NCBI GenBank assembly: GCA_016125225.1
Contig: WGME01000003.1
Span: 682,001-746,000, forward strand
Reading direction: 5' to 3'
From: a bacterium
GTDB taxonomy: Bacteria; Planctomycetota; Planctomycetia; Planctomycetales; Planctomycetaceae
DNA: 64,000 nucleotides
Shown here: piece after piece, positions 1 to 64,000 of the stretch
Layout: every line of letters begins with the position of its first letter
Position numbering within the stretch: the first letter of the stretch is position 1
Translations under genes and position numbers: made by a program
Notes under the pieces: model-generated
Databases searched by the model: none
Told to the model about the DNA's origin: nothing
What the model saw: the letters and a program-made list of their open reading frames with translations, nothing else

Positions 1-1023
1 CTTGCCCGTGATTTTCTTCAGCTCACGGATATAGTCGCCGGAACCGTAGGGACTTTCCACCTGACCGTAGCAGACGAGATTGCAGGTCGGCAGGAAAAAC
101 TCCTGCAGCATCTTCAGGCACTGGGTGTTGTCTTCCCCCCAGTTATCGCCATCGGAAAACTGGAAGACGTAAATGTTCCAGTCGCTGGGGGGGAAATCGC
201 GTTCGATGATCTGCCGCGTTTTGACATAGGCCGACGAAATCCTCGTGCCACCCGACTCGCGTGTGCGGTAGAACGTGTCTTCATCGACTTCGTAAGCCAC
301 AGCGTCATGCACGACATACCGCCGCTGAATGCCGTCATACTGACTCTTCAGCCAGGTATCGATCCAGAAGGCTTCCGTCCGGACAATTTCCTTCTGTTCG
401 TCAGTCATGGAACCGGAAACATCCATGACATAGACAATGGCAGCGTTGGCTTGGGGTTCGGGATTGTCGGTCCAGGAACGAAAGCGTTCGTCTTCCCGAG
501 TGGGAATGACGACGGGTTCACGCGGGTCGTAATCATTGGAGGAAATCAACCGTCGCAAAGCCCGTTTGTAGGTCCGCTTGAAATGCCGGAGAGAATCGGG
601 GCCGGTCTGGCGGATGCTGTCGTAGCGGGTCTTGATCGACTTGATTGAGTTCTGCCCCTTGGGCTCGATCTTCGGCAGTTGCAGTTCATTGCCGAGCATT
701 TCTGCGAGTTCATCAATCGTCAGTTCGGCTTCGCGGATGTGCTGACCGGCTTCATCGCCGGCTTGCCCCTGGCCATCTCCCTCATCGGGTGACTTGCCAA
801 TGGGCTGACCGACATCGCCCTCTCCCTGACCGACACCGCCCGAACCCTTTTTGCCATGCCGGAAATGGGGGATATCGATGTTGGGCACGGGAATGGAGAC
901 GACTTCGCGGCCCTGTTTGCCCAGCACTTCGCCGTGGGTGATGTACTTCTTAAGATTCTGCCGGACCTTGCCGCGCACAATCTCTTTGAAGCGCTGATTA
1001 TCGCGATCAATGGCACGGGTCAT
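1..1023 (-). CDS. DUF444 family protein (YeaH/YhbH type), C-terminus outside window
   Basis: The reading frame opens at an ATG at 1023 and runs off the left edge, so 341 N-terminal residues are visible. The start [15 protein letters not shown], a Gly-rich low-complexity stretch near residues 55-90, and a VWA/MIDAS-like DVSGS motif at about residue 201 fit the DUF444 family. Members of that family are encoded beside PrkA-type serine kinases in many bacteria (yeaG-yeaH in E. coli). Here it lies on the same strand, downstream of prkA, with one secreted-protein gene between them, so an operon-like layout is likely. The SpoVR-type partner that often completes the trio is not visible; it could lie beyond the left edge. 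The exact biochemical role of the family is not settled. Confidence 0.88.
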
Positions 1024-1069
1024 GGAAAAGGTCCACAGGGGTCAGGCATCAGGTTTCAGTGTCAGTACA

Positions 1070-1993
1070 TCACTTTGTCTGGAGCGATTTCAAATGTTCC
1101 AGGGCATCATGCACCCTTGCTGGGCGGTCAAATGTTCCTTGAGGGATCTCAGCCTCGGCGTTGACTCGGACATTGTGGAATGAAAAGCGTTGCACCCAAC
1201 TGACTCCATCATGCGTGAGCACGATGCAGGGAAGCTGCTCAGTAGGACGAAAAGCGACTCGCAATGTGCGTCGAGGGGCATGCATCATTGCGGGATCCTG
1301 CCGCGAGAGGAGGTCGATAATGACGTAATCAGAATCACAGAGTCGCAATTTGAAGGTGTAATCTGCCAATGGCTGATTGATCGGAAGGAAAAGCGGCATA
1401 ACCGCCTGGGGGGCATAATTTTTGCCAAAGAATTCGGCATTCCAATTCTGCCATGTCGTATTGACCGGATTTTTTGCGGAAGCTGGTTTCCATTCAATGA
1501 CTTCATAGATGGGATCATCATTGCGATCACCCCTTCCTACAAATATTTCGGTGGGGTTATCGATCACTGAGTAGGCGGGCATCTGTGAGACTGACGCGCT
1601 GGGTATGGTAGTCCATAAAAGTCGATCAACTCGCTGTCTGGATGTCTGGGAAGTCGCGCGGATTGGAGCCTGCGGCGAACGAACACTCCTCAAGTCAGCT
1701 GCTGAAGCGGGAAACTTCTCGTATGGGATCAATTGATACGCCCAGTTACTTCCATCACGATAACAGGAGCCGCGACCATAACTGACGCTCTGCAAGAGAC
1801 CGTTGCATTGTTGAATGTGGAACTCCGCCGAAAGCCGGGTCGCATCGTGAATGGCATCCGACCAGCGCGCGAGATAGGCCTGGACGATCGCGTCGTCGGC
1901 AGAGATGGGCCCAGTTGCCTGTTCCTGGGCGAACACGCTTGCCGCCACGGAACAAGTGGCCCACGCCACCAGGAGTCTTAATGTTGCTTTCAT
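1070..1993 (-). CDS. secreted protein of unknown function
   Basis: A 307-aa protein with a clear signal peptide (residues 1-22, ending ASVFAQ). The rest is soluble and has alternating hydrophobic patterns suggesting beta strands. The general shape (signal peptide, an early helix with 'QAYLARWSDAIHDATRLSAEF', then sheets) recalls the LolA-like planctomycete proteins, but I cannot confirm homology. It sits between prkA (91 bp upstream) and the DUF444 gene (46 bp downstream) on the same strand, so co-transcription is plausible even though the flanking proteins are cytoplasmic. No catalytic motif is recognisable. It may be a late insertion into the prkA-DUF444 unit. Confidence 0.8.
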   Translation of the reverse strand: MKATLRLLVAWATCSVAASVFAQEQATGPISADDAIVQAYLARWSDAIHDATRLSAEFHIQQCNGLLQSVSYGRGSCYRDGSNWAYQLIPYEKFPASAADLRSVRSPQAPIRATSQTSRQRVDRLLWTTIPSASVSQMPAYSVIDNPTEIFVGRGDRNDDPIYEVIEWKPASAKNPVNTTWQNWNAEFFGKNYAPQAVMPLFLPINQPLADYTFKLRLCDSDYVIIDLLSRQDPAMMHAPRRTLRVAFRPTEQLPCIVLTHDGVSWVQRFSFHNVRVNAEAEIPQGTFDRPARVHDALEHLKSLQTK

Positions 1994-2083
1994 CCCTGAA
2001 CCTGCATTCCAACGGATCAGCCTTCAGCGAACCTCTTCCTGTGGAATCACATATCATGAAATCTCGAGCTGCGTAACAACCGC

Positions 2084-4135
<2,052 letters not shown>

Positions 4136-4684
4136 AGGACCGCTCCTTCAGTAACAAGGGAATGGATCGTTGATGTAGTTGCGTGCGATTGAGCGTCGTT
4201 TCTCCAAAACGCTTCATCTCAAGTTCACAGGCAGATCACGGCGCAGCCAAGAGCCGGGCGAGATCTGAAGTTGGGAACCCAGGAGGAAGCTGACCGTCCC
4301 TGGTCGCCAGCACGAAGGTGGGAAAGATCAAGTTTGGCCAGCCGCTCAGGCGTGTTTGGCCTAAAACCACGAGTCGCGAATCACTTGCCAACTCGCAACG
4401 CAGATCGTTGCGACTCTTCCAGAATCAGCAGACGATAGTACCCATGACACCGCTTCCTTTCGGCGCAGCCCCTGAAGTTTACTGGGGCATCTGGAATTAT
4501 CCCATGTTCCGTCGTCGTGGCAATATCAACTTTCGCCACGAGGTTGAAGAAAAAGCAGGCAAACCTGCTCGCTGACGTTGCAGAACTCGGAACCACAACG
4601 TCAATCTACTCCTTTCGCACAACCTTGAAGCAACTCGCGGACCAACAACTGACGCGTTTTCATACGAAATAATCGCATACCACC
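4136..4684. other. intergenic, about 550 bp, divergent promoters expected
   Basis: This gap separates prkA (minus) from truD (plus) and should hold both promoters. An 85-codon frame at 4318-4575 (plus) and overlapping minus-strand frames have no recognisable protein character and no convincing ribosome binding site, so I do not call a gene. I see no strong hairpin or repeat. Confidence 0.5.
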
Positions 4685-5803
4685 ATGAACTCTTCCCCCT
4701 CGTCTCTTCCTCGACACACCTCTGCACTCCCGGTTCGCCTGAGTGGCGATTGCAAGGCTACACCTGCAGACTTCGTCGTCGAAGAAATCCCGGCGTATCT
4801 CCCCAGCGGTGAAGGCGAACACCTTTACCTCTGGATTGAAAAATGTGATGTCGCCGCTGAGCAACTGCTGAAGCACATCGCCCGGACACTGGACATCTCA
4901 CAAGGCGATATCGGTTGCGCGGGACTCAAGGATCGACGAGCCAAGACACGGCAATGGGTTTCCGTTCCCGCCAAACTGGAACATCTGGTTCCGCAGATTT
5001 CGACCGACCGGATTCAGGTTCTGGACCAGCGTCGGCACGGCAACAAATTGCGAACAGGACACTTGGCGGGCAATCGCTTTTCGATTCTGGTCACGCAGTT
5101 GCGGCAGATCGATGAAGCTAGAGCCCAGCAACCGGTGGAGCCTGCATCGTTGTTGGAACAGCTAACACCAGCGATCGAGTTCCTGGCCACTTCCGGCTTC
5201 GCCAATTACTTCGGCGACCAGCGATTTGGTCGCGACGGTGAGACGCTGCAACTGGGGTACGACTTACTGACGGGCAAAGCTACCCCCCGTGATATTCCCT
5301 ATTCCCGCCGGAAATTTCTGTTGAAGCTGGCCGTGTCAGCCGTTCAATCCGACCTCTTCAATCGGGCCTTGGTTGAACGGATTACCGATGGCCTGGCGAC
5401 AACGGTTCTCGCGGGCGATGTGATGGAACTCGTCGCCAGTGGTGGCAAGTTCGTCGCGGAAGATGTGGCCATGGAGCAGCCACGAGCCGCTGCCGGAGAG
5501 ACGGCCATCACCGGCCCTCTTTTCGGCATGAAAATGAAGGCGGCAACGGGTGTTCCGGGACAGCGCGAGGCGGCAATTCTCGCTCGGGCGGGGCTTACCA
5601 GTCAGAACCTGGAGCTCTACCCCGACCTTTTGTCTGGGACGCGTCGCCCATATCTGATTCGCCCCAGAGAGCTGCAGGTTCGAGCCGAGGCTGATGGCCT
5701 GCGATGGGAATTCACTTTGCCCCCGGGTGTGTATGCGACCACGTTGCTGGAAGAGGTATTCGAGTTGACGTCTGGCCAGTCCGGAACAGAACCGGTGGGA
5801 TAA
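4685..5803 (+). CDS. truD: tRNA pseudouridine(13) synthase TruD
   Basis: A 372-aa protein that isomerises uridine 13 of certain tRNAs to pseudouridine. The diagnostic motif GLKDRRAKTRQW (residues 80-91) carries the catalytic aspartate D83, and the FANYFGDQRFG motif follows near residue 174. Length and layout, including the inserted TRUD domain in the C-terminal half, match the family. The start ATG at 4685 has no obvious Shine-Dalgarno sequence, but the protein begins a normal distance before the conserved core. It is not obviously in an operon; the small membrane-protein gene follows after about 100 bp. Confidence 0.95.
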   Translation: MNSSPSSLPRHTSALPVRLSGDCKATPADFVVEEIPAYLPSGEGEHLYLWIEKCDVAAEQLLKHIARTLDISQGDIGCAGLKDRRAKTRQWVSVPAKLEHLVPQISTDRIQVLDQRRHGNKLRTGHLAGNRFSILVTQLRQIDEARAQQPVEPASLLEQLTPAIEFLATSGFANYFGDQRFGRDGETLQLGYDLLTGKATPRDIPYSRRKFLLKLAVSAVQSDLFNRALVERITDGLATTVLAGDVMELVASGGKFVAEDVAMEQPRAAAGETAITGPLFGMKMKAATGVPGQREAAILARAGLTSQNLELYPDLLSGTRRPYLIRPRELQVRAEADGLRWEFTLPPGVYATTLLEEVFELTSGQSGTEPVG

Positions 5804-5901
5804 CCGAAAATCAATCTGTCCCCCCTTTCATGCAGATTTCTGGTTGTTATGATGAAATAAGACAACATCCCCTCGTCGTAGATCAGCAGGAGCATTTCAT
5901 C

Positions 5902-6384
5902 ATGTCGCCATGGCTCATTCTGGGGGGGATTGTCATCGCGTTGGGTCTACTTGCTGCAGCGGCGATTCCCCTTGCCAAAAATATGCGACGGCGAGAAACG
6001 CAGCAGGCCGTGAAGCTGTTCCGGCTCCGCCGCGAGATGCTGGAAGCCCGGTTCTTCGATCTCGCTCGGACTCAAGGGAAACCTCGCGATCTGCGCTGGC
6101 TGGAATGCGACTGGCAGAACGGTGTGACCTTCGCCCGCGATAAGCAATCAGGGCTGATCACCGCATTTGTCGCCGTTAACATCCGCTTTGAAGCCATTGA
6201 AGGGGGCGACATGGAAGGCGTTGCCGCCGTGGGGACGGTTCGCGATGCTGTCGCCGTCTTCCACTTCCGGCAGGGCGTGTGGGGCACCGGCGGACGGGCT
6301 CTCTTCAATATGAATCCCGAAGATGCGTTGCGGAATCTCGCCGGGCAATATGAACCGCTACCAGCCGAACTGATGGCGGGTTGA
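5902..6384 (+). CDS. small membrane-anchored protein, function unknown
   Basis: A 160-aa protein starting MSPWLILGGIVIALGLLAAA, with one N-terminal membrane span (about residues 4-27), a basic turn (RRRET), then a soluble domain of about 130 residues with beta-rich spacing. The start at 5902 is preferred over the frame's earlier ATG at 5704, because the earlier part overlaps truD and has no protein character. A single span at the N-terminus followed by a basic cluster suggests a cytoplasmic domain tethered to the membrane. Same strand as truD and as the dehydrogenase that follows 73 bp later. I do not recognise the family. Confidence 0.75.
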   Translation: MSPWLILGGIVIALGLLAAAAIPLAKNMRRRETQQAVKLFRLRREMLEARFFDLARTQGKPRDLRWLECDWQNGVTFARDKQSGLITAFVAVNIRFEAIEGGDMEGVAAVGTVRDAVAVFHFRQGVWGTGGRALFNMNPEDALRNLAGQYEPLPAELMAG

Positions 6385-6457
6385 TGGCCCGCGTTCCAAC
6401 AACTCTCTCCGCGATCCCTCGCTGATCGACCTTATCACTCCCGACGGGAATCACTGC

Positions 6458-7663
6458 GTGCGTTCATTCTGGAACTTCTATTCTGCGGGCCGGATTGTCT
6501 TCGGCTCCGGCTCGGTCCAGCATCTGGCTCATTTTCTTGAACCCTGGTCGCCGCGCAAAGTCCTCGTGATTGCCGATCGCATTCTGCAAGAGGTCGGTGT
6601 GGTGACGCAGGTGACCGAACCACTGAAAGCGGCGGGAATCGAAGTGGGTGTTTCTCTGGATGGGGAACCCGAACCCACGTTCGCCACGGCGGACAAGTGC
6701 ATCTCGGCAGCAAAGTCATTTCAACCCGATGTCATCATCGGGCTGGGCGGCGGCAGCAACATGGATGTCGCCAAGATCACCGCCGCGGTGATCACTCATG
6801 GGGGGCATTTCTCAGACAATTTCGGCTTCGGCAAAGTGCCCGGACCGGTATTGCCCTTGGTTTGCATACCCACGACATCAGGCACCGGCAGCGAAGTTTC
6901 CCACGCCGCGGTCCTCACCGATCAGGCGAACCACATCAAGGTCAGCACGCTGAGTCATTACCTGCGGCCAGCCCTGGCAGTGGTTGATCCCAAGTTGACA
7001 GTTACATGTCCACCCAAACCGACGGCGGACAGCGGCATCGACGCGTTGACGCATGCCATCGAAGCCTACACGGCGACCTATTACAACGAGATGCCCATCG
7101 CGGCCGATGAACCGTTTCCCTATGACGGCAAGCATGTGATGGGCGATGTCTGTGCCGAGAAGGCGATTTCGCTGGTCGGTCAGCATCTGGTAAAGGCAGT
7201 GAAAGAGCCGCAGAATCTTGCCGCGCGGGAAGGGATGTCGCTGGCCGCGACACTCGCCGGGCTGGCCTTCTCGAATTGTGCGGTAGCCGTGGTGCATGCC
7301 CTGGAATACCCGTTGGGCGGTGCGGTGCATGTCTCACACGGGGCCGGCAATGGCCTGCTGCTACCCTATGTCATGCGGTACAACCTCCCCGCGCGGACCA
7401 AGGAATTCGCCCGCATCGCGGAACTTTTGGGTGCAGACACCACCGGAGTCACCGAAGCCGTTGCTGCCGAACGTGCGATTGCATCCGTCGAACAACTGCG
7501 GTGTGACATCGGTATCCCGGAACGGTTGCGTGATCTCGGCGTCACCCGCGATCAACTCCCGACTTTCGCCCAGAAGGCCTTCGGCATCACCCGGCTCATG
7601 CTCCTCAACGGCCGCAAACCGACCGAAGCCGACTTGCTGGCGATTCTCGAAGAAGCATTTTAA
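6458..7663 (+). CDS. iron-containing alcohol dehydrogenase, HOT-like subclass
   Basis: A 401-aa protein with a GTG start at 6458. It has the family's NAD(P)-binding GGGSNMDVAK, the PTTSGTGSE loop and the DSGIDALTHAIEAY metal-site segment. The later metal-site segment reads HALEYPLGG then HVSHG, so the usual third histidine ligand (HxxxH-PLG in FucO-type enzymes) is a tyrosine. The human hydroxyacid-oxoacid transhydrogenase ADHFE1 also has tyrosine here (GMSYPIS, from memory), so this looks like that branch rather than a classical Fe-alcohol dehydrogenase. Expected chemistry is NAD(P)-linked oxidation of a small alcohol or hydroxy acid in the cytoplasm; the substrate is unknown. A perfect hairpin follows the stop codon directly. 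Confidence 0.9.
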   Translation: MRSFWNFYSAGRIVFGSGSVQHLAHFLEPWSPRKVLVIADRILQEVGVVTQVTEPLKAAGIEVGVSLDGEPEPTFATADKCISAAKSFQPDVIIGLGGGSNMDVAKITAAVITHGGHFSDNFGFGKVPGPVLPLVCIPTTSGTGSEVSHAAVLTDQANHIKVSTLSHYLRPALAVVDPKLTVTCPPKPTADSGIDALTHAIEAYTATYYNEMPIAADEPFPYDGKHVMGDVCAEKAISLVGQHLVKAVKEPQNLAAREGMSLAATLAGLAFSNCAVAVVHALEYPLGGAVHVSHGAGNGLLLPYVMRYNLPARTKEFARIAELLGADTTGVTEAVAAERAIASVEQLRCDIGIPERLRDLGVTRDQLPTFAQKAFGITRLMLLNGRKPTEADLLAILEEAF

Positions 7664-7664
7664 T

Positions 7665-7694
7665 GAAGCCCAGGGAATGCGTTCCCTGGGCTTC
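7665..7694. terminator. perfect 13-bp hairpin between convergent genes
   Basis: Arms 7665-7677 and 7682-7694 are fully complementary around a TGCG loop. The hairpin starts 2 bp after the dehydrogenase stop and ends 9 bp before the esterase stop, so it could end transcription from both sides, although no long T-run follows. Its core (GCCCAGGGA...TCCCTGGGC) recurs at 17390-17413, so it also belongs to a repeat family. Confidence 0.65.
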
Positions 7695-7703
7695 GCAAGT
7701 CCA

Positions 7704-8963
7704 TCACTGGGGCAACGCGGCGTCCGCGAAGTCGAGAATCTTCACCCAGAACTTGCGATTCAGCGTGTGCTTTTCGTTGAGGCGGTATTGCAGGATCGAA
7801 CCGAAGTTCGGGCCAACGATCGGTTCGTCATCTTGCACGAGTCCCGTTCCTTGGAGCCCCTGCGCACCCAGCAGCTTGTAAACCGGATCAGCCCCCTTCA
7901 GCGTGTCGAGAGAACGCGGGAAATTCGCCCACGGGTCTTGCGATCCTTCGGTATCAAGAATCAAACGCGGTGCCACCAACGCCGCGACACAGTGCTGATC
8001 GAATGGCAGGCGGGCTTCGTTGTCGCCGAACTTGACGAACTCATCATTGAACCAGTGCGGAAAGACGCGGTTGATGCGCTCGACCGTTTCCTGATCGCTG
8101 TCTCGGCTCAATGCCATGCCGCCGGTTCCCGATTGATGGGGCACCGCGAGGGCGATGCGTTCATCCTGAGCCGCCGCCCATAACGCCGTCTTTCCTCGTC
8201 GAGAGTGACCAATCACGCAGATGCGTTGCGGATCAATCTGGTCATCGGTCACCAAGTAATCGACGCACCGCTGAAAGCCCCAGGCCCAAGCCGCAATGGT
8301 GCCCCATCGCGACGTTTCCGGGACATCGGGCATGGGATAGTACGGATGAATGCCGTCGGTGAAGTCATGCTTGTCGGGATCAAGTTCGCTCTGATGGAAG
8401 GTCGCAAAGGCATAGCCGCGCGAGAGGATGGTATCGACACACCAGAAATCGACCCGCGAGCCACGAATGTTCTCGGGCACCTTGTCGGTGTTGATGACGT
8501 GCGGCTGGATGGTGACGGCTTCATCAGCGACGACTTCCGCATTGCCCGAACTGTTGATGCCGAGAAAGACCGGCACTTTGCCCTCAGCCGCTTTCGGTAC
8601 AAACAAGGCCAGATGCAGTCGCGGGGCATCGTCCGGCAGGTCAACGAATCGGATCTCAATTTCTTTGAGTGTCGCGAGCCCATTCACGACATTTTCAGCC
8701 GTCCTGGTCACCGTGAAAGAGAGCTTCGGTGCCGCGGGAGCCTGGCCATACATATAATGGGTGACGAGTGCCAGCAGTTCCGGCCGTCGCTGTGTTTTCC
8801 ATTGTTCCGCTGTGGTGACCTTGGTGCCATCGAGCATCACCAGCGGATCGGGCAATTCGGCTCGCACCGGAAGTTGCTCCACCGGCGGAAACTCCGCCGC
8901 ATGAGACAACGCAGCACAGAACATCAGCCACGAACTCAACAGCAAAAACCCACGGCCCCGCAT
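7704..8963 (-). CDS. secreted esterase, glucuronoyl-esterase (CE15)-like
   Basis: A 419-aa alpha/beta hydrolase with a signal peptide (residues 1-22, ending SHAA). The nucleophile elbow reads GHSRRGK (Ser at about residue 253), the arginine-containing form typical of CE15 glucuronoyl esterases. The late segment FDQHCVAALVAPR supplies the probable catalytic histidine, and DTEGSQDPWAN resembles the conserved CE15 region before it. CE15 enzymes cut ester links between lignin and glucuronoxylan; planctomycetes often carry paralogs of unknown substrate. Start ATG at 8963 has GAGGAG 8 nt upstream. The gene faces the dehydrogenase and shares a terminator hairpin with it. Confidence 0.87.
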   Translation of the reverse strand: MRGRGFLLLSSWLMFCAALSHAAEFPPVEQLPVRAELPDPLVMLDGTKVTTAEQWKTQRRPELLALVTHYMYGQAPAAPKLSFTVTRTAENVVNGLATLKEIEIRFVDLPDDAPRLHLALFVPKAAEGKVPVFLGINSSGNAEVVADEAVTIQPHVINTDKVPENIRGSRVDFWCVDTILSRGYAFATFHQSELDPDKHDFTDGIHPYYPMPDVPETSRWGTIAAWAWGFQRCVDYLVTDDQIDPQRICVIGHSRRGKTALWAAAQDERIALAVPHQSGTGGMALSRDSDQETVERINRVFPHWFNDEFVKFGDNEARLPFDQHCVAALVAPRLILDTEGSQDPWANFPRSLDTLKGADPVYKLLGAQGLQGTGLVQDDEPIVGPNFGSILQYRLNEKHTLNRKFWVKILDFADAALPQ

Positions 8964-9342
8964 CGGTGCAACTCCTCAGTTGTGGTGACTGTCTGACAAC
9001 GCCGTCAGCATAATCCAACACGATCAGGATTACATTCCCCAAGGAATTGACCGGTCTGTGCCTGCGATCGATGGGATAGCGGGACCTACGATGCTCACTT
9101 CCATAGATCGTAGCTACCCCTTTTTTCGGAACGAGGATTAGGCATCGCCCTCAAAGATCGCCCGCGTCACAACTAAGTCAAATGTAATGGCGTGAGAACG
9201 ATGTCAGCCTCGCTTGCACAATTGACAGGGACCGTTCTCGTATCGGTGTTGACAATTCAGTGGTGCACCCTGACAGTGAGTGCATCACTTACCGCTCTTC
9301 GGCTGTCGAATACCTGCAATACAATGAGAAGGTGAGAATCAA
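8964..9342. other. intergenic, 379 bp, divergent
   Basis: Lies between the esterase (minus) and the small secreted protein (plus). The only structure I see is a 7-bp inverted repeat CTACGAT (9086-9092) / ATCGTAG (9107-9113) with a 14-nt loop. No open frame has protein character. Confidence 0.4.
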
Positions 9343-9777
9343 ATGCTTCATCGGTTGCCGGTTCTGTTGTTGCTGATCCTTTCCGTTGCCGCCGTTTCAG
9401 CGATGTCTCAACTATCGACTGCCGAAACGAAGAGTGGCGCACATTCTCCGAAGATCAGGGAATTGCTAAAAGCGCGTCGCGATGTCATGGCGAAACGAGT
9501 CGAGATTTTCGAAGCCCAATTCCATAATGCTCAGATTTCCCGGGTACCGGTGTTAGAAGCTCGTGATGAGCTTTTTGTCGCTGAGCTAGACCTTGCCGAA
9601 AATCGGGATGCTCGGATTGATCTACTCAAAGCACGCGTTGACAACCTGACGGAATATGAGGGCTCTTATATTGCGTTGAAACATATCGCACGGGCCAATG
9701 ATTTGGATATTCTGCAGGCGACCTCACGCAAACTTCTGGCGGAAATTGAACTTGAACGCGCATTAAGTGCCGAGTAG
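9343..9777 (+). CDS. small secreted helical protein, function unknown
   Basis: A 144-aa protein with a signal peptide (about residues 1-20, LLLLILSVAAVSAMS), then an almost wholly helical, charged body with heptad-like spacing and two related segments (LKARRDVMAKRVEIFEAQ near residue 40 and LLKARVDNLTEYEGSY near 93). This pattern resembles the helical hairpin of outer-membrane efflux (TolC-type) proteins, but it is far too short to be one. Start ATG at 9343 has AAGGTGAG about 8 nt upstream. Standalone gene between repeats. No function can be assigned. Confidence 0.75.
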   Translation: MLHRLPVLLLLILSVAAVSAMSQLSTAETKSGAHSPKIRELLKARRDVMAKRVEIFEAQFHNAQISRVPVLEARDELFVAELDLAENRDARIDLLKARVDNLTEYEGSYIALKHIARANDLDILQATSRKLLAEIELERALSAE

Positions 9778-9817
9778 AAATGCCGCCGCTCGTGATACCC
9801 TGGGACGTACATCAGTG

Positions 9818-9875
9818 CGTAGGCTGGGTTAGCCGACAGGCGAAGAAGTTGGGTTACTCTGCGCTAACCCAACCG
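9818..9875. repeat. short inverted repeat, GGGTTAGC type
   Basis: GGCTGGGTTAGC (9822-9833) is mirrored by GCTAACCCAACC (9863-9874) with one G-T wobble. It lies directly beside the broken FAA-hydrolase copy and may mark a rearrangement point. Confidence 0.5.
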
Positions 9876-9889
9876 ACATTTCCTAACCC

Positions 9890-10157
9890 TCACGCCTCCG
9901 CGGCGACATGGTTCTACAGCACGCCCATGTGTTCGATTTCGATTTCGACCGTGTCGCCATCCTGCATGAAGACCGGGGGTTTGCGGGCGGCGCCGACTCC
10001 TGGGGGGGGGGGCCGGTGAAGATCAGGTCGCCGGGTTCGAGGGTCATCAGTTGTGACACGTGACTGATGAGATGATCGATGCCGAAGATGAGTTCCTTCG
10101 TTCGCGAATCCTGCTTCGTTTTACCATTCAAGCGGCACTGCACGCGCAGCTCGTGTG
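9890..10157 (-). pseudogene. truncated, frameshifted copy of the FAA-hydrolase family gene 3' end
   Basis: About 268 bp closely match the last 89 codons of the intact gene at 16425-17288, including the stop codon position. Translation gives [20 protein letters not shown] and [13 protein letters not shown], almost identical to the intact protein, then goes out of frame. The frameshift lies in an 11-G run at 10002-10012, where the intact gene has 2 nt fewer (GGAGGGGTG). Similarity stops abruptly at the stop codon on one side and at about 10157 on the other. It has no start region. It is in the same orientation as the intact gene, so the two form a direct repeat flanking about 6.3 kb. Confidence 0.88.
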
Positions 10158-10299
10158 ACGGGTGACTGGGGGCGACCGATAGGAGTCTGTTTTTCACACA
10201 ATAAGATTGATTCCGGGACATACACGGAGTTGAATGACACCAGAATCCCGATCGCCCCTCGTCTCACTTTCCGGCCGATCACCTTTTGAGGAGTACAGC

Positions 10300-11277
10300 A
10301 TGCTTCGCTGGACCGCATTGACTCTTGGCCTGATGGCCTCGCAATTCGCTTTTGCCCAGGAGGCAGCCCCAAAGGCCGCCCCCAAAGCGGTGGCGAAGAA
10401 GGTGGCCAAGCCTCTCGAACCCGCGCCGACCCTGGCCGATGTCGCCTATGGCGAGCATCCTAAGCAGGTGATGCATTTCTGGAAGGCCGAGGGCGACGGG
10501 CCGCGGCCAGTATTGTTCTTCATTCATGGCGGCGGCTGGCAGGGGGGCAATCGCGACAGTGTCGCCGGGCTGCTGAAGGACATGCTGAAGAACGGCGTCT
10601 CGGTGGTTTCCGTCGAGTATCGGTTCATTCAGGAAGCGGTCGCCGAGGGGGTCACGCCTCCCGTGAAAGCCCCACTGCACGATGCCGCCCGAGCCTTGCA
10701 GTTCGTTCGCAGCAAGGCGGGTGAGTGGAACATTGATAAGGCACGCATCGCCGCATCGGGAGGCTCGGCTGGAGCCTGTTCGAGCTTGTGGCTCAATTTT
10801 CATGATGACCTCGCCGACCCGAACAGCAGCGACCCCATTGCCCGCGAATCGACCCGGTTGTTATGTGCCGCGGTGACCGGCGCCCAGACCACGCTCGACC
10901 CGCAGCAGATGGTCGAATGGACGCCGAACAGCCGTTACGGTGCCCACGCCTTCGGCATCTTCAAGGACGTCAATGGTAAGAAGCAACCCGACTTCGCCGA
11001 GTACCTGGCCAAGCGCGACACCATTCAGCCGTGGATCGTCGAGTACTCCCCGTATGCCCTCGTCACCAAGGACGACCCGCCGGCCTACCTCTTCTTCGGT
11101 GCTCCCCCCGCGTTGGGCCAGGACCAGAAAGACCCCACGCACACCTCCAACTTCGGCGTGAAACTGCAGGAACACATGCAAGCCACCGGCGTCCCCTGCG
11201 AACTCGTCTACCCCGGCGCCCCAAGCGTCGAACATCCAACCGTAAAAGATTATTTGCTGGCGAAGCTGAAGTCGTAA
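10300..11277 (+). CDS. secreted alpha/beta hydrolase (esterase/lipase-like)
   Basis: A 325-aa protein with a signal peptide ending ASQFAFAQ (about residue 20), then an Ala/Lys/Pro-rich linker. The oxyanion-hole motif HGGGWQGGN and the nucleophile motif GGSAG are those of carboxylesterases of the hormone-sensitive-lipase / feruloyl-esterase-like type. A late acidic region and H in SVEHPTVKDYL complete a plausible triad. The start at 10300 was chosen because GAGGAG precedes it and a signal peptide follows at once; the frame is open back to 10234. Standalone gene, transcribed away from the broken FAA copy. The substrate cannot be told from the sequence. Confidence 0.85.
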   Translation: MLRWTALTLGLMASQFAFAQEAAPKAAPKAVAKKVAKPLEPAPTLADVAYGEHPKQVMHFWKAEGDGPRPVLFFIHGGGWQGGNRDSVAGLLKDMLKNGVSVVSVEYRFIQEAVAEGVTPPVKAPLHDAARALQFVRSKAGEWNIDKARIAASGGSAGACSSLWLNFHDDLADPNSSDPIARESTRLLCAAVTGAQTTLDPQQMVEWTPNSRYGAHAFGIFKDVNGKKQPDFAEYLAKRDTIQPWIVEYSPYALVTKDDPPAYLFFGAPPALGQDQKDPTHTSNFGVKLQEHMQATGVPCELVYPGAPSVEHPTVKDYLLAKLKS

Positions 11278-11297
11278 TCGTTGAATGATTGTTGACA

Positions 11298-11361
11298 AGG
11301 TAGCGCCTGACTGCATCCGGAAACTCAATCTCCGATGCGTCAGCCAAAGCCTGACCTACAG
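11298..11361. repeat. imperfect inverted repeat (GTAGG...GACCTAC type)
   Basis: CTGACTGCATCCGGA on the left pairs imperfectly with TCCGATGCGTCAG on the right, and the outer bases read AGGTAG / GACCTAC. It lies between convergent gene ends and overlaps the stop region of the next gene, so it could double as a weak terminator. The assignment to a repeat family is by appearance only; there is no second clear copy in the window. Confidence 0.4.
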
Positions 11362-11814
11362 GGCTCTTCCATGGTTTTCACGCAACGGCCAGCAAATCAT
11401 CCCGATTGATAGTGGAGCTAGCAATAGAATCAACGACCAATAGGATACCGCCCAGACAGACCAGAAAACGAACTGCGAGTCTGCTTCATCTCGGTCCGCG
11501 TATCCGGCCGACTCAAATCCCAAAACCTGACTGTGCCATCTGGGCTTGAGACGATGAAAGAATGTGTAAGGGTTGATTGATTGACACTCTGTTGACCATC
11601 GAAAAGAGCTCGAAAGAGTTTTCTTGTCTCGGAATCGTGCCCACATGATGCGATGATCGGACACAAGCAAGCCATCGACTGTTGTCGGTCCACTCTGAAA
11701 TGTGATGAAGTCTTCAATCCAGTAGCTTCTACCCAAAAGCAGCGATAGCCAGCATAGGACTATCAGCAGACCTAATCCGATTTTCCGCCTCTTGCATTGG
11801 AAGAACGTCGGCAT
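11356..11814 (-). CDS. small membrane protein with two spans, function unknown
   Basis: A 152-aa protein with an N-terminal span (about residues 12-28, IGLGLLIVLCWLSLLLG), a polar middle of roughly 90 residues rich in aromatic residues, and a second span (about 117-141) ending in a short basic tail. The layout, with the middle probably outside the membrane, recurs in short planctomycete proteins of unknown function. Start ATG at 11814 has GGAG 6 nt upstream. Base composition is visibly more AT-rich than the neighbouring esterase. No partner gene is obvious. Confidence 0.7.
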   Translation of the reverse strand: MPTFFQCKRRKIGLGLLIVLCWLSLLLGRSYWIEDFITFQSGPTTVDGLLVSDHRIMWARFRDKKTLSSSFRWSTECQSINPYTFFHRLKPRWHSQVLGFESAGYADRDEADSQFVFWSVWAVSYWSLILLLAPLSIGMICWPLRENHGRAL

Positions 11815-12438
11815 GCATCGCTCCGTGGATCAGACGCCACGATGTTACCGATTCACCTTGAGCGCCAATACGCCACAGGCTCGCAGGACCGGCTAGCGCC
11901 TGCCATACCGAACTGGAAACAGCGGCAACAGTCTACGTCGATTTTTGCTTTTCACCAGTTCGCTCCTTCCCACGCAGAGTGTGGGAGCGAGTAAGAAGCT
12001 GCCTGATTTCTGAGTGTCCAGATAACGTCTCGGATTCAGGCTGCATGCCGTCCAACCCGGCTATGTCGGTCTAAATAACGAAATCCCAAGGCGAATCAGT
12101 TGTCGATGCTGAATTGCCGCTGAAGAATGGAGATGTGCCGCAGCTTAAATGAAAGCTACCGAAATTCGGTGGATCACCTTCCGCCCTCATCCGCGTACTT
12201 GCCTGATTTCGAAAAAAACACATCTGGCTGTTGAAAGCCTGCCAGGTTGTGCGTTTGACATAAACCAGTCCGCTTTTTCTGACGTTTTTCCGATTTTCAC
12301 TGACATTCCCTGAGAATCGTCCCAAAGCGGGACGCACATATTGCCTGCTCGTGCGGTTCATGAGATATGGTTCCGATGCGACGTTCGTTGCTGCGGACTG
12401 GACAATTCTGTCGATTACATCCAACCTGAGGAGCGCCT
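11815..12438. other. intergenic, about 620 bp
   Basis: Upstream of a DUF1559 gene and of the small membrane protein, so both promoters should be here. A 117-codon minus-strand frame (12071-12424) has no protein character that I can defend. The stretch is AT-richer than average, and I see no clear repeat. Confidence 0.4.
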
Positions 12439-13455
12439 GTGAATCGAAGCCTGCGAAACCGTGCCGCCTTTACGCTCATTGAGCTGCTGGTGGTGATTGC
12501 CATTATTGCCATTCTGATTGCGTTGCTGCTGCCCGCCGTGCAGCAGGCGCGCGAAGCGGCGCGTCGGACGCAGTGCAAAAACAATATGAAGCAACTGGGA
12601 CTGGCACTGCATAATTATCACGACAACTTTCTCACCTTCCCCCCAGGCGTCGTTTCGAGCCTCACTGCTGGTGCCCCTTACCAGGGTTGGGGTTGGAATG
12701 CCATGATCCTGCCCTATATGGATCAGGGTCCGCTGTACAACCTGATCAATTTCAGTGGGACCATGCAGCAGGCCACGGTTGCCAACGGCCCAGCGGGCAC
12801 CATTATTGGAGCCTTGCGGTGCCCGTCCGATGTGGGCGCCGAACGAATCGCCTTCTTCGATGTTGTTCCTACAGTGGCTGGTACAGCAGCAGTTGTGCAG
12901 AGCCAAGTCGCGCGTTCGAACTACCCCGGTGTTGTGGGGTGGTACAACAACTCCGGCACTCCAACCGGCCTGAACGGTGCGACGGTTCCTACAACTCAGC
13001 TTTATCGAGGAATCTTCGGTGTGAATTCCCGTGCCGGGATTCGTGATATGACCGACGGCACCAGCAATGCCATTATTGTGGGCGAACGCTACACCCCCAA
13101 TGCCACCGGACAAGCGACTCCGCTGCAACCGGTCGGTCACGTTTCCTGGATTGGTTCCGGCGGGGCGCTCAGCGACAACGCCGCTCCGGCCACGGTGCTG
13201 GGTGATACTGCAGTGGCGGTGACTGCCGTCAATGCTGCGACCGCGCCATTTACTCCCGCAGGGTATCGCATCAACGGGAATAATACCGGTACTGTCGCTC
13301 GGGGCCAAACTTCGGGTTTCGGCTCTTATCACACAGGGGGCTGCCACTTCCTACTGGGCGACGGCACCGTCCGTTTCATCAGCGAGAACCTTGACTCCAC
13401 GGTCTACCGCAACCTCGGTACTGTCAACGATGGCAACACCATCGGCGAGTTCTAA
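12439..13455 (+). CDS. DUF1559 prepilin-like protein
   Basis: A 338-aa protein with a type IV prepilin-like N-terminus ([16 protein letters not shown]) followed by the DUF1559 body and its C-terminal H-x9-DG signature (HTGGCHFLLGDG). This is the most expanded family in planctomycetes; the proteins are thought to be exported pseudopilin-like components of unknown role. GTG start at 12439 with GAGGAG 5 nt upstream. Oddity: the residue before the conserved Phe is Ala (RAA|FTLIE) rather than the Gly normally needed at the prepilin peptidase site. A hairpin with a T-rich tail follows. Confidence 0.95.
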   Translation: MNRSLRNRAAFTLIELLVVIAIIAILIALLLPAVQQAREAARRTQCKNNMKQLGLALHNYHDNFLTFPPGVVSSLTAGAPYQGWGWNAMILPYMDQGPLYNLINFSGTMQQATVANGPAGTIIGALRCPSDVGAERIAFFDVVPTVAGTAAVVQSQVARSNYPGVVGWYNNSGTPTGLNGATVPTTQLYRGIFGVNSRAGIRDMTDGTSNAIIVGERYTPNATGQATPLQPVGHVSWIGSGGALSDNAAPATVLGDTAVAVTAVNAATAPFTPAGYRINGNNTGTVARGQTSGFGSYHTGGCHFLLGDGTVRFISENLDSTVYRNLGTVNDGNTIGEF

Positions 13456-13506
13456 TCCGGACCCTAAGATTCGACTGGCTTGTATGAGTCGGTACGAGAA
13501 CTGATC

Positions 13507-13549
13507 AAAGCGGGAGGCTTCCAATCGATGTCTCCCGTTTTCGTTTTTC
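13507..13549 (+). terminator. probable intrinsic terminator after DUF1559
   Basis: CGGGAG (13511-13516) pairs with CTCCCG (13532-13537), extended by flanking A and T residues, and is followed by TTTTCGTTTTT. It lies about 55 bp after the DUF1559 stop and before the convergent FGE-like gene. Confidence 0.65.
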
Positions 13550-13605
13550 CACAAATGGTTTTTCCAGATGAGAACAGCAGTTTCTCGAGCGACTGCTCCA
13601 GGTTC

Positions 13606-14682
13606 TCACTTGTGATCGCGGGCTGGACCCAGGCAGATGCGGAAACCGTCACGCGAGTCGGAGTAATGGGGGCCAGCAAGGCCCAGTCGCACGGCGCAGC
13701 GCGCGTTGCCGGGGACATCAAAGTAGTTTCCACCGCGACAGACCGGACGCGGATTCTCCTGCACAGTGTACAGATCTTCGTGACCGCCGCGTGGATCGAA
13801 GTGATCCAGAATCACTTCCCACACACCGCCACACATGTCGGCCATGCCGAAACCATTCCGGCCTTTGTCGCCATAGTGATCGACGGGGGACACGAACGAA
13901 AATCCATCGCTCCACGGTGCGCTCGACAACGGCCATTTCTGCTGTCGATCGGGCAGGAAGTCGATGGCTGAAATGTTGAAGCGTCCTTCTCCGTCGCTCA
14001 ATTCATTGCCCCACCAGAAGGCGGTGCTATCCTGGCGGCCGCCACGACAGGCGTATTCCCATTCGGCTTCGGTCGGCAGGCGGTACTCCAAGCCGTTCGG
14101 CAGTCGACCGGCCGCCCGCTCCTTGTCGGTCAACCACTTCGTAAAAGCCCGGCCGTCGGCCCAACTCACACACACCACGGGGAAGTCATCACGCAGCGGA
14201 AACTGAAAGTTCGGATCACGCCAGCTCTTGCCCTCCATCGGTTCCCAGGGATGAGTCACATTCGTCGTGAGATGGTAGCTGGTCCATTTCGGATTGAAGC
14301 ACTGTGTATGACCGGCCGGCTGTTCGGCGTCGGTCACATACTTTGTCTCTTCAACGAACCGGCGAAACTGACCAACGGTGACTTCCGTCCGGCCCATCCA
14401 GAAGCCGTACGGCACCTTCATCGCACGCGGCTGTTCTCCTTCATAAGATTCCCGCACGGTCCCGGGCTGTGCCCCACCTTCGATGCCGGTCGCCCAGAGT
14501 TTCTCTTCGGGTGTGCTCCCCATCAGGAACTCACCGGCGGGAATAAACACGGTCTCCAGCGTGATACCGTTTCCCAAGTCCGCCTGTTTCGCATCCCCCT
14601 GTTGCGGCTCTGCTGCGGTGCCACTTCTCCCCGCAACAATCAACGCAACCACACACCAACTCCACAGACCTCGGGCTTGCAT
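13606..14682 (-). CDS. secreted formylglycine-generating-enzyme (SUMF1)-like protein
   Basis: A 358-aa protein with a signal peptide (about residues 1-23) followed by the FGE-sulfatase domain. Landmarks are IPAGEFLMGS near the start, TEVTVGQFRRFVEET, YRLPTEAEWEYACRGG, the (M)CGGVWE segment that replaces the usual GNVWEW, and CRGGNYFDVPGNARCAVR near the end. True FGE turns a sulfatase cysteine into formylglycine, but most bacterial relatives with this fold are not proven to do so. The start at 14682 was chosen over 14733 because GGAG precedes it and the signal peptide follows. An arylsulfatase gene lies 12 kb away, not linked. Confidence 0.88.
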   Translation of the reverse strand: MQARGLWSWCVVALIVAGRSGTAAEPQQGDAKQADLGNGITLETVFIPAGEFLMGSTPEEKLWATGIEGGAQPGTVRESYEGEQPRAMKVPYGFWMGRTEVTVGQFRRFVEETKYVTDAEQPAGHTQCFNPKWTSYHLTTNVTHPWEPMEGKSWRDPNFQFPLRDDFPVVCVSWADGRAFTKWLTDKERAAGRLPNGLEYRLPTEAEWEYACRGGRQDSTAFWWGNELSDGEGRFNISAIDFLPDRQQKWPLSSAPWSDGFSFVSPVDHYGDKGRNGFGMADMCGGVWEVILDHFDPRGGHEDLYTVQENPRPVCRGGNYFDVPGNARCAVRLGLAGPHYSDSRDGFRICLGPARDHK

Positions 14683-14824
14683 GCTCTTCTCCAAAGACGA
14701 ATGACCAACACCTGCGAGCGGCTGGTGAATCATCGAACCGTAAACCGGGTGTGATAGTCAACTGTAGCCCAGCTGTTGCCCACCGGCGAACTCATCGCGA
14801 TATCGTACCAACCGTTCCACACTA

Positions 14825-14920
14825 GGGGTGCCACGGTTGGCTGGCCCAACGGTGCTGATGACCATCTGGCGAATCATACGAACTGGGATACCCACACTGC
14901 TGGCGAGCCAGCAGTTGCAC
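14825..14920. repeat. interspersed two-hairpin repeat, copy 1
   Basis: About 96 bp beginning GGGTGCCACGGTTGG and ending with the perfect hairpin ACTGCTGGC-GA-GCCAGCAGT (14896-14915). The same order of elements, with the central ATACGAACTGG-like stretch, appears at 24974-25066. Stem sequences are conserved while loops vary, and there is no coding potential. It fills most of the 374-bp gap between the FGE-like gene and the unrecognised 439-aa gene. Confidence 0.75.
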
Positions 14921-15056
14921 CCGTACGGAAGGAGTAACATAATTCGCTTTGCTTCCGAAAAGGCCAGAAAACCGTGGTAGTAATGTGCTACCGTTCCCAT
15001 TCTTGCAACAGTTCTTCATATAGAAGACAAATGAGGGGGACGATCGAATCAGTCGG

Positions 15057-16376
15057 TCACAACCCAAACACTCTCTCAAGCCACTTCAGCAATAAGCCTC
15101 CGCTAACATCTGTAGTCACTTGTGACAGAAATGCACGAAGTAGTTGCATAGCATTTTGTCGGGTCGAACGAGGAAGCTGATTGTCTAGCAATTCATGAAC
15201 TGCAGAAACTAGCACCCGCACCTGGTCCGGCCCTCCGCGACTTCTAATCAATTGCAGAAGTTGCCTTTCCTCCGTCGAAAGCCGTTCTTCTCCATTTAGT
15301 TCTGACCACACGATCGCACGCACTCGATCAGTTAGAAACTGGTTTTCGGATGCGAGATCATTGTCCAAAGCTGCTGCGGATATTTGATTCAGAAAGAAGC
15401 CGCTTATTACATGGCTTACAGAAGGGGCCGCTTTCATTCTGAGGATATTCACCGGACTATCTTCACTGTTGCTATTCACTAACTCTGACAACTCCGCCTC
15501 GAGACGGTGTGTGATTGATAGCATTCGTTTCTCTTTTTCTTGCCGCAGATCCAATAATAGGCGTCGGGCCTCTGTTGAGTATCTGTTTATCATTTCCGAA
15601 GTGGCAGCTTTACTGAGTCCCAAAGAGAGAAGCTGGTTCTCGGCAGCAAGTGAATCACGCACGCACAGGTTTACGAATTCTTCAAAGTCTTCGACAGATG
15701 TCTTAAATCCCTGTAGCGTCATGCCATCACGGCTTCGAAATTCACAACACCTTCCACTAGATGTTGTTGTTTCACTAATGGAGAATCCGGGACTTCCGGT
15801 CAAGGTAAGATAGTTGCGAAGCAACTCAACTAGTCGAGATGACTGAGAAGACCATAACTGAGAATGTGGGATATAGACCCGCAAGATGAGGCCTATTTCC
15901 AAGTCAGCTAGAAAGGCGATTCCACTCATCGTCATTTCTGACGTACGACGATAGGTAACCAGATTGAGTTCTCTTACTCTGAACAGATTCTCAACTTTGT
16001 GGCGAATGTCATCAGATGCTGGAAACGGTGCTTCATAAGGCAGTTCCGGTAGATCTCGCTCTTCACCACCCCTTCTGTCAAATGTGAAGATGAGATTTTT
16101 CACTTCGGAAATATTCCGCAATAACTCAGAGGCGACTTGTGAATAATCCGGGTCAATAAATCGATGGTATGCTGAGTCATCGATCCGAATAATCACTGCC
16201 ATGATTTTGAATTGCGAGAACAGATCACAGATTGTTACCCAATTCTCTGGTGAGGAGTTTAGGCTTTTCTCTTTGTATTGCCATTCACTCGACTTGATCT
16301 TACTGGTAATTCCATCGGTGACAGTAGCTATCAGTAAAACTGTCGGCTTGCCAGTTTCGAGGCCGTCGAAGTCCAT
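15057..16376 (-). CDS. unrecognised 439-aa protein, AT-richer than its neighbours
   Basis: A soluble protein without signal peptide. The N-terminal half (about 1-200) alternates beta-like stretches (PTVLLIATVTDG, KIMAVIIRIDD, VKNLIFTFD) and helices, in the manner of a Rossmann-like or alpha/beta fold. Residues 230-330 are strongly helical and charged (coiled-coil potential). The C-terminal 75 residues form a helical bundle ending in an amphipathic or hydrophobic stretch (GGLLLKWLERVFGL). No catalytic motif is evident. Base composition and codon use are visibly AT-richer than the FAA and FGE-like genes, suggesting transfer. No Shine-Dalgarno sequence is seen at ATG 16376. It ends a segment bounded by direct repeats. 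An accessory or defence role is possible but unproven. Confidence 0.8.
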   Translation of the reverse strand: MDFDGLETGKPTVLLIATVTDGITSKIKSSEWQYKEKSLNSSPENWVTICDLFSQFKIMAVIIRIDDSAYHRFIDPDYSQVASELLRNISEVKNLIFTFDRRGGEERDLPELPYEAPFPASDDIRHKVENLFRVRELNLVTYRRTSEMTMSGIAFLADLEIGLILRVYIPHSQLWSSQSSRLVELLRNYLTLTGSPGFSISETTTSSGRCCEFRSRDGMTLQGFKTSVEDFEEFVNLCVRDSLAAENQLLSLGLSKAATSEMINRYSTEARRLLLDLRQEKEKRMLSITHRLEAELSELVNSNSEDSPVNILRMKAAPSVSHVISGFFLNQISAAALDNDLASENQFLTDRVRAIVWSELNGEERLSTEERQLLQLIRSRGGPDQVRVLVSAVHELLDNQLPRSTRQNAMQLLRAFLSQVTTDVSGGLLLKWLERVFGL

Positions 16377-16424
16377 AATTCAAGCTTCGTTGTTGATGGT
16401 GCACATTTAATGGAGATCGTCTGG

Positions 16425-17288
16425 TCACTCTTCTGCCGCGACGTGGTTCTTCAGCACGCCCATGTGTTCGATTTCGATTTCGACCGTGTCTCCGTCCTGC
16501 ATGAAGATCGGGGGTTTGCGGGCGGCTCCGACTCCCGGAGGGGTGCCGGTGAAGATCAGGTCACCGGGTTCGAGGGTCATCAGTTGTGACACATGGCTGA
16601 TGAGATGATCGATGCCGAAAATGAGTTCCTTCGTCCGCGAATCCTGCATGGTTTTGCCATTCAAACGGCACTGCACGCGCAGGTCGTGCGGGTCGCCCAC
16701 TTCATCGGCGGTCACCAGCCACGGACCAATCGGGGCGAAGGTGTCGGGCGTTTTGCCGAGCAGCCATTGTCCTCCGGGTCGTCCCTTCTGCCAGTCGCGG
16801 GCAGAGACATCGTTCCCCACCACATAACCAGCGACATGCTGAAACGCCGTTGCCTTGGGAATGTTCTTCCCCTTCTTGCCGATGACGACGACCAGTTCGG
16901 CTTCATAATCGACCTCGTGCGACACCTTCGGCAGTACGATGGTGTCCTCTGGGCCGATGATCGCCGTGGGGAACTTGCTGAAGACGATGGGTTCGGTGGG
17001 AATCGGTGAGCCGGTTTCTTCGGCATGGTCGCGGTAGTTGAGACCGATGCACAGAATCTTACCCGGCTTGGCGATCGGCGGCAGAAACGCTCCCGTAACA
17101 AACTGCCCTTTGCTCATTCCCTGGGCGAGGGCGTGAGCGGCTGCGGTGAGCCCTTCCGGTGTTGCCAGCACCTCGTGCAGAGTCGCCGGGAGTTTCGGAT
17201 CGACCGCGACGAGATCGACGTATTGGTTATCGAGCGTACAACCGACGAGTTTCGGGCCGTCGGCAGTTTTCAGCATGGCGAGTTTCAC
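16425..17288 (-). CDS. fumarylacetoacetate hydrolase family protein
   Basis: A 287-aa cytoplasmic enzyme of the FAH superfamily (acylpyruvases, 2-keto-4-pentenoate hydratases, ureidoglycolate-lyase-like enzymes). The core motifs are visible: [16 protein letters not shown], the metal-binding [28 protein letters not shown] and the closing [19 protein letters not shown] start at 17288 with AAGGA 8 nt upstream. The last 89 codons are duplicated as a broken fragment at 9890-10157. The substrate cannot be fixed from sequence; members act on beta-dicarbonyl or 2-keto acids in catabolic pathways. Confidence 0.93.
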
Positions 17289-17389
17289 GGGCGAAGTCCT
17301 TGTGAACGAAGCAGAAGCCGTAACGTCAACAGATTTCGATGCGCCATGTTACCGGAAATCGCGGAGTGATCTCCAGCGCCGCAATGGAA

Positions 17390-17413
17390 GCCCAGGGATA
17401 GCGATCCCTGGGC
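17390..17413. repeat. perfect 10-bp hairpin, GCCCAGGGAT family
   Basis: GCCCAGGGAT (17390-17399), loop AGCG, ATCCCTGGGC (17404-17413). It shares the core and GCG-type loop with the hairpin at 7665-7694. Here it sits in the divergent region between the FAA-hydrolase and M16 genes, where a terminator would make little sense, so this is best read as a repeat element. Confidence 0.65.
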
Positions 17414-17526
17414 GTCTCGATGGAACTCCATCACGATAGCAGCGTGACGATAAACGTGGCATACTACCGCCTCATTGATTCGCTGATCGTTCCTGAATTT
17501 CGCTCCCGTGGAGATGCACCATCCCG

Positions 17527-18753
17527 ATGACAGATGCGGTAACGTCCACCGTGATAGACAACGGTCTGACGGTGCTTGTGGAAACCCTGCCTGAGTTGCA
17601 GTCGGCGGCGTATGCCCTGCTGATTCCCTGCGGCAGTGCGTACGACCCACCCCAGGGCAGCGGCATTGCCAGTGCCTTGTGCGACTGGATCACTCGCGGA
17701 GCGGGCGACCGCGACAGCCGTGAGGTTTCCTGCGAACTTGATCGGCTGGGTGTGCAATCCGACACCTCGGTCAATGTGTCGCACATGACGATGACCGGGG
17801 CATGTCTGGCAGGGAATCTGTCGCCCGCGTTGGGATTGGTCGGCGATTTTCTGCAACGGCCCCATCTCGATGAGGAAGAGTTCGCCGGGGCGATTTCCGG
17901 CGTCGAGAATGAACTACTAGGGTTGGAAGATGATCCGCGTCAGAAAGTGATGCTGGAACTCATTCGCCGGTACTATCCGCAGCCATGGAACCAGCCGCCG
18001 GAAGGAACATTGGGCGATCTGGAGTTCATCACGGCCGAACGGGCTCGGCTGCAGTACGAGCAATGTGTACGACCGGATCGGGCGATTCTGGGCATTGCCG
18101 GTCGCGTCACGCTCGCTGAAATTCTCCCGGAAATTCAACGCATCTTTGGCGACTGGAAATCGGGCGGCGTGGCTCAACCGGGCTATGGATCACGCGGTGT
18201 GACCCGCGATCATTTGCCTGCGGAATCAACGCAGACCCAGATCGGCATCGCCTATCCGGCGGTCCCCTATCGTGACCCCGATTACTATGCAGCCTGGGCA
18301 GCTGTGAGCGTGCTCAGCGGTGGCATGAGTTCGCGGTTGTTTACCGAAGTCCGTGAGAAACGTGGGCTGGTCTATTCGGTCTATGCGACATTGAGTACGT
18401 TAAAAGATGAAGGGGCCGTGTTGTGTTACGCGGGGACCACCAACGAACGTGCTCAGGAAACTCTCGATGTCCTGCGGTCGGAATTGAAACGGCTGGGTGA
18501 CGGCATCGCGGAAGAGGAACTCAATCGGGCCAAAGCCCTCGCCAAGAGTTCGCTGGTAATGGCCCAGGAATCGTCTTCAACGCGGGCTCGCAGCCTGGCA
18601 CGCGACTGGTATCATCTCGGCCGCACCACCACGGTTGATGAAATTCAGGCAGCCATCGAAGCTTTGACGCCGGCACAAGTGGTCGATTATGTGCGGCGGC
18701 ATCCAGCAGACGACTGCACCATTGTGACCATTGGCCCGAACGCCCTTCATTGA
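17527..18753 (+). CDS. M16 peptidase family subunit lacking the zinc site
   Basis: A 408-aa protein with the two-lobed M16 fold. In place of HxxEH the aligned segment reads GIASALCDWITRG, so zinc cannot bind in the usual way. The substrate-positioning region is intact: GGMSSRLFTEVREKRGLVYSVYA, with Arg at about 270 and Tyr at about 283/286. Together with the next gene, 9 bp downstream, it should form the heterodimer known from bacterial M16B pairs, in which one subunit holds zinc and the other supplies the Arg/Tyr pair. No signal peptide is visible, so it is probably cytoplasmic. Tight spacing indicates co-translation. Confidence 0.93.
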   Translation: MTDAVTSTVIDNGLTVLVETLPELQSAAYALLIPCGSAYDPPQGSGIASALCDWITRGAGDRDSREVSCELDRLGVQSDTSVNVSHMTMTGACLAGNLSPALGLVGDFLQRPHLDEEEFAGAISGVENELLGLEDDPRQKVMLELIRRYYPQPWNQPPEGTLGDLEFITAERARLQYEQCVRPDRAILGIAGRVTLAEILPEIQRIFGDWKSGGVAQPGYGSRGVTRDHLPAESTQTQIGIAYPAVPYRDPDYYAAWAAVSVLSGGMSSRLFTEVREKRGLVYSVYATLSTLKDEGAVLCYAGTTNERAQETLDVLRSELKRLGDGIAEEELNRAKALAKSSLVMAQESSSTRARSLARDWYHLGRTTTVDEIQAAIEALTPAQVVDYVRRHPADDCTIVTIGPNALH

Positions 18754-18762
18754 AATCGCACG

Positions 18763-19986
18763 ATGTTTCACCACACGGTTCTGGATAACGGTTTGCACAT
18801 TGTCGGCGAAGAATTGCCACAGGCCCGCAGCGTGGCCTTTGGGTTCTTCGTTCGCACGGGTTCGCGCGATGAAACCCCGGAAATCAATGGCGTCAGTCAC
18901 TTCCTCGAACATATGGTCTTCAAAGGGACCGACCAATACTCGGCCGAAGACGTGAACCGTTTGTTCGATGAAGTCGGTGCGCAATACAACGCCTCGACCA
19001 GTGAGGAAGTCACACTGTTTTATGCGGTCGTGCTGCCCGAGTATTTCGAGCAAACGTTTCCGTTGCAGGCCGCGATTCTTTATCCCGCCTTGCGTGACAG
19101 CGACTTCGACACTGAGAAGCAGGTGATTCTCGAAGAGATCGGCATGTACGACGATCAACCGGCGTATGTCGCCTACGATCATGCCATGCAGGGACACTTC
19201 GCCGGTCATCCGCTCGGGCAGATCATTCTCGGCACCAAAGAATCGGTCTCGGCACTCACCGCTACGCAGATGCGTGACTACCATGCCGCACGATATCGGG
19301 CGGGAAACATCGTTTTGGCCGTGAGTGGCAAATTCGATTGGGACACTGTTGTTGCACAGGCAAAAGCATGCTGTGGACATTGGCCCGCCGGCACCCCGGA
19401 CCGTGTCACACCACCAGCGACACCCCAAACGAGTGCGCAATGGATCACGCGGGATCATCTGCAGCAGGAACAAGTTGTGCAATTGATGCCGGCCCCATCG
19501 GCCACCGATCCATTGCGGTTCGCGGCTGACATGCTCACAGTTATTGTGGGTGACGATGGCAACAGCCGGTTGTATTGGGAACTGGTCGATCCCGGCCATG
19601 CCGATGGCTGTGAGATATCCCTGCAAGACTTTGAAGGCACGGGGACGTACCTGATCTTTCTGAGCGGTTCGCCGGAAGAAACCGCGGCCAACCTCGCGCG
19701 GTTACAGAAGGTCTGCGACGATGTCACGCAGAACGGCATCACCGCTGAAGAACTGCAACTCGCCAAGAACAAGGTTTCGACACGGATTGTGTTACGTGGC
19801 GAACGACCGATGGGGCGGTTATCGAGTCTCGGTCACGACTGGCTGATCCGCCGCGAATACCGCAGCATCGAAGATGACCTGAAACTGCTCGACGCCATCA
19901 CCCTTGAAGATATGAAGCGGCTGCTCGAGTTGTACCCGTTGACCGCTGTTACCACCGTGGGTGTGGGGCCGTTAACCGGGGTTTAG
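18763..19986 (+). CDS. M16 family zinc peptidase, catalytic subunit
   Basis: A 407-aa protein with the inverted zinc motif HFLEH (H46, E49, H50) in the family's HFLEHMVFKGT context, and the distal glutamate in ILEEIGMYDD (124-125). It resembles mitochondrial processing peptidase beta and bacterial processing-protease-like enzymes. The C-terminal lobe has the Arg region (GNSRLYWELVDPGHADG) but not the KRGLVY segment, which is present in the upstream subunit, so the two look complementary. It starts 9 bp after the upstream stop. The likely role is degradation or processing of peptides; the substrate is unknown. Confidence 0.95.
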   Translation: MFHHTVLDNGLHIVGEELPQARSVAFGFFVRTGSRDETPEINGVSHFLEHMVFKGTDQYSAEDVNRLFDEVGAQYNASTSEEVTLFYAVVLPEYFEQTFPLQAAILYPALRDSDFDTEKQVILEEIGMYDDQPAYVAYDHAMQGHFAGHPLGQIILGTKESVSALTATQMRDYHAARYRAGNIVLAVSGKFDWDTVVAQAKACCGHWPAGTPDRVTPPATPQTSAQWITRDHLQQEQVVQLMPAPSATDPLRFAADMLTVIVGDDGNSRLYWELVDPGHADGCEISLQDFEGTGTYLIFLSGSPEETAANLARLQKVCDDVTQNGITAEELQLAKNKVSTRIVLRGERPMGRLSSLGHDWLIRREYRSIEDDLKLLDAITLEDMKRLLELYPLTAVTTVGVGPLTGV

Positions 19987-20040
19987 ACGGCTTTTTTTGC
20001 CGCTACGATTGAAGACTGTTTATAGCTCAACAAGATCACA

Positions 20041-20080
20041 CCAGAGCCCGCGGCCATGATTTCCATGTCGCGGGCTCTGG
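20041..20080. terminator. 12-bp perfect hairpin between convergent genes
   Basis: CCAGAGCCCGCG (20041-20052) pairs fully with CGCGGGCTCTGG (20069-20080). It lies between the ends of the M16 gene (plus) and the di-haem cytochrome gene (minus), 22 bp from the latter stop, so it is placed to stop both transcripts. No long T-run is present. Confidence 0.65.
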
Positions 20081-20101
20081 TGTTCATGCTCGCCCTCAGA
20101 A

Positions 20102-21811
20102 CTACAGCGACTTCATATAGGCAATCAGTTGCCGACGCTCTTCCTCGGTGAATTCGGGGCCATAGTTGTGCCCCAGATTGGAATTGCCGGGAAGCGTGGT
20201 ATCGAACAGGAACGGTCCCTCGTTTTCGTAACCGACTTTCACGGGATCGTAGTTTGAGGTTCCTTTCTGGAACTGCTTCACGCGTTTGCCAGGACGCTTC
20301 AGCAGTTCGTCCAGATTCGGAACCGATCCGTTATGAAGGTAAGGCGCCGTAGCCCAGACGCCATTCAAGGGTCGCGCCTTGTAGGCAAGATCGCGGGGCT
20401 TGGGAGCAGGGTCGGTTAACGGGCCGGGCATGTTGCTCGTCACCAGAGTGGCCGGGTCCTGAGCCGGCAAAGGCTCATCTGGCCCCACTGTCATTTGCAC
20501 GGCGATATGGAATAGCATCTGGTTGACCACGGCCGTCTCGCCGAAGCGGCCCAGACCCGGCAGCGTTTTGATTCGCCCTTCCAACAGCCCCGATTTTGCC
20601 ATCCGCGTGGCGTAGTTCCCTGCCATCAACGGATCGGTCCCCGAACGGGTGATCACGGCTTCAACCATGCGGGTTGGCGAGGTGCGATCAAAAGTATCGT
20701 CATGACAACTCGCGCAGTATTCGCGAAACAGTACCTGGCCCGCCATCCAGTCGTTGGCATCGATCTCGCCCAGTTCTTCCGGCCATTGTGGGGACCAGAG
20801 TGTTTTCAGGCTGTCTTCGATTTCAATCAGATTGTCTTTCTTGACAGTCGCGGCATATCCGCCGTAGCCCAGCAAGCCGTTCTGGCTGAGATCAACATAG
20901 CCAAAGACCCCGATCACTTCGCCCGCATTCCGTCCCAACGCACCGACATCGACCGTGCCTGTAATCGGTGCCAAGGCCGGGATTTTGAAGTTGGGGATCG
21001 AACCATTCCATTGCACACGATCATGTTGCGGTGTGTCCCACAAACAGGGATAGTCGACGGGGGCATTCGCTGGGCCAAAATTCTCTTCTTGCTCGACGAA
21101 GACCGTGGTCACCTCGTTGAAGATCGCACCGATGGCATCGACTCGTCCGGGACCAAACCCCAAGGCATGGTTCGCAGGCAGATTCCGGGCGTTGTAATCC
21201 GAGCGGAACTTCACGTAGGACTGCAACTCTTTCCGTAACGTCTGGCGATCAGCCGTTGATGAACCTGCTCCCAACACTTTGTCCGCAAAGCGGTTGAACT
21301 TGGCACCTGGCGCTGCGGTTTGGTTCAGTGAATCGACTAGGCGTCGCAGCAGGGTTTCGAAGTCGCCGAGGGTGGGAGCCCCGTCAACCAGATAGGCCGT
21401 TCCCTCGTACTGCAGGACTCCGGTATGGCAGGCGGCACAGGTCATGCCGACGTGCTCGTCATCCTGCACGAAACCGACGGCAAGTCCATCCGGATTGGCG
21501 GTATCGGCCTGACGCGTGAGATATCCCAGGCTGGCGAAATGTCCCGGATCACGAAACAGAGTTGTGCTGCCGGGTTGTTCGAGATGAATGAACCAGTCGT
21601 AGGGCAGGAGTTTCGACCCTTGCGGAACATTGTAGAACCATTCCGCCGTAGCATCGCTCCAGTTCTGTTCCAAAGTCTGTAACGACGTCGCACCGGAGGG
21701 CAATTGCACGTTACGCCCCGAACCTTGGGCGTCAGCCAGACGGGAAAAGCCGACGATCAAACTCGCCAGAAGCGTCATCTGTAACAGTGGAAATCGCAAA
21801 AACTGTAACAC
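20102..21811 (-). CDS. secreted di-haem c-type cytochrome, RoxA-like
   Basis: A protein of about 569 aa with two c-type haem sites, CAACH near residue 125 and CASCH near residue 368, and the C-terminal signature KARPLNGVWATAPYLHNGSVPNL shared by the RoxA rubber-oxygenase and related di-haem peroxidase-like group. A signal peptide (PLLQMTLLASLIVGFSRLADAQG) places it in the periplasm. I chose the GTG at 21811 (GGGAG about 9 nt upstream). The frame is open to 22039, but the extra 76 residues have no signal character. RoxA cleaves polyisoprene oxidatively; most relatives are uncharacterised, so the substrate here is unknown. A MauG/CcpA-like peroxidase role is the main alternative. Confidence 0.88.
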   Translation of the reverse strand: MLQFLRFPLLQMTLLASLIVGFSRLADAQGSGRNVQLPSGATSLQTLEQNWSDATAEWFYNVPQGSKLLPYDWFIHLEQPGSTTLFRDPGHFASLGYLTRQADTANPDGLAVGFVQDDEHVGMTCAACHTGVLQYEGTAYLVDGAPTLGDFETLLRRLVDSLNQTAAPGAKFNRFADKVLGAGSSTADRQTLRKELQSYVKFRSDYNARNLPANHALGFGPGRVDAIGAIFNEVTTVFVEQEENFGPANAPVDYPCLWDTPQHDRVQWNGSIPNFKIPALAPITGTVDVGALGRNAGEVIGVFGYVDLSQNGLLGYGGYAATVKKDNLIEIEDSLKTLWSPQWPEELGEIDANDWMAGQVLFREYCASCHDDTFDRTSPTRMVEAVITRSGTDPLMAGNYATRMAKSGLLEGRIKTLPGLGRFGETAVVNQMLFHIAVQMTVGPDEPLPAQDPATLVTSNMPGPLTDPAPKPRDLAYKARPLNGVWATAPYLHNGSVPNLDELLKRPGKRVKQFQKGTSNYDPVKVGYENEGPFLFDTTLPGNSNLGHNYGPEFTEEERRQLIAYMKSL

Positions 21812-22042
21812 CGAAACCGACTCCCATGAAACCAGGATTTTGCTGAACTGAACTGACTCAGCAGGGACTGACTGTGGAAACTGGCAAAGGACTTTCATCG
21901 ACGCGTGTGCATGATCAACTGCGGCCAGCTCTGTGTCAATCAAGGCAGAATAAACAGAGTGGAGTAGACTCTTTTCAGGTCTGTCGTCGCACGTCGAATT
22001 GCAAGAGGGATCTGCAAAACGGCCGCAATCCTGCGTCATATT

Positions 22043-24838
22043 TCAGAGATTTTCAGTTTCCAGCCAATTGTCACCCGCCGAGATATCCACGGCAAGAGGA
22101 ACATCGAGCGGCAAGGCGTGCTCCATTTCTTCTCGCAGAATGGTGACCAGCGAAGCAACGTGTTCGGCCGGGCATTCGAGGACCAGTTCGTCGTGAATCT
22201 GCAGCAGCATGCGGGATGGATGCTGTTCCGCATTAAGTCGGGCGAATAGTCGGATCATGGCCAGCTTGATGAGATCGGCCGCTGAGCCTTGAATGACCGT
22301 GTTGATCGCTGTCCGTTCAGCCATGTTGCGATTGCGGTTGCGATCAGGGCGAATCCCTTCAATGCGACGTCGACGTCCTTTGATCGTGCGGGCATACCCG
22401 GTCCGTTCGCATTCGCTCAGCACATCTTCGAGAAACTGCGTCACCCCGGCGTACCGTGCGAAGTAGTCATCGATGAACCGGGCGGCTTCATCTTGCGGGA
22501 TGCCCAAAGCTGCCGCGAGTCCGTACGGGCTCTGGCCGTAGATTACGCCGAAGTTCACCGCCTTGGCCACGCGCCGCATGTCGGAGTCGACGGCATCACG
22601 GTCCACGCCATAAACGTCCGCTGCCACTGCGGTATGAATGTCGACACCCTTGGCAAAGGCATCGAGCAACACCACATCTTGACTGAAATGAGCCAGCATG
22701 CGGAGTTCGATCTGCGAGTAATCGGCACACACCAGTTTCCAGCCGGGTTCGCCCGGGATGAAGGCCTTGCGGATCTGTCGCCCGGCCTGCGTGCGGATCG
22801 GAATGTTCTGCAGGTTGGGATCGCTGGAACTCAGCCGCCCGGTCGCCGCGACGACCTGATTGAACGAGCAATGAATTCGCCCCGTTGTCGGATGAATCAA
22901 CAGCGGCAACGCATCGAGATAGGTTCCTTTCAGTTTCGTGTACTGCCGATGCTCGATGATTTTCGCGGGCAGCGGATGGAGCGGGGCGAGTTCTTCCAGC
23001 ACATCCTGATCGGTGCTCGGCCCGGTCTTCGTCTTCTTCTTGACGGGAAGTTTCAACTCCTCGAACAGCACCTTCCGTAGTTGCAGCGGCGAATCGATGT
23101 TGAACTCATGACCGGCGAGGTCGTGAATCTCGGTCATCAACCGGGCGAGTTCGGTGCCGAGGCTCTCGCTCTGCTGCTGCAACTCGGCGGCATCAACACG
23201 GATGCCGTTGTATTCCATCTCGGCTAGCACGGGAATCAGCGGCCGTTCGAGATCCCAATACAGGTCCCACAACGCTTCTTCTTTGAGTTCGTCGGTGATG
23301 AGGCCAACGAGTTCCAGCGTGGCGTCGGCATCTTCACTGGCGTATTCCGCCACCTGCGGCACCGGTACCTGATCCATCGTCTTCTGCTGCTTGCCCGTGC
23401 CGATGAGATCCTTGATCGAGATGCACGGCCGATGGAGATACTTGTCGATGAGGACTTCGAGATTGTGCGAACGAGCCCCGGCGTCGAGCAGGTAATCGCC
23501 GACCATCGGATCGAGACCCAGTGACGGCGGATGAATGCCCACGCTGCGCAGGACGATCAAATCGTACTTCACATTCTGATTGACAAGTTCGAGATCAGCA
23601 CGTTCCAGAATCGGCTTGAGGGCGGCGACAACCTGTGCGGCGTCCAGCAGCGTGCTCCCTTCCGGTCCCATCACCGGCAGATAGTAGGCCGTGCCCGGTT
23701 GCCAACTGAAGGCCCAGCCGACGATCGCCGCACGACGCGGATCGAGATGCGTGGTCTCCAGGTCGAGGCAGATGCGGCTCTGCTGATTGAGATCGGCCAC
23801 GAAGTTCTGAAACGCCGCTTCGGTATCGATGACATGCCATTCGCGCTGCACGGGAGAGGCCATCACATCCGGCGGACTGGACAGAATCTCGGTCGCATTC
23901 TCGGGTGGTGTTTCGTCCTCGTCATCGAACAGCGAACGTGCTTTCTTCGGAGTGGCAATTGGAATCGCAACCGGAGCGGCTGGTCCCAACAGCTTCACAT
24001 CATCGACCATTCGTCGAAAGCCGAACTCGCGGAACAGCGTCTGCAACCGCAGGATATCGGGTTTTGAGCCGCGCTGGTTGGGCCAGTCGAAATCCAACGG
24101 CAAATCATCACGCAGATGGACCAGCGTACGACTCAACCGGGCTTGATCCGCGAAGGTCTTCAGGTTCTCGCGGAGTTTCGCACCGGGGGCTTTATCAGCA
24201 TTCGCGAGCACCTCTTCCAGCGTGCCGAACTGGTTGAGCAATTGAGCCGCTTTCTTCGGCCCCACCAGCGGCACCCCGGGGACATTATCGACCGCATCGC
24301 CGACGAGTGATTGAAAGTCGATCACCTGATCGGGCCGGATACCCCAGTCAGCCTGCAACTCGTCGACACCCAGCGTCGTATTCTTCCGCAGGTTGTAAAG
24401 GTGGACCTGCGGGCCGAGCAGCTGCCGGGCATCTTTATCGCTGGTGACAATGCGGACATTGTACCCCTGCTCCACCGCCTGCTTCGTGAGCGTGGCGATC
24501 ACATCGTCGGCTTCCCAGCCGGCATGCTCTATGATGGGCACGCCGAAGGCCTGCAGCACCTCATGAATGCGGCCGATCTGCGGCACGAGATCGACCGGCG
24601 TTTCGGTCCGGTTTGCCTTGTACTCAGGGTAGAGCACGTTGCGTTCGCTGGGGGCACTCGAATCCCACGCGAAGATCAACCAGCCGGGCTTATGCTCGCG
24701 GATCAGCGTCAGCAGGTCGCGACTGATCCCGAACAGGGCATTGGTCGGCTGGCCCGAGGGGCTGGTCATGCCGGGAATGGCATGAAACACCTGAAAAATC
24801 AGCGAAAACGTATCGATCAGATAGACCGTGTCCGACAT
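22043..24838 (-). CDS. polA: DNA polymerase I
   Basis: A 931-aa enzyme of normal length with all three domains: an N-terminal 5'-3' exonuclease (FLAP) domain (about 1-290), a 3'-5' exonuclease (about 330-510) and the family A polymerase (about 540-931). The proofreading site looks intact, with DLETT, NVKYDLIV and the YASEDADATLEL segment. Polymerase motifs A (DYSQIELRM, about 706), B (RVAKAVNFGVIYGQ, about 755) and C (QIHDELVLE, about 878) are all present. It fills gaps and removes primers in replication and repair. ATG at 24838 with AGGA 7 nt upstream. Confidence 0.98.
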   Translation of the reverse strand: MSDTVYLIDTFSLIFQVFHAIPGMTSPSGQPTNALFGISRDLLTLIREHKPGWLIFAWDSSAPSERNVLYPEYKANRTETPVDLVPQIGRIHEVLQAFGVPIIEHAGWEADDVIATLTKQAVEQGYNVRIVTSDKDARQLLGPQVHLYNLRKNTTLGVDELQADWGIRPDQVIDFQSLVGDAVDNVPGVPLVGPKKAAQLLNQFGTLEEVLANADKAPGAKLRENLKTFADQARLSRTLVHLRDDLPLDFDWPNQRGSKPDILRLQTLFREFGFRRMVDDVKLLGPAAPVAIPIATPKKARSLFDDEDETPPENATEILSSPPDVMASPVQREWHVIDTEAAFQNFVADLNQQSRICLDLETTHLDPRRAAIVGWAFSWQPGTAYYLPVMGPEGSTLLDAAQVVAALKPILERADLELVNQNVKYDLIVLRSVGIHPPSLGLDPMVGDYLLDAGARSHNLEVLIDKYLHRPCISIKDLIGTGKQQKTMDQVPVPQVAEYASEDADATLELVGLITDELKEEALWDLYWDLERPLIPVLAEMEYNGIRVDAAELQQQSESLGTELARLMTEIHDLAGHEFNIDSPLQLRKVLFEELKLPVKKKTKTGPSTDQDVLEELAPLHPLPAKIIEHRQYTKLKGTYLDALPLLIHPTTGRIHCSFNQVVAATGRLSSSDPNLQNIPIRTQAGRQIRKAFIPGEPGWKLVCADYSQIELRMLAHFSQDVVLLDAFAKGVDIHTAVAADVYGVDRDAVDSDMRRVAKAVNFGVIYGQSPYGLAAALGIPQDEAARFIDDYFARYAGVTQFLEDVLSECERTGYARTIKGRRRRIEGIRPDRNRNRNMAERTAINTVIQGSAADLIKLAMIRLFARLNAEQHPSRMLLQIHDELVLECPAEHVASLVTILREEMEHALPLDVPLAVDISAGDNWLETENL

Positions 24839-24934
24839 CGAAATCCTGTCCGTCAGCAGTAGGCATCAAGGGAATGCGTAGTAGACCGCAATCCCCGCCG
24901 ACATGCGACAGTACGCGGGAATTTCGTGATTCAC

Positions 24935-24956
24935 CCGCCCGCAGCGCCAGCCAGGG
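24935..24956. repeat. half-site of the CCCGCAGCGC repeat
   Basis: CCGCAGCGCCAGCCAGGG resembles one arm of the long inverted repeat at 37351-37423 (CCGCAGCGCTAGCAAGGG). No mirrored arm follows, so this looks like a decayed or partial copy. Confidence 0.5.
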
Positions 24957-24973
24957 TGATATGACAGTTCGAT

Positions 24974-25066
24974 GGGTGCCACGGTTGGCTTGTCCAACTG
25001 TGCCTGTCACGATATGACGAACTGGACCAACGCCTATCCACACTGCTGGCTTGCCAGCAGTGACAT
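24974..25066. repeat. interspersed two-hairpin repeat, copy 2
   Basis: Begins GGGTGCCACGGTTGG like the copy at 14825 and ends with the perfect hairpin ACTGCTGGC-TT-GCCAGCAGT (25042-25061). Loops and middle differ from copy 1 while stems are kept. It lies between polA and a small minus-strand gene. Confidence 0.75.
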
Positions 25067-25115
25067 ACTCGCCGAGGCAACAATTAAATTGTTCAAACCT
25101 CTATAATAGCCGCTG

Positions 25116-25337
25116 TTATTTAATGGATACTAATCTGCCACGTGCATTCGTAAGCGCTGACATTAGCTGCTCAAAGTCAACGATCCAAGGTTGGCCGTCT
25201 CGTCTCCCATAGACTTCAACTTGCAGCGAGTCAATCTCCTGGTTGACTTCTGCAAATTGCTCCTCTCCAATCATCAACTGAACAACGAGTCGCTCCCGAT
25301 CAGGAGGGCTTGCCAAATCAAGCGTAATGCTGTCCAT
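25116..25337 (-). CDS. small hypothetical protein, 73 aa
   Basis: A 73-residue acidic soluble protein (begins MDSITLDLASPPDRERLV, contains EVYGRRDGQPWIVDFEQLM). The mix of an N-terminal strand-rich half and a C-terminal helix is protein-like, and no competing frame covers the region. Start ATG at 25337 has GGAAG about 10 nt upstream. It may be a small conserved protein, but I do not recognise a family. Not clearly in an operon. Confidence 0.55.
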   Translation of the reverse strand: MDSITLDLASPPDRERLVVQLMIGEEQFAEVNQEIDSLQVEVYGRRDGQPWIVDFEQLMSALTNARGRLVSIK

Positions 25338-25488
25338 TGTCGAGTTACTTCCTGAGTTAGGGGAGCCGAAATCTTTTTAAACATGATAGCCGCAGCAAAT
25401 AGGTCAGCCGTCTATCTGCCGACTTATTCTGATATCGTGTTATGCAGGCAGGCGGGGCCCTGCCCCACCAAAAGATATTGGAAAACTG

Positions 25489-25896
25489 ATGCAGATCACA
25501 GTGGAAACAACAGTCGCCGCGCCCATCGAACAGGTCTGGCGGGCTTACACGACGCCGGAGGACATCAAGCAGTGGAATGCGGCCTCCGATGATTGGCACA
25601 CGACCTCAGCCAGCGTCGATTTGCGTGTCGGTGGCCAGTTCTCCTCGCGCATGGAAGCGAAAGATGGCAGCTTTGGCTTCGATTTCGCGGGGACCTATAC
25701 GGCCGTGGAACCGCTCAAACGGCTGGAATACTCGTTTGGAGATCGCCAGGCGAAGGTGGAATTCGTCACCACCGAAACCGGCGTGATTGTCCTCGTGACC
25801 TTTGATGCCGAGGAAGCGCATTCCATCGACCAGCAACGCGACGGCTGGCAGGCGATTTTGAACAACTTCGCGCGACACGTCGAGCAGCAGGTGTGA
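25489..25896 (+). CDS. SRPBCC / AHSA1-like domain protein
   Basis: A 135-aa protein covering one START-like SRPBCC domain of the AHSA1 type. The N-terminus has the family pattern (ITVETTVAAPIEQVWRAYTTPEDIKQWN), followed by GGQFSSRM, FAGTYTAVEPLKRLEY and the final helix DGWQAILNNFARHVE. These small proteins bind hydrophobic ligands in a deep pocket; bacterial members are mostly uncharacterised and are often annotated as activator of Hsp90 ATPase or polyketide cyclase. The next gene, a DHFR-like protein, is on the same strand about 80 bp on, and the pair may be expressed together. Confidence 0.92.
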   Translation: MQITVETTVAAPIEQVWRAYTTPEDIKQWNAASDDWHTTSASVDLRVGGQFSSRMEAKDGSFGFDFAGTYTAVEPLKRLEYSFGDRQAKVEFVTTETGVIVLVTFDAEEAHSIDQQRDGWQAILNNFARHVEQQV

Positions 25897-25910
25897 TGCT
25901 CTGTCTTATC

Positions 25911-25931
25911 ATGCAGGCAGGAGCCTGCCCT
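25911..25931. repeat. short palindrome GCAGGCAGGAGCCTGCC
   Basis: GGCAGG and CCTGCC pair around a two-base AG loop, followed by CTAC. A related sequence, TATGCAGGCAGGCGGGGCCCTGCCCCACC, lies at 25441-25469 just before the AHSA1-like gene, so the gene is flanked by two variants of one palindrome in the same orientation. Confidence 0.5.
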
Positions 25932-25978
25932 ACGATACTGCACCACGTGAAGCTGCAATCTCACGCAAGGAATGCTTG

Positions 25979-26509
25979 ATGGCCAGGCTTGTGTTCGGAA
26001 TGAATCAGTCGCTGGATGGTTACGTCGATCATACGAAGTTTGCCCCGAGTCCTACACTGTTCCGTCACTTTATTGCCGAAGCCGAAGGGCAGACGGGGAG
26101 TTTGTACGGCCGCGGGATCTATGAGATTATGCGGTACTGGGACGACGAGCATCCGGAATGGGATGACGATGAACGGGCTTTCGCGAAGGCCTGGCGGAAA
26201 CAACCGAAATGGGTGGTCTCGCAGTCGTTGAAGTCGGTCGGCCCCAACGCCACGTTGGTCGATGGTGATCTGGAGCAGGCGGTTCGCAAGATCAAAGCTG
26301 AACATGAGGGCGAGATCGAAGTCGCGGGGCCGAACCTGGCACACAGCCTCACCGCGTTGGGGTTGATCGATGAGTATCGCATCTACCTGCACCCCGTGGT
26401 GCTCGGAAAGGGCCAGCCCTATTTCGCCGGACCACGGCCGCCGCTGCGTCTGGTGTCTCATGACCGAATTGCCGACGATGTGATCCGGCTGACCTATGTT
26501 CCTGCGTAA
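25979..26509 (+). CDS. dihydrofolate-reductase-like (RibD C-terminal) protein
   Basis: A 176-aa protein of the DHFR-like family that includes the RibD reductase domain. Visible landmarks are LVFGMNQSLDGYVDH at the N-terminus, LYGRGIYEIM, the nucleotide-binding IEVAGPNLAHSLTALGLIDEY and HPVVLGKGQPYF. Stand-alone members of this size are widespread reductases of unknown substrate and not true DHFR. Start ATG at 25979 is preferred, because AAGGA lies 7 nt upstream, over the adjacent TTG at 25976. It follows the AHSA1-like gene on the same strand; these two families are often neighbours. Confidence 0.9.
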   Translation: MARLVFGMNQSLDGYVDHTKFAPSPTLFRHFIAEAEGQTGSLYGRGIYEIMRYWDDEHPEWDDDERAFAKAWRKQPKWVVSQSLKSVGPNATLVDGDLEQAVRKIKAEHEGEIEVAGPNLAHSLTALGLIDEYRIYLHPVVLGKGQPYFAGPRPPLRLVSHDRIADDVIRLTYVPA

Positions 26510-26639
26510 CTTCGCATTACTCCGCGAACTCTGCGTTTTGACCGAATCCACCAAGCTGGCCCCAGTGCGGGCTTGCGAAGGCGAACGGTGAACGGGTACG
26601 GTTCAAAGACTTCCTGAGGTGCTTTCATCGAGGTGGTTT

Positions 26640-28280
26640 ATGAACCGGTTTATGCTCGGCGTGTGTGCTTGGTTACTTGGCGGTTTCTGTTGCCTGCCAC
26701 TCTCGGCGGCTGAGCGGCCGAACATTCTGATCTTGTTCGCCGACGATCTGGGCTACTCTGACCTGGGGTGCTACGGCAGCGAGATTGATACGCCGCATCT
26801 CGATCGTCTGGCACAGAATGGTTTGCGGTTCACGCAGTTCTATAACACGGCCCGTTGCTGGCCGTCGCGGGCGGCGTTGCTCACCGGGTATTACGCCCAG
26901 CAGGTGCGACGCGATTCGCTCCCCGGTGTACCGAGCGGCAGTCGCGGCATCCGTCAGCCGTGGGCGAAGCTGCTGCCGGAATTGCTGAAACCGGCGGGGT
27001 ATCACAGCTATCACTCCGGCAAATGGCATGTTGATGGGCCGCGGATTGCCAGTGGTTTTGAGCATTCCTATAGCCTCGAAGACCACAATCACTTCTTCAA
27101 TCCGCAACAGCATCTGGAAGATGATGTCCCGTTGCCGCCCGTACCGAAGGGGGCCAATGAGTACGTCACCATCACCATCGTCGATCATGCGATTCGCTGT
27201 CTGCAGGACCACGCAAAGCAACACGCGGGTCAGCCGTTCTGTTCGTATGTGGCGTTCACGGCCCCGCACTTCCCATTGCAGGCCTTGCCGGACGACATCG
27301 CCAAGTACCAGGAACGTTATCGTCAGGGATGGGACAAAACCCGTGCCGCCCGCTATCAACGGCAGCGAGAGATGGGGCTGGTCACGGCCGAGCTTTCCGC
27401 GCGGGAAGAAGACATCGGCCCGCCGTATGACTTCCCGGAAGATATCAAGAAGCTGGGACCAGGGGAGATCAACCGGCCGCTCGCATGGGATGCGCTGACA
27501 TCGGAGCAGCAAGAGTTTCAAACCAATAAGATGGCGATTCATGCTGCGATGGTGGACCGCATGGATCAGGAGATCGGCCGCATTCTGGCACAAGTGGAGG
27601 CCATGCAGGCGACTGAAGACACGCTCGTGATGTTTCTGTCCGACAATGGTGCGAGTGCGGAAATCATGGTGCGGGGAGATGGTCATGATCAGACGGCAGC
27701 ACCGGGTTCCGCGGCGACATTTCTGTGTCTCGGGCCAGGTTGGTCAACGTCCTCGAACACACCGTTCCGTCGTCACAAGACGTGGGTTCATGAAGGGGGC
27801 ATCTCCACACCGTTCATCGTCACTTGGCCGAGGGGGATTGCCGCTCGTGGTGAACTTCGCAGCACGCCGGGACATATCATCGATGTTGTCCCGACCCTGT
27901 TGGATGTCGCCGGTGTGAATGCAAAAGCGGAGGATAGCCAAGTGCCTGCTCGTCCGGGTATCAGCCTAGTGAAAGAGTTCGCAGAAGCGGGTTCCGTCAG
28001 TCACGACAGCCTCTGGTGGCTGCACGAGGGGAACCGAGCGATCCGCATGGGTGATTGGAAACTGGTCGCCGCGAAGGATCAGCCGTGGGAATTGTACGAC
28101 CTGTCACAAGACCGCAGTGAGCAGCACAACCTGGCCGCCGGGAAGCCGGAGTTAGTACGCGAACTGGCCACTCTATGGGACGCGCAAACGGCGGAGTATC
28201 TGAAGCATGCATTGCTCGATCCGGCTCCAGAACCATCTCGCCCTGCTAATGGCAAGAAAGCCAAAAAGAAAGCGGACTAA
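26640..28280 (+). CDS. secreted arylsulfatase, Cys-type
   Basis: A 546-aa sulfatase with a signal peptide (residues 1-24). The formylglycine motif CWPSRAALLTG starts at C73, and metal ligands are seen at ILFADDLGYSD (D35, D36) and FLSDNGAS. It hydrolyses sulfate esters, probably on polysaccharides outside the cytoplasm, after conversion of C73 to formylglycine. ATG at 26640 has GAGGTG upstream; the frame's earlier start at 26619 would add seven residues before the signal peptide. The C-terminal tail is Lys-rich (KKAKKKAD). Sulfatases of this type are highly expanded in planctomycetes. Confidence 0.95.
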   Translation: MNRFMLGVCAWLLGGFCCLPLSAAERPNILILFADDLGYSDLGCYGSEIDTPHLDRLAQNGLRFTQFYNTARCWPSRAALLTGYYAQQVRRDSLPGVPSGSRGIRQPWAKLLPELLKPAGYHSYHSGKWHVDGPRIASGFEHSYSLEDHNHFFNPQQHLEDDVPLPPVPKGANEYVTITIVDHAIRCLQDHAKQHAGQPFCSYVAFTAPHFPLQALPDDIAKYQERYRQGWDKTRAARYQRQREMGLVTAELSAREEDIGPPYDFPEDIKKLGPGEINRPLAWDALTSEQQEFQTNKMAIHAAMVDRMDQEIGRILAQVEAMQATEDTLVMFLSDNGASAEIMVRGDGHDQTAAPGSAATFLCLGPGWSTSSNTPFRRHKTWVHEGGISTPFIVTWPRGIAARGELRSTPGHIIDVVPTLLDVAGVNAKAEDSQVPARPGISLVKEFAEAGSVSHDSLWWLHEGNRAIRMGDWKLVAAKDQPWELYDLSQDRSEQHNLAAGKPELVRELATLWDAQTAEYLKHALLDPAPEPSRPANGKKAKKKAD

Positions 28281-28497
28281 ACGGGCATAGATTGGCAGCC
28301 ACTTGATCATGTGATGCGGTAACACGACCGACTCGCGGGGATGCATCGCAGTCGTTGAATGGACTGTCAATTCATAGCGGGTCTGATACGCTGTGGTTCA
28401 TGGAGTTTTTTGGCTACTGCAGAGTGCCTCGGATGGCCAGATGCCCCACGCGCTACGAACATAAGCCGTGCTCTGCTCCATGTGAAGATATGCCTCC

Positions 28498-29511
28498 ATG
28501 GTTTTGAAAGTGATGCAGATCTATGTCCCGAAGGGGACCGACGAGACTGTGAACAAGCTGCTCGAAGAGCGCGAGGTCTTGTCGCGCTGGCGAGACAATG
28601 ACCTGGGACAGATGGTCGTGCATCTCCTCGTCCCTGCCGAGGAGACAGAGCCGATTATGGATCGGTTTGAACAGGAGTTCTCTGATACCGAAGGCTTTCA
28701 CGTCATCTTATTTCCTGTGGGGGCCGTGTTGCCACGGCCGCAGTTGGAACCTGCTGAAGACGAATCCCGTACCGCTTCAGAACCGGAAGAAGTACGATTC
28801 GGCAATCAACGTCTCAGTCGGGAAGAATTGTATACGCAGGTGACGGAAGGCCTGGACAATACCCGCGTGTTTCTGGTGCTGACGATTCTCTCGGCGATTG
28901 TTGCTGCTGTGGGACTGCTGCGAGACGATGTGGCCGTGATCATTGGGGCCATGGTGATTGCGCCGCTACTGGTCCCCAATGTGGCCATGTCACTGGCGAC
29001 CACGCTGGGTGACTTCACGTTGTTGCGGCGTGCACTGGTCGCAAATCTTGTCGGGCTTACTGCCGCCTTTGGTTGCGCGGTCGGCATCGGCTTTCTCATT
29101 CCGATCAGCGGAGACATCCCTGCGATTGCTTCGCGGACGAAAACCGAGTTCCTGGATATCTGGCTAGCATTAGTTGCTGGCTCTGCCGGAACTCTGGCCT
29201 TCACACAAGGACTTTCGGGAGCCGTAATCGGAGTCATGGTTGCCGTGGCTTTGATGCCGCCACTGGTGGTTAGTGGCATGCTGCTGGGTGACGGCGACGT
29301 CAGGTTGGCGTGCGGGGCATTGCTGCTGACCAGCGCAAATCTGATCTGCATCAATCTCGCAGGTGTTGCCACTTTTCTGGCTCAAGGAGTCTGGCCGCGG
29401 AGTTGGTGGGAAGCCGAGCGGGCCAAACAGGCGACATGGCAGGCCCTGGTCATTCTCCTGGTTCTACTGTCCATCCTCGGCATGGTCCTTTGGTTGAATA
29501 CCAAAAACTGA
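28498..29511 (+). CDS. DUF389 family integral membrane protein
   Basis: A 337-aa protein with a soluble N-terminal domain (about residues 1-110) and about six membrane spans. The family core is clear: LTILSAIVAAVGLL, then DDVAVIIGAMVIAPLLVPN, then ALVANLVGLTAAFG and VAVALMPPLVVSG. DUF389 (TIGR00341-type) proteins are widespread and of unknown function. The N-terminal domain with VMQIYVPKGTDETV and a glutamate-rich linker is as expected. Standalone gene; the next gene is convergent. Confidence 0.93.
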   Translation: MVLKVMQIYVPKGTDETVNKLLEEREVLSRWRDNDLGQMVVHLLVPAEETEPIMDRFEQEFSDTEGFHVILFPVGAVLPRPQLEPAEDESRTASEPEEVRFGNQRLSREELYTQVTEGLDNTRVFLVLTILSAIVAAVGLLRDDVAVIIGAMVIAPLLVPNVAMSLATTLGDFTLLRRALVANLVGLTAAFGCAVGIGFLIPISGDIPAIASRTKTEFLDIWLALVAGSAGTLAFTQGLSGAVIGVMVAVALMPPLVVSGMLLGDGDVRLACGALLLTSANLICINLAGVATFLAQGVWPRSWWEAERAKQATWQALVILLVLLSILGMVLWLNTKN

Positions 29512-29617
29512 AGTTCGGCAGAGATCTTTTTGCAGCTACCCAGAATTCTGTTGTTTGCGCTTCAGAAGGTTTCGCAGAGCACTGAGCGATGCTACTTGGC
29601 GCCAGAATGCCAGAAAA

Positions 29618-29652
29618 AAGTCAGGCTTCCTTCAGAGGAGGAAGCCTGACTT
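29618..29652 (-). terminator. intrinsic terminator for the PRC-barrel gene
   Basis: A perfect 14-bp stem (29618-29631 with 29639-29652) has a 7-nt loop. Read on the minus strand it is followed by six T residues (the A-run at 29614-29619), the classic rho-independent form. It lies about 80 bp after the stop of the minus-strand gene at 29731. Confidence 0.82.
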
Positions 29653-29730
29653 CTTGGATGGTTAGCATGCGGTGACGGAGATCAAGTACTCAGGAATGAC
29701 GAACTCCTTCGTTCGATTCCATAGGCATGA

Positions 29731-30528
29731 TTAGCCATTGATTTTTTCACGCACCGACTTGAGCTGCAGTTCCGGATATTCTTTCGGGGTCACCGACGGA
29801 TTTGCCTTGAGAGTTGCCGTGGTCAATGACGTCGTGACCGTATAAGTATCATCATCGCGATGGTTGAAGTGCAGGGCTTTGAATGGCACTGCTGTGTAGG
29901 TTTCACCCACGCCGGCGACGCCATCATGTCCGATGATCCCGTATACAACCTGACCTTTGTGCATGTCAAAAATCAAGGCGTCGAGTTCACCGAGATCGGC
30001 GTCGCCCTGGCCTTTGACTGCGGCATCGGTAACTGACTTCACACACACCAGTTCACCCGGGCTGGCGATCGCCGTCGGTGGGGATGCGGAATAAAACTTC
30101 GCGTTAGTATTGAGCCATTCTTTATCTGTCAGCTCCGAATAATTCTTGGCTTGCAGTTGTGGAGCCGCCTTGAGCTGCTCTGCCGTCATGGGGATTTGCG
30201 CATGGCAGGAATGATTGCCGTCCTTGACCGTGCAGCGGCATTGCAGGGTCTTCCAGGGAATGACGATTTCTGATTCGCCTACACCTGCGACTCCACCTAC
30301 CCCGGCGATCACGAACTGGGCTTTGCCCTGCTTATCGAGAACAACGCTATTGATGTCGGCCACAGCCTTATCACCCGTCCCATAAATCGTCGCCCCCAGC
30401 ATCATATTCGAGGAAAGGAGCGTGTCTTCCATTTGCGGCTTGGTTGCCGTCTTTTGTGCGTCATCAGCATAGGCGTTACCGAGACAGAGAGACGTGGCGA
30501 TTGCCACGGCGAGACATTGCCATTTCAT
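29731..30528 (-). CDS. secreted protein with two PRC-barrel domains
   Basis: A 265-aa protein with a signal peptide (MKWQCLAVAIATSLCLGNAYA). Two PRC-barrel-like repeats follow, marked by GVGGVAGVGESEIVIPW and GHDGVAGVGETYTAVPF, each preceded by a strand describing a regulatory or adaptor barrel. A cysteine/histidine cluster (CRCTVKDGNHSCH) lies between them. PRC barrels of this secreted type are common in bacteria but functionally unclear. ATG codons at 30531 and 30528 follow AAGGAG; 30528 has the better spacing. A strong terminator lies downstream. Confidence 0.88.
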   Translation of the reverse strand: MKWQCLAVAIATSLCLGNAYADDAQKTATKPQMEDTLLSSNMMLGATIYGTGDKAVADINSVVLDKQGKAQFVIAGVGGVAGVGESEIVIPWKTLQCRCTVKDGNHSCHAQIPMTAEQLKAAPQLQAKNYSELTDKEWLNTNAKFYSASPPTAIASPGELVCVKSVTDAAVKGQGDADLGELDALIFDMHKGQVVYGIIGHDGVAGVGETYTAVPFKALHFNHRDDDTYTVTTSLTTATLKANPSVTPKEYPELQLKSVREKING

Positions 30529-31241
30529 CATGGGCTCCTTATACAGTCTGTGGAACTTAGCAAGCCACAAGAAAACATGGCTTGCCCAGACAGCAATCAG
30601 GCAACCAGCGTGCCATGCTCTGGAGAATCACAAGGATTAACGTGAGACTCGATGCGACGGGCATACTACTTTTACGAAACAACCAAGTCAGGTTCTGCGT
30701 TTGCGATATCGCTAACGGCGAATCACAAACTTGGTTACCGAAGATATATCTACTGCTGAATAAGAACATCGCGATGGATCTGTGAGATCGATTTCCGCTA
30801 AGGAATTCATACGAATTGAACTTCCGATTCCAAAGAGCGTGAAGACGATCATGGTCGTTGCTGCACCACTCTGGTTGCTCAACGAACAACACGTCTGCAC
30901 GTTCTCGCCGTCTTCAGTGACGAGCCATAATTGGAGTTGATTTGCAGAATGCTTCCCTGGAAGAATCCCGGACTACGGAGCATCGGAACAGCAGGTCGGG
31001 GCAAACTGTGGTTCCCGTGCGATGAGCGTGAAAGTCGATTTCCCCCGGTCAAAGCGCTACGTCAGTCGCGAGAATTCACGGCGAGCCCCTTCGGAAATTA
31101 CCATATCGTGCGAAACCTTTTGGGGGTGTGCGGTGTTCGCTTGTCTGGGTCGGCAGAAATTGGGCTGATCGGGGTTCGCTCCGCCGGTTGGTTACCAAAT
31201 CCGTTCAGCACTCATCCCTCGGTTGAGTTAAGGGTATCCGC
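30529..31241. other. intergenic, about 710 bp, divergent
   Basis: Between the PRC-barrel gene (minus) and the PQQ-propeller gene (plus). Frames at 30582-30785 and 30931-31350 (the latter overlaps the next gene) are Cys/Arg-rich without protein-like patterning, so I do not call genes. I see no strong repeat. The length leaves room for a small RNA, but nothing specific supports one. Confidence 0.4.
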
Positions 31242-32597
31242 ATGCGATCGAACGTGTGGTTTCTGGGTCTCGTTGCATTGCTGGCAAGTGTATCGCTTGC
31301 GGCCGCCGCTGATTGGCCGCGGTTTCGTGGGCCGAATGGTTCGGGAGTGAGTGCCGACGACGCTGCCACACCGGTCACCTGGTCGCCGACGGATAACCTC
31401 AAATGGAAAGTCGCACTGCCGGGTGAAGGGGTGTCGTGCCCCATCGTGGTCGGAGACCGTGTGTTCGTCACCACCTATAGCGGTTACGGCTATGTCCGTG
31501 GCGGTTCAATGCAGGATCTGGAGCGGCATCTCGTGTGCCTGAACCGCACTTCGGGTAGCATCCTGTGGGAAAAGACCATACCCGCCGTGCTGCCCGAAGA
31601 CCCATACAGTGGTGCTGGCGTGCCGCAGCATGGTTATGCCTCGCATACTCCCGTCAGCGATGGCGAACGTGTTTACGCCTTCTTCGGTAAGACCGGTGTG
31701 ATTGCGTTTGACCTCAAAGGCACACAACTCTGGCAGCGGAGTGTCGGTAAAGAATCCGACCCACGCGAATGGGGGTCGGCATCGAGTCCGATTCTGGTGG
31801 GCGACATCGTGGTTGTTCCCGCCGGTCCGGAAAGCCGCGCGATTATAGGTCTGAATGCCAAAACCGGGGAGCAGGTCTGGGAAGCCAAGGCCGAGGGTTT
31901 GGGCAATGTCTGGGGGACACCTGCCCTGGTGAAAATCGACGAAGACCGGACCGATGTTGTGATTGGTGCTCCGTATGAAATCTGGGGTTTGAATCCCAAA
32001 ACCGGCAAGCTGGCCTGGTTCTGTGAGGCGATGGATACCGAAAGCTTTAATACCAGCGTAGTGGTACAGGATGGCATCATCTATGCCGTGGAAGGTCGTA
32101 GCGGCGGTTCGATTGCCGTGCGGGCTGGTGGTAAGGGCGATGTCAGCAAGACCAATGTGGTCTGGTCAGGACGTGATGCTAACCGCTTCGGCACACCCGT
32201 GGTCTATCGCGATCGCATGATCTTCGTCTCGAATGGCATCGTGAACTGTCTCGATACGAAAACGGGTTCCAAGGTTTATCAGTCACGACTGCCGAGCGGA
32301 CAAAGCAGCAACTCGGCACCCGCGAGTGACAATGGTGCTCGTCCGGGCGGACGCGGCGGCTTCGGTGGCCGGGGCGGTTCAGACTACTCGTCTCCCGTGG
32401 CGGCCGATGGCAAGATTTATTTCATCACCGGCACAGGAGACATGCATGTCTTCGCGGCTGGAGATCAGTTCGAATCGCTCGCTGTCAATCGGGTGACCGA
32501 CGACAACGAAACCTTCGCCGCCACCCCCGCGATCAGCCACGGCGAACTCTTCATCCGCTCGAACAAGCACCTTTACTGCGTATCGGAAACAAAGTAG
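31242..32597 (+). CDS. secreted PQQ-like beta-propeller protein
   Basis: A 451-aa protein with a signal peptide (residues 1-22, ending AAAA) and the motif DWPRFRGPNGSGVS that opens planctomycete propeller proteins. Repeated blade signatures follow: DLKGTQLWQ, NAKTGEQVWE, NPKTGKLAWF and DTKTGSKVY. A Gly/Arg-rich linker near residue 370 separates the last blade. Enzymatic PQQ sites are not evident, so it is more likely a binding or scaffold propeller (BamB-like) than a quinoprotein dehydrogenase. ATG at 31242 has AAGGG 8 nt upstream. Confidence 0.92.
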   Translation: MRSNVWFLGLVALLASVSLAAAADWPRFRGPNGSGVSADDAATPVTWSPTDNLKWKVALPGEGVSCPIVVGDRVFVTTYSGYGYVRGGSMQDLERHLVCLNRTSGSILWEKTIPAVLPEDPYSGAGVPQHGYASHTPVSDGERVYAFFGKTGVIAFDLKGTQLWQRSVGKESDPREWGSASSPILVGDIVVVPAGPESRAIIGLNAKTGEQVWEAKAEGLGNVWGTPALVKIDEDRTDVVIGAPYEIWGLNPKTGKLAWFCEAMDTESFNTSVVVQDGIIYAVEGRSGGSIAVRAGGKGDVSKTNVVWSGRDANRFGTPVVYRDRMIFVSNGIVNCLDTKTGSKVYQSRLPSGQSSNSAPASDNGARPGGRGGFGGRGGSDYSSPVAADGKIYFITGTGDMHVFAAGDQFESLAVNRVTDDNETFAATPAISHGELFIRSNKHLYCVSETK

Positions 32598-32758
32598 TCG
32601 TCAGCAAATGCGTCACAAGTCCGCCTGAGTGTTTTGCCAGCCATTTGTTGGATGATGAGTTCAAAGATCTCTGATCGGGTATCGTAGCGCACTTACAGCA
32701 ACATGAATTCTGAGCAGATGGGTGGCACGGGCAACATGAATGAGGTCACGTCGACAGT

Positions 32759-33562
32759 TTATTGGAAGATGGGCGACGATTTCTTCTTGCTCGATCCGCG
32801 TTTTGCAAGCCAATAGATCAGCAGGACCTCTGGCAGGGCTGCGATCAGCCACGGCAGAAACGCCACCGCGATCAGCAGACCTGTTCGCAACAGTTCGATC
32901 AATAACCGGCACGATTCCTTGAAGACCCCCACTATTTGCTGGCCTAATGAACCGTCGGGAATCCAGCCAATTGGAGCATGTACGGTCGCGGTGATCTCGA
33001 CTGTCGCGAACTGAGTCAAGTCGTCCAACGACCGCAAGCGGCCTTCGGCCTGCTCAATTTCCTCGCGGACACGATGCAACTCTTTCTCCACCTGCAGCAC
33101 ATCGGTCAATGTTCCTGTCTGCTCGGTGAGTAATGTCTTTAACCGTTCTTCTTCAACACGTTTGGTGGTCAACCTCGCTTCAATGTCGATGAACTGCTCG
33201 GTGACATCTTCAGCGGAAGAATGCGATCCAAGGACAGTCCCGAGAACTTGTGCTTGAACAAGGAATTCACTCAGCCTTTCCGTAGGGACACGAACCGTCC
33301 ATTTGCCGAAGTGCTGTGCCAGCCGTAGCTGACTTTGTGACAGGTAACCATCCGTCGAACTCACGGCGGCCATCAGTTGGCTGTTGAATGTTGTGAGATC
33401 ATCCACACGCAGGTCGAGCGAGACCCGATCGATGATCTTACGACTGGCAGCCTTTCCGCCGGGCGCTGCCGGGACGGCATTCTGGGCTGGTACAGCCGGA
33501 GCCATTGCCGCCGCGCATCCACCGAGAGCCAGCATCAGGATCAAACACGGAGCGCGCAACAT
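32759..33562 (-). CDS. DUF4349 lipoprotein
   Basis: A 267-aa protein with a lipoprotein signal (lipobox LGGC, Cys at residue 15). The DUF4349 domain follows: KIIDRVSLDLRVDDLTTFNSQL, VRVPTERLSEFLVQAQ and the helical GSHSSAEDVTEQFIDIEARL. A coiled-coil region (about 130-185) leads to a C-terminal membrane segment (about 225-255) and a basic tail. Lipid anchor plus a C-terminal span suggests a protein tied to the membrane at both ends. The family function is unknown. Standalone. Confidence 0.9.
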   Translation of the reverse strand: MLRAPCLILMLALGGCAAAMAPAVPAQNAVPAAPGGKAASRKIIDRVSLDLRVDDLTTFNSQLMAAVSSTDGYLSQSQLRLAQHFGKWTVRVPTERLSEFLVQAQVLGTVLGSHSSAEDVTEQFIDIEARLTTKRVEEERLKTLLTEQTGTLTDVLQVEKELHRVREEIEQAEGRLRSLDDLTQFATVEITATVHAPIGWIPDGSLGQQIVGVFKESCRLLIELLRTGLLIAVAFLPWLIAALPEVLLIYWLAKRGSSKKKSSPIFQ

Positions 33563-33897
33563 GGCTGATGTCCACCGAAACGTGGTCCACTAAGAAATTG
33601 AGACGCTTTACCGTAGAAGAGTCGCCATTGGGGTCGTTATTCCCTGCGCGATCAGAATTTTCAGAGGGTTCCTGACACGCTATGCACAACTGCCACTGCC
33701 AATGTGCTGAGCAGTGCACTTCGGAATGGTTGCTCATCGAACCCGAACTGCACAAATTCCGTCGATGAACCCACCGAATCGGGGAGCCTCGGTCTACAGA
33801 TTTGCCGCCGACAACCCGGTTCGGGTATGGTACGCCGTTGTTTATGAACGTTGTTGTGCCGGGCTTTGAACTGACTTCTCCTGATTGACAAACTCCC
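33563..33897. other. intergenic, 335 bp, upstream of pyc
   Basis: Divergent region between the DUF4349 gene and pyruvate carboxylase. It should hold the pyc promoter. No clear repeat, hairpin or gene is seen. Confidence 0.4.
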
Positions 33898-36800
33898 ATG
33901 CCTGCTATCACCAAGCTGCTTGTTGCCAACCGCAGTGAAATTGCGATTCGTGTCTGCCGTAGTGCCCATGAACTGGGGATGCGGACCGTGGCGATCTACA
34001 CGCACGAAGACCGCTATGCCCTGCACCGGTTTAAGGCCGACGAGGCCTACATGATCGGTAAGCCGGGCGAGCCGATTCGGGCGTATCTCGATATTCCCGC
34101 CATCATCCGCATTGCCAAGGACTGCGGGGCCGACGGCATCCATCCCGGTTATGGCTTTCTCTCCGAGAATCCCGCATTGGCTCAAGCGTGTGTCGATGCC
34201 GGGATCACATTTGTCGGGCCGTCACCGAAAATCCTGGAACAACTGGGCGACAAGATCACCGCCCGCGAAATCGCCAAAGAAGCCAAAGTCCCCGTGCTCG
34301 GAGGCAGCACCGCACCCATCGCCACGGAAGCCGATGGCTTGGCCCTGGCGAACAAGCTCGGTTTTCCGATCATGCTGAAAGCCGCCAAAGGGGGCGGCGG
34401 GCGTGGCATGCGGGTCGTCAAAACCGAAGACGAGTTCTCCGACCTGTTCCAGCAAGCCCAGCGGGAATCGCTCAACGCGTTCGGCAGTCCGGACATCTTC
34501 GTTGAAAAGTTCGTCCCCCGGCCGCGTCATATCGAAGTACAACTGCTGGGCGATCTGCATGGCAATCTCGTTCATCTCTTTGAACGCGATTGCTCGGTCC
34601 AGCGACGGCATCAGAAAGTCGTGGAAATCGCCCCGGCTCCCAATCTCGACCCGAAGATTCGGCAAGCGATCTGTGATTCGGCCATCAAGATCGGCAAGCA
34701 GGTCGGTTATCAGAACGCAGGGACTGTCGAATTCCTGTTCGACACCGATACCCAGCAGTTCTACTTCATCGAAGTCAATCCGCGGATTCAGGTCGAACAC
34801 ACGGTAACCGAAGAAGTTACCGGGATTGATATCGTCAAAACGCAGATTCTCATCGCGCAGGGCCTCACGCTCGATGATCCCGAAATCAACCTGGGCAATC
34901 AGGCCGAGATCAAAACGAATGGCTTCGCGATCCAATGCCGAGTGACGACCGAAGACCCGGCCAACAATTTCATGCCCGATTACGGCCGCGTGTCCCATTA
35001 TCGATCAGCCGGTGGTATGGGCGTACGACTCGACGGCGGCAGCGCGTTTTCCGGTGCCATCGTCAATCCGTTCTATGATTCGATGCTGGTGAAAGTCTCG
35101 GTCCGTGGCCGCCGTTTCACTGACGCCGCGACCCGCATGGAACGCTGCCTGCAGGAGTTCCGCATCCGGGGCGTGAAGACCAACATTCCGTTCCTGGTGA
35201 AGGTGATGACGCATCCGCTGTTCGTGGCGGGCAATGTCACCACGCGATTCATCGACGAAACGCCGGAACTCTTCCACTTCGCCCCGCGAAAAGACCGGGC
35301 GACCAAGGTGCTCACCTATCTGGGGGAAACCATCGTCAATGGGGCCTCGTCGGTTGATAAGGCCCTGGCGAAGAAGGTGCCTCGCACACCCGCACCGGTT
35401 CCGTCTGTCGACTTCAAGCAACCGATTCCCCCCGGCACGCGTGACAAGCTGAAAGAACTCGGACCCAAGAAATTTGCCGACTGGGTACTCGCTCAAAAAT
35501 CGTTGTTGATCACCGATACCACATTCCGCGATGCGCATCAGTCGCTGCTCGCCACCCGGTTCCGCACCTACGATCTGTTGCAGATCGCTGATGTCTATGC
35601 CCGGCAGTGTCCGCAATTGTTCTCGCTGGAAATGTGGGGCGGCGCGACGTTCGATACATCCATGCGGTTCCTCAAGGAATGCCCGTGGGAACGCTTGAGC
35701 CAGATGCGCGAGCACGTGCCCAACATCCTGTTCCAGATGCTGCTGCGGGCCAGCAATGCCGTCGGTTACACGAACTATCCTGACAACGTCGTGCAGGAGT
35801 TCGTGAAGCTCGCGGCGAAAGCGGGCATCGATGTCTTCCGCGTGTTCGACTCGCTCAACTGGGCACCGAACATGCAGGTGGCGATGGATGCCGTGAATGA
35901 AAGTGGTGCCATCTGCGAAGCGGCAATCTGCTATTCGGGCGACATCCTCAACCCGAATCGGCCCAAGTACAACCTGAAGTACTATGTCGAACTGGCCAAG
36001 CAGTTGGAAAAGATGGGGGCCCACATTCTCGCCATTAAAGATATGGCCGGGCTGTGCAAACCGGCAGCGGCAAAGCTGCTGGTGCAGACATTGAAGCAGG
36101 AAATCGGCATCCCCATCCATTTCCACACGCACGACACCGCCGGGATTCAGGCGGCGTCGATTTTGAATGCCAGCGAGGTGGGCCTCGACATTGCCGATGC
36201 CGCGATGGCCCCGATGTCCGGCGGCACATCGCAACCCAATCTCAATGCCCTTGCTGAGGCAGTACGGTTCTCCGATCGTCCGACCGGCCTGGAAACCGAA
36301 GCGGTCGACGGCATCGCGCGATACTGGGAAGCCGTCCGCGAGTTCTACAAGCCGTTCGAAACGGTCATGCTCCCCGCGACAGCCGATCTCTATCAACACG
36401 AAATGCCCGGTGGTCAATACACCAACCTGTATCAACAGGCGAAGGCACTCGGGCTCGCCGACCGCTGGCCCGAAATCTGCCGCATGTATGCCGATGTGAA
36501 TCAGTTGTTCGGCGACATCGTGAAAGTGACGCCGAGTTCCAAATCGGTCGGCGACATGGCGTTGTTCATGGTTGCCAATGGACTCACTGCGGCCGATATC
36601 CTCGACGAATCGCGCGAGCTGGCGTTTCCGGAATCGGTGCTCGATCTTATCGGCGGCAAGATGGGTCAGCCTTCGGGTGGCTTCCCGGCAAATGTGGTGG
36701 CTCGCATCATGCGCGATCGGCCCGTAGTCACCTCACGACCGGGTGAAGGGCTGGAACCGGCCGATCTTTCCGCCACGGCGAACAAACTGCGCGAGATCCT

Positions 36801-37344
36801 GCCGCGCGAGCCGAATGAATACGATGTCATTACGCACATTCTCTATCCCAAGGTGTTTGAAGACTTCCAGAACCATCTGAAGAAATACTCCGACACCAGC
36901 GGCCTGCCGACGCCGGTCTTCTTTTACGGTCAGGAACCGGGGGAAGAATTCAGCATTGATATCGAAGCGGGCAAACGGCTCATCGTGAAGTTCCTCACCG
37001 TGGGCGACCCGCATCCGGACGGCAAGCGGACGGTTTTCTTCGAGCTGAACGGTCAGCCGCGCGATGTCACCGTGGTCGATAAGTCGCTCGAACCCGATGC
37101 CCCGACGAATGTCAAAGCAGATGCTGGCAACCCGTTGCATATCGGGGCCAGCATGCCGGGGATGGTGGTGAGTGTCGCCGTGCAGCCAGGAGCCAAAGTC
37201 ACCAAGGGGCAGAAGCTGCTGAGCCTCGAAGCCATGAAGATGGAAACCAACATCGCTGCCGAACGCGACGGCCGCATTAGCGAAGTTCTCGTGCGACCGG
37301 GGATGCAAGTAGCCACAGGCGATTTGTTGATGTCATTTGCCTGA
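33898..37344 (+). CDS. pyc: pyruvate carboxylase
   Basis: A single-chain enzyme of 1148 aa, the usual length. Order of domains: biotin carboxylase (about 1-450, ATP-binding KAAKGGGGRGMR and FIEVNPRIQVEHTVTEE), carboxyltransferase (about 500-800, DTTFRDAHQSLLATR), allosteric/tetramerisation region, and a biotinyl domain with EAMKMETN, biotinylated lysine at about 1114. It carboxylates pyruvate to oxaloacetate to refill the TCA cycle. The biotin ligase gene follows after 85 bp on the same strand, so substrate and activating enzyme probably share a transcript unless the hairpin between them terminates it. Long antisense frames here are shadows. Confidence 0.98.
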   Translation: MPAITKLLVANRSEIAIRVCRSAHELGMRTVAIYTHEDRYALHRFKADEAYMIGKPGEPIRAYLDIPAIIRIAKDCGADGIHPGYGFLSENPALAQACVDAGITFVGPSPKILEQLGDKITAREIAKEAKVPVLGGSTAPIATEADGLALANKLGFPIMLKAAKGGGGRGMRVVKTEDEFSDLFQQAQRESLNAFGSPDIFVEKFVPRPRHIEVQLLGDLHGNLVHLFERDCSVQRRHQKVVEIAPAPNLDPKIRQAICDSAIKIGKQVGYQNAGTVEFLFDTDTQQFYFIEVNPRIQVEHTVTEEVTGIDIVKTQILIAQGLTLDDPEINLGNQAEIKTNGFAIQCRVTTEDPANNFMPDYGRVSHYRSAGGMGVRLDGGSAFSGAIVNPFYDSMLVKVSVRGRRFTDAATRMERCLQEFRIRGVKTNIPFLVKVMTHPLFVAGNVTTRFIDETPELFHFAPRKDRATKVLTYLGETIVNGASSVDKALAKKVPRTPAPVPSVDFKQPIPPGTRDKLKELGPKKFADWVLAQKSLLITDTTFRDAHQSLLATRFRTYDLLQIADVYARQCPQLFSLEMWGGATFDTSMRFLKECPWERLSQMREHVPNILFQMLLRASNAVGYTNYPDNVVQEFVKLAAKAGIDVFRVFDSLNWAPNMQVAMDAVNESGAICEAAICYSGDILNPNRPKYNLKYYVELAKQLEKMGAHILAIKDMAGLCKPAAAKLLVQTLKQEIGIPIHFHTHDTAGIQAASILNASEVGLDIADAAMAPMSGGTSQPNLNALAEAVRFSDRPTGLETEAVDGIARYWEAVREFYKPFETVMLPATADLYQHEMPGGQYTNLYQQAKALGLADRWPEICRMYADVNQLFGDIVKVTPSSKSVGDMALFMVANGLTAADILDESRELAFPESVLDLIGGKMGQPSGGFPANVVARIMRDRPVVTSRPGEGLEPADLSATANKLREILPREPNEYDVITHILYPKVFEDFQNHLKKYSDTSGLPTPVFFYGQEPGEEFSIDIEAGKRLIVKFLTVGDPHPDGKRTVFFELNGQPRDVTVVDKSLEPDAPTNVKADAGNPLHIGASMPGMVVSVAVQPGAKVTKGQKLLSLEAMKMETNIAAERDGRISEVLVRPGMQVATGDLLMSFA

Positions 37345-37350
37345 AGAAAA

Positions 37351-37423
37351 TACCAGCCCGCAGCGCTAGCAAGGGGGCTTATCTTTTTGGTTAAGATGCC
37401 CTTGCTGGCGCTGCGGGCTGGTA
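37351..37423. repeat. 25-bp inverted repeat between pyc and birA
   Basis: Arms 37351-37375 and 37399-37423 pair over 25 bp with one G-U wobble, and the loop adds ATCTT/AAGAT. The arm core CCGCAGCGC(T/C)AGC also occurs as a half-site at 24935-24956. The element begins 6 bp after the pyc stop and ends 6 bp before the biotin-ligase start, filling the spacer. It could act as a terminator, attenuator or translation block, or simply be an inserted repeat. Confidence 0.8.
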
Positions 37424-37429
37424 GAATCC

Positions 37430-38227
37430 ATGTCCCTGCCGCCTGACATCATTGACGCCATTCTGCGATTGGAGTCGCAGACATTGGTGCGGCAGGTGGA
37501 ATGGTTTCCAGAGATTGGTTCTACCAATGATTACGCGTTGTCGTTGGCCGATCAGTCCGACATCGAGTTGCCGCGGTTGATCTGGGCCGATCGTCAAACT
37601 GCCGGGCGCGGTCGCAGTGGACATGCCTGGTGGTCCGCGGCTGGGGCACTCACCTTTTCGCTGTTGGTTGATCCGCAACGATGGGGCCTTCGTCCCGAGC
37701 AGTGGCCGAAGGTTTCGCTGATCACCGGGATTGCGATTGCGGAGGCCTTGTCTCGCCACGTCCCAGGGCAATCGGTTCGCGTGAAATGGCCGAACGATGT
37801 TTATTTGAATGACCGCAAAGTCTGCGGCATTTTGACGGAGCCAACGCCACAACGAAATCCGGCCTGGCTCGTCATCGGCGTGGGCATCAACGTCAATAAC
37901 TCTTTTACGACGGCACCGCCGGAACTGCGGCAGACGGCGACCGCGTTATGTGATGAAGGGGCCCGTGATTGCCAGGGGGTCGATGTCCTGTTGAGCGTGC
38001 TCTCCCAGTGGGAACAGCAGATTCAGCAACTTGCCGCTACGCCCGATTCGCTGCAGACCACATGGCAGAACTGGTGCTGGTTGCGCGAACATCGTGTGCG
38101 GATTACAACGGCTGCGGATGTCACAGAGGGCCATTGCCAGGGGATCGATGACGCCGGCGCCTTGCTCATCGAAACGGCCCGCGGTCTGACTCGGCATTAC
38201 GCGGGCACGGTTCGACGACTCGATTGA
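37430..38227 (+). CDS. birA: biotin-[acetyl-CoA carboxylase] ligase, monofunctional
   Basis: A 265-aa biotin protein ligase with the ATP/biotin loop GRGRSG (59-64), KWPNDVYLN (119-127) and KVCGILTE, followed by the short SH3-like C-terminal domain. It lacks the N-terminal winged helix of E. coli BirA, so it should not act as a repressor. It attaches biotin to carboxylase lysines; its neighbour pyc is the obvious substrate. The start ATG at 37430 lies 6 nt from a 25-bp hairpin and has no visible Shine-Dalgarno sequence, so its translation is probably unusual or weak. Confidence 0.94.
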   Translation: MSLPPDIIDAILRLESQTLVRQVEWFPEIGSTNDYALSLADQSDIELPRLIWADRQTAGRGRSGHAWWSAAGALTFSLLVDPQRWGLRPEQWPKVSLITGIAIAEALSRHVPGQSVRVKWPNDVYLNDRKVCGILTEPTPQRNPAWLVIGVGINVNNSFTTAPPELRQTATALCDEGARDCQGVDVLLSVLSQWEQQIQQLAATPDSLQTTWQNWCWLREHRVRITTAADVTEGHCQGIDDAGALLIETARGLTRHYAGTVRRLD

Positions 38228-38236
38228 TGACAGCGA

Positions 38237-39166
38237 TCAGAATTCACCGAGCGTTTCGTTCCCTGCTCGCGTCACGGCCCCTTTGAACAGCAAGTGATCA
38301 ACGTTTTCCGTGAGGAAACGGACACGGCCATCCCCGAACAACAGATGCACACCCCCGGTATGCCAACTGCTGTAGTCGTCGATGTGCAACGACGGATGAT
38401 TCGGTGTGTGGTCTGCGACGGCGAGAATACGGGCCAGCGATTCCTCTCCCCCGGCCACATTTCCCACCCACGTGCTGTGCCATTCCACGCCGGTCGCAGC
38501 GATGGTGGTGGAACGCGTATCGGTGCGATGCTCGCCGATCAAGACTGTGTTGCTCGATCCGTCAATGAGATCCCGCAAGCGGACCGAGCTGTTGTGGAAG
38601 AAGATACCGTCCGCCTTACATTGAGCATTCGGAAAAGGCGCGGCATCGCAGATGTCTTCGTAGCCTTCCGATCCAAAGTTGCCCACATAGTTCGCCGTGG
38701 GAAGGGTGGCCAGAATGTTGGTGGGATTGCCCTCTTCTCCGATGCTCCATTTTTCCGGTGACGGGTCGGAAGGGCAGCGGAAGGACGCCAGCACCGTGTT
38801 CAAGGCCAACGAGTTATACGTCGGATTGTAACACTCCCGGTTCATGTTGAGCTGGTTGTACAGCGGCGATTGATCGATGTAGGGGAGCAAATGGGCTCCC
38901 CAGGCAAACCCGGAGTTGCCTTCCATATCGTGGCCGCCGTTCGTTACGCCGATCCAACCGGGCGGCATCGTCAGAAAGGTGTCATGGTAGTTATGCACTG
39001 CCAACCCCAATTGCTTGAGATTGTTCACGCACTGCGACCGCCGGGCGGCTTCGCGGGCCTGTTGCACCGCCGGCAACAGCAAGGCGATCAGAATGGCGAT
39101 GATGGCGATCACCACCAGCAACTCGATGAGTGTGAAACCACGACGACGATTGACGCGAACCTGCAT
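38237..39166 (-). CDS. DUF1559 prepilin-like protein
   Basis: A 309-aa protein with a canonical prepilin leader ([20 protein letters not shown]), here with Gly before Phe, and the H-x9-DG signature [12 protein letters not shown] near the end. It is the same family as the gene at 12439 and very similar over the first 60 residues, but the bodies differ strongly, as is usual among planctomycete paralogs. It converges on the biotin-ligase gene with only 9 bp between the stops. Confidence 0.95.
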
Positions 39167-39417
39167 GATCCATCCCTTGGCATTCTCACCGGAGTCATTA
39201 TGCGAATCCGGCAGGCGAAAACAGAGCCGATGTCGAAGACACCTGTCTTACGATCGACATTCTTACGTTAACGCAAAAGAATTGCAAAAGGATTTTCGGT
39301 GAAATTGCGATAAAAGGCGGGAAACGGTGGTCGTGAAACGCGGCCGTGTTACGAATCAGAACCAACGGCTGTGCCGTAAGGTCTGACTTTGAAACGAATT
39401 GCGGTATTGGTGCTGTG

Positions 39418-40713
39418 TCAGCGAAGTTGTTGGCGGACGGCAGCAGCTAACCGTCGGGCACCTTCCTGTAGGCCGTCAACTGGCTGCACACCAAAGCTGA
39501 GCCGCATCTGATTCCGGCAAACGACGTCCTCGTTTCTGGTCGAGGGATAGCCCAGTTCGCCGGGCACGAACATCACCTTGTGTTCTTTGACCGCCGATTG
39601 GAACAGTGTTGAATTGAAGCCCGTGGCGACGGCGTCTGGCAGGGTCATCCAGACATAGAGCCCCCCCTTGGGATGGACCCAATGCACCTCGGGAAGGTCA
39701 CGAAATTCCGTCGCGAGTGCGGCTAGAAAAGCGTCGCGCTTGCTGCGGTAACCCTGGCAAACCTGTTGCACGTGCTGCTGATAACGCCCACTCTTCAGGG
39801 CCAGGTTCAGCAACTGCTGATTCAGGTGGGCCGAGCCGAAATCTTCGTTGCCTTTGCGATTGCAGACCGGAGCGACAAGCTCTCGTGGCAATACCCCGAA
39901 GCCGACGCGGACGCCGGGCGAGAAACTTTTGGAAAACGTTTGAGCGAGAATGACCGTGTCGCGATCCTGATCGAAGCTCCAGACACTCGGCAAAGGCTCG
40001 CCTTCGTAACGGAGTTCCCGATAGGCTGCGTCTTCCAGCACAAAGATGCGCTGCTCTGTCGACCAGCGTTTCGCGAGGTCGACCACTTGTTGACGACGTG
40101 CTGCCGACAGGGAAATTCCGCTGGGGTTTTCGAAATCGCTGACGACGTAGATCAGTTTCACGCGGTTCAATTCCCCGCGTGCGGCAATGCGTTCGAGTTC
40201 GTCGGCGAGGAGATCGATCCGCATGCCCTGATCGTCGGAGGGAATCGCGACGGTCCGGGCCCCTACGCCATTCAGCACCCCCAGGAAAACGAAATAGGTC
40301 GGAGCCGAAACGAGGCAGATATCGCCGGGATCGAGCAGCACATCCGCGAGTGATGTCAGCAGTTGCTGCGATCCGGTCGATAAGACGACCTGATCGGCAG
40401 CCACACCCAGATCGTCAACGATGCCACCTTCCAGCCGAGCCAGATGCTTCAGCACCTCAGAGCGTAAGGCTTCGGCTCCGGGCGTGGTGCCATATTGAAG
40501 TGCGCCCCGAGCGGTACGATCATCGGACAGCAATTCGTTCAGCAAGTCGCGGCACAGGGCCACCGGCAGCGTCTGCTCATCAACCAAGCCCGCAGCGAGG
40601 GAAATCACATCACGGTTTTCGACACCCTGCGCCATCAGGAAGCTGATGGCCTGTTCGGCAGCCCAATGTGCCCGTTGACTTAAGCAGACACGCGATGCTG
40701 TTTCCTCGGACAT
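39418..40713 (-). CDS. PLP-dependent aminotransferase, class I/II
   Basis: A protein of about 430 aa of the fold-type I aminotransferases, close to the 2-aminoadipate / MocR-domain group. Markers are LQYGTTPGAEALRSEV, VVLSTGSQQLLTSLADVLLDPGD, the YVVSDFENPSG substrate loop, EDAAYRELRY and the Schiff-base lysine in QTFSKSFSPGVRVG (about K262). No DNA-binding domain is attached. The start at 40713 (MSEETASRV) is preferred; the frame is open to 40761, but the extra 16 residues are Cys/Phe-rich and unlike the family. Substrate specificity is not predictable. Confidence 0.9.
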   Translation of the reverse strand: MSEETASRVCLSQRAHWAAEQAISFLMAQGVENRDVISLAAGLVDEQTLPVALCRDLLNELLSDDRTARGALQYGTTPGAEALRSEVLKHLARLEGGIVDDLGVAADQVVLSTGSQQLLTSLADVLLDPGDICLVSAPTYFVFLGVLNGVGARTVAIPSDDQGMRIDLLADELERIAARGELNRVKLIYVVSDFENPSGISLSAARRQQVVDLAKRWSTEQRIFVLEDAAYRELRYEGEPLPSVWSFDQDRDTVILAQTFSKSFSPGVRVGFGVLPRELVAPVCNRKGNEDFGSAHLNQQLLNLALKSGRYQQHVQQVCQGYRSKRDAFLAALATEFRDLPEVHWVHPKGGLYVWMTLPDAVATGFNSTLFQSAVKEHKVMFVPGELGYPSTRNEDVVCRNQMRLSFGVQPVDGLQEGARRLAAAVRQQLR

Positions 40714-40790
40714 TCCCGCAGTTCCCGGCCAGAAGATCGTCGAAGCAAAGCAGCAAGACACCGAAAGTGCGGAGATGTTCGCTCGCGTAA

Positions 40791-41990
40791 TTATCGGGAG
40801 GCTGTTGTCTTTGCTGGAGTGAACGGAAGTTCGGGAGCGTTGGAATCCGGCTGACGGGCCAGCAGATCTTTCAGCGAAAACGCCTGATAGGGTTGCTCGG
40901 CGGCAGGACGTTTATCACTTGTCGCCTGAGCGACCCAGAACCGTTGCGATTTCGGCGCAAAGAGCACGTTATGCAGGTTCGACTTCATCGCCACGGGGCG
41001 TGACATCAACTCCAGTGCCTGTTCTGGAGTGAACTTGCCATGCTTTGATTCCACGCGGTCGACCAGATGGTTGTATCGATCACCGGCCGAAAGCAGTACA
41101 CAATCCGAGACCGGTCGCGGCAACAAGGGGTGTTCTGTGCCGGGACGGATGACCTGAAAAACATCCCACGAGGCTTCCATACCCACGGCCTGTTTGGTTT
41201 CGCCGTCGGCAATCACATAGAAGTACTGGCAGGTTCGGGGGCCATCGCGGAAAACGGCAATGGCTTCATCCAGCGACTGAGCCGTTTCCAGGGTGTCGCG
41301 CACAATCCAGGCCATCGGCCGACCTTCCCAGTGACCCAGGCCGCCGCCCCCCATTTCACCGACCGAGATCTGTGCCGCATTCATCCCCGTCACCGAACCA
41401 ATGAAGCCGGCATAGGAAACGTTCACCCAAGGAATGCGTCCGTCCGGTTCGCAGACGATCACCACCGCATGATCCTGCAGGCCCCAGTCGACGGCATAAT
41501 CCAGCACGCGACCGTGCAACATTTCACCATCGGCCGTCGCGGAATCGGATAGGGCGAAGCCGCTGCAGTGAAATAACTCGGGGATGAAGTTCGCCGCCGT
41601 GGCGTCTGCGACGGAAATGTCAGCCCCCGCGGCGACCCCGGCAATCTCTTCCAGATAACGGGTATCGATAAAGGGCTTCTGAATTTTCAGGATCATCTCG
41701 ATCCCGGCTCGCGGTGTGACTTTGAGCGGCCCAATCTCGACAAGAGTGTGCTCGGCCGCTTTGACATGCAGCAAGGTGTGCATGTTCTGCTGGACATGAT
41801 CTTTCAGCAAAGCCCCGTGCTGGTAACCCATTTCATAGGGTGTCCCCTTCAGGTGCAGCACAAGCGAGCCATCGACGCGCTCCAGCCAACCCTGTCCGCA
41901 CCGGGCGATCGTTTGAGCCGACGCGACTTCCGCCGAACTCCACAGCAGGAGACACACCAATGCTGCCCAACTACGGCGAGAGATTCGCAT
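40791..41990 (-). CDS. secreted C45 / acyltransferase-like Ntn hydrolase
   Basis: A 399-aa protein with a signal peptide (residues 1-25, ending EVASAQ). The body resembles the C45 acyl-CoA:isopenicillin-N acyltransferase-like group: LHLKGTPYEMGYQHGALL near the N-terminus, a candidate nucleophile Cys142 in ELFHCSGFAL, then GEMLHGRVLDYAVDWG and NVSYAGFIGSVTGMN. Such enzymes self-cleave to expose the Cys and hydrolyse amide bonds. ATG at 41990 has AGAGG about 6 nt upstream; the frame is open to 42065. It is followed by the aminotransferase on the same strand (77 bp), possibly a unit. The substrate is unknown. Confidence 0.85.
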   Translation of the reverse strand: MRISRRSWAALVCLLLWSSAEVASAQTIARCGQGWLERVDGSLVLHLKGTPYEMGYQHGALLKDHVQQNMHTLLHVKAAEHTLVEIGPLKVTPRAGIEMILKIQKPFIDTRYLEEIAGVAAGADISVADATAANFIPELFHCSGFALSDSATADGEMLHGRVLDYAVDWGLQDHAVVIVCEPDGRIPWVNVSYAGFIGSVTGMNAAQISVGEMGGGGLGHWEGRPMAWIVRDTLETAQSLDEAIAVFRDGPRTCQYFYVIADGETKQAVGMEASWDVFQVIRPGTEHPLLPRPVSDCVLLSAGDRYNHLVDRVESKHGKFTPEQALELMSRPVAMKSNLHNVLFAPKSQRFWVAQATSDKRPAAEQPYQAFSLKDLLARQPDSNAPELPFTPAKTTASR

Positions 41991-42103
41991 AGACACCTCT
42001 GAAGTTCGAGAAGCGACAGGGACCGACGACATGGCCTCGCGATCGCTGGCCAATCTCCCTACCATACGGCTTTTTCCAGCGATTTACAGCGCCAGATTTC
42101 GCC

Positions 42104-42544
42104 ATGAATCCTGAAGAACCCACCGCTCTGCGTGAGTGGATTGATGAACCTGCCGTCAGCCGCGGCAAATCGCCGGCCGATTACGCCCCGCCGGTGCCCT
42201 GGCTTGGGCCCTCGGTGGCTGTTGGGGCGTTTGTCGTCTGGCTGCTGCTGATGGGGGTGGCCCGGATTTCCTTGTGGGGTTATCTGATAGCCAGTCTGAT
42301 GGGGGCTTTGCTCGGCATCATGTTGACTTTGGTCGGCATGGCCTGGGGCGTGGCGATTGTTTTCGCGGACAACACGCGCCGCGGCCTCTGGTTCACGATC
42401 TTCCCACCCTACATGGTGATCTATGCGATTCAGCGTTGGGAGTGGATGCGGCAGCCTGCGGTGCTTTTTCTGTGCGGTCTCACACTCGCCTTTGGTTCGC
42501 TCTATGGGGCGAACTGGATGATGTCCACACCAGCCGCCCCATGA
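42104..42544 (+). CDS. membrane protein, 146 aa, function unknown
   Basis: A polar, Pro-rich N-terminus of about 35 residues is followed by three likely membrane spans: about 36-52 (SVAVGAFVVWLLLMGVA), about 57-85 (LIASLMGALLGIMLTLVGMAWG) and a C-terminal one (PAVLFLCGLTLAFGSLYGA). Between them a conserved-looking WFTIFPPYMVIYAIQRWEWMRQP resembles short amphipathic planctomycete membrane proteins. No family is recognised. It is divergent from the C45-like gene and converges on the protease gene with 13 bp between the ends. Confidence 0.72.
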   Translation: MNPEEPTALREWIDEPAVSRGKSPADYAPPVPWLGPSVAVGAFVVWLLLMGVARISLWGYLIASLMGALLGIMLTLVGMAWGVAIVFADNTRRGLWFTIFPPYMVIYAIQRWEWMRQPAVLFLCGLTLAFGSLYGANWMMSTPAAP

Positions 42545-42557
42545 GTAGCCGGTCCCA

Positions 42558-43349
42558 TCACGGGAGTTGTTCGATCGTCCGTCGAATCCAGGGGGACTGC
42601 ACCACGATCGATAGTCCCAACGGGGTATGCATGATCCGTTCCTCAAAAGGGGAAGCCACGCGATCCGTCTGACGAATCATACCCGAAACAAGGCCCGCCA
42701 GCCGTAATCCATCAGGGGTGGTCATCGCCACAGCGGCCCCGCTGTCGCCCCCAAAACCGCTGATGTCAAGATACAGAATCGGTGCCTGTTCCACGGGTCG
42801 TAGCGGGTACGTCGCCACCGTTCCGCGACGCAGAATCGGCCAGCCCACCGAATTGGCTTCCGACTTGGCCGGAAAGCAGGGGACGAAAACTTCTCGACCC
42901 ACGGTCAATTGATCAACTCCTGAACCGTCATCGTCCAACAGTGCTTCCCAGGGCAACACCTGCATAGTGACGTTTTCGGGCAGGGTCAATGGAAGTGCGG
43001 CACAGTCAAACTGCGGATGTCGCAGCCAGAGCCGTTTGCTCTCGGCTTCGATGGGCACCATCACCTCGCGGCGCTCGTACAATCCGGAGGGAAGTTGCTC
43101 GCGCAAGACGAGTTGGCAATGCGGTTCACGCATTTGTTCGAAGACATGAGCGGCCGTGACCAGGGCGATTCCGGCAGAGGGTTGGTCATCACGTGGGGGA
43201 CGTTGCACCAGAAATGCCGTTCCGGAATGGTCGCGTTGACTGATGCGGCAAGTCGCCTGCAAAGCTGACACAAGTTCGTCGGCCGAACCGGGACACGGCC
43301 ATGCGAACAGGCTCACCACAACCCACGCGATCCCACACCATCTGGTCAT
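42558..43349 (-). CDS. secreted trypsin-like serine protease
   Basis: A 263-aa protein with a signal peptide (residues 1-23). The catalytic triad of the S1 fold is readable: H68 in VTAAHVF, D115 in QFDCAALPL and S203 in GFGGDSGAAV. No PDZ domain follows, so it is a minimal trypsin-like unit rather than HtrA. ATG at 43349 has GAGGAAG 6 nt upstream. It lies downstream of the cyanophycin-associated ABC exporter gene on the same strand (78 bp), but a link is not evident. Confidence 0.85.
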   Translation of the reverse strand: MTRWCGIAWVVVSLFAWPCPGSADELVSALQATCRISQRDHSGTAFLVQRPPRDDQPSAGIALVTAAHVFEQMREPHCQLVLREQLPSGLYERREVMVPIEAESKRLWLRHPQFDCAALPLTLPENVTMQVLPWEALLDDDGSGVDQLTVGREVFVPCFPAKSEANSVGWPILRRGTVATYPLRPVEQAPILYLDISGFGGDSGAAVAMTTPDGLRLAGLVSGMIRQTDRVASPFEERIMHTPLGLSIVVQSPWIRRTIEQLP

Positions 43350-43427
43350 TCATGCTTCCTCAATAAGAAATTCTCATTCCCGACACGAGATCGCGAGTGG
43401 TGACGGACTTGCCATCCCCGGCATTCC

Positions 43428-45674
43428 TCACCAGCCGATGTCGCGTGTTAATGCCTGCTGCGCTTCGTGGAGTCCGGCATAGATTCCCCGCTGCTCCAGT
43501 AATGCCTCGTGTGTTCCCACTTCCGCGATGTGCCCATGATCGAGCACCACGATGCGGTGGGCCTGCCTCAGAGTACTCAATCGATGGGCGATCGCAATGG
43601 TGGTACGCCCCTGAACGAGATTCTGAATCGCAGCCTGAATCTCTCGCTCGGTTTGTGTATCCACCGCTGACGTGGCTTCATCCAGAATCAAGATGGCGGG
43701 ATTGATCAGGAGTGCACGGGCAATCGAGATGCGTTGGCGTTCGCCGCCGGAGAGTGACTGACCCCGTTCGCCGACAAGGGAATCATAGGCATCGGGGAGT
43801 TGCAGAATGAATTCGTGCGCATGTGCCGCTTGCGCCGCGGCAATGATCTCGTCCCGCGTGGCCTCGGGACGACCATAGGCAATGTTCTCGGCAATGGTGC
43901 CATAAAACAGAAAGGGGTCTTGCAGCACCATGCCGATGTTGCGACGGTAATCGCTGACCGGGTAGGCCCGGATGTCGATGTCGTCGGCATAGATCGCCCC
44001 TTCGGCGACATCGAAGAAGCGGCAGATCAGGTTCACCAGCGTACTTTTCCCCGCCCCGGTATGTCCCACTAGACCGACCATCTCACCGGGCGTGATTTTC
44101 AGATTGATCTCACGAATGACTTTGCGGTTGCCATAACGAAAGCTCACATTTCGCAGTTCCAGTGCCCCTTGCAATCGCGTCAACGGCACCGGTTTGGCAG
44201 GTTCGGGAACACTGGAAACGCGATCCAGAATTTCGAACATCCGTTGAGCACTTGCCGCGGCCCGTTGTGACGCGTTCACCATGCGACTCATCGATTCGAG
44301 TCGCCCATAGAAACGGCCGCTGAGCAGTACAAACTCCAGCAAGGCCCCGACGGTGAGTTGCTGGCGATAGATGAGATAGACACCGCAACACCACACCACC
44401 AGCACGCCGAGGTTATTCAGGAACGTAATCAGAGGCCAGAAGAACGTCCAAACGGAGTTCACGCGATGATTCGCCGTCAGCACATGGCGATTGACGGCAT
44501 CAAACCGATCGATTTCGCGTTGTTCCTGTGCAAAGGCTTTCACCACGCGGATTCCGGGAATGGCATCGGCCAGCACGCTGGTCATCTGTCCCCAGGCACG
44601 GCCGCTCACAACGAACCCCGCCTGCAATTTGTCACGCGACTGGTACATCAGCCAGACGACAAACGGAAAGGGGGTTAAGGTGGCCAGTGCCAGCCAGCCA
44701 TTGGTCTGAATGAGAGAGACTGCAATGGCGATGAGCAATAAACAGTCGGCTGCAAAATCGACCACACTATCGGAGAGAAATTGACACAAACGATCGGAAT
44801 CGGTGCTGAGCCGATTGATCAAATCGCCCGTTCGCTTGCCCCCAAAGAATTCGAGTGACAAACGCTGCAGATGGGCATAGGCGCGACTGCGTAAACTCGC
44901 CGACATCGATTCACTGACCCAGGCCAGAATGGCTCCTTGTGCCCAGCCGAGCAGCCACGCCAGTATCGCTGCGGCAAACATACCCAGCATGTACCAACCC
45001 ACCACTGAAAAACGTTCGGCCGCCGCCGCATCGACCGGACCGTCGGAGTGGATCGCCTGTTGATAGGGCATGAGTACGTGATCAACCAGCGGCCCCGTCA
45101 GTTTTAAGGGGATGATGTTCGCAATCGTCGCCAGCAGGGAGATCACAAACGCCAGGGCAATCAAACCTTGATGCGGCCGTGCAAACTCCCACAGACGAAA
45201 TAATGCCAGCGTGCTGGGCGGAGCCGCTGCCACTTCGGCTTCCGGCGGTTCCGCTTCCTCGCTTCCCACGGCAAAGGGATCGGTGCCTGCGCGGATTCGA
45301 TCGAACCGCTCCATCAGCATCAGAACATCAGGTCCCTGACGGAGCGTGTAATACCAGACCGCCAGACGACCATCCCGACCAATGGCTTCCAGGGTTCCCA
45401 GGCCAGCGCGATCGCGAGTCTGCAGTCGCACCACATCGGACAGCGGCCACGACTCCGGCGATTCCGATTCCATAACGTCGGGAGAAACCGACAGGATTCG
45501 GGTCTTCGTCAAGACCACCCAGGTCACCGCAAATCGATGCTCGCGGTTGACATCGGACGTGAACCAGGCCGAGGGCTGTTCATCCGCACTCAGATGCTTA
45601 CGAACGGGTAATGGTAGCGAGTCCCAGACCTGTGACTCGGTCAGCAATGCGGGCAAAGGAAAAATCCCTGGCAA
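43428..45674 (-). CDS. ABC exporter with N-terminal extra domain, cyanophycin-locus type
   Basis: A 748-aa half-transporter: an N-terminal soluble domain (about 1-150) that reads like a PH-like fold (HRFAVTWVVLTKTRILSVSPDV ... DGRLAVWYYTL), six membrane spans (about 170-480), then the ATPase with GHTGAGKST (about 536), LSGGERQR (about 640) and ILDEATSAVD. The exporter core is MsbA/LipA-like. Transporters of this composite form are found beside cyanophycin synthetases and DUF1854 genes (recalled family association), and here it is divergent from cphA. The frame opens with TTG at 45674 without a ribosome site; a TTG at 45656 has AGGGA 8 nt upstream. The cargo is unknown. Confidence 0.88.
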   Translation of the reverse strand: MPGIFPLPALLTESQVWDSLPLPVRKHLSADEQPSAWFTSDVNREHRFAVTWVVLTKTRILSVSPDVMESESPESWPLSDVVRLQTRDRAGLGTLEAIGRDGRLAVWYYTLRQGPDVLMLMERFDRIRAGTDPFAVGSEEAEPPEAEVAAAPPSTLALFRLWEFARPHQGLIALAFVISLLATIANIIPLKLTGPLVDHVLMPYQQAIHSDGPVDAAAAERFSVVGWYMLGMFAAAILAWLLGWAQGAILAWVSESMSASLRSRAYAHLQRLSLEFFGGKRTGDLINRLSTDSDRLCQFLSDSVVDFAADCLLLIAIAVSLIQTNGWLALATLTPFPFVVWLMYQSRDKLQAGFVVSGRAWGQMTSVLADAIPGIRVVKAFAQEQREIDRFDAVNRHVLTANHRVNSVWTFFWPLITFLNNLGVLVVWCCGVYLIYRQQLTVGALLEFVLLSGRFYGRLESMSRMVNASQRAAASAQRMFEILDRVSSVPEPAKPVPLTRLQGALELRNVSFRYGNRKVIREINLKITPGEMVGLVGHTGAGKSTLVNLICRFFDVAEGAIYADDIDIRAYPVSDYRRNIGMVLQDPFLFYGTIAENIAYGRPEATRDEIIAAAQAAHAHEFILQLPDAYDSLVGERGQSLSGGERQRISIARALLINPAILILDEATSAVDTQTEREIQAAIQNLVQGRTTIAIAHRLSTLRQAHRIVVLDHGHIAEVGTHEALLEQRGIYAGLHEAQQALTRDIGW

Positions 45675-46327
45675 GGGCAGCGGTGCAAATGGCCCGCATC
45701 TTAATCGGAACCGTCAGGGAATGTGAGTTGATCCGCAACGGGTTCTCCTTCTCGCGAGTCATACGCTCACTCCATCCATCGATGGAGACACCCCGGTATT
45801 GCGTAGAAAACAATGGATCTCCAGGTAACGCATGAAGACATCAACATGTCAGCACGTGGCGGGAGGTAATTTTTCGTAGAGAATTCATGAAACGAAGAGA
45901 CTGATACGGCCAAGAGTTTCTTGAAGAACGATCCTTCGGGAAATCGCACAAGATTCTGACGAGCCTGTGAGATTTCCTGATGGCGTTCTGGTCTCACTGC
46001 CGTAATAATTGGCGATCATCACGGTCGCACTTTGACGCGGACCGTATCAGGGTATGCGGTTGGTCACGATGGCCAATGCTCGCATCCCACCGGAGTGTTC
46101 CCTTGAATTTCTGTCTGGTCGACGCCTCGGTGCGACCGTCTCGCTTGCCCGCGCGGCTCGGCAAAACAGTATGCCGTGTTGTGACCACATCACGCCTGGT
46201 TCCGCCAACCAGCGCCCGCGATCATCACGGCTTGGTCTAAAACGACGACTTGGTCCGTGTGATCTCTTCCCCCTGCCTGACTATGGTTTATCCGGCCTGA
46301 CACTTACGGGTGTCGCCTCCCGCTGCC
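45675..46327. other. intergenic, about 650 bp, divergent promoter region of the cyanophycin locus
   Basis: Separates the ABC exporter (minus) from the first cyanophycin synthetase (plus) and should hold both promoters, perhaps with shared regulation. Frames here (for example 46054-46404) overlap the synthetase and lack protein character. No strong hairpin is seen. Confidence 0.45.
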
Positions 46328-48958
46328 ATGAAGATTCTCTCCGTCCGTACCCTCCGTGGTCCCAACATCTGGTCGAGACGACCGGCACTCGAAGCCCTCG
46401 TTGACCTGCAATTGCTGCGCGATTCCTCGTCCGAAATTCTGCCCGAATTCAACGATCGACTCATGTCGTGGTTGCCGGGTTTGATCGAGCATCGCTGCAG
46501 TGAAGGCGTGCGCGGAGGCTTCCATATTCGTCTGCGACGCGGCACCTACCTCGCTCACATTCTCGAACACGTGACGATTGAATTGCAGACGCTGGCGGGT
46601 ACCGAAGTGGGTTACGGACGCGCCCGCGAAACGAGTTGTGAAGGCGTTTTTAAGGTCGTCGTCCGCTACGTTGAAGAAGAAGTCGGCAAAGCCTGTCTCA
46701 ATGTCGCTCATCGATTGTGTCTGGCCGCCGTGTACGATTTGCCCTTTGATATCGCCGCAGAAGTCCAGTCTCTGCGGGAATTGGTCGACCGGATTTGCCT
46801 GGGACCATCAACACGGGCCATCGTCGATGCCGCGCGAGACCGGCAGATTCCGGTACAACGGTTGAACGCCGGCAGCCTCGTTCAGTTGGGCTATGGGGCG
46901 AAACAACGCCGGATTTGGACGGCGGAAACCGATCAGACCAGCGCCATTGCCGAATCCATTGCCTCCGATAAAGAATTGACCAAATCGCTCTTAACATCGG
47001 CGGGAGTCCCTGTCCCCCAAGGCCGGGTGGTGACCGACGCGGAAGACGCGGTTTCCGCTGCGGACGATATCGACGGCAACGTCGTCGTCAAACCGATCGA
47101 TGCCAATCATGGCCGCGGCGTGTTCATGGATCTTCGGGAACCGGGACTGATTCGCACGGCCTACGAAGCCGCGGCGAAGGAAGGTTCCGGCGTGATTGTC
47201 GAGCAATACATTCCGGGCCATGAACACCGCTTACTGGTGATTGGTGGCAAGCTGATCGCAGCGGCCCGCGGTGAAGCCGCGTCCGTTGTGGGCGATGGGC
47301 TGCATACCATTAGTGAACTCGTCGATCTGCAGATCAACTCCGATCCGCGGCGGGGTGATGAAGAATCGTGCCCGCTCAACCCCGTTTTGCTCGATGCCCT
47401 GACGTTGACGGAATTGAGCAATCAGGGTTACCAGCCTGACCAGATTCTCGCGGATGGTACACGGGTGTTGGTCCGCCGGAATGACAATCTCAGTGAAGAT
47501 GTGACCGACATTGTCCATCCCTCCGTGGCCGAACATGCCGTGATTGCGGCGAGCGTGGTGGGGCTTGATATCGCCGGAATCGATCTGGTCGCCACCGACA
47601 TTTCGCGACCGCTGGAAGCTCAAGGCGGAGCGATTGTTGAAGTCAACGCCGGACCGGGACTGCTGCCCCATTTGCGTCCACGTGTCGGGCAGCCCCGTCC
47701 GGTGGGCAAAGCGATCGTCGAGACGCTGTTTCCAGCGGGGTCGACCGGCCGGATACCGATCGTGTCCGTAACCGGAACCAATGGCAAAACCACCACCACG
47801 CGACTAGTCGCTGCCCTGTTAGAGCGCGCCGGCTATCGCGTAGGTATGACCTGCAGCGATGGCATCTTCGTCGGCACAAGGCTGATTGATCAGGGAGACT
47901 GCGCTGGCCCGCAGAGTGCTCGCAAAGTCTTGATGAATCCGGCTGTCGAAGCGGCGGTCCTGGAATGTGCTCGTGGCGGCATCCTTCGTGAGGGTCTGGG
48001 CTTCGATCATTGTGACGTCGCGATCGTCACGAACATTAGAACGGCCGACCATCTCGGACAGCATGACTTACACACTCCCGCTGACATGTACAAGGTGAAG
48101 CGCACGCCCGTGGATGTTGTCCTGCCAACGGGGGTTGCAGTGCTGAATGCCGATGATCCGCTCGTAGCGCAGATGGCGGAATTGTCAGCCGGTGATGTCG
48201 TCTTCTTTGCCCGTGATGCGGAACATAGTGTCGTTCGCAAGCATCTGCTGGCAGGTCGGCGAGCAGTCACTGTAAGAAACGGGACCATATTGTTGTCTCA
48301 GGGTTTGCAAGAACATCCCTTAATGCCCATGGACCAGGTGCCCTGCACGCATGGTGGCCGCATCAACTTTCAAGTGGAGAATGTGCTGGCAGCGGTCGCG
48401 GCGGCATGGAGCCTGGGGATTCCCAACTCGGTTATGCAGATGACGTTGCAGAGTTTCCAGGGCAACCACATTGATAACCCGGGTCGCTTCACGGTCCTGG
48501 AGATTCAGAATCGCACGGTGATTGCCTTCGATGGACGAAACGCGTTGGCACTCCATTCGCTCATCGACGCCTGCCAGGCCTTTTCTCATCAACAGCGGTC
48601 CATCGTGTATTCCGGTGAGGGAGATCGTCGTGATGAGGATTTGATCACTCAGGGGCAACTTCTCGGTGACCATTTCGATGCAATTACCTTATGTGAAATC
48701 GATCGGCATGACCCGCGTCCTTCCGGAGACGTCATGCGTTTGCTTCAGCAGGGCCTGAACTCCGGAAGCCGCTTTGCACAATGCACCCTTCAAGCCGATT
48801 GGTCTCAGGCTGTCGACGCCGCATGGACTGAGTTACCACCTCGTGGCTTGCTGGTCATTCAAGCGGCGAGCATCACCCAGACGGTACAGAAACTTCAACA
48901 ACTGAGTGGCCATGAACCAACCGTGCCAACAGGACGAACCTTGCATGCCGTTGGTTAA
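46328..48958 (+). CDS. cyanophycin synthetase-like protein, divergent copy
   Basis: An 876-aa protein with the CphA layout: N-terminal domain (MKILSVRTLRGPN), ATP-grasp domain (about 215-480, VVVKPIDANHGRGV) and Mur-ligase-like domain with P-loop TGTNGKTTTTR (about 482). CphA builds the poly-Asp backbone with Arg side chains. This copy deviates at two conserved places: NAGPGLLPHLRPR where copy 2 has NAAPGLRMHLEPS, and FDGRN (about 733) where copy 2 has DYGHN. Its activity may be altered or regulatory. The ATG at 46328 is chosen because the conserved N-terminus begins there; a GTG at 46310 is also possible. Neither has a good ribosome site. Confidence 0.92.
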   Translation: MKILSVRTLRGPNIWSRRPALEALVDLQLLRDSSSEILPEFNDRLMSWLPGLIEHRCSEGVRGGFHIRLRRGTYLAHILEHVTIELQTLAGTEVGYGRARETSCEGVFKVVVRYVEEEVGKACLNVAHRLCLAAVYDLPFDIAAEVQSLRELVDRICLGPSTRAIVDAARDRQIPVQRLNAGSLVQLGYGAKQRRIWTAETDQTSAIAESIASDKELTKSLLTSAGVPVPQGRVVTDAEDAVSAADDIDGNVVVKPIDANHGRGVFMDLREPGLIRTAYEAAAKEGSGVIVEQYIPGHEHRLLVIGGKLIAAARGEAASVVGDGLHTISELVDLQINSDPRRGDEESCPLNPVLLDALTLTELSNQGYQPDQILADGTRVLVRRNDNLSEDVTDIVHPSVAEHAVIAASVVGLDIAGIDLVATDISRPLEAQGGAIVEVNAGPGLLPHLRPRVGQPRPVGKAIVETLFPAGSTGRIPIVSVTGTNGKTTTTRLVAALLERAGYRVGMTCSDGIFVGTRLIDQGDCAGPQSARKVLMNPAVEAAVLECARGGILREGLGFDHCDVAIVTNIRTADHLGQHDLHTPADMYKVKRTPVDVVLPTGVAVLNADDPLVAQMAELSAGDVVFFARDAEHSVVRKHLLAGRRAVTVRNGTILLSQGLQEHPLMPMDQVPCTHGGRINFQVENVLAAVAAAWSLGIPNSVMQMTLQSFQGNHIDNPGRFTVLEIQNRTVIAFDGRNALALHSLIDACQAFSHQQRSIVYSGEGDRRDEDLITQGQLLGDHFDAITLCEIDRHDPRPSGDVMRLLQQGLNSGSRFAQCTLQADWSQAVDAAWTELPPRGLLVIQAASITQTVQKLQQLSGHEPTVPTGRTLHAVG

Positions 48959-49142
48959 CACCTAAGACGAACAACAGGAATCCAATAACGATGAACGACT
49001 CGATCCGCTCTGGTGGAGAGCGTGCTCCTGGGAACAAAACTTCGGCCCCGCTTCGGCAAGGCTGGTAGTGAGCAGCAGACGGCTCGATAGCCGTCGTGAT
49101 GGGCGTCGGACATCGTCTTCGGAACGTCAAGAAAGAGAAATC

Positions 49143-51821
49143 ATGATCGTACGGAACGTGCGGGCACTGCGCGGACCGAACTTGCGAACCAAACAGACCG
49201 TTCTGGAAATTCAACTCGCCGCGCTGGCCGAGCTTCCAGAACTCCATCTGGCGATGGATCGCATTCCCGGGGCCATGCATGAAGCATCCATGATGCTCAC
49301 GGGAACTCATCTTGAAGAGACTGTCAGCAGTGACACGGCAGCACCAGACCTGATCCTCGCGAAATCGTTCTGCGAATTGGTTTGGGCCCTGCAACGCTTT
49401 GCCGGTGTTCCTGTAGAAATTGCTCAATGCGTGCCAAGCTCCCCTAAGGAAGGGTGTCTGGTCGTCGTGCAATACCGCGAAGAATCGACCGGACGCATGG
49501 CGGTCGATATCGCGGATCAGTGGTTACAAGCGGAACTGGTCGGCGCGGCCTACGATCTCATCGAAGCCGCCAGGACTCTGCGTGCTCATGACCAGAACGT
49601 TCGGTTAGGGCCCAGTACCGGAGCCATCGTGCGTGCCGCGGTTGAGCGAGGCATTCCCTATCGCCGCCTGAACGAACAGAGTCTCGTTCAACTCGGCTAT
49701 GGGTCGCGGCAACGGAAAATTCTGGCCGCAGAGACCGATCGAACCTCGGCCATTGCCGAGCAGATCGTGCAGGACAAGCAGCTCACCAAGAACCTGCTGC
49801 AGGCTGTCGGAGCCCCGGTCCCTCAAGGTCGTGAAGCCACGTCGGCGGAAGATGCGTGGGATGCGGCTTTGGAAATTGGTTTGCCTGTCGTGGTCAAACC
49901 CCGCGATGGCAGCCAGGGTCGCGGAGTCGCCGTGAACCTGATGACGTGTGCCTCGGTCAAGGCGGCCTATGAGAATGCCGCTACTCGCTATGAACACATT
50001 CTCGTCGAAGAGTACGCCCCCGGTGCCGATTACCGCTTGCTGATCATCGACAATAAGTTGGTGGCCGCCGCACGACGTGAACCCCCTCAGGTGACCGGGG
50101 ACGGGGTGCACTCGATCTCCGAATTGGTGCAGGATGTCAATCTCGATCCGCGACGAGGTGAAGACCATGCTACATCGCTGAGCAAGATTCCGCTCGATGC
50201 CATCGCCCTGGGAGTGTTGTCCGAACAGGGGCTGACCACCGACTCGATTCCCGCAGCCGGACAACTGGTACTGCTTCGCCGCAATGCCAACCTGAGCACC
50301 GGTGGTTCCGCAACCGATGTGACCGATCTGGTTCACCCGGAAGTGGCAGCCCGCGCCATCGATGCCGTGCGGATGGTGGGTCTCGATCTCGCTGGCGTCG
50401 ATGTGATCGCTCAAGATATCAGCCAACCACTCGAAGCGCAGCGGGGCAAGATCGTGGAAATCAACGCTGCGCCGGGGTTACGGATGCACCTGGAACCCTC
50501 GTATGGACAAGGTCGGCCTGTCGGCCAGGCGATCATCAATATGATGTTTCCCGGCGAAGCCACCGGGCGTATTCCCTTAGTCGCAGTGACGGGAGTGAAT
50601 GGCAAAACGACCACCACCCGGCTGACCGCACACATTCTGCGATGCTGGGGCAAACGGACCGGCATGACCTGTACCGACGGGGTTTACATCGACGATCGTC
50701 GCATCGATACCGGGGATTGCAGCGGGCCCCGGAGTGCTCGCCTGGTGCTGTCGAATCCCCTGGTCGATGCCGCCGTTCTCGAGACAGCGCGGGGCGGCAT
50801 GCTGCGGGAAGGGCTGGGATTTGACGCCGTCGATGTGGCCATCGTTACGAACATTGGAGAAGGTGACCATCTTGGCCTGAATGGCATCCATTCGCTGGAA
50901 CAACTGGCGAAGGTCAAGCGGATGATTGTCGAGAACGTGTTGCCCCAGGGCCACGCGGTCCTCAATCTCGACGATCCGCTGGTCATGGGTATGGCCGAAC
51001 ATTGCACGGGAAAAGTGCTGTTGTTTTCGCAGCAGGCACTTCATCCGCGATTGGTGGAACATCGTCAGCGCGGGGGCAAAGTGGTGTTCACGCGACAGGG
51101 TTCGTTATACGCCGCTGAAGGAGACTGGGAAGCCCGCATTGCCGATCTGTCGGCGATTCCCTTGACGATGGGCGGCCTGATTGGTTTCCAGGTCGAGAAT
51201 GCGATGGCTGCCGCCGCCGGTGCCTGGTCTCTGGGAGTCCCCTTCCAGACGATTCGCCATGCCCTGGAAACCTTTGTGAATTCTTCGACCACGGTTCCGG
51301 CGCGATTCAATGTGATTCGCAGCCGCGGAGCCACGGTCATTGTTGACTACGGACATAACACATCGGCTCTGCAAGCACTCCTCGAAGCCTTTGGCCAGTT
51401 GCCGCATGAACGTCGCTTGATTGTTTACACCGCCGCGGGTGATCGTCGTGACGAGGACATCGTCCGGCAGGCCGAGATGATTGCCGATGGCTTTGACCAT
51501 TGGGTGATGTATGAAGATGCCTGCACGCGTGGTCGGCAGGATGGCGACGTCATCCGGTTAATGAAACAGGGACTCACCGCAGCTCGGCGCTTGAAGTCGC
51601 ATGTGGAAACCCGCGGGGAATTCCGTGCGATTGCCATGGCTCTTGATCTGTTGCAACCGGGCGACTTATTGTTGATTCAGGCCGACCAGGTAGAGGAAGC
51701 GATTGTCTTTGTCGAACAGCATCTGCAGTCGGCCTTGCCTGCGAACGCATGGGATTCCGGAGAGATTCCGGCCCTGAAGCCCGAATGTGAACCGCATGCC
51801 CTGGGTGAGATGAAGCCGTAA
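49143..51821 (+). CDS. cphA: cyanophycin synthetase, canonical copy
   Basis: An 892-aa protein with N-terminal domain (MIVRNVRALRGPNLRTKQ), ATP-grasp (VVVKPRDGSQGRGV; NAAPGLRMHLEPS near 440) and Mur-ligase-like domain (TGVNGKTTTTR near 482; VDYGHNTSAL near 734). All motifs match characterised CphA1-type enzymes, which add Asp to the backbone and Arg to its side chain using ATP. It makes the nitrogen-storage polymer cyanophycin in the cytoplasm. It follows the divergent copy by 184 bp on the same strand. ATG 49143 is preferred over 49068 because AAAGAG precedes it and the conserved start follows. Confidence 0.94.
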   Translation: MIVRNVRALRGPNLRTKQTVLEIQLAALAELPELHLAMDRIPGAMHEASMMLTGTHLEETVSSDTAAPDLILAKSFCELVWALQRFAGVPVEIAQCVPSSPKEGCLVVVQYREESTGRMAVDIADQWLQAELVGAAYDLIEAARTLRAHDQNVRLGPSTGAIVRAAVERGIPYRRLNEQSLVQLGYGSRQRKILAAETDRTSAIAEQIVQDKQLTKNLLQAVGAPVPQGREATSAEDAWDAALEIGLPVVVKPRDGSQGRGVAVNLMTCASVKAAYENAATRYEHILVEEYAPGADYRLLIIDNKLVAAARREPPQVTGDGVHSISELVQDVNLDPRRGEDHATSLSKIPLDAIALGVLSEQGLTTDSIPAAGQLVLLRRNANLSTGGSATDVTDLVHPEVAARAIDAVRMVGLDLAGVDVIAQDISQPLEAQRGKIVEINAAPGLRMHLEPSYGQGRPVGQAIINMMFPGEATGRIPLVAVTGVNGKTTTTRLTAHILRCWGKRTGMTCTDGVYIDDRRIDTGDCSGPRSARLVLSNPLVDAAVLETARGGMLREGLGFDAVDVAIVTNIGEGDHLGLNGIHSLEQLAKVKRMIVENVLPQGHAVLNLDDPLVMGMAEHCTGKVLLFSQQALHPRLVEHRQRGGKVVFTRQGSLYAAEGDWEARIADLSAIPLTMGGLIGFQVENAMAAAAGAWSLGVPFQTIRHALETFVNSSTTVPARFNVIRSRGATVIVDYGHNTSALQALLEAFGQLPHERRLIVYTAAGDRRDEDIVRQAEMIADGFDHWVMYEDACTRGRQDGDVIRLMKQGLTAARRLKSHVETRGEFRAIAMALDLLQPGDLLLIQADQVEEAIVFVEQHLQSALPANAWDSGEIPALKPECEPHALGEMKP

Positions 51822-51871
51822 GCGAACCAGCAGCGGCTTGGACTCACAATCGATATCGGAAAGCGACAACG

Positions 51872-52339
51872 ATGGCCCCAGCGATCGAGTTTCGACACGA
51901 TGCTTACGGGCGGTTTCTCTTTGTGACCCCGGAGCATCCGGAGGGCCAAGAAGTGGAACCCGTATGGGCCTTTCCGTGGTCCGCCCGCGAGCACCATCTG
52001 GTTCTCATCGATCCACAGGGGCATCCCGTAGCGGCATTTGCAGACGCGAACGATCTTCCAGAGGCGGCACGTCTGCAACTGCAACTGGAATCGGCTCAAC
52101 GGGAGTTCCTACCGTGTCTGGAGCGGATTCGCAGTGTTTCCGGGCCGTTCCCCCCCTGTCTCTGGGAAGTGGATACCGATCGCGGGCCGACCGCAATTGA
52201 TCTTGAAAGCGAAGAAGATGTACGGAAGCTGAATGATCAGTCGGCGCTGGTTACCGATAGCTCCGGTCTCCGCTTTTTGATTGCCAACACCGCAGACCTG
52301 GACAGCGTCAGTCGTGGTTATCTGCGGCGGTATCTCTGA
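51872..52339 (+). CDS. DUF1854 family protein
   Basis: A 155-aa soluble protein (begins MAPAIEFRHDAYGRFLFVTP; contains WAFPWSAREHHLVLIDPQG and VDTDRGPTAIDLESEEDVRKL). This matches the DUF1854 family, which I recall as repeatedly linked to cyanophycin synthesis genes and the composite ABC exporter. It is 50 bp after cphA on the same strand and likely co-transcribed. The biochemical role is unknown; its strand-rich N-terminal half and small size would suit a binding or regulatory partner of the exporter or the synthetase. It converges on the 1337-aa gene with 23 bp between stops. Confidence 0.88.
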   Translation: MAPAIEFRHDAYGRFLFVTPEHPEGQEVEPVWAFPWSAREHHLVLIDPQGHPVAAFADANDLPEAARLQLQLESAQREFLPCLERIRSVSGPFPPCLWEVDTDRGPTAIDLESEEDVRKLNDQSALVTDSSGLRFLIANTADLDSVSRGYLRRYL

Positions 52340-52362
52340 CCATCACAGTCAGGTGTACCCAA

Positions 52363-55300
52363 TTACGTATTCCGACGGCGGGGGGAAAGCGGATCTTTCC
52401 ATTGTTTGATTTGCTGCCGCATCTCTCGCAGGTTGAGATTGCACGGCGGCAGCGGCAGTTCCGGTTCGAACTCCGGCGATTGCCAACGATCATCTTCCCG
52501 CTGCACTTTATTGAGTTCATCTTCCAATGAACGCAGCCACGGCGGCACATCGAGTCCCGAACCGGATGTCGTTTTCAGATAGTCTTCGCAAAGTTCCTGC
52601 AACCGCCGGAAAGCGGGCGGATCGGCTGATGTCACGGGGTTAGATTTCTTCTTTCCCTTGGTTTTCGCGGGTTTCTCCGGGGCGTCGGTTTGCCAGCGAA
52701 ACTCTTCGCAGGCGGCCCCCATGAGGGCAATCATCTTGTTCACCGTGAGGGGCTTCACGAAGCGCTCGTGCAGATGATTGGTCACTGATGGCAAACGCAT
52801 GCCGTACTTGCGTTCCAGCTTTTCGAGATCGGCCAGATGCCGGGCCGCCATGTCTTCCGTTTTGATGGTGAAGACATCCTCCCAGATCTGTGCCGCATCT
52901 TCCTTATGGCACCGCGACAACACTTCATGCGCCAATGCGACCGGCAGAAGATTCCACGAATCCCGGTCGTAAGACGTCTCCAGCCGCAGAAAATCGAGCA
53001 GGCTGTAGAACGATTCGCCATAGTCCGATTGGGTCGTTGTCGAGTTGTATTCCAGAAAACGGTCGTAACGCTCGACAACAATCTGATAGATCAGGCTGAG
53101 TTGTTCGATGACCAGTTCGCGATCAATGCGCTCTTCTTCCAGGTCTTCGAGCAGTCGAGACGGATGCAGCGGGTCTTCGTTTTCGGCGAGATAACCCAGA
53201 AACGCATCGACGTTCTGGTGGAGTATCGCACGGACATTGCCCAATGTCAGCTGGCGGGCATGGAAGAGTTCGCCGCCATAGGTTTTGATAAACCGCTGCG
53301 TCTCTTCCCAGACGGTATCGAGTTTCAATGCCTCAACCGTAGAGAGTCGCATCGAAGAACTATGGTCGAGCCATTGATCGAGATAGAGTTCAACGACCGT
53401 TCCCACGAGTTCAATCAGGTCTTCATCCGAGAACTTCCCAGCTTTCCACCGCGTGGAAGCCTGCACGATGGCTTCCAACGTGCTTTTGATGGCAATGCGA
53501 AACAGGCGGTCGAATTCGGTCACCGCCATGCCTTGAGGCCGCGAAGCCCGCTCCATCTGATGGGCGGTCCGCAGCAGATGCCATGTTTCCCGTAACAGGC
53601 CGAGCTGTGGCAAGTATTTCAGCAGGCGTCGCATCAGCGATTGAATCGATCGGGCGGCGAGAATCTGCTCGGGTTCCCCACCATGATCTAAGGGGACATA
53701 CAGCAATGGCTGCTTGCGGAGGGCCTTCTGCAATTGCGGCAACTGCTTGCGAACTTCGGTGGCATCAGCAGCATGGAGTGGCCGTAAAACCGCGATGATG
53801 GCCTGATCCAGGGCATCGCCATTGGCCTCTTCGGTTGATGCGTGTGGAATCGCTGCCTGCAAAGACCATTCCGCGGCGCGAAACGTCACGATCGTGTTGA
53901 GCGTGGTCTGCAACAGGTAGAGCTTGGTCTGCAACTGCGCATCGTATTCGACATTCGAATCGTGATCGCCCGGCGGAGCCGACAGTTCTCGCTGCCACAG
54001 ATCACCCGCCAGCTTGCGGAGTTCCCGCTGGACGGTTTTGGTGCGGTCGAGCCAGTTCTGCAGGTAGGGGGTTCGCTCTTCGACTGGCGTTTGCGCATGG
54101 GCACTGAGAGCCGCGGCGGTTTGCCAGAGTTGCGCGAGCATCCGCAGGAATTGCAGACGCGGTTCGAGCCAGCGTTCAAACTCCTCGAACTCCCCGGCAT
54201 CGGGCAAGCCCCCCCGGTCGTCCATTGTTTCGCCGAAGGTGCCATCATCGGCACTGTCGCGAAAGACGACGCCCTCGTAAGCCGCGCCGAACAATCCATG
54301 TTCGCCTTCGTCCTCTTCGTCGCTCTCCGGACCCGTCGTTTGTGCTGATGTCCCTACACCAACGAATTCGGTGAGCCGAGGCACCTGCCAGAAGTCGCCG
54401 GCATTGGCTTCGAGATAATCGAACATGCGTCGCAAGGATGGCCAGGGATCGCGGAGTTGCCCCTGCTCATCCGAGAGTTCTTCCGTGCGTGGTTGGCCGA
54501 CTTCGGTGATGTCGCCGATCAGTTCCATGCAGCGCATTAGGAGACGGTCAAAAGGCATTGGCCCCGCTTGCAGGCCCACTTCGTCCGCCTGGCTGAGCCA
54601 TTGCATCAACAAGCCCATCGATGCCACGACATCGCGACGGTCCAACAGGGCTGAGACCACCTGGGCATAGGCCTTAGATGACTGGAACTCGACGACATGA
54701 TCACGCCAGAAGGCGATATTCCCGGATGCCTCCCCGGCCGCACGCCACTCGGCGAGGGCTTTGGCCACGCGTCGGGCCGATTCGAGATGGTCTGCCCCAG
54801 ACACCGGTGGCAGATCTTCCACGGTCGTGGAACCAAAGCGGTCCCAGAAGTTAGCGAACCGCTCAAACTTTGCGAGGATCTCTGCTTCCGAAGCCGATTC
54901 CGCGCGAGCCGCGGCTTCTTCCAAGGCACGTGAATACCCTTCCAGAAGCCCTTCGACCAGTTGCAACAACACTTCGACCCGGTGATCGGGCACGCTGTCT
55001 TCTCGATTGGTGAAGAGCGGATATTGTCCCTGAAAGCCCAAGATGTTCCACGGATCGACCAGCGCACCACATTCGATACCGCGGTGCAGATAGTCTTCCG
55101 CTTCGCTCAGCAATCGGACGGCGTCGGCCACCTGCCCCCGGTCGAGAGCCCGCGTAGTCGCCGAGATCCGCCATTGCACTTCGCATTCGAAACGGGCCGA
55201 CGCACAGGGAATCACCGCGGCTTGACGACGTGCGGCATCGGAGTAGGCCATCCGGGCGAAGAGGTACGCCAGATGCCGTCGCTGTACCTGCTGCGTGCCA

Positions 55301-56376
55301 TATTGGGCAAGATAGAAATTCAAATGCTGGCGGACATGACCAAAGGGTTGCTGCGTCGTTTTAGCATGTTTCTGCAGACGTTTGGCCCGGGCTCCGGTGG
55401 AAGCCTTCAGTAACCAGTCGTAAAACGCATCGCGCTGCCGGGCGACTTTGGGCAAAAGCGATGTCAGCGACACCGTGGAGTCATAGGTATCGGGGCCCGC
55501 CCCGCTGATGGCCGAAGCCATTAGAATCGTTCCGCCGAGAACCGCAGCGGCATCGAACAGAACTTCTTCCGTGGGGACTCGCTTCTGCAGATCAATCCAT
55601 GTCAACAGGGCATCGAGAATCACCTTGCGGATGATGAAGCGGCGATAGCGGCCCTTGAGATCAATAACGTGCGGGTCCCATTCGCCGAACAGGTAGTTTG
55701 TACGTTTGTTGGCCGGATGCAGATGGTCATGGGCCCGCGGATCGAGAGCCAGTTCGTCGAGTTGATCGAGATCAAAATAGGCATCGGCCAGGAGTTCGTC
55801 GGGCATCGCTCGGAGTAATTCCAAGGCCCGCGAGATGACTTCGGCATACGGGCCGGACGAAATGCCAGCCCCATTGAGGAATAACGGAAACGGGCGGAAG
55901 CGTTCATGCTCATACGGTTCCATCCGCCGATCGTTTTCGAGCACGGCCACGGGGCGATAGCCGACAAAATCGTTCAGTCGATCGAGGACGCCAGCCACAA
56001 TTCGCGGCGTATCATCCCACGGTCCGCCCTGTTCCAGAATCGCTTCCCAGATGCGGACGAGGAAGTACGGATGTTGAAAGTCCTGGTCTTCCAGATGAAA
56101 CAAGAGATCGCGATGAAATTCGCGATAGGCCGGCAAGACATTTTGATAGGCCAGATCGATGGCCGCTTCCGCCTGGGTACTGTCGTGGAACGCGGGTGCT
56201 TCCGCCGTGAGCGTTGCCAGTGACTGCTTCAGCATCTCCGGCAATTGATTCCAGCCGACCCGGGTGACAAGGTCATTGACGAGTCGCTGAAAGGCGGGGT
56301 CTGGCCGTCCACCTGAGAAATTCAGGTAGCCCAGTACTTCGCGCGCCGCAGCGATGTCCTCAGTGCGAAATTTCAA
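52363..56376 (-). CDS. giant cytoplasmic helical protein (1337 aa), unknown
   Basis: The longest gene in the window, with a TTG start at 56376. There is no signal peptide and no membrane span. The sequence is mostly alpha-helical with many aromatic/Leu helices, like a repeat scaffold, and contains an acidic disordered stretch (ESDEEDEGEHG, near 690) and a Lys-rich linker (KPAKTKGKKKSN, near 1250). No nucleotide-binding or catalytic motif is recognisable. It is divergent from the proton-channel operon (352 bp apart), which hints at a shared function, and it converges on the cyanophycin locus. Possible roles are a scaffold or a cytoplasmic effector for the channel, but this is inference. Confidence 0.88.
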   Translation of the reverse strand: MKFRTEDIAAAREVLGYLNFSGGRPDPAFQRLVNDLVTRVGWNQLPEMLKQSLATLTAEAPAFHDSTQAEAAIDLAYQNVLPAYREFHRDLLFHLEDQDFQHPYFLVRIWEAILEQGGPWDDTPRIVAGVLDRLNDFVGYRPVAVLENDRRMEPYEHERFRPFPLFLNGAGISSGPYAEVISRALELLRAMPDELLADAYFDLDQLDELALDPRAHDHLHPANKRTNYLFGEWDPHVIDLKGRYRRFIIRKVILDALLTWIDLQKRVPTEEVLFDAAAVLGGTILMASAISGAGPDTYDSTVSLTSLLPKVARQRDAFYDWLLKASTGARAKRLQKHAKTTQQPFGHVRQHLNFYLAQYGTQQVQRRHLAYLFARMAYSDAARRQAAVIPCASARFECEVQWRISATTRALDRGQVADAVRLLSEAEDYLHRGIECGALVDPWNILGFQGQYPLFTNREDSVPDHRVEVLLQLVEGLLEGYSRALEEAAARAESASEAEILAKFERFANFWDRFGSTTVEDLPPVSGADHLESARRVAKALAEWRAAGEASGNIAFWRDHVVEFQSSKAYAQVVSALLDRRDVVASMGLLMQWLSQADEVGLQAGPMPFDRLLMRCMELIGDITEVGQPRTEELSDEQGQLRDPWPSLRRMFDYLEANAGDFWQVPRLTEFVGVGTSAQTTGPESDEEDEGEHGLFGAAYEGVVFRDSADDGTFGETMDDRGGLPDAGEFEEFERWLEPRLQFLRMLAQLWQTAAALSAHAQTPVEERTPYLQNWLDRTKTVQRELRKLAGDLWQRELSAPPGDHDSNVEYDAQLQTKLYLLQTTLNTIVTFRAAEWSLQAAIPHASTEEANGDALDQAIIAVLRPLHAADATEVRKQLPQLQKALRKQPLLYVPLDHGGEPEQILAARSIQSLMRRLLKYLPQLGLLRETWHLLRTAHQMERASRPQGMAVTEFDRLFRIAIKSTLEAIVQASTRWKAGKFSDEDLIELVGTVVELYLDQWLDHSSSMRLSTVEALKLDTVWEETQRFIKTYGGELFHARQLTLGNVRAILHQNVDAFLGYLAENEDPLHPSRLLEDLEEERIDRELVIEQLSLIYQIVVERYDRFLEYNSTTTQSDYGESFYSLLDFLRLETSYDRDSWNLLPVALAHEVLSRCHKEDAAQIWEDVFTIKTEDMAARHLADLEKLERKYGMRLPSVTNHLHERFVKPLTVNKMIALMGAACEEFRWQTDAPEKPAKTKGKKKSNPVTSADPPAFRRLQELCEDYLKTTSGSGLDVPPWLRSLEDELNKVQREDDRWQSPEFEPELPLPPCNLNLREMRQQIKQWKDPLSPRRRNT

Positions 56377-56728
56377 CGTCCGTGTTCCATCAATTCAAAA
56401 GGACGGGCAACCAGATCTAGGCAAACTCCCGGCCGCTGTGCTATGGACTGCGTCGCGCAGCCGGGAACCGCCAGCATACGAAGAAGCCTTGCCGCTTCGC
56501 AAATGGTTGGCGAATAACGTTCTTAGGTGCGGGGAGGCGGGATCGTAAGTGATCTTGCGAAATCTGCCTGTCCTGTTTGTGAGGAAGCGGTCTGGACTGA
56601 TTTTCGGTCGTAGACATTGCCGATTATATCGACGGTACGGAATCTGCCGTGCTTAAGGTCCGTGGTTCCGACACCGTCGTCCCTGCGAAACAATGGCTGT
56701 AACTCATTCTCCAACAGGAGCTTCCGGT
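56377..56728. other. intergenic, 352 bp, divergent promoters of the channel module
   Basis: Separates the 1337-aa gene from the MotA/TolQ-like gene and should hold both promoters. The last 36 bp are an in-frame upstream extension of the channel gene that I judge untranslated. I see no clear operator or hairpin. Confidence 0.4.
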
Positions 56729-58192
56729 ATGCCGGACACCCTGAAATCCAGCAAAGAACGTCGTCCGGCTCGGAGTTTGTCTCGGGCCTGGGGATGGCCG
56801 CTCGGGCTCGCCGTCACTTTCGCATTCTACGCAGTTATTCCGTATGCGCCATTCTTCCAGGCGGAATTGCAACGGTATTTCTGTGCTCACTGGATTGAGT
56901 ACGCCACCACCGGGCTGTTTTTCATCGGCTTGGCGACGCTCTTCGTCAAAGCCTGCCACCTCCCTGCGGAACGCCGGGCGTTGGCGGGCGGTCTGCTCGA
57001 CGGGCTGGATGTTAACGCAACGGGCTCGCCATTGCATACGGTGGAACGGATTACTACCCATGTGCATCTCGTGGCTCGGCAGCAAATGGACACGCACCTG
57101 GTCCGCCGGGTTCTCGACGTCTGCGATTATGTTCGCAGCCGCCGATCAATTGAAGGTCTGGAAAGCCAGCTCAGCTATCTCGCCGACCTGGCAGCCACGC
57201 GGTTGCATAGCAGTTACGCCCTGGTGCGGACGGTCACTTGGGCCGTACCCATCCTGGGGTTCCTCGGCACCGTGATCGGGATCACGATGTCGATTGCGAA
57301 CATTACGCCCGATCAACTGGAGTCTTCGCTGGGTGATGTCACGGCGGGACTAGCCGTCGCGTTCGATACCACGGCTTTGTCACTGACCTTGTCGATGATT
57401 CTGGTCTTCAACACCTTCATGGTAGACCGTCAGGAACAGCAGATTCTGGATGAGGTCGAAGACTTCTCCATGCAGAAACTTGTTGCATTGTTCCCGGCGG
57501 CGGAAACCATGGCCGAGCACCCGTTGCTGGTCGCAGAACAACAGGCCGCCGACCAGTTGCTGCAGAAGACCGAGTCGCTGGTGAGCTGGCAGATGGAGGC
57601 CTGGAAGGATTCGCTCGATGGTCTCCGCGATCGTTGGGCCGCGACACTGGATCAGCAGCAACAATCGCTCGACATGGCCTTGCAGTCGGGTTTGACTGCG
57701 GCTCTCACCGATCACGCTCAACAATTATCAGCGGCCCGGCACGACTTTGTCTCGGCCTTCGGGCAGGCCGCTGAGTCGATGCGAGATCAACTGACTGTGA
57801 CGCAAAACGCCCTACATCAGCATCATGTCGAAAACCTGACCCAGATGCAGGACGTCTGGCAAGGCGTGCGACAAGATCTGCTCGCCGTTTCTGCAGAACA
57901 GGCGGAACAATGGGACCGCACGCGTCTGCAATCGCATGAAGACCTGACCGCCTGGCAGTCGGCCTTACAGGAGGCCACTCAGGCCATGACAAGCCAACTT
58001 TTAGAACTGCGACAACAGGGTGAAACGTTACTCAAGCTGACCGAGCAGGAAGAGCAACTGGTGCGGTTGGAAGAGCGGCTGGCCCAGAATATCGAGACGG
58101 TTCGTATGGTCGATGCGCTGGATGAAACGCTGTTGAATCTGAATGCCGCTGTCAATCTGCTTTCCGCCAGAACCCGTAATAAAGCGGCGTGA
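56729..58192 (+). CDS. MotA/TolQ/ExbB-like proton channel with long cytoplasmic tail
   Basis: A 487-aa membrane protein. Four spans are visible: about 21-43, 56-74, 172-193 and 207-233. The last two carry the MotA/TolQ/ExbB signature (AVPILGFLGTVIGITMSIAN; AGLAVAFDTTALSLTLSMIL). Residues 234-487 are a Gln/Leu/Ala-rich coiled coil (LDQQQQSLDMALQSGL, LRQQGETLLKLTEQEEQL). Such proteins form pentameric proton channels that drive work in the envelope; a long tail is also a trait of ZorA, although ordinary TolQ lacks it. Start 56729 has AGGAG 8 nt upstream, better than 56693. It is first in a three-gene run with two partner subunits. Confidence 0.92.
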   Translation: MPDTLKSSKERRPARSLSRAWGWPLGLAVTFAFYAVIPYAPFFQAELQRYFCAHWIEYATTGLFFIGLATLFVKACHLPAERRALAGGLLDGLDVNATGSPLHTVERITTHVHLVARQQMDTHLVRRVLDVCDYVRSRRSIEGLESQLSYLADLAATRLHSSYALVRTVTWAVPILGFLGTVIGITMSIANITPDQLESSLGDVTAGLAVAFDTTALSLTLSMILVFNTFMVDRQEQQILDEVEDFSMQKLVALFPAAETMAEHPLLVAEQQAADQLLQKTESLVSWQMEAWKDSLDGLRDRWAATLDQQQQSLDMALQSGLTAALTDHAQQLSAARHDFVSAFGQAAESMRDQLTVTQNALHQHHVENLTQMQDVWQGVRQDLLAVSAEQAEQWDRTRLQSHEDLTAWQSALQEATQAMTSQLLELRQQGETLLKLTEQEEQLVRLEERLAQNIETVRMVDALDETLLNLNAAVNLLSARTRNKAA

Positions 58193-58248
58193 AGCAGAGT
58201 CAAAGGTTTCCGCTTCTGGTCCCTTGATCTCGAACACGGTCTGGCCCC

Positions 58249-60342
58249 ATGGCTCGTCGCCAACAGCAGTCCACCACCGTCGAACTCTTTCCCTTTCTCG
58301 CAGTCCTTGTCTGCGTGATGGGGGCGTTGATCTTTCTGCTACTGGTGATGACGAAGCGGCTGCGTGCCGCTGCTGTAGCGAAAGCTCAGGCGGCGGTGAC
58401 TCAAGCCTACGATGACCGTCCGATTCTACCCGAGTTGGTGGAAGACGATGTGGAAGACTTTGCGCCGTCTCCGGCCGTGCTGTCACCCGATCTGGCTGCG
58501 GTGCCGATTGATGAACCCGTGGGTTGGTCGGCTGCCCCTGCAGTAAAAAAACCGGAAGAACCAGCGGTCGATCGGCAGGCCCACTATGCGGCACTGGATG
58601 CCCTGCAACAGCAATGGACGACCAAGGTGGCGTCGCTGGAAGCCGATGTGGACCAAAGACAGGCCGCTTTGAACCGACAACGCCTGCTGCTGATGACCAC
58701 CGAACGGCAAACCACCGAACTCAAGCAACAGTTGTTGCAAAAGGAAACCGAACTGGCCGCCATGATGGGCCGCATTTCGGCGACGCAGGGGTCGCAATCG
58801 GCCACATCCGCTGAACAAGCCAAGCTCGAACGCGTCATTCAACAACTTCGTCAGCAACTCAAGCAGTTGGCAGAACAGCAAGAAGCCGCCAGCAGTCAAT
58901 ACGCCATCGTGCCCTATGATGGGAAATCGGGCACCACGCGCCGTCCGATTCTGATTGAATGTACCGCCACCGGCCTGAAATTCCTGCCGGAAGATGTCAC
59001 GCTGACTCCGGCGGACATCGAAGGCTTCACGCCGCGATTTAATCCCCTGTTGTCGGGTGCGGCTGCCCTCACCAGCTACTGGTCGCAGCAACCTCCATCG
59101 TCGGGGGATGCTCCGGCGGAACCCTACGTGCTTCTGATTGTCCGACCTGATGGGACGCTCGCTTATTACATCGCCATGAAACTGCTCTCGGGGATGAAGC
59201 AGCCACACGGCTACGAACTCGTGACCGATGACATGTCGCTCCAACTTTCACCGATTGACCCCAATGCGAAGGCCGCTCTCGAAGCGGCCATTGAACAAAC
59301 ACTTGCCGAACGCCAACGCATGGTCCAGGCAATGTCGTCTGGCACGGGACTGGGACGTGGCAACGGCGGGGGACAGGGAACTGGCAACGAGGTTGGCGGC
59401 GGATCGGGTTTTGGATCGGGCCGCGGTGGCCGAGATTCCAGCACATACAATGGTGGCGGAAGCGGGGGCCGGTTAGGCGGGGCTGATGCCGCACCCAAAG
59501 GGAACAGTCGCGGCGAATTTGCATTGTCCGACATCGAAGACTCCGAGCAGGTCGGCAATCGCAGTTGGGAAGATGTCGATCGATTTGAAGGCCAGGAATT
59601 CCGCAAGCGAAGAGAATCGGGCGGGTCAACGGGCGGAACGAACTCCCAGTCAGCACCGAACGGAACGAGCCAGAATCGTTCCCAGGGATCGCCCTCTGCT
59701 TCAGTGACGGGGCAAGGTTCTCAATCGCCGCGATCCGACACCACTTCCGAAGCCACCGCTAAGTCATCTACGGGACGTCCACCGACAACGGGACAACCTG
59801 CCTCGAATAATGGCCAGTGGCAACCCCGTTCCGGAAGCACAGGGGGACAAACCGCGGGAAGCTCAGGGTCATCGGCGACGGGCAGTCCCGATGAAAGCGA
59901 GGAAGATTACCCGAACTTCAATCAGTCGGCATCGCGCCGCAAAGGCCAGGCCGCCAAATCGCTTCCCTATGAACATCTGCAGCAGCGCAAATGGGGACCG
60001 CACGAGCCGGGGGCCACGATCGGCCTGGAAAAGCCTGTCCGTGTGCGAGTTGAAGCGGAACGCATGGTCATCGAGCAGACGTTGGCAATCCCCGTTACAG
60101 CCGGCGCCTCACGCGAGCAGTTGTTTAATCAACTCCTGTCGGCCGTGGATCAGCAGTCTCAGGGTTGGGGACAACCGGGTTCCGGTTTCTTCTGGGTTCC
60201 CAGTTTACGCTTTGAAGTGCTACCGGGTGGCAATACCGCTTATGAACGCGTAGTCCCGCTGGTCAGCAAGTGCGGATTGTCGCATCGCACGGAATACTCG
60301 CTCGGTCAGACGGCTGCCGAGTTGCCGGAGGCCAAACGATGA
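58249..60342 (+). CDS. single-span ExbD/MotB-like partner, 697 aa, no membrane aspartate
   Basis: One N-terminal span (ELFPFLAVLVCVMGALIFLLLVM, about 12-34) without Asp, then a linker, a coiled coil (about 115-215), domain copy 1 (about 228-330, with RPILIECTATGLKF and VRPDGTLAYY), a Gly/Ser/Gln-rich disordered stretch (about 375-570) and domain copy 2 (about 590-697, with KPVRVRVEAERMVI and VLPGGNTAYE). The topology puts the body outside the cytoplasm. It starts 56 bp after the channel gene and ends overlapping the next start by ATGA, so translation is coupled. ExbD/TolR/MotB proteins normally need an Asp in the span; its absence suggests a structural half of a heterodimer. Confidence 0.85.
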   Translation: MARRQQQSTTVELFPFLAVLVCVMGALIFLLLVMTKRLRAAAVAKAQAAVTQAYDDRPILPELVEDDVEDFAPSPAVLSPDLAAVPIDEPVGWSAAPAVKKPEEPAVDRQAHYAALDALQQQWTTKVASLEADVDQRQAALNRQRLLLMTTERQTTELKQQLLQKETELAAMMGRISATQGSQSATSAEQAKLERVIQQLRQQLKQLAEQQEAASSQYAIVPYDGKSGTTRRPILIECTATGLKFLPEDVTLTPADIEGFTPRFNPLLSGAAALTSYWSQQPPSSGDAPAEPYVLLIVRPDGTLAYYIAMKLLSGMKQPHGYELVTDDMSLQLSPIDPNAKAALEAAIEQTLAERQRMVQAMSSGTGLGRGNGGGQGTGNEVGGGSGFGSGRGGRDSSTYNGGGSGGRLGGADAAPKGNSRGEFALSDIEDSEQVGNRSWEDVDRFEGQEFRKRRESGGSTGGTNSQSAPNGTSQNRSQGSPSASVTGQGSQSPRSDTTSEATAKSSTGRPPTTGQPASNNGQWQPRSGSTGGQTAGSSGSSATGSPDESEEDYPNFNQSASRRKGQAAKSLPYEHLQQRKWGPHEPGATIGLEKPVRVRVEAERMVIEQTLAIPVTAGASREQLFNQLLSAVDQQSQGWGQPGSGFFWVPSLRFEVLPGGNTAYERVVPLVSKCGLSHRTEYSLGQTAAELPEAKR

Positions 60343-61487
60343 GCCGACGACCGCAGGCCGATCAACAATTCGGATCAGATTCGTTCCTCGACATCGTGTG
60401 CAATGTCGTGGGCATTCTGATCATTCTGATGGTCGTGGCCGGAGTCCGCGCCAGTCACGACCCAGTGTCGTTGCCGGTTCTCAGCCTTCCAGACAACGAC
60501 GAACCTCGGATTGTCACCGCACCAGCGATTGAAGAGGAATTGCCGCCTCCTCCGCCGATGCCCATCCCCATGTCACCGGTCCCTGTGATTGAGCCGGAGC
60601 TGCCAGCTCTGCCCGAGATTCCCGCCGAGCCTTTGCCACCGCTGGAACCCTCACCGGAACTGGTGGCTGCGGCCGAACAACTGGCACGCGAACTCGCTGG
60701 TATGGACGATAAGGAACGCACCCTGCAGCAGCAACTGGCGAACAATCGCCGGCAGCAACAGGAGTTGGAGGACCGGCTGCAGACGTTGTCTAAACAGCAG
60801 GCCAGCCAGGCCGCGGGCTTGCAGGCCGCAGAACAGCAACGTCAGGCCACCGCTCAAGAACTGGAACAACTGCGTCGCATCGCGGCTCAACTGTCACAAC
60901 TGGTGCGAGAGCGGGCCAGTGAAGCTCCGGCCGCAAAAACGCTGGAGCATCGCATTACTCCGATTGGTCAGGCGGTCACCGGAAAAGAATTGCACTTCAG
61001 AGTACTCGAAGATCGCATTTCCGTCGTGCCACTCGAACGGCTGATTGAACGACTGAAAAACCAGATCGACCGCCATAAGGAATGGATCGCCAAATCGCGG
61101 CAACAACTCGGACAGGTCGGCCCGGTGGAAGGTTACGCCCTGCACTATGTCGTGCAACGTGAGTCAGCTTCGGTGGTTGACGAATTGCGAATGGGGCCCG
61201 GGGTCTTCCGCATCAATGTCACCGAATGGCGGGTGGAAGCTGAGCGCGATGTCGAAACCGAGTCCTCCGCCGAGGCTCTGCGTCCGGGATCACGATTCCT
61301 GTCGGCCATCGCCACTGCGGAACCCGGGGCAACGTTGACCTTCTGGGTCTATCCCGACAGCTTCAATGCCTATACGGAGGTTAAGGCGTACTGCCAGCAA
61401 CAAAACTTCCTCATTGCCGGGCGTCCCCTGCCAACGGGAATTCCGATTGCAGGCAGCCCGAATGGCACCCGGTCCACTGGCCAGTAA
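60339..61487 (+). CDS. single-span ExbD/MotB-like partner, 382 aa, with membrane aspartate
   Basis: N-terminus SDSFLDIVCNVVGILIILMVVAG carries an Asp at the start of the only span, as in ExbD, TolR and MotB, so this subunit should be the proton-relay one. It is followed by a proline-rich stretch (about 60-110), a coiled coil (about 115-200) and a C-terminal domain (about 210-360) with ELHFRVLEDRISVV and FWVYPDSFNAYTE that matches the pattern of the repeated domain in the upstream subunit. No OmpA-like peptidoglycan-binding motif is seen. The start overlaps the previous stop (ATGA), with GGAGG upstream. A strong terminator lies 4 bp after the stop. Confidence 0.88.
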   Translation: MSRRPQADQQFGSDSFLDIVCNVVGILIILMVVAGVRASHDPVSLPVLSLPDNDEPRIVTAPAIEEELPPPPPMPIPMSPVPVIEPELPALPEIPAEPLPPLEPSPELVAAAEQLARELAGMDDKERTLQQQLANNRRQQQELEDRLQTLSKQQASQAAGLQAAEQQRQATAQELEQLRRIAAQLSQLVRERASEAPAAKTLEHRITPIGQAVTGKELHFRVLEDRISVVPLERLIERLKNQIDRHKEWIAKSRQQLGQVGPVEGYALHYVVQRESASVVDELRMGPGVFRINVTEWRVEAERDVETESSAEALRPGSRFLSAIATAEPGATLTFWVYPDSFNAYTEVKAYCQQQNFLIAGRPLPTGIPIAGSPNGTRSTGQ

Positions 61488-61490
61488 GCC

Positions 61491-61515
61491 GATTCTCAAA
61501 ATCGAGAATCTTTTT
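61491..61515 (+). terminator. rho-independent terminator of the channel operon
   Basis: GATTCTC (61491-61497) pairs perfectly with GAGAATC (61504-61510) around a 6-nt loop and is followed directly by TTTTT. It lies 4 bp after the stop of the last channel subunit, which marks the end of the operon and separates the sigma-factor gene. Confidence 0.82.
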
Positions 61516-61597
61516 CTGCTGCCGTTAATGCCAGAAAGAGCCTGCGGTTCCCCTCACGGTCACTGTCAGTCAGTCTGATCGTGTGAGGGAATCATCG

Positions 61598-62602
61598 ATG
61601 GTGGGCACAAGGAGCTCCGTTCGAAGTCCGGCGAGCAACAGTCGTCGGAATTCGCAATCGGAAAAAGAGATAAGTCAAACATCTTCTCAGCCCCAACGCA
61701 CTCAGGAGCAGTTACGAGCGCTCGCCGAGGAACTGGTTGTGACGGAGATTTCCTTCGTCGACCATATGCAGTTCCGTCGTAAGTCAGCGGAGCGGTGGAT
61801 TGATGAACAGCAGCCAGCAAAGTCAGTTTCGGAAGTTCGGGGCACGAACTCCTCCATCGGACTGGCCTTCGTCTCCGGACTGGTGCAAGCCCCTCTGCTC
61901 AAACCCGCTGAGGAATCGTATCTCTTTCTCCGAATGAACTTTGTGAAATATCGGGCCGAGCAACTTCGCCGCCGGATTAATTGCCAGCGTCCCGATGCCG
62001 CGCAGCTCGATCAGATTCAGGTGTGGTTGACGGAGGCCGCCGCATTACGGAATCGCATCGTCGAAGCCAACCTGAGACTGGTAGTTTCCGTGGCGTCAAA
62101 ACTGAGTCGGTCACTCGATCAACTATCGGAGCTGACCAGCGAAGGGTTATTGCCATTGATGCGGGCGGTGGAACTTTTCGATGTGCAACTGGGGTTTCGG
62201 TTCAGCACCTATGCGACCTGGGCCATTCGCAACCAAATCCATCGCTGTTTGAAACGTCAGCGCGGCCCGAGTGAGCTACTGCGGTTCGGTGATGACTCGG
62301 ATTGGAACCACATCCCTGACCGCCGTGGTTCCGGAACCCGTGATCTCCAACTTCAGCAGCAACGGGAAGAACTGCTGTCGGAATTGATCGGTACACTAAA
62401 CCCCCGCGAGCGGACGATTATTGCGGCCCGCTTTGGACTCGATGGTCAACCAGCCGGACAAAGCCTCGCGGAGATTTCCGTTGTTCTGGGATTGAGCAAG
62501 GAACGTGTCAGACAACTTGCCTTAGGGGCACTGGAAAAACTGCGGGAACAGGCCACACATACCGCGATTGAACTTCCAGAAGCCTGGAGAGCGGAAGCCT
62601 GA
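61598..62602 (+). CDS. sigma-70 family RNA polymerase sigma factor
   Basis: A 334-aa sigma factor. Region 2 is clear (RNRIVEANLRLVVSVASKL, LTSEGLLPLMRAVELF, FSTYATWAIRNQI), as is region 4 (LNPRERTIIAARFGLDG ... LAEISVVLGLSKERVRQLALGALEKLR). Region 3 is short and region 1.1 is replaced by a Ser/Arg/Gln-rich tail and a helical stretch (about 1-100). Size and motifs place it in group 2/3 (stress or alternative), not ECF. ATG 61598 has GAGGGA 7 nt upstream. It follows the terminator of the channel operon, so a direct link is not shown. No anti-sigma gene is adjacent. Confidence 0.93.
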   Translation: MVGTRSSVRSPASNSRRNSQSEKEISQTSSQPQRTQEQLRALAEELVVTEISFVDHMQFRRKSAERWIDEQQPAKSVSEVRGTNSSIGLAFVSGLVQAPLLKPAEESYLFLRMNFVKYRAEQLRRRINCQRPDAAQLDQIQVWLTEAAALRNRIVEANLRLVVSVASKLSRSLDQLSELTSEGLLPLMRAVELFDVQLGFRFSTYATWAIRNQIHRCLKRQRGPSELLRFGDDSDWNHIPDRRGSGTRDLQLQQQREELLSELIGTLNPRERTIIAARFGLDGQPAGQSLAEISVVLGLSKERVRQLALGALEKLREQATHTAIELPEAWRAEA

Positions 62603-62627
62603 CGGGTACTGGTGGAAAGTCGCGAAC

Positions 62628-64000
62628 ATGCCTCGGTTTCTCTATCGATCATCACTGCCCGTACCTGCGAATGTGGCCTTCAACTGGCATACAAAGCCCG
62701 GTGCTTTACAGCGGCTGACACCTCCTTGGGAACGCGTCAAAGTCGTGCGGTCTTCGGGTTCACTCGCACCCGGTTCGCAAGTCGAACTACAGATGAAAAT
62801 CGGCCCATTCACGCAGCACTGGATCGCAGAGCATCGCCGCTACCTCCCGGGCGTCGAGTTTCAGGACGTCCAACTGTCTGGACCCTTTGCAAAGTTTGAA
62901 CACACTCATCGACTGGTACCTCATGATGAAACATCCTGCTGGCTGGAAGATGACATCGACTATTCCCCGCCCCTCGGACCCTTCGGACAGTGGGTGGCTG
63001 GCGGACATATCCGCCGACAGCTTCAACGCATGTTTCGATACCGGCACGCAATCACGGCAGCGGATCTGTTTCAACATCAGCAGTACAAGCGAGAGACATC
63101 ACCAATGAAGGTTCTCATCACCGGAGCGACCGGCCTGGTCGGAAGTGCCCTGACTCCGTTACTCACGACAGGAGGGCATGAAGTGCTGCGTCTTACCCGC
63201 GGACCAGCACGCGAGGCTCAGGATGTCGTCTGGCACCCGGAACACGTGGAATTGCCGCCAGCACGCCTTGAAGGACTGGATGCGGTGGTTCATCTCGCGG
63301 GGGAAAACATCGCGGGGGCTCGATGGACTTCGTCGGTGAAAGAGCGCATTCGCAACAGTCGAGTCCAGAGCACGCGGTTGCTGTGCAAAACCCTGGCCAA
63401 ACTGAAGTCCCCGCCGCAAGTTCTGGTGTGTGCCTCGGCGATTGGGTTCTACGGCGATCGGGGAAGCGAAGTGTTGACCGAGTCGTCACCCACAGGGACC
63501 GGCTTCCTTTCCGAAGTTTGCGAGGCTTGGGAAGCGTCCTGTGAACCCGCCCGTCAGGCGGGCATTCGCGTGGTCAACCTCAGGCTGGGAGTCATCTTGT
63601 CGGCGAAAGGGGGAGCACTGCAGAAAATGCTCCTGCCCTTCAAACTGGGCGGCGGTGGGATCATCGGAAATGGCCAGCAGTATTGGAGTTGGATCGCCAT
63701 CGACGATGTGATTGGGGCGATCTACCACGCTCTGGTGACTCCTTCCCTGGTCGGTGCCGTGAATGCAACAGCCCCCCAACCTGTAACAAATTACAAGTTT
63801 ACGAAAACCCTGGGCAAGGTTCTGCGACGCCCGACGATCGTCCCGTTGCCCGGGTTTGCGGCCCGCTTGGTGCTGGGAGAAATGGCCGAAGCGTTATTGC
63901 TCGCGAGTTCCCGAGTCCTGCCAGATTCTCTGCAAAAAAGTGGTTACCAATTTCGCTTCACGGAATTGGAACCCGCGTTGCGCCATGAACTTGGGATTGG
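62628..64000 (+). CDS. SRPBCC-epimerase fusion (TIGR01777 type), 3' end outside window
   Basis: One open frame from ATG 62628 runs off the right edge (457 codons visible). Residues 1-158 form an SRPBCC/START-like domain (FLYRSSLPVPANVAFNWHTK, WIAEHRRYLPGVEF, RMFRYRHAITAADLF). From residue 160 a Rossmann epimerase/dehydrogenase of the TIGR01777 (YfcH-like) family begins (MKVLITGATGLVGSAL; VVHLAGENIAGARW; ASAIGFYGDRG). The internal ATG at 63105 could give a separate product, but the frame is continuous. Such fusions are known in other bacteria; the role is unclear. It starts 26 bp after the sigma-factor stop on the same strand. Confidence 0.9.
   Translation, partial: MPRFLYRSSLPVPANVAFNWHTKPGALQRLTPPWERVKVVRSSGSLAPGSQVELQMKIGPFTQHWIAEHRRYLPGVEFQDVQLSGPFAKFEHTHRLVPHDETSCWLEDDIDYSPPLGPFGQWVAGGHIRRQLQRMFRYRHAITAADLFQHQQYKRETSPMKVLITGATGLVGSALTPLLTTGGHEVLRLTRGPAREAQDVVWHPEHVELPPARLEGLDAVVHLAGENIAGARWTSSVKERIRNSRVQSTRLLCKTLAKLKSPPQVLVCASAIGFYGDRGSEVLTESSPTGTGFLSEVCEAWEASCEPARQAGIRVVNLRLGVILSAKGGALQKMLLPFKLGGGGIIGNGQQYWSWIAIDDVIGAIYHALVTPSLVGAVNATAPQPVTNYKFTKTLGKVLRRPTIVPLPGFAARLVLGEMAEALLLASSRVLPDSLQKSGYQFRFTELEPALRHELGI

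Follow-up and report, generated by a model that had tools for sequence, protein, structure and literature searches.

Three adjacent genes on the forward strand of this planctomycete genome encode a MotA/TolQ/ExbB-type channel protein (A) and two unlike single-span partners (B1 and B2). The three proteins probably form an ExbBD/TolQR-like motor of 5:1:1 composition with a heterodimeric B1:B2 axle, and we put the probability of this reading at roughly 0.6. This variant is shared by the Planctomycetaceae and by related families within their class. The gene layout, its conservation, the pattern of pore residues, the co-variation of arm lengths, and the predicted domain folds were observed, and we infer the 5:1:1 assembly, the proton path, and rotation.

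In the window, which is the whole 64,000-nt stretch of DNA that was analyzed, the A gene (499 aa) occupies 56693..58192 (+) and was assigned from PF01618, hydropathy, and homologues beside B1-B2. The second in-frame ATG of this open reading frame, at 56729, is an alternative start. B1 (697 aa; 58249..60342, +) has a membrane helix, a coiled-coil arm, and two ExbD/TolR-like domains with a Gly-rich linker between them, while B2 (382 aa; 60339..61487, +) has a membrane helix, a coiled-coil arm, and a single alpha/beta domain. These assignments come from the open reading frames, homologues, and structure models m4e965f2a01b3 (B1) and m84106344f7fe (B2). All three genes run in the same direction. 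A sequence-only reading of this DNA, which began A at 56729, had described a MotA/TolQ/ExbB-like channel followed by two unlike single-span partners, and Pfam, hydropathy, and the models confirmed that layout. It had also called the genes translationally coupled. The ATG of B2 (60339) overlaps the TGA of B1 as ATGA and has GGAGG upstream, so coupling is supported for B1-B2 but not for A-B1, where the gap is 56 nt. Just after the B2 stop, a pattern scan found a terminator-like hairpin followed by a T run (61491..61510, +), such sites being no commoner than in shuffled sequence. A sigma-70-type factor with regions 2 and 4 lies past this site, directly downstream on the same strand (61583-62602). 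Elsewhere in the window, two large tandem Mur-ligase/ATP-grasp genes, cyanophycin-synthetase-like, were seen at 46310-51821, with a DUF1854 gene next to them (51872-52339).

The A subunit scored 45.9 bits against the Pfam MotA_ExbB model (PF01618; cut-off 22.9) and fell below both equivalog models, with 33 bits for TolQ (221 required) and 22 bits for ExbB (206 required). Four membrane helices were predicted from its hydropathy; two of the hydrophobic regions precede residue 92, and the others span residues 184-202 and 220-244. T193, T226, and T227 are conserved in alignment A3. Thr193 (GFLGTV; 57269..57271, +), which is invariant in that alignment, lies in the first pore helix and would be a pore threonine by analogy to ExbB and TolQ. 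Asp225-Thr226-Thr227 (AFDTTA; 57365..57373, +) has an unusual Asp before the pore threonines. This Asp is conserved in A; the same position is Asn in an alternative A type and Trp in one ExbB of the same genome. The cytoplasmic tail (57431..58189, +) is probably helical, judging by composition, hydropathy, and weak similarity to ZorA tails. Leu, Gln, Ala, and Glu are abundant in it, and Pro occurs only twice. The length given earlier for this tail, about 250 residues, was correct (253 residues). Its description as a coiled coil is plausible, although a simple heptad-period test was not significant, since 302 of 1000 shuffles reached the observed value.

B1 and B2 each contain exactly one hydrophobic helix, at residues 16-34 by hydropathy, and it is helical in the models as well. 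The B1 helix (58294..58350, +) has the motif LFPFLA, with Ala18 (58300-58302) where ExbD/TolR-type proteins have Asp. The B2 helix (60384..60440, +) has the motif SFLD, and its Asp18 (60390-60392), invariant in alignment A4, is the likely proton-carrying residue. The two helices align with each other, FLA of B1 falling on FLD of B2 (E 8.8e-5). Coiled-coil arms were predicted in the models for residues 109-213 of B1 (58573..58887, +) and residues 106-194 of B2 (60654..60920, +; m84106344f7fe). In B1, a TolR-like periplasmic domain 1 (residues 233-324; 58945..59220, +) is followed by a Gly/Ser/Asn/Gln-rich linker (residues 371-568; 59359..59952, +), predicted to be disordered from a pLDDT under 50, and an ExbD-like periplasmic domain 2 (residues 591-683; 60019..60297, +). 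Domain 1 matched the TolR periplasmic domain 5by4 with a Z of 6.2 over 84 of 105 residues, and domain 2 matched ExbD 8p9r with a Z of 6.5 over 71 of 74 residues at 20% identity; Z scores near 6.5 are middling and unrelated folds score alike, but the aligned regions take in most or all of each target domain, and a B subunit would be expected to belong to this family. The structures 8vgd, 8pek, and 8vgc also matched domain 2. The two domains are related to each other by a profile match (97.3% probability, E 2.7e-11). Neither B1 nor B2 matched PF02472 (ExbD) in Pfam. Profile comparison with the ExbDs of this genome was merely marginal for B1 domain 2 (E 0.006) and gave nothing for B1 domain 1 or B2; thus, the link between B1 and ExbD rests on the structure match. 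The C-terminal alpha/beta domain of B2 (residues 217-372; 60987..61454, +) was modeled with a pLDDT mostly over 90. Its fold search returned only general RNase H/S11-like arrangements (Z ~6), with no clear match and no ExbD/TolR-like match listed. A segment of 36 residues toward the end of this domain matched B1 domain 2 (E 3e-4). No OmpA-like or peptidoglycan-binding domain was matched by Pfam in either protein.

A synteny survey of planctomycete genomes showed that the arrangement is conserved. Within the family, 158 of 170 genomes carry B2, or 126 of 130 when only good genomes are counted, and A is usually linked to the B1-B2 pair. Among 59 relatives, B2 was found in 52 and B1 in 53. The two genes are neighbors in the relatives analyzed, and they overlap by the same 4 nt at 42 of 78 loci. 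A lies upstream of the pair in 51 loci and downstream in 8. The other 19, among them some short contigs, have no A on the stretch. Strong matches in a phylum-wide sample were limited to the same class, and named records with the module include Schlesneria, Gimesia, Thalassoglobus, Planctomicrobium, and Fuerstiella. Chance can be dismissed as the source of the arrangement, because most of the class examined retains the B1-B2 pair. No conserved neighbor able to act as a partner was found in the neighborhood of the trio. The sole frequent neighbor is a gene for a 1337-aa protein (52363-56376, minus strand in the window), which had no Pfam, NCBIfam, or PADLOC match. It adjoins the trio in 36 of 125 loci, often divergently transcribed, and it is present in most class genomes searched, including those lacking B1-B2, and absent from family f2. 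This protein was rejected as an obligate partner because it also occurs in f3 genomes, which have neither B1 nor B2.

The predicted pore is asymmetric, with Asp in B2 (SFLD), Ala in B1 (LFPFLA), and an extra Asp in A (FDTT), a combination that appears to be new here. The loss of Asp from B1 and its gain in A escaped the sequence-only reading and are the more unusual feature. The Asp is present in each of the eight ExbDs of this genome. In some genomes A is replaced, often downstream of B2, by a second type (A', AFNTT) that is ~26-32% identical to it. Residue pairs were counted over deduplicated linked trios. A-Asp was accompanied by a B1 lacking Asp (Ala or Thr) in 73 trios, and A'-Asn was accompanied by B1-Asp in 11, which are all 11 of the linked Asn type. 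A-Gly with B1-Ala was seen twice and A-Asp with B1-Asp once. One trio had a degraded A that has lost Thr193, together with B1-Asp, and that genome also has an intact A'. Within one genus the switch is recent, as closely related B2 proteins stand beside either A and B1-Ala or A' and B1-Asp: at L226, L227, and L290, A is upstream and B1 has Ala, and at L220, L221, L223, L229, L231, L253, and L289, A' is downstream and B1 has Asp. Locus L295 has an intact A upstream and a decayed A' remnant downstream of B1-B2 (L295:797-979, L295:4340-5659), so an ancestor of that genus probably had both A types. At L298:2225-5146, the membrane helix of B1 is nearly identical to that of B2, Asp included, as if copied, and this genome has A'.

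Exceptions to this pattern were also found. An unlinked A' occurs with B1-Ala in 4 distinct cases from 3 lineages, the paralogous zinc-ribbon class of one lineage combines A-Asn with B1-Ser, and two deep lineages combine A-Glu with Asp in both B1 and B2. A tree-based test of the link between A position 225 and B1 position 18 had 3 informative independent pairs, all in the expected direction, which are too few for significance (p 0.25). The co-variation of A type and B1 residue is a strong pattern and not a proven rule. Since the residue at the B1 pore position changes with the type of A linked to it, B1 probably lies opposite A inside the pore.

Two sets of relatives show related pore motifs. 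The paralogous A-B1-B2 module (L163, L165, L168-L171, L179, L326, L328, L329, L331, L337-L342, L345, L351, and L353) has an N-terminal zinc-ribbon on A in most copies. Its B1 has LFPFLS, with Ser at the Asp position, and its B2 has a SLLDTMTNVVG-type motif with Asp, so an Asp-less protein is again paired with an Asp-bearing one. In family f2 (L172-L175, L177, and L178), a distant A relative has AFDST, and just one short B, with SGEDSFVAVVVTKLTGALLFIL, comes after it. Ala replaces the Asp in this short B, whose helix also contains a Lys; the acid would be in A only. The A relative is paired with its own short B in most f2 genomes. The f2 genomes also have B1 and B2 without a linked A, and the pore motifs of both proteins are lost.

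The absence of Asp from B1 could instead mean that a B2 homodimer alone is the axle and that B1 is a TolA/TonB-like force transducer outside the A ring. A disordered linker of 200 residues and an end domain resembling ExbD would suit such a protein, and peripheral transducers beside TolQR-like genes in PVC bacteria are described in a recent paper (PMC12204202). However, the B1 helix aligns with the pore helix of B2, B1 has Asp at exactly this pore residue in loci linked to the other A type, and in L298 the B1 helix has been replaced by a B2-like one. The folded domains of B1 are themselves ExbD/TolR-like, one of them directly following the coiled coil, and the arms of B1 and B2 are matched in length. 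We therefore consider a transducer role for B1 unlikely.

To compare arm lengths, each arm was taken to start at the pore residue and to end at the first strand of its periplasmic domain. With this landmark-to-landmark measure, which was chosen after its results and those for P/G-free run length were both known, mean arm length was 201 for B1 and 199 for B2, with a median difference of 0 (IQR -3 to 9). The two arms were correlated over 69 distinct loci (Spearman 0.79). Phylogenetic contrasts on the B2 end-domain tree gave an r of 0.378 (p 0.0014), with a rank correlation of 0.61 and a sign test of 43:18 (p 0.002). A control length in B1 was uncorrelated with either arm, and P/G-free run length, used as a coiled-coil measure, showed no correlation. 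Sister-pair and outlier-free tests agreed, in a set that holds some genomes twice, and the length of A, in a test without tree correction, showed a weak correlation with both arms. A stalk in which the two arms run parallel and side by side would produce such matched, co-varying lengths, although B1 and B2 homodimers reaching the same periplasmic target would produce them as well.

Such homodimers would build separate motors, A5-B1x2 and A5-B2x2, with the B1x2 version either non-conducting or driven by the Asp of A. Homodimers are the rule in solved motors, and for AglQ and AglS, two B proteins of a Myxococcus motor, it is not known which dimers form (PMC9389320). A has its own Asp, and the f2 relative of A with Asp adjoins a single Asp-less B, which also speaks for this arrangement. 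Against it, the gene overlap favors equal amounts of B1 and B2, the pair is kept together in the relatives analyzed, and the arm lengths co-vary pairwise. Separate homodimer motors seem improbable on this evidence. The suggestion of the sequence-only reading that two unlike B proteins occupy one pore is probable: the helices align, the B1 residue follows the A type, the arm lengths co-vary, and the f2 pore motifs were lost jointly. B1 and B2 thus probably share one pore in a heterodimeric axle.

It is far less probable that B1 and B2 are envelope proteins that merely adjoin A and lie outside the motor. G001, G002, and the G035 group have no A linked to B1-B2, and the f2 B1 and B2 persist without pore motifs, as this would predict. 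The pair nevertheless adjoins A in most genomes, switches of A type accompany switches of the B1 pore residue, and the B1 and B2 pore motifs disappeared jointly. A Zorya-like phage-defense motor is hardly credible, as the genes are near-universal and not a patchy island, and neither ZorB, ZorC, ZorD, or ZorE nor a peptidoglycan-binding domain in B1 or B2 was matched, which leaves only the 31 bits of A against the ZorA model and its nearest solved chain, the long-tailed MotA/TolQ/ExbB protein 8vvi (E 1.4e-6). The resemblance of the tail to ZorA noted earlier is real but weak, and nothing else of Zorya was found. Membership in Zorya was rejected on this basis, with a weak ZorA score alone and no ZorB/C/D/E among the six proteins scanned. 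The earlier statement that no OmpA-like domain and no ZorC/D/E partner is present held in Pfam and defense-model scans, and ZorB was absent too.

The claim that no described system has this composition did not stand. AglRQS, the proton-driven gliding and sporulation motor of Myxococcus xanthus, has one A and two unlike B proteins (PMC3169522, PMC9389320, PMC3858216). A 2025 paper describes TolQ-like genes with heterologous TolR pairs in PVC bacteria (PMC12204202). Three other ExbB operons of the same genome (L150, C27:73 kb; L151, C37:350 kb; L152, C32:136 kb) carry two, two, and three different ExbD genes, respectively, all with the Asp kept. The composition of the trio thus has precedents. 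For the lack of Asp in B1, the acid in A, and the exchange of one A type for another, no description was found in the literature searched.

Like the trio, AglRQS combines one MotA/TolQ/ExbB-type A with two different single-span B proteins from adjacent genes. AglQ (162 aa) and AglS (194 aa) match PF02472 and are both reported with Asp, whereas B1 of the trio lacks the Asp and neither B matches PF02472. The B proteins of the trio also differ in having long coiled-coil arms, and its A in having an Asp and a long tail. A heterodimer of the two B proteins is an explicit and open question for AglRQS (PMC9389320), and the matched arm lengths are independent evidence that here the two B proteins share a pore. 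The PVC system comes from the same phylum group and likewise has one TolQ-like and two unlike TolR-like genes, but the accessible part of its description gives neither an Asp-less B nor an Asp in A. No Pfam match to vWA or TPR, which are linked in that system, was found in the flanking genes scanned around the trio. With ExbB-ExbD and TolQ-TolR, the trio shares a PF01618 channel with pore threonines, a B2 that keeps the Asp, and B1 end domains that resemble the ExbD and TolR periplasmic domains. It differs from them in having two B proteins, one of them Asp-less, with arms of ~200 residues before the folded domain, and in having no linked TonB, TolA, or Pal. GldL has its key carboxylate, E49, in the A subunit, and GldM is described as a homodimer (PMC8986121). 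E49 resembles the role proposed for Asp225, and the trio had no GldL or GldM family match in Pfam or NCBIfam. Unlike in MotAB, no OmpA-like peptidoglycan-binding domain was matched in B1 or B2. Zorya ZorAB (PMC11890865) has a long cytoplasmic tail on A like the trio, which lacks the ZorB-type peptidoglycan-binding B and ZorC/D/E.

In the proposed motor, five copies of A would form a ring, and one B1 and one B2 would make up the axle in its pore, extending next to each other into the periplasm as a parallel stalk. Asp18 of B2, probably together with the Asp225 ring of A, would carry the protons, while B1, having lost its Asp, would be the passive or asymmetric half of the axle. The paired arms and the ExbD/TolR-like domains could pass torque or pulling on to the periplasm, where the two such domains of B1 and the B2 domain would meet the next partner, peptidoglycan or an outer-membrane component. 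In lineages where the other A type (Asn225) is linked, B1 has the Asp and the pore would be of the ordinary kind. On essentiality of the genes in Planctopirus limnophila, the main text of a study with transposon-insertion data from that species (PMC10632474) does not mention MotA, ExbB, or TolQ. We found no described role for the trio, which is near-universal in a family with unusual envelope biology. A Tol-like housekeeping transmission of force to the envelope is the likeliest role, though a weakly supported guess at less than even odds, made because almost every genome of the family has these genes and they have no fixed neighbor.

A more specific form of the 5:1:1 reading is possible, but we hold it with less than even confidence. 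The motor would be an obligate 5:1:1 rotary machine whose heterodimeric axle has one carboxylate, in B2, and whose ring has five, from Asp225 of each A, the proton-binding group having moved between half-axle and wheel in step with the switch of A type. In models of 5:2 ion-driven motors, the two axle helices are taken to be identical and their two Asp residues to act in turn. If true, an obligate 5:1:1 motor with a single-carboxylate axle would break the symmetry of two equal Asp residues that underlies the current 5:2 stepping models. A motor with one Asp-bearing and one Asp-less axle protein inside an acidic ring would show whether two equal carboxylates are needed.
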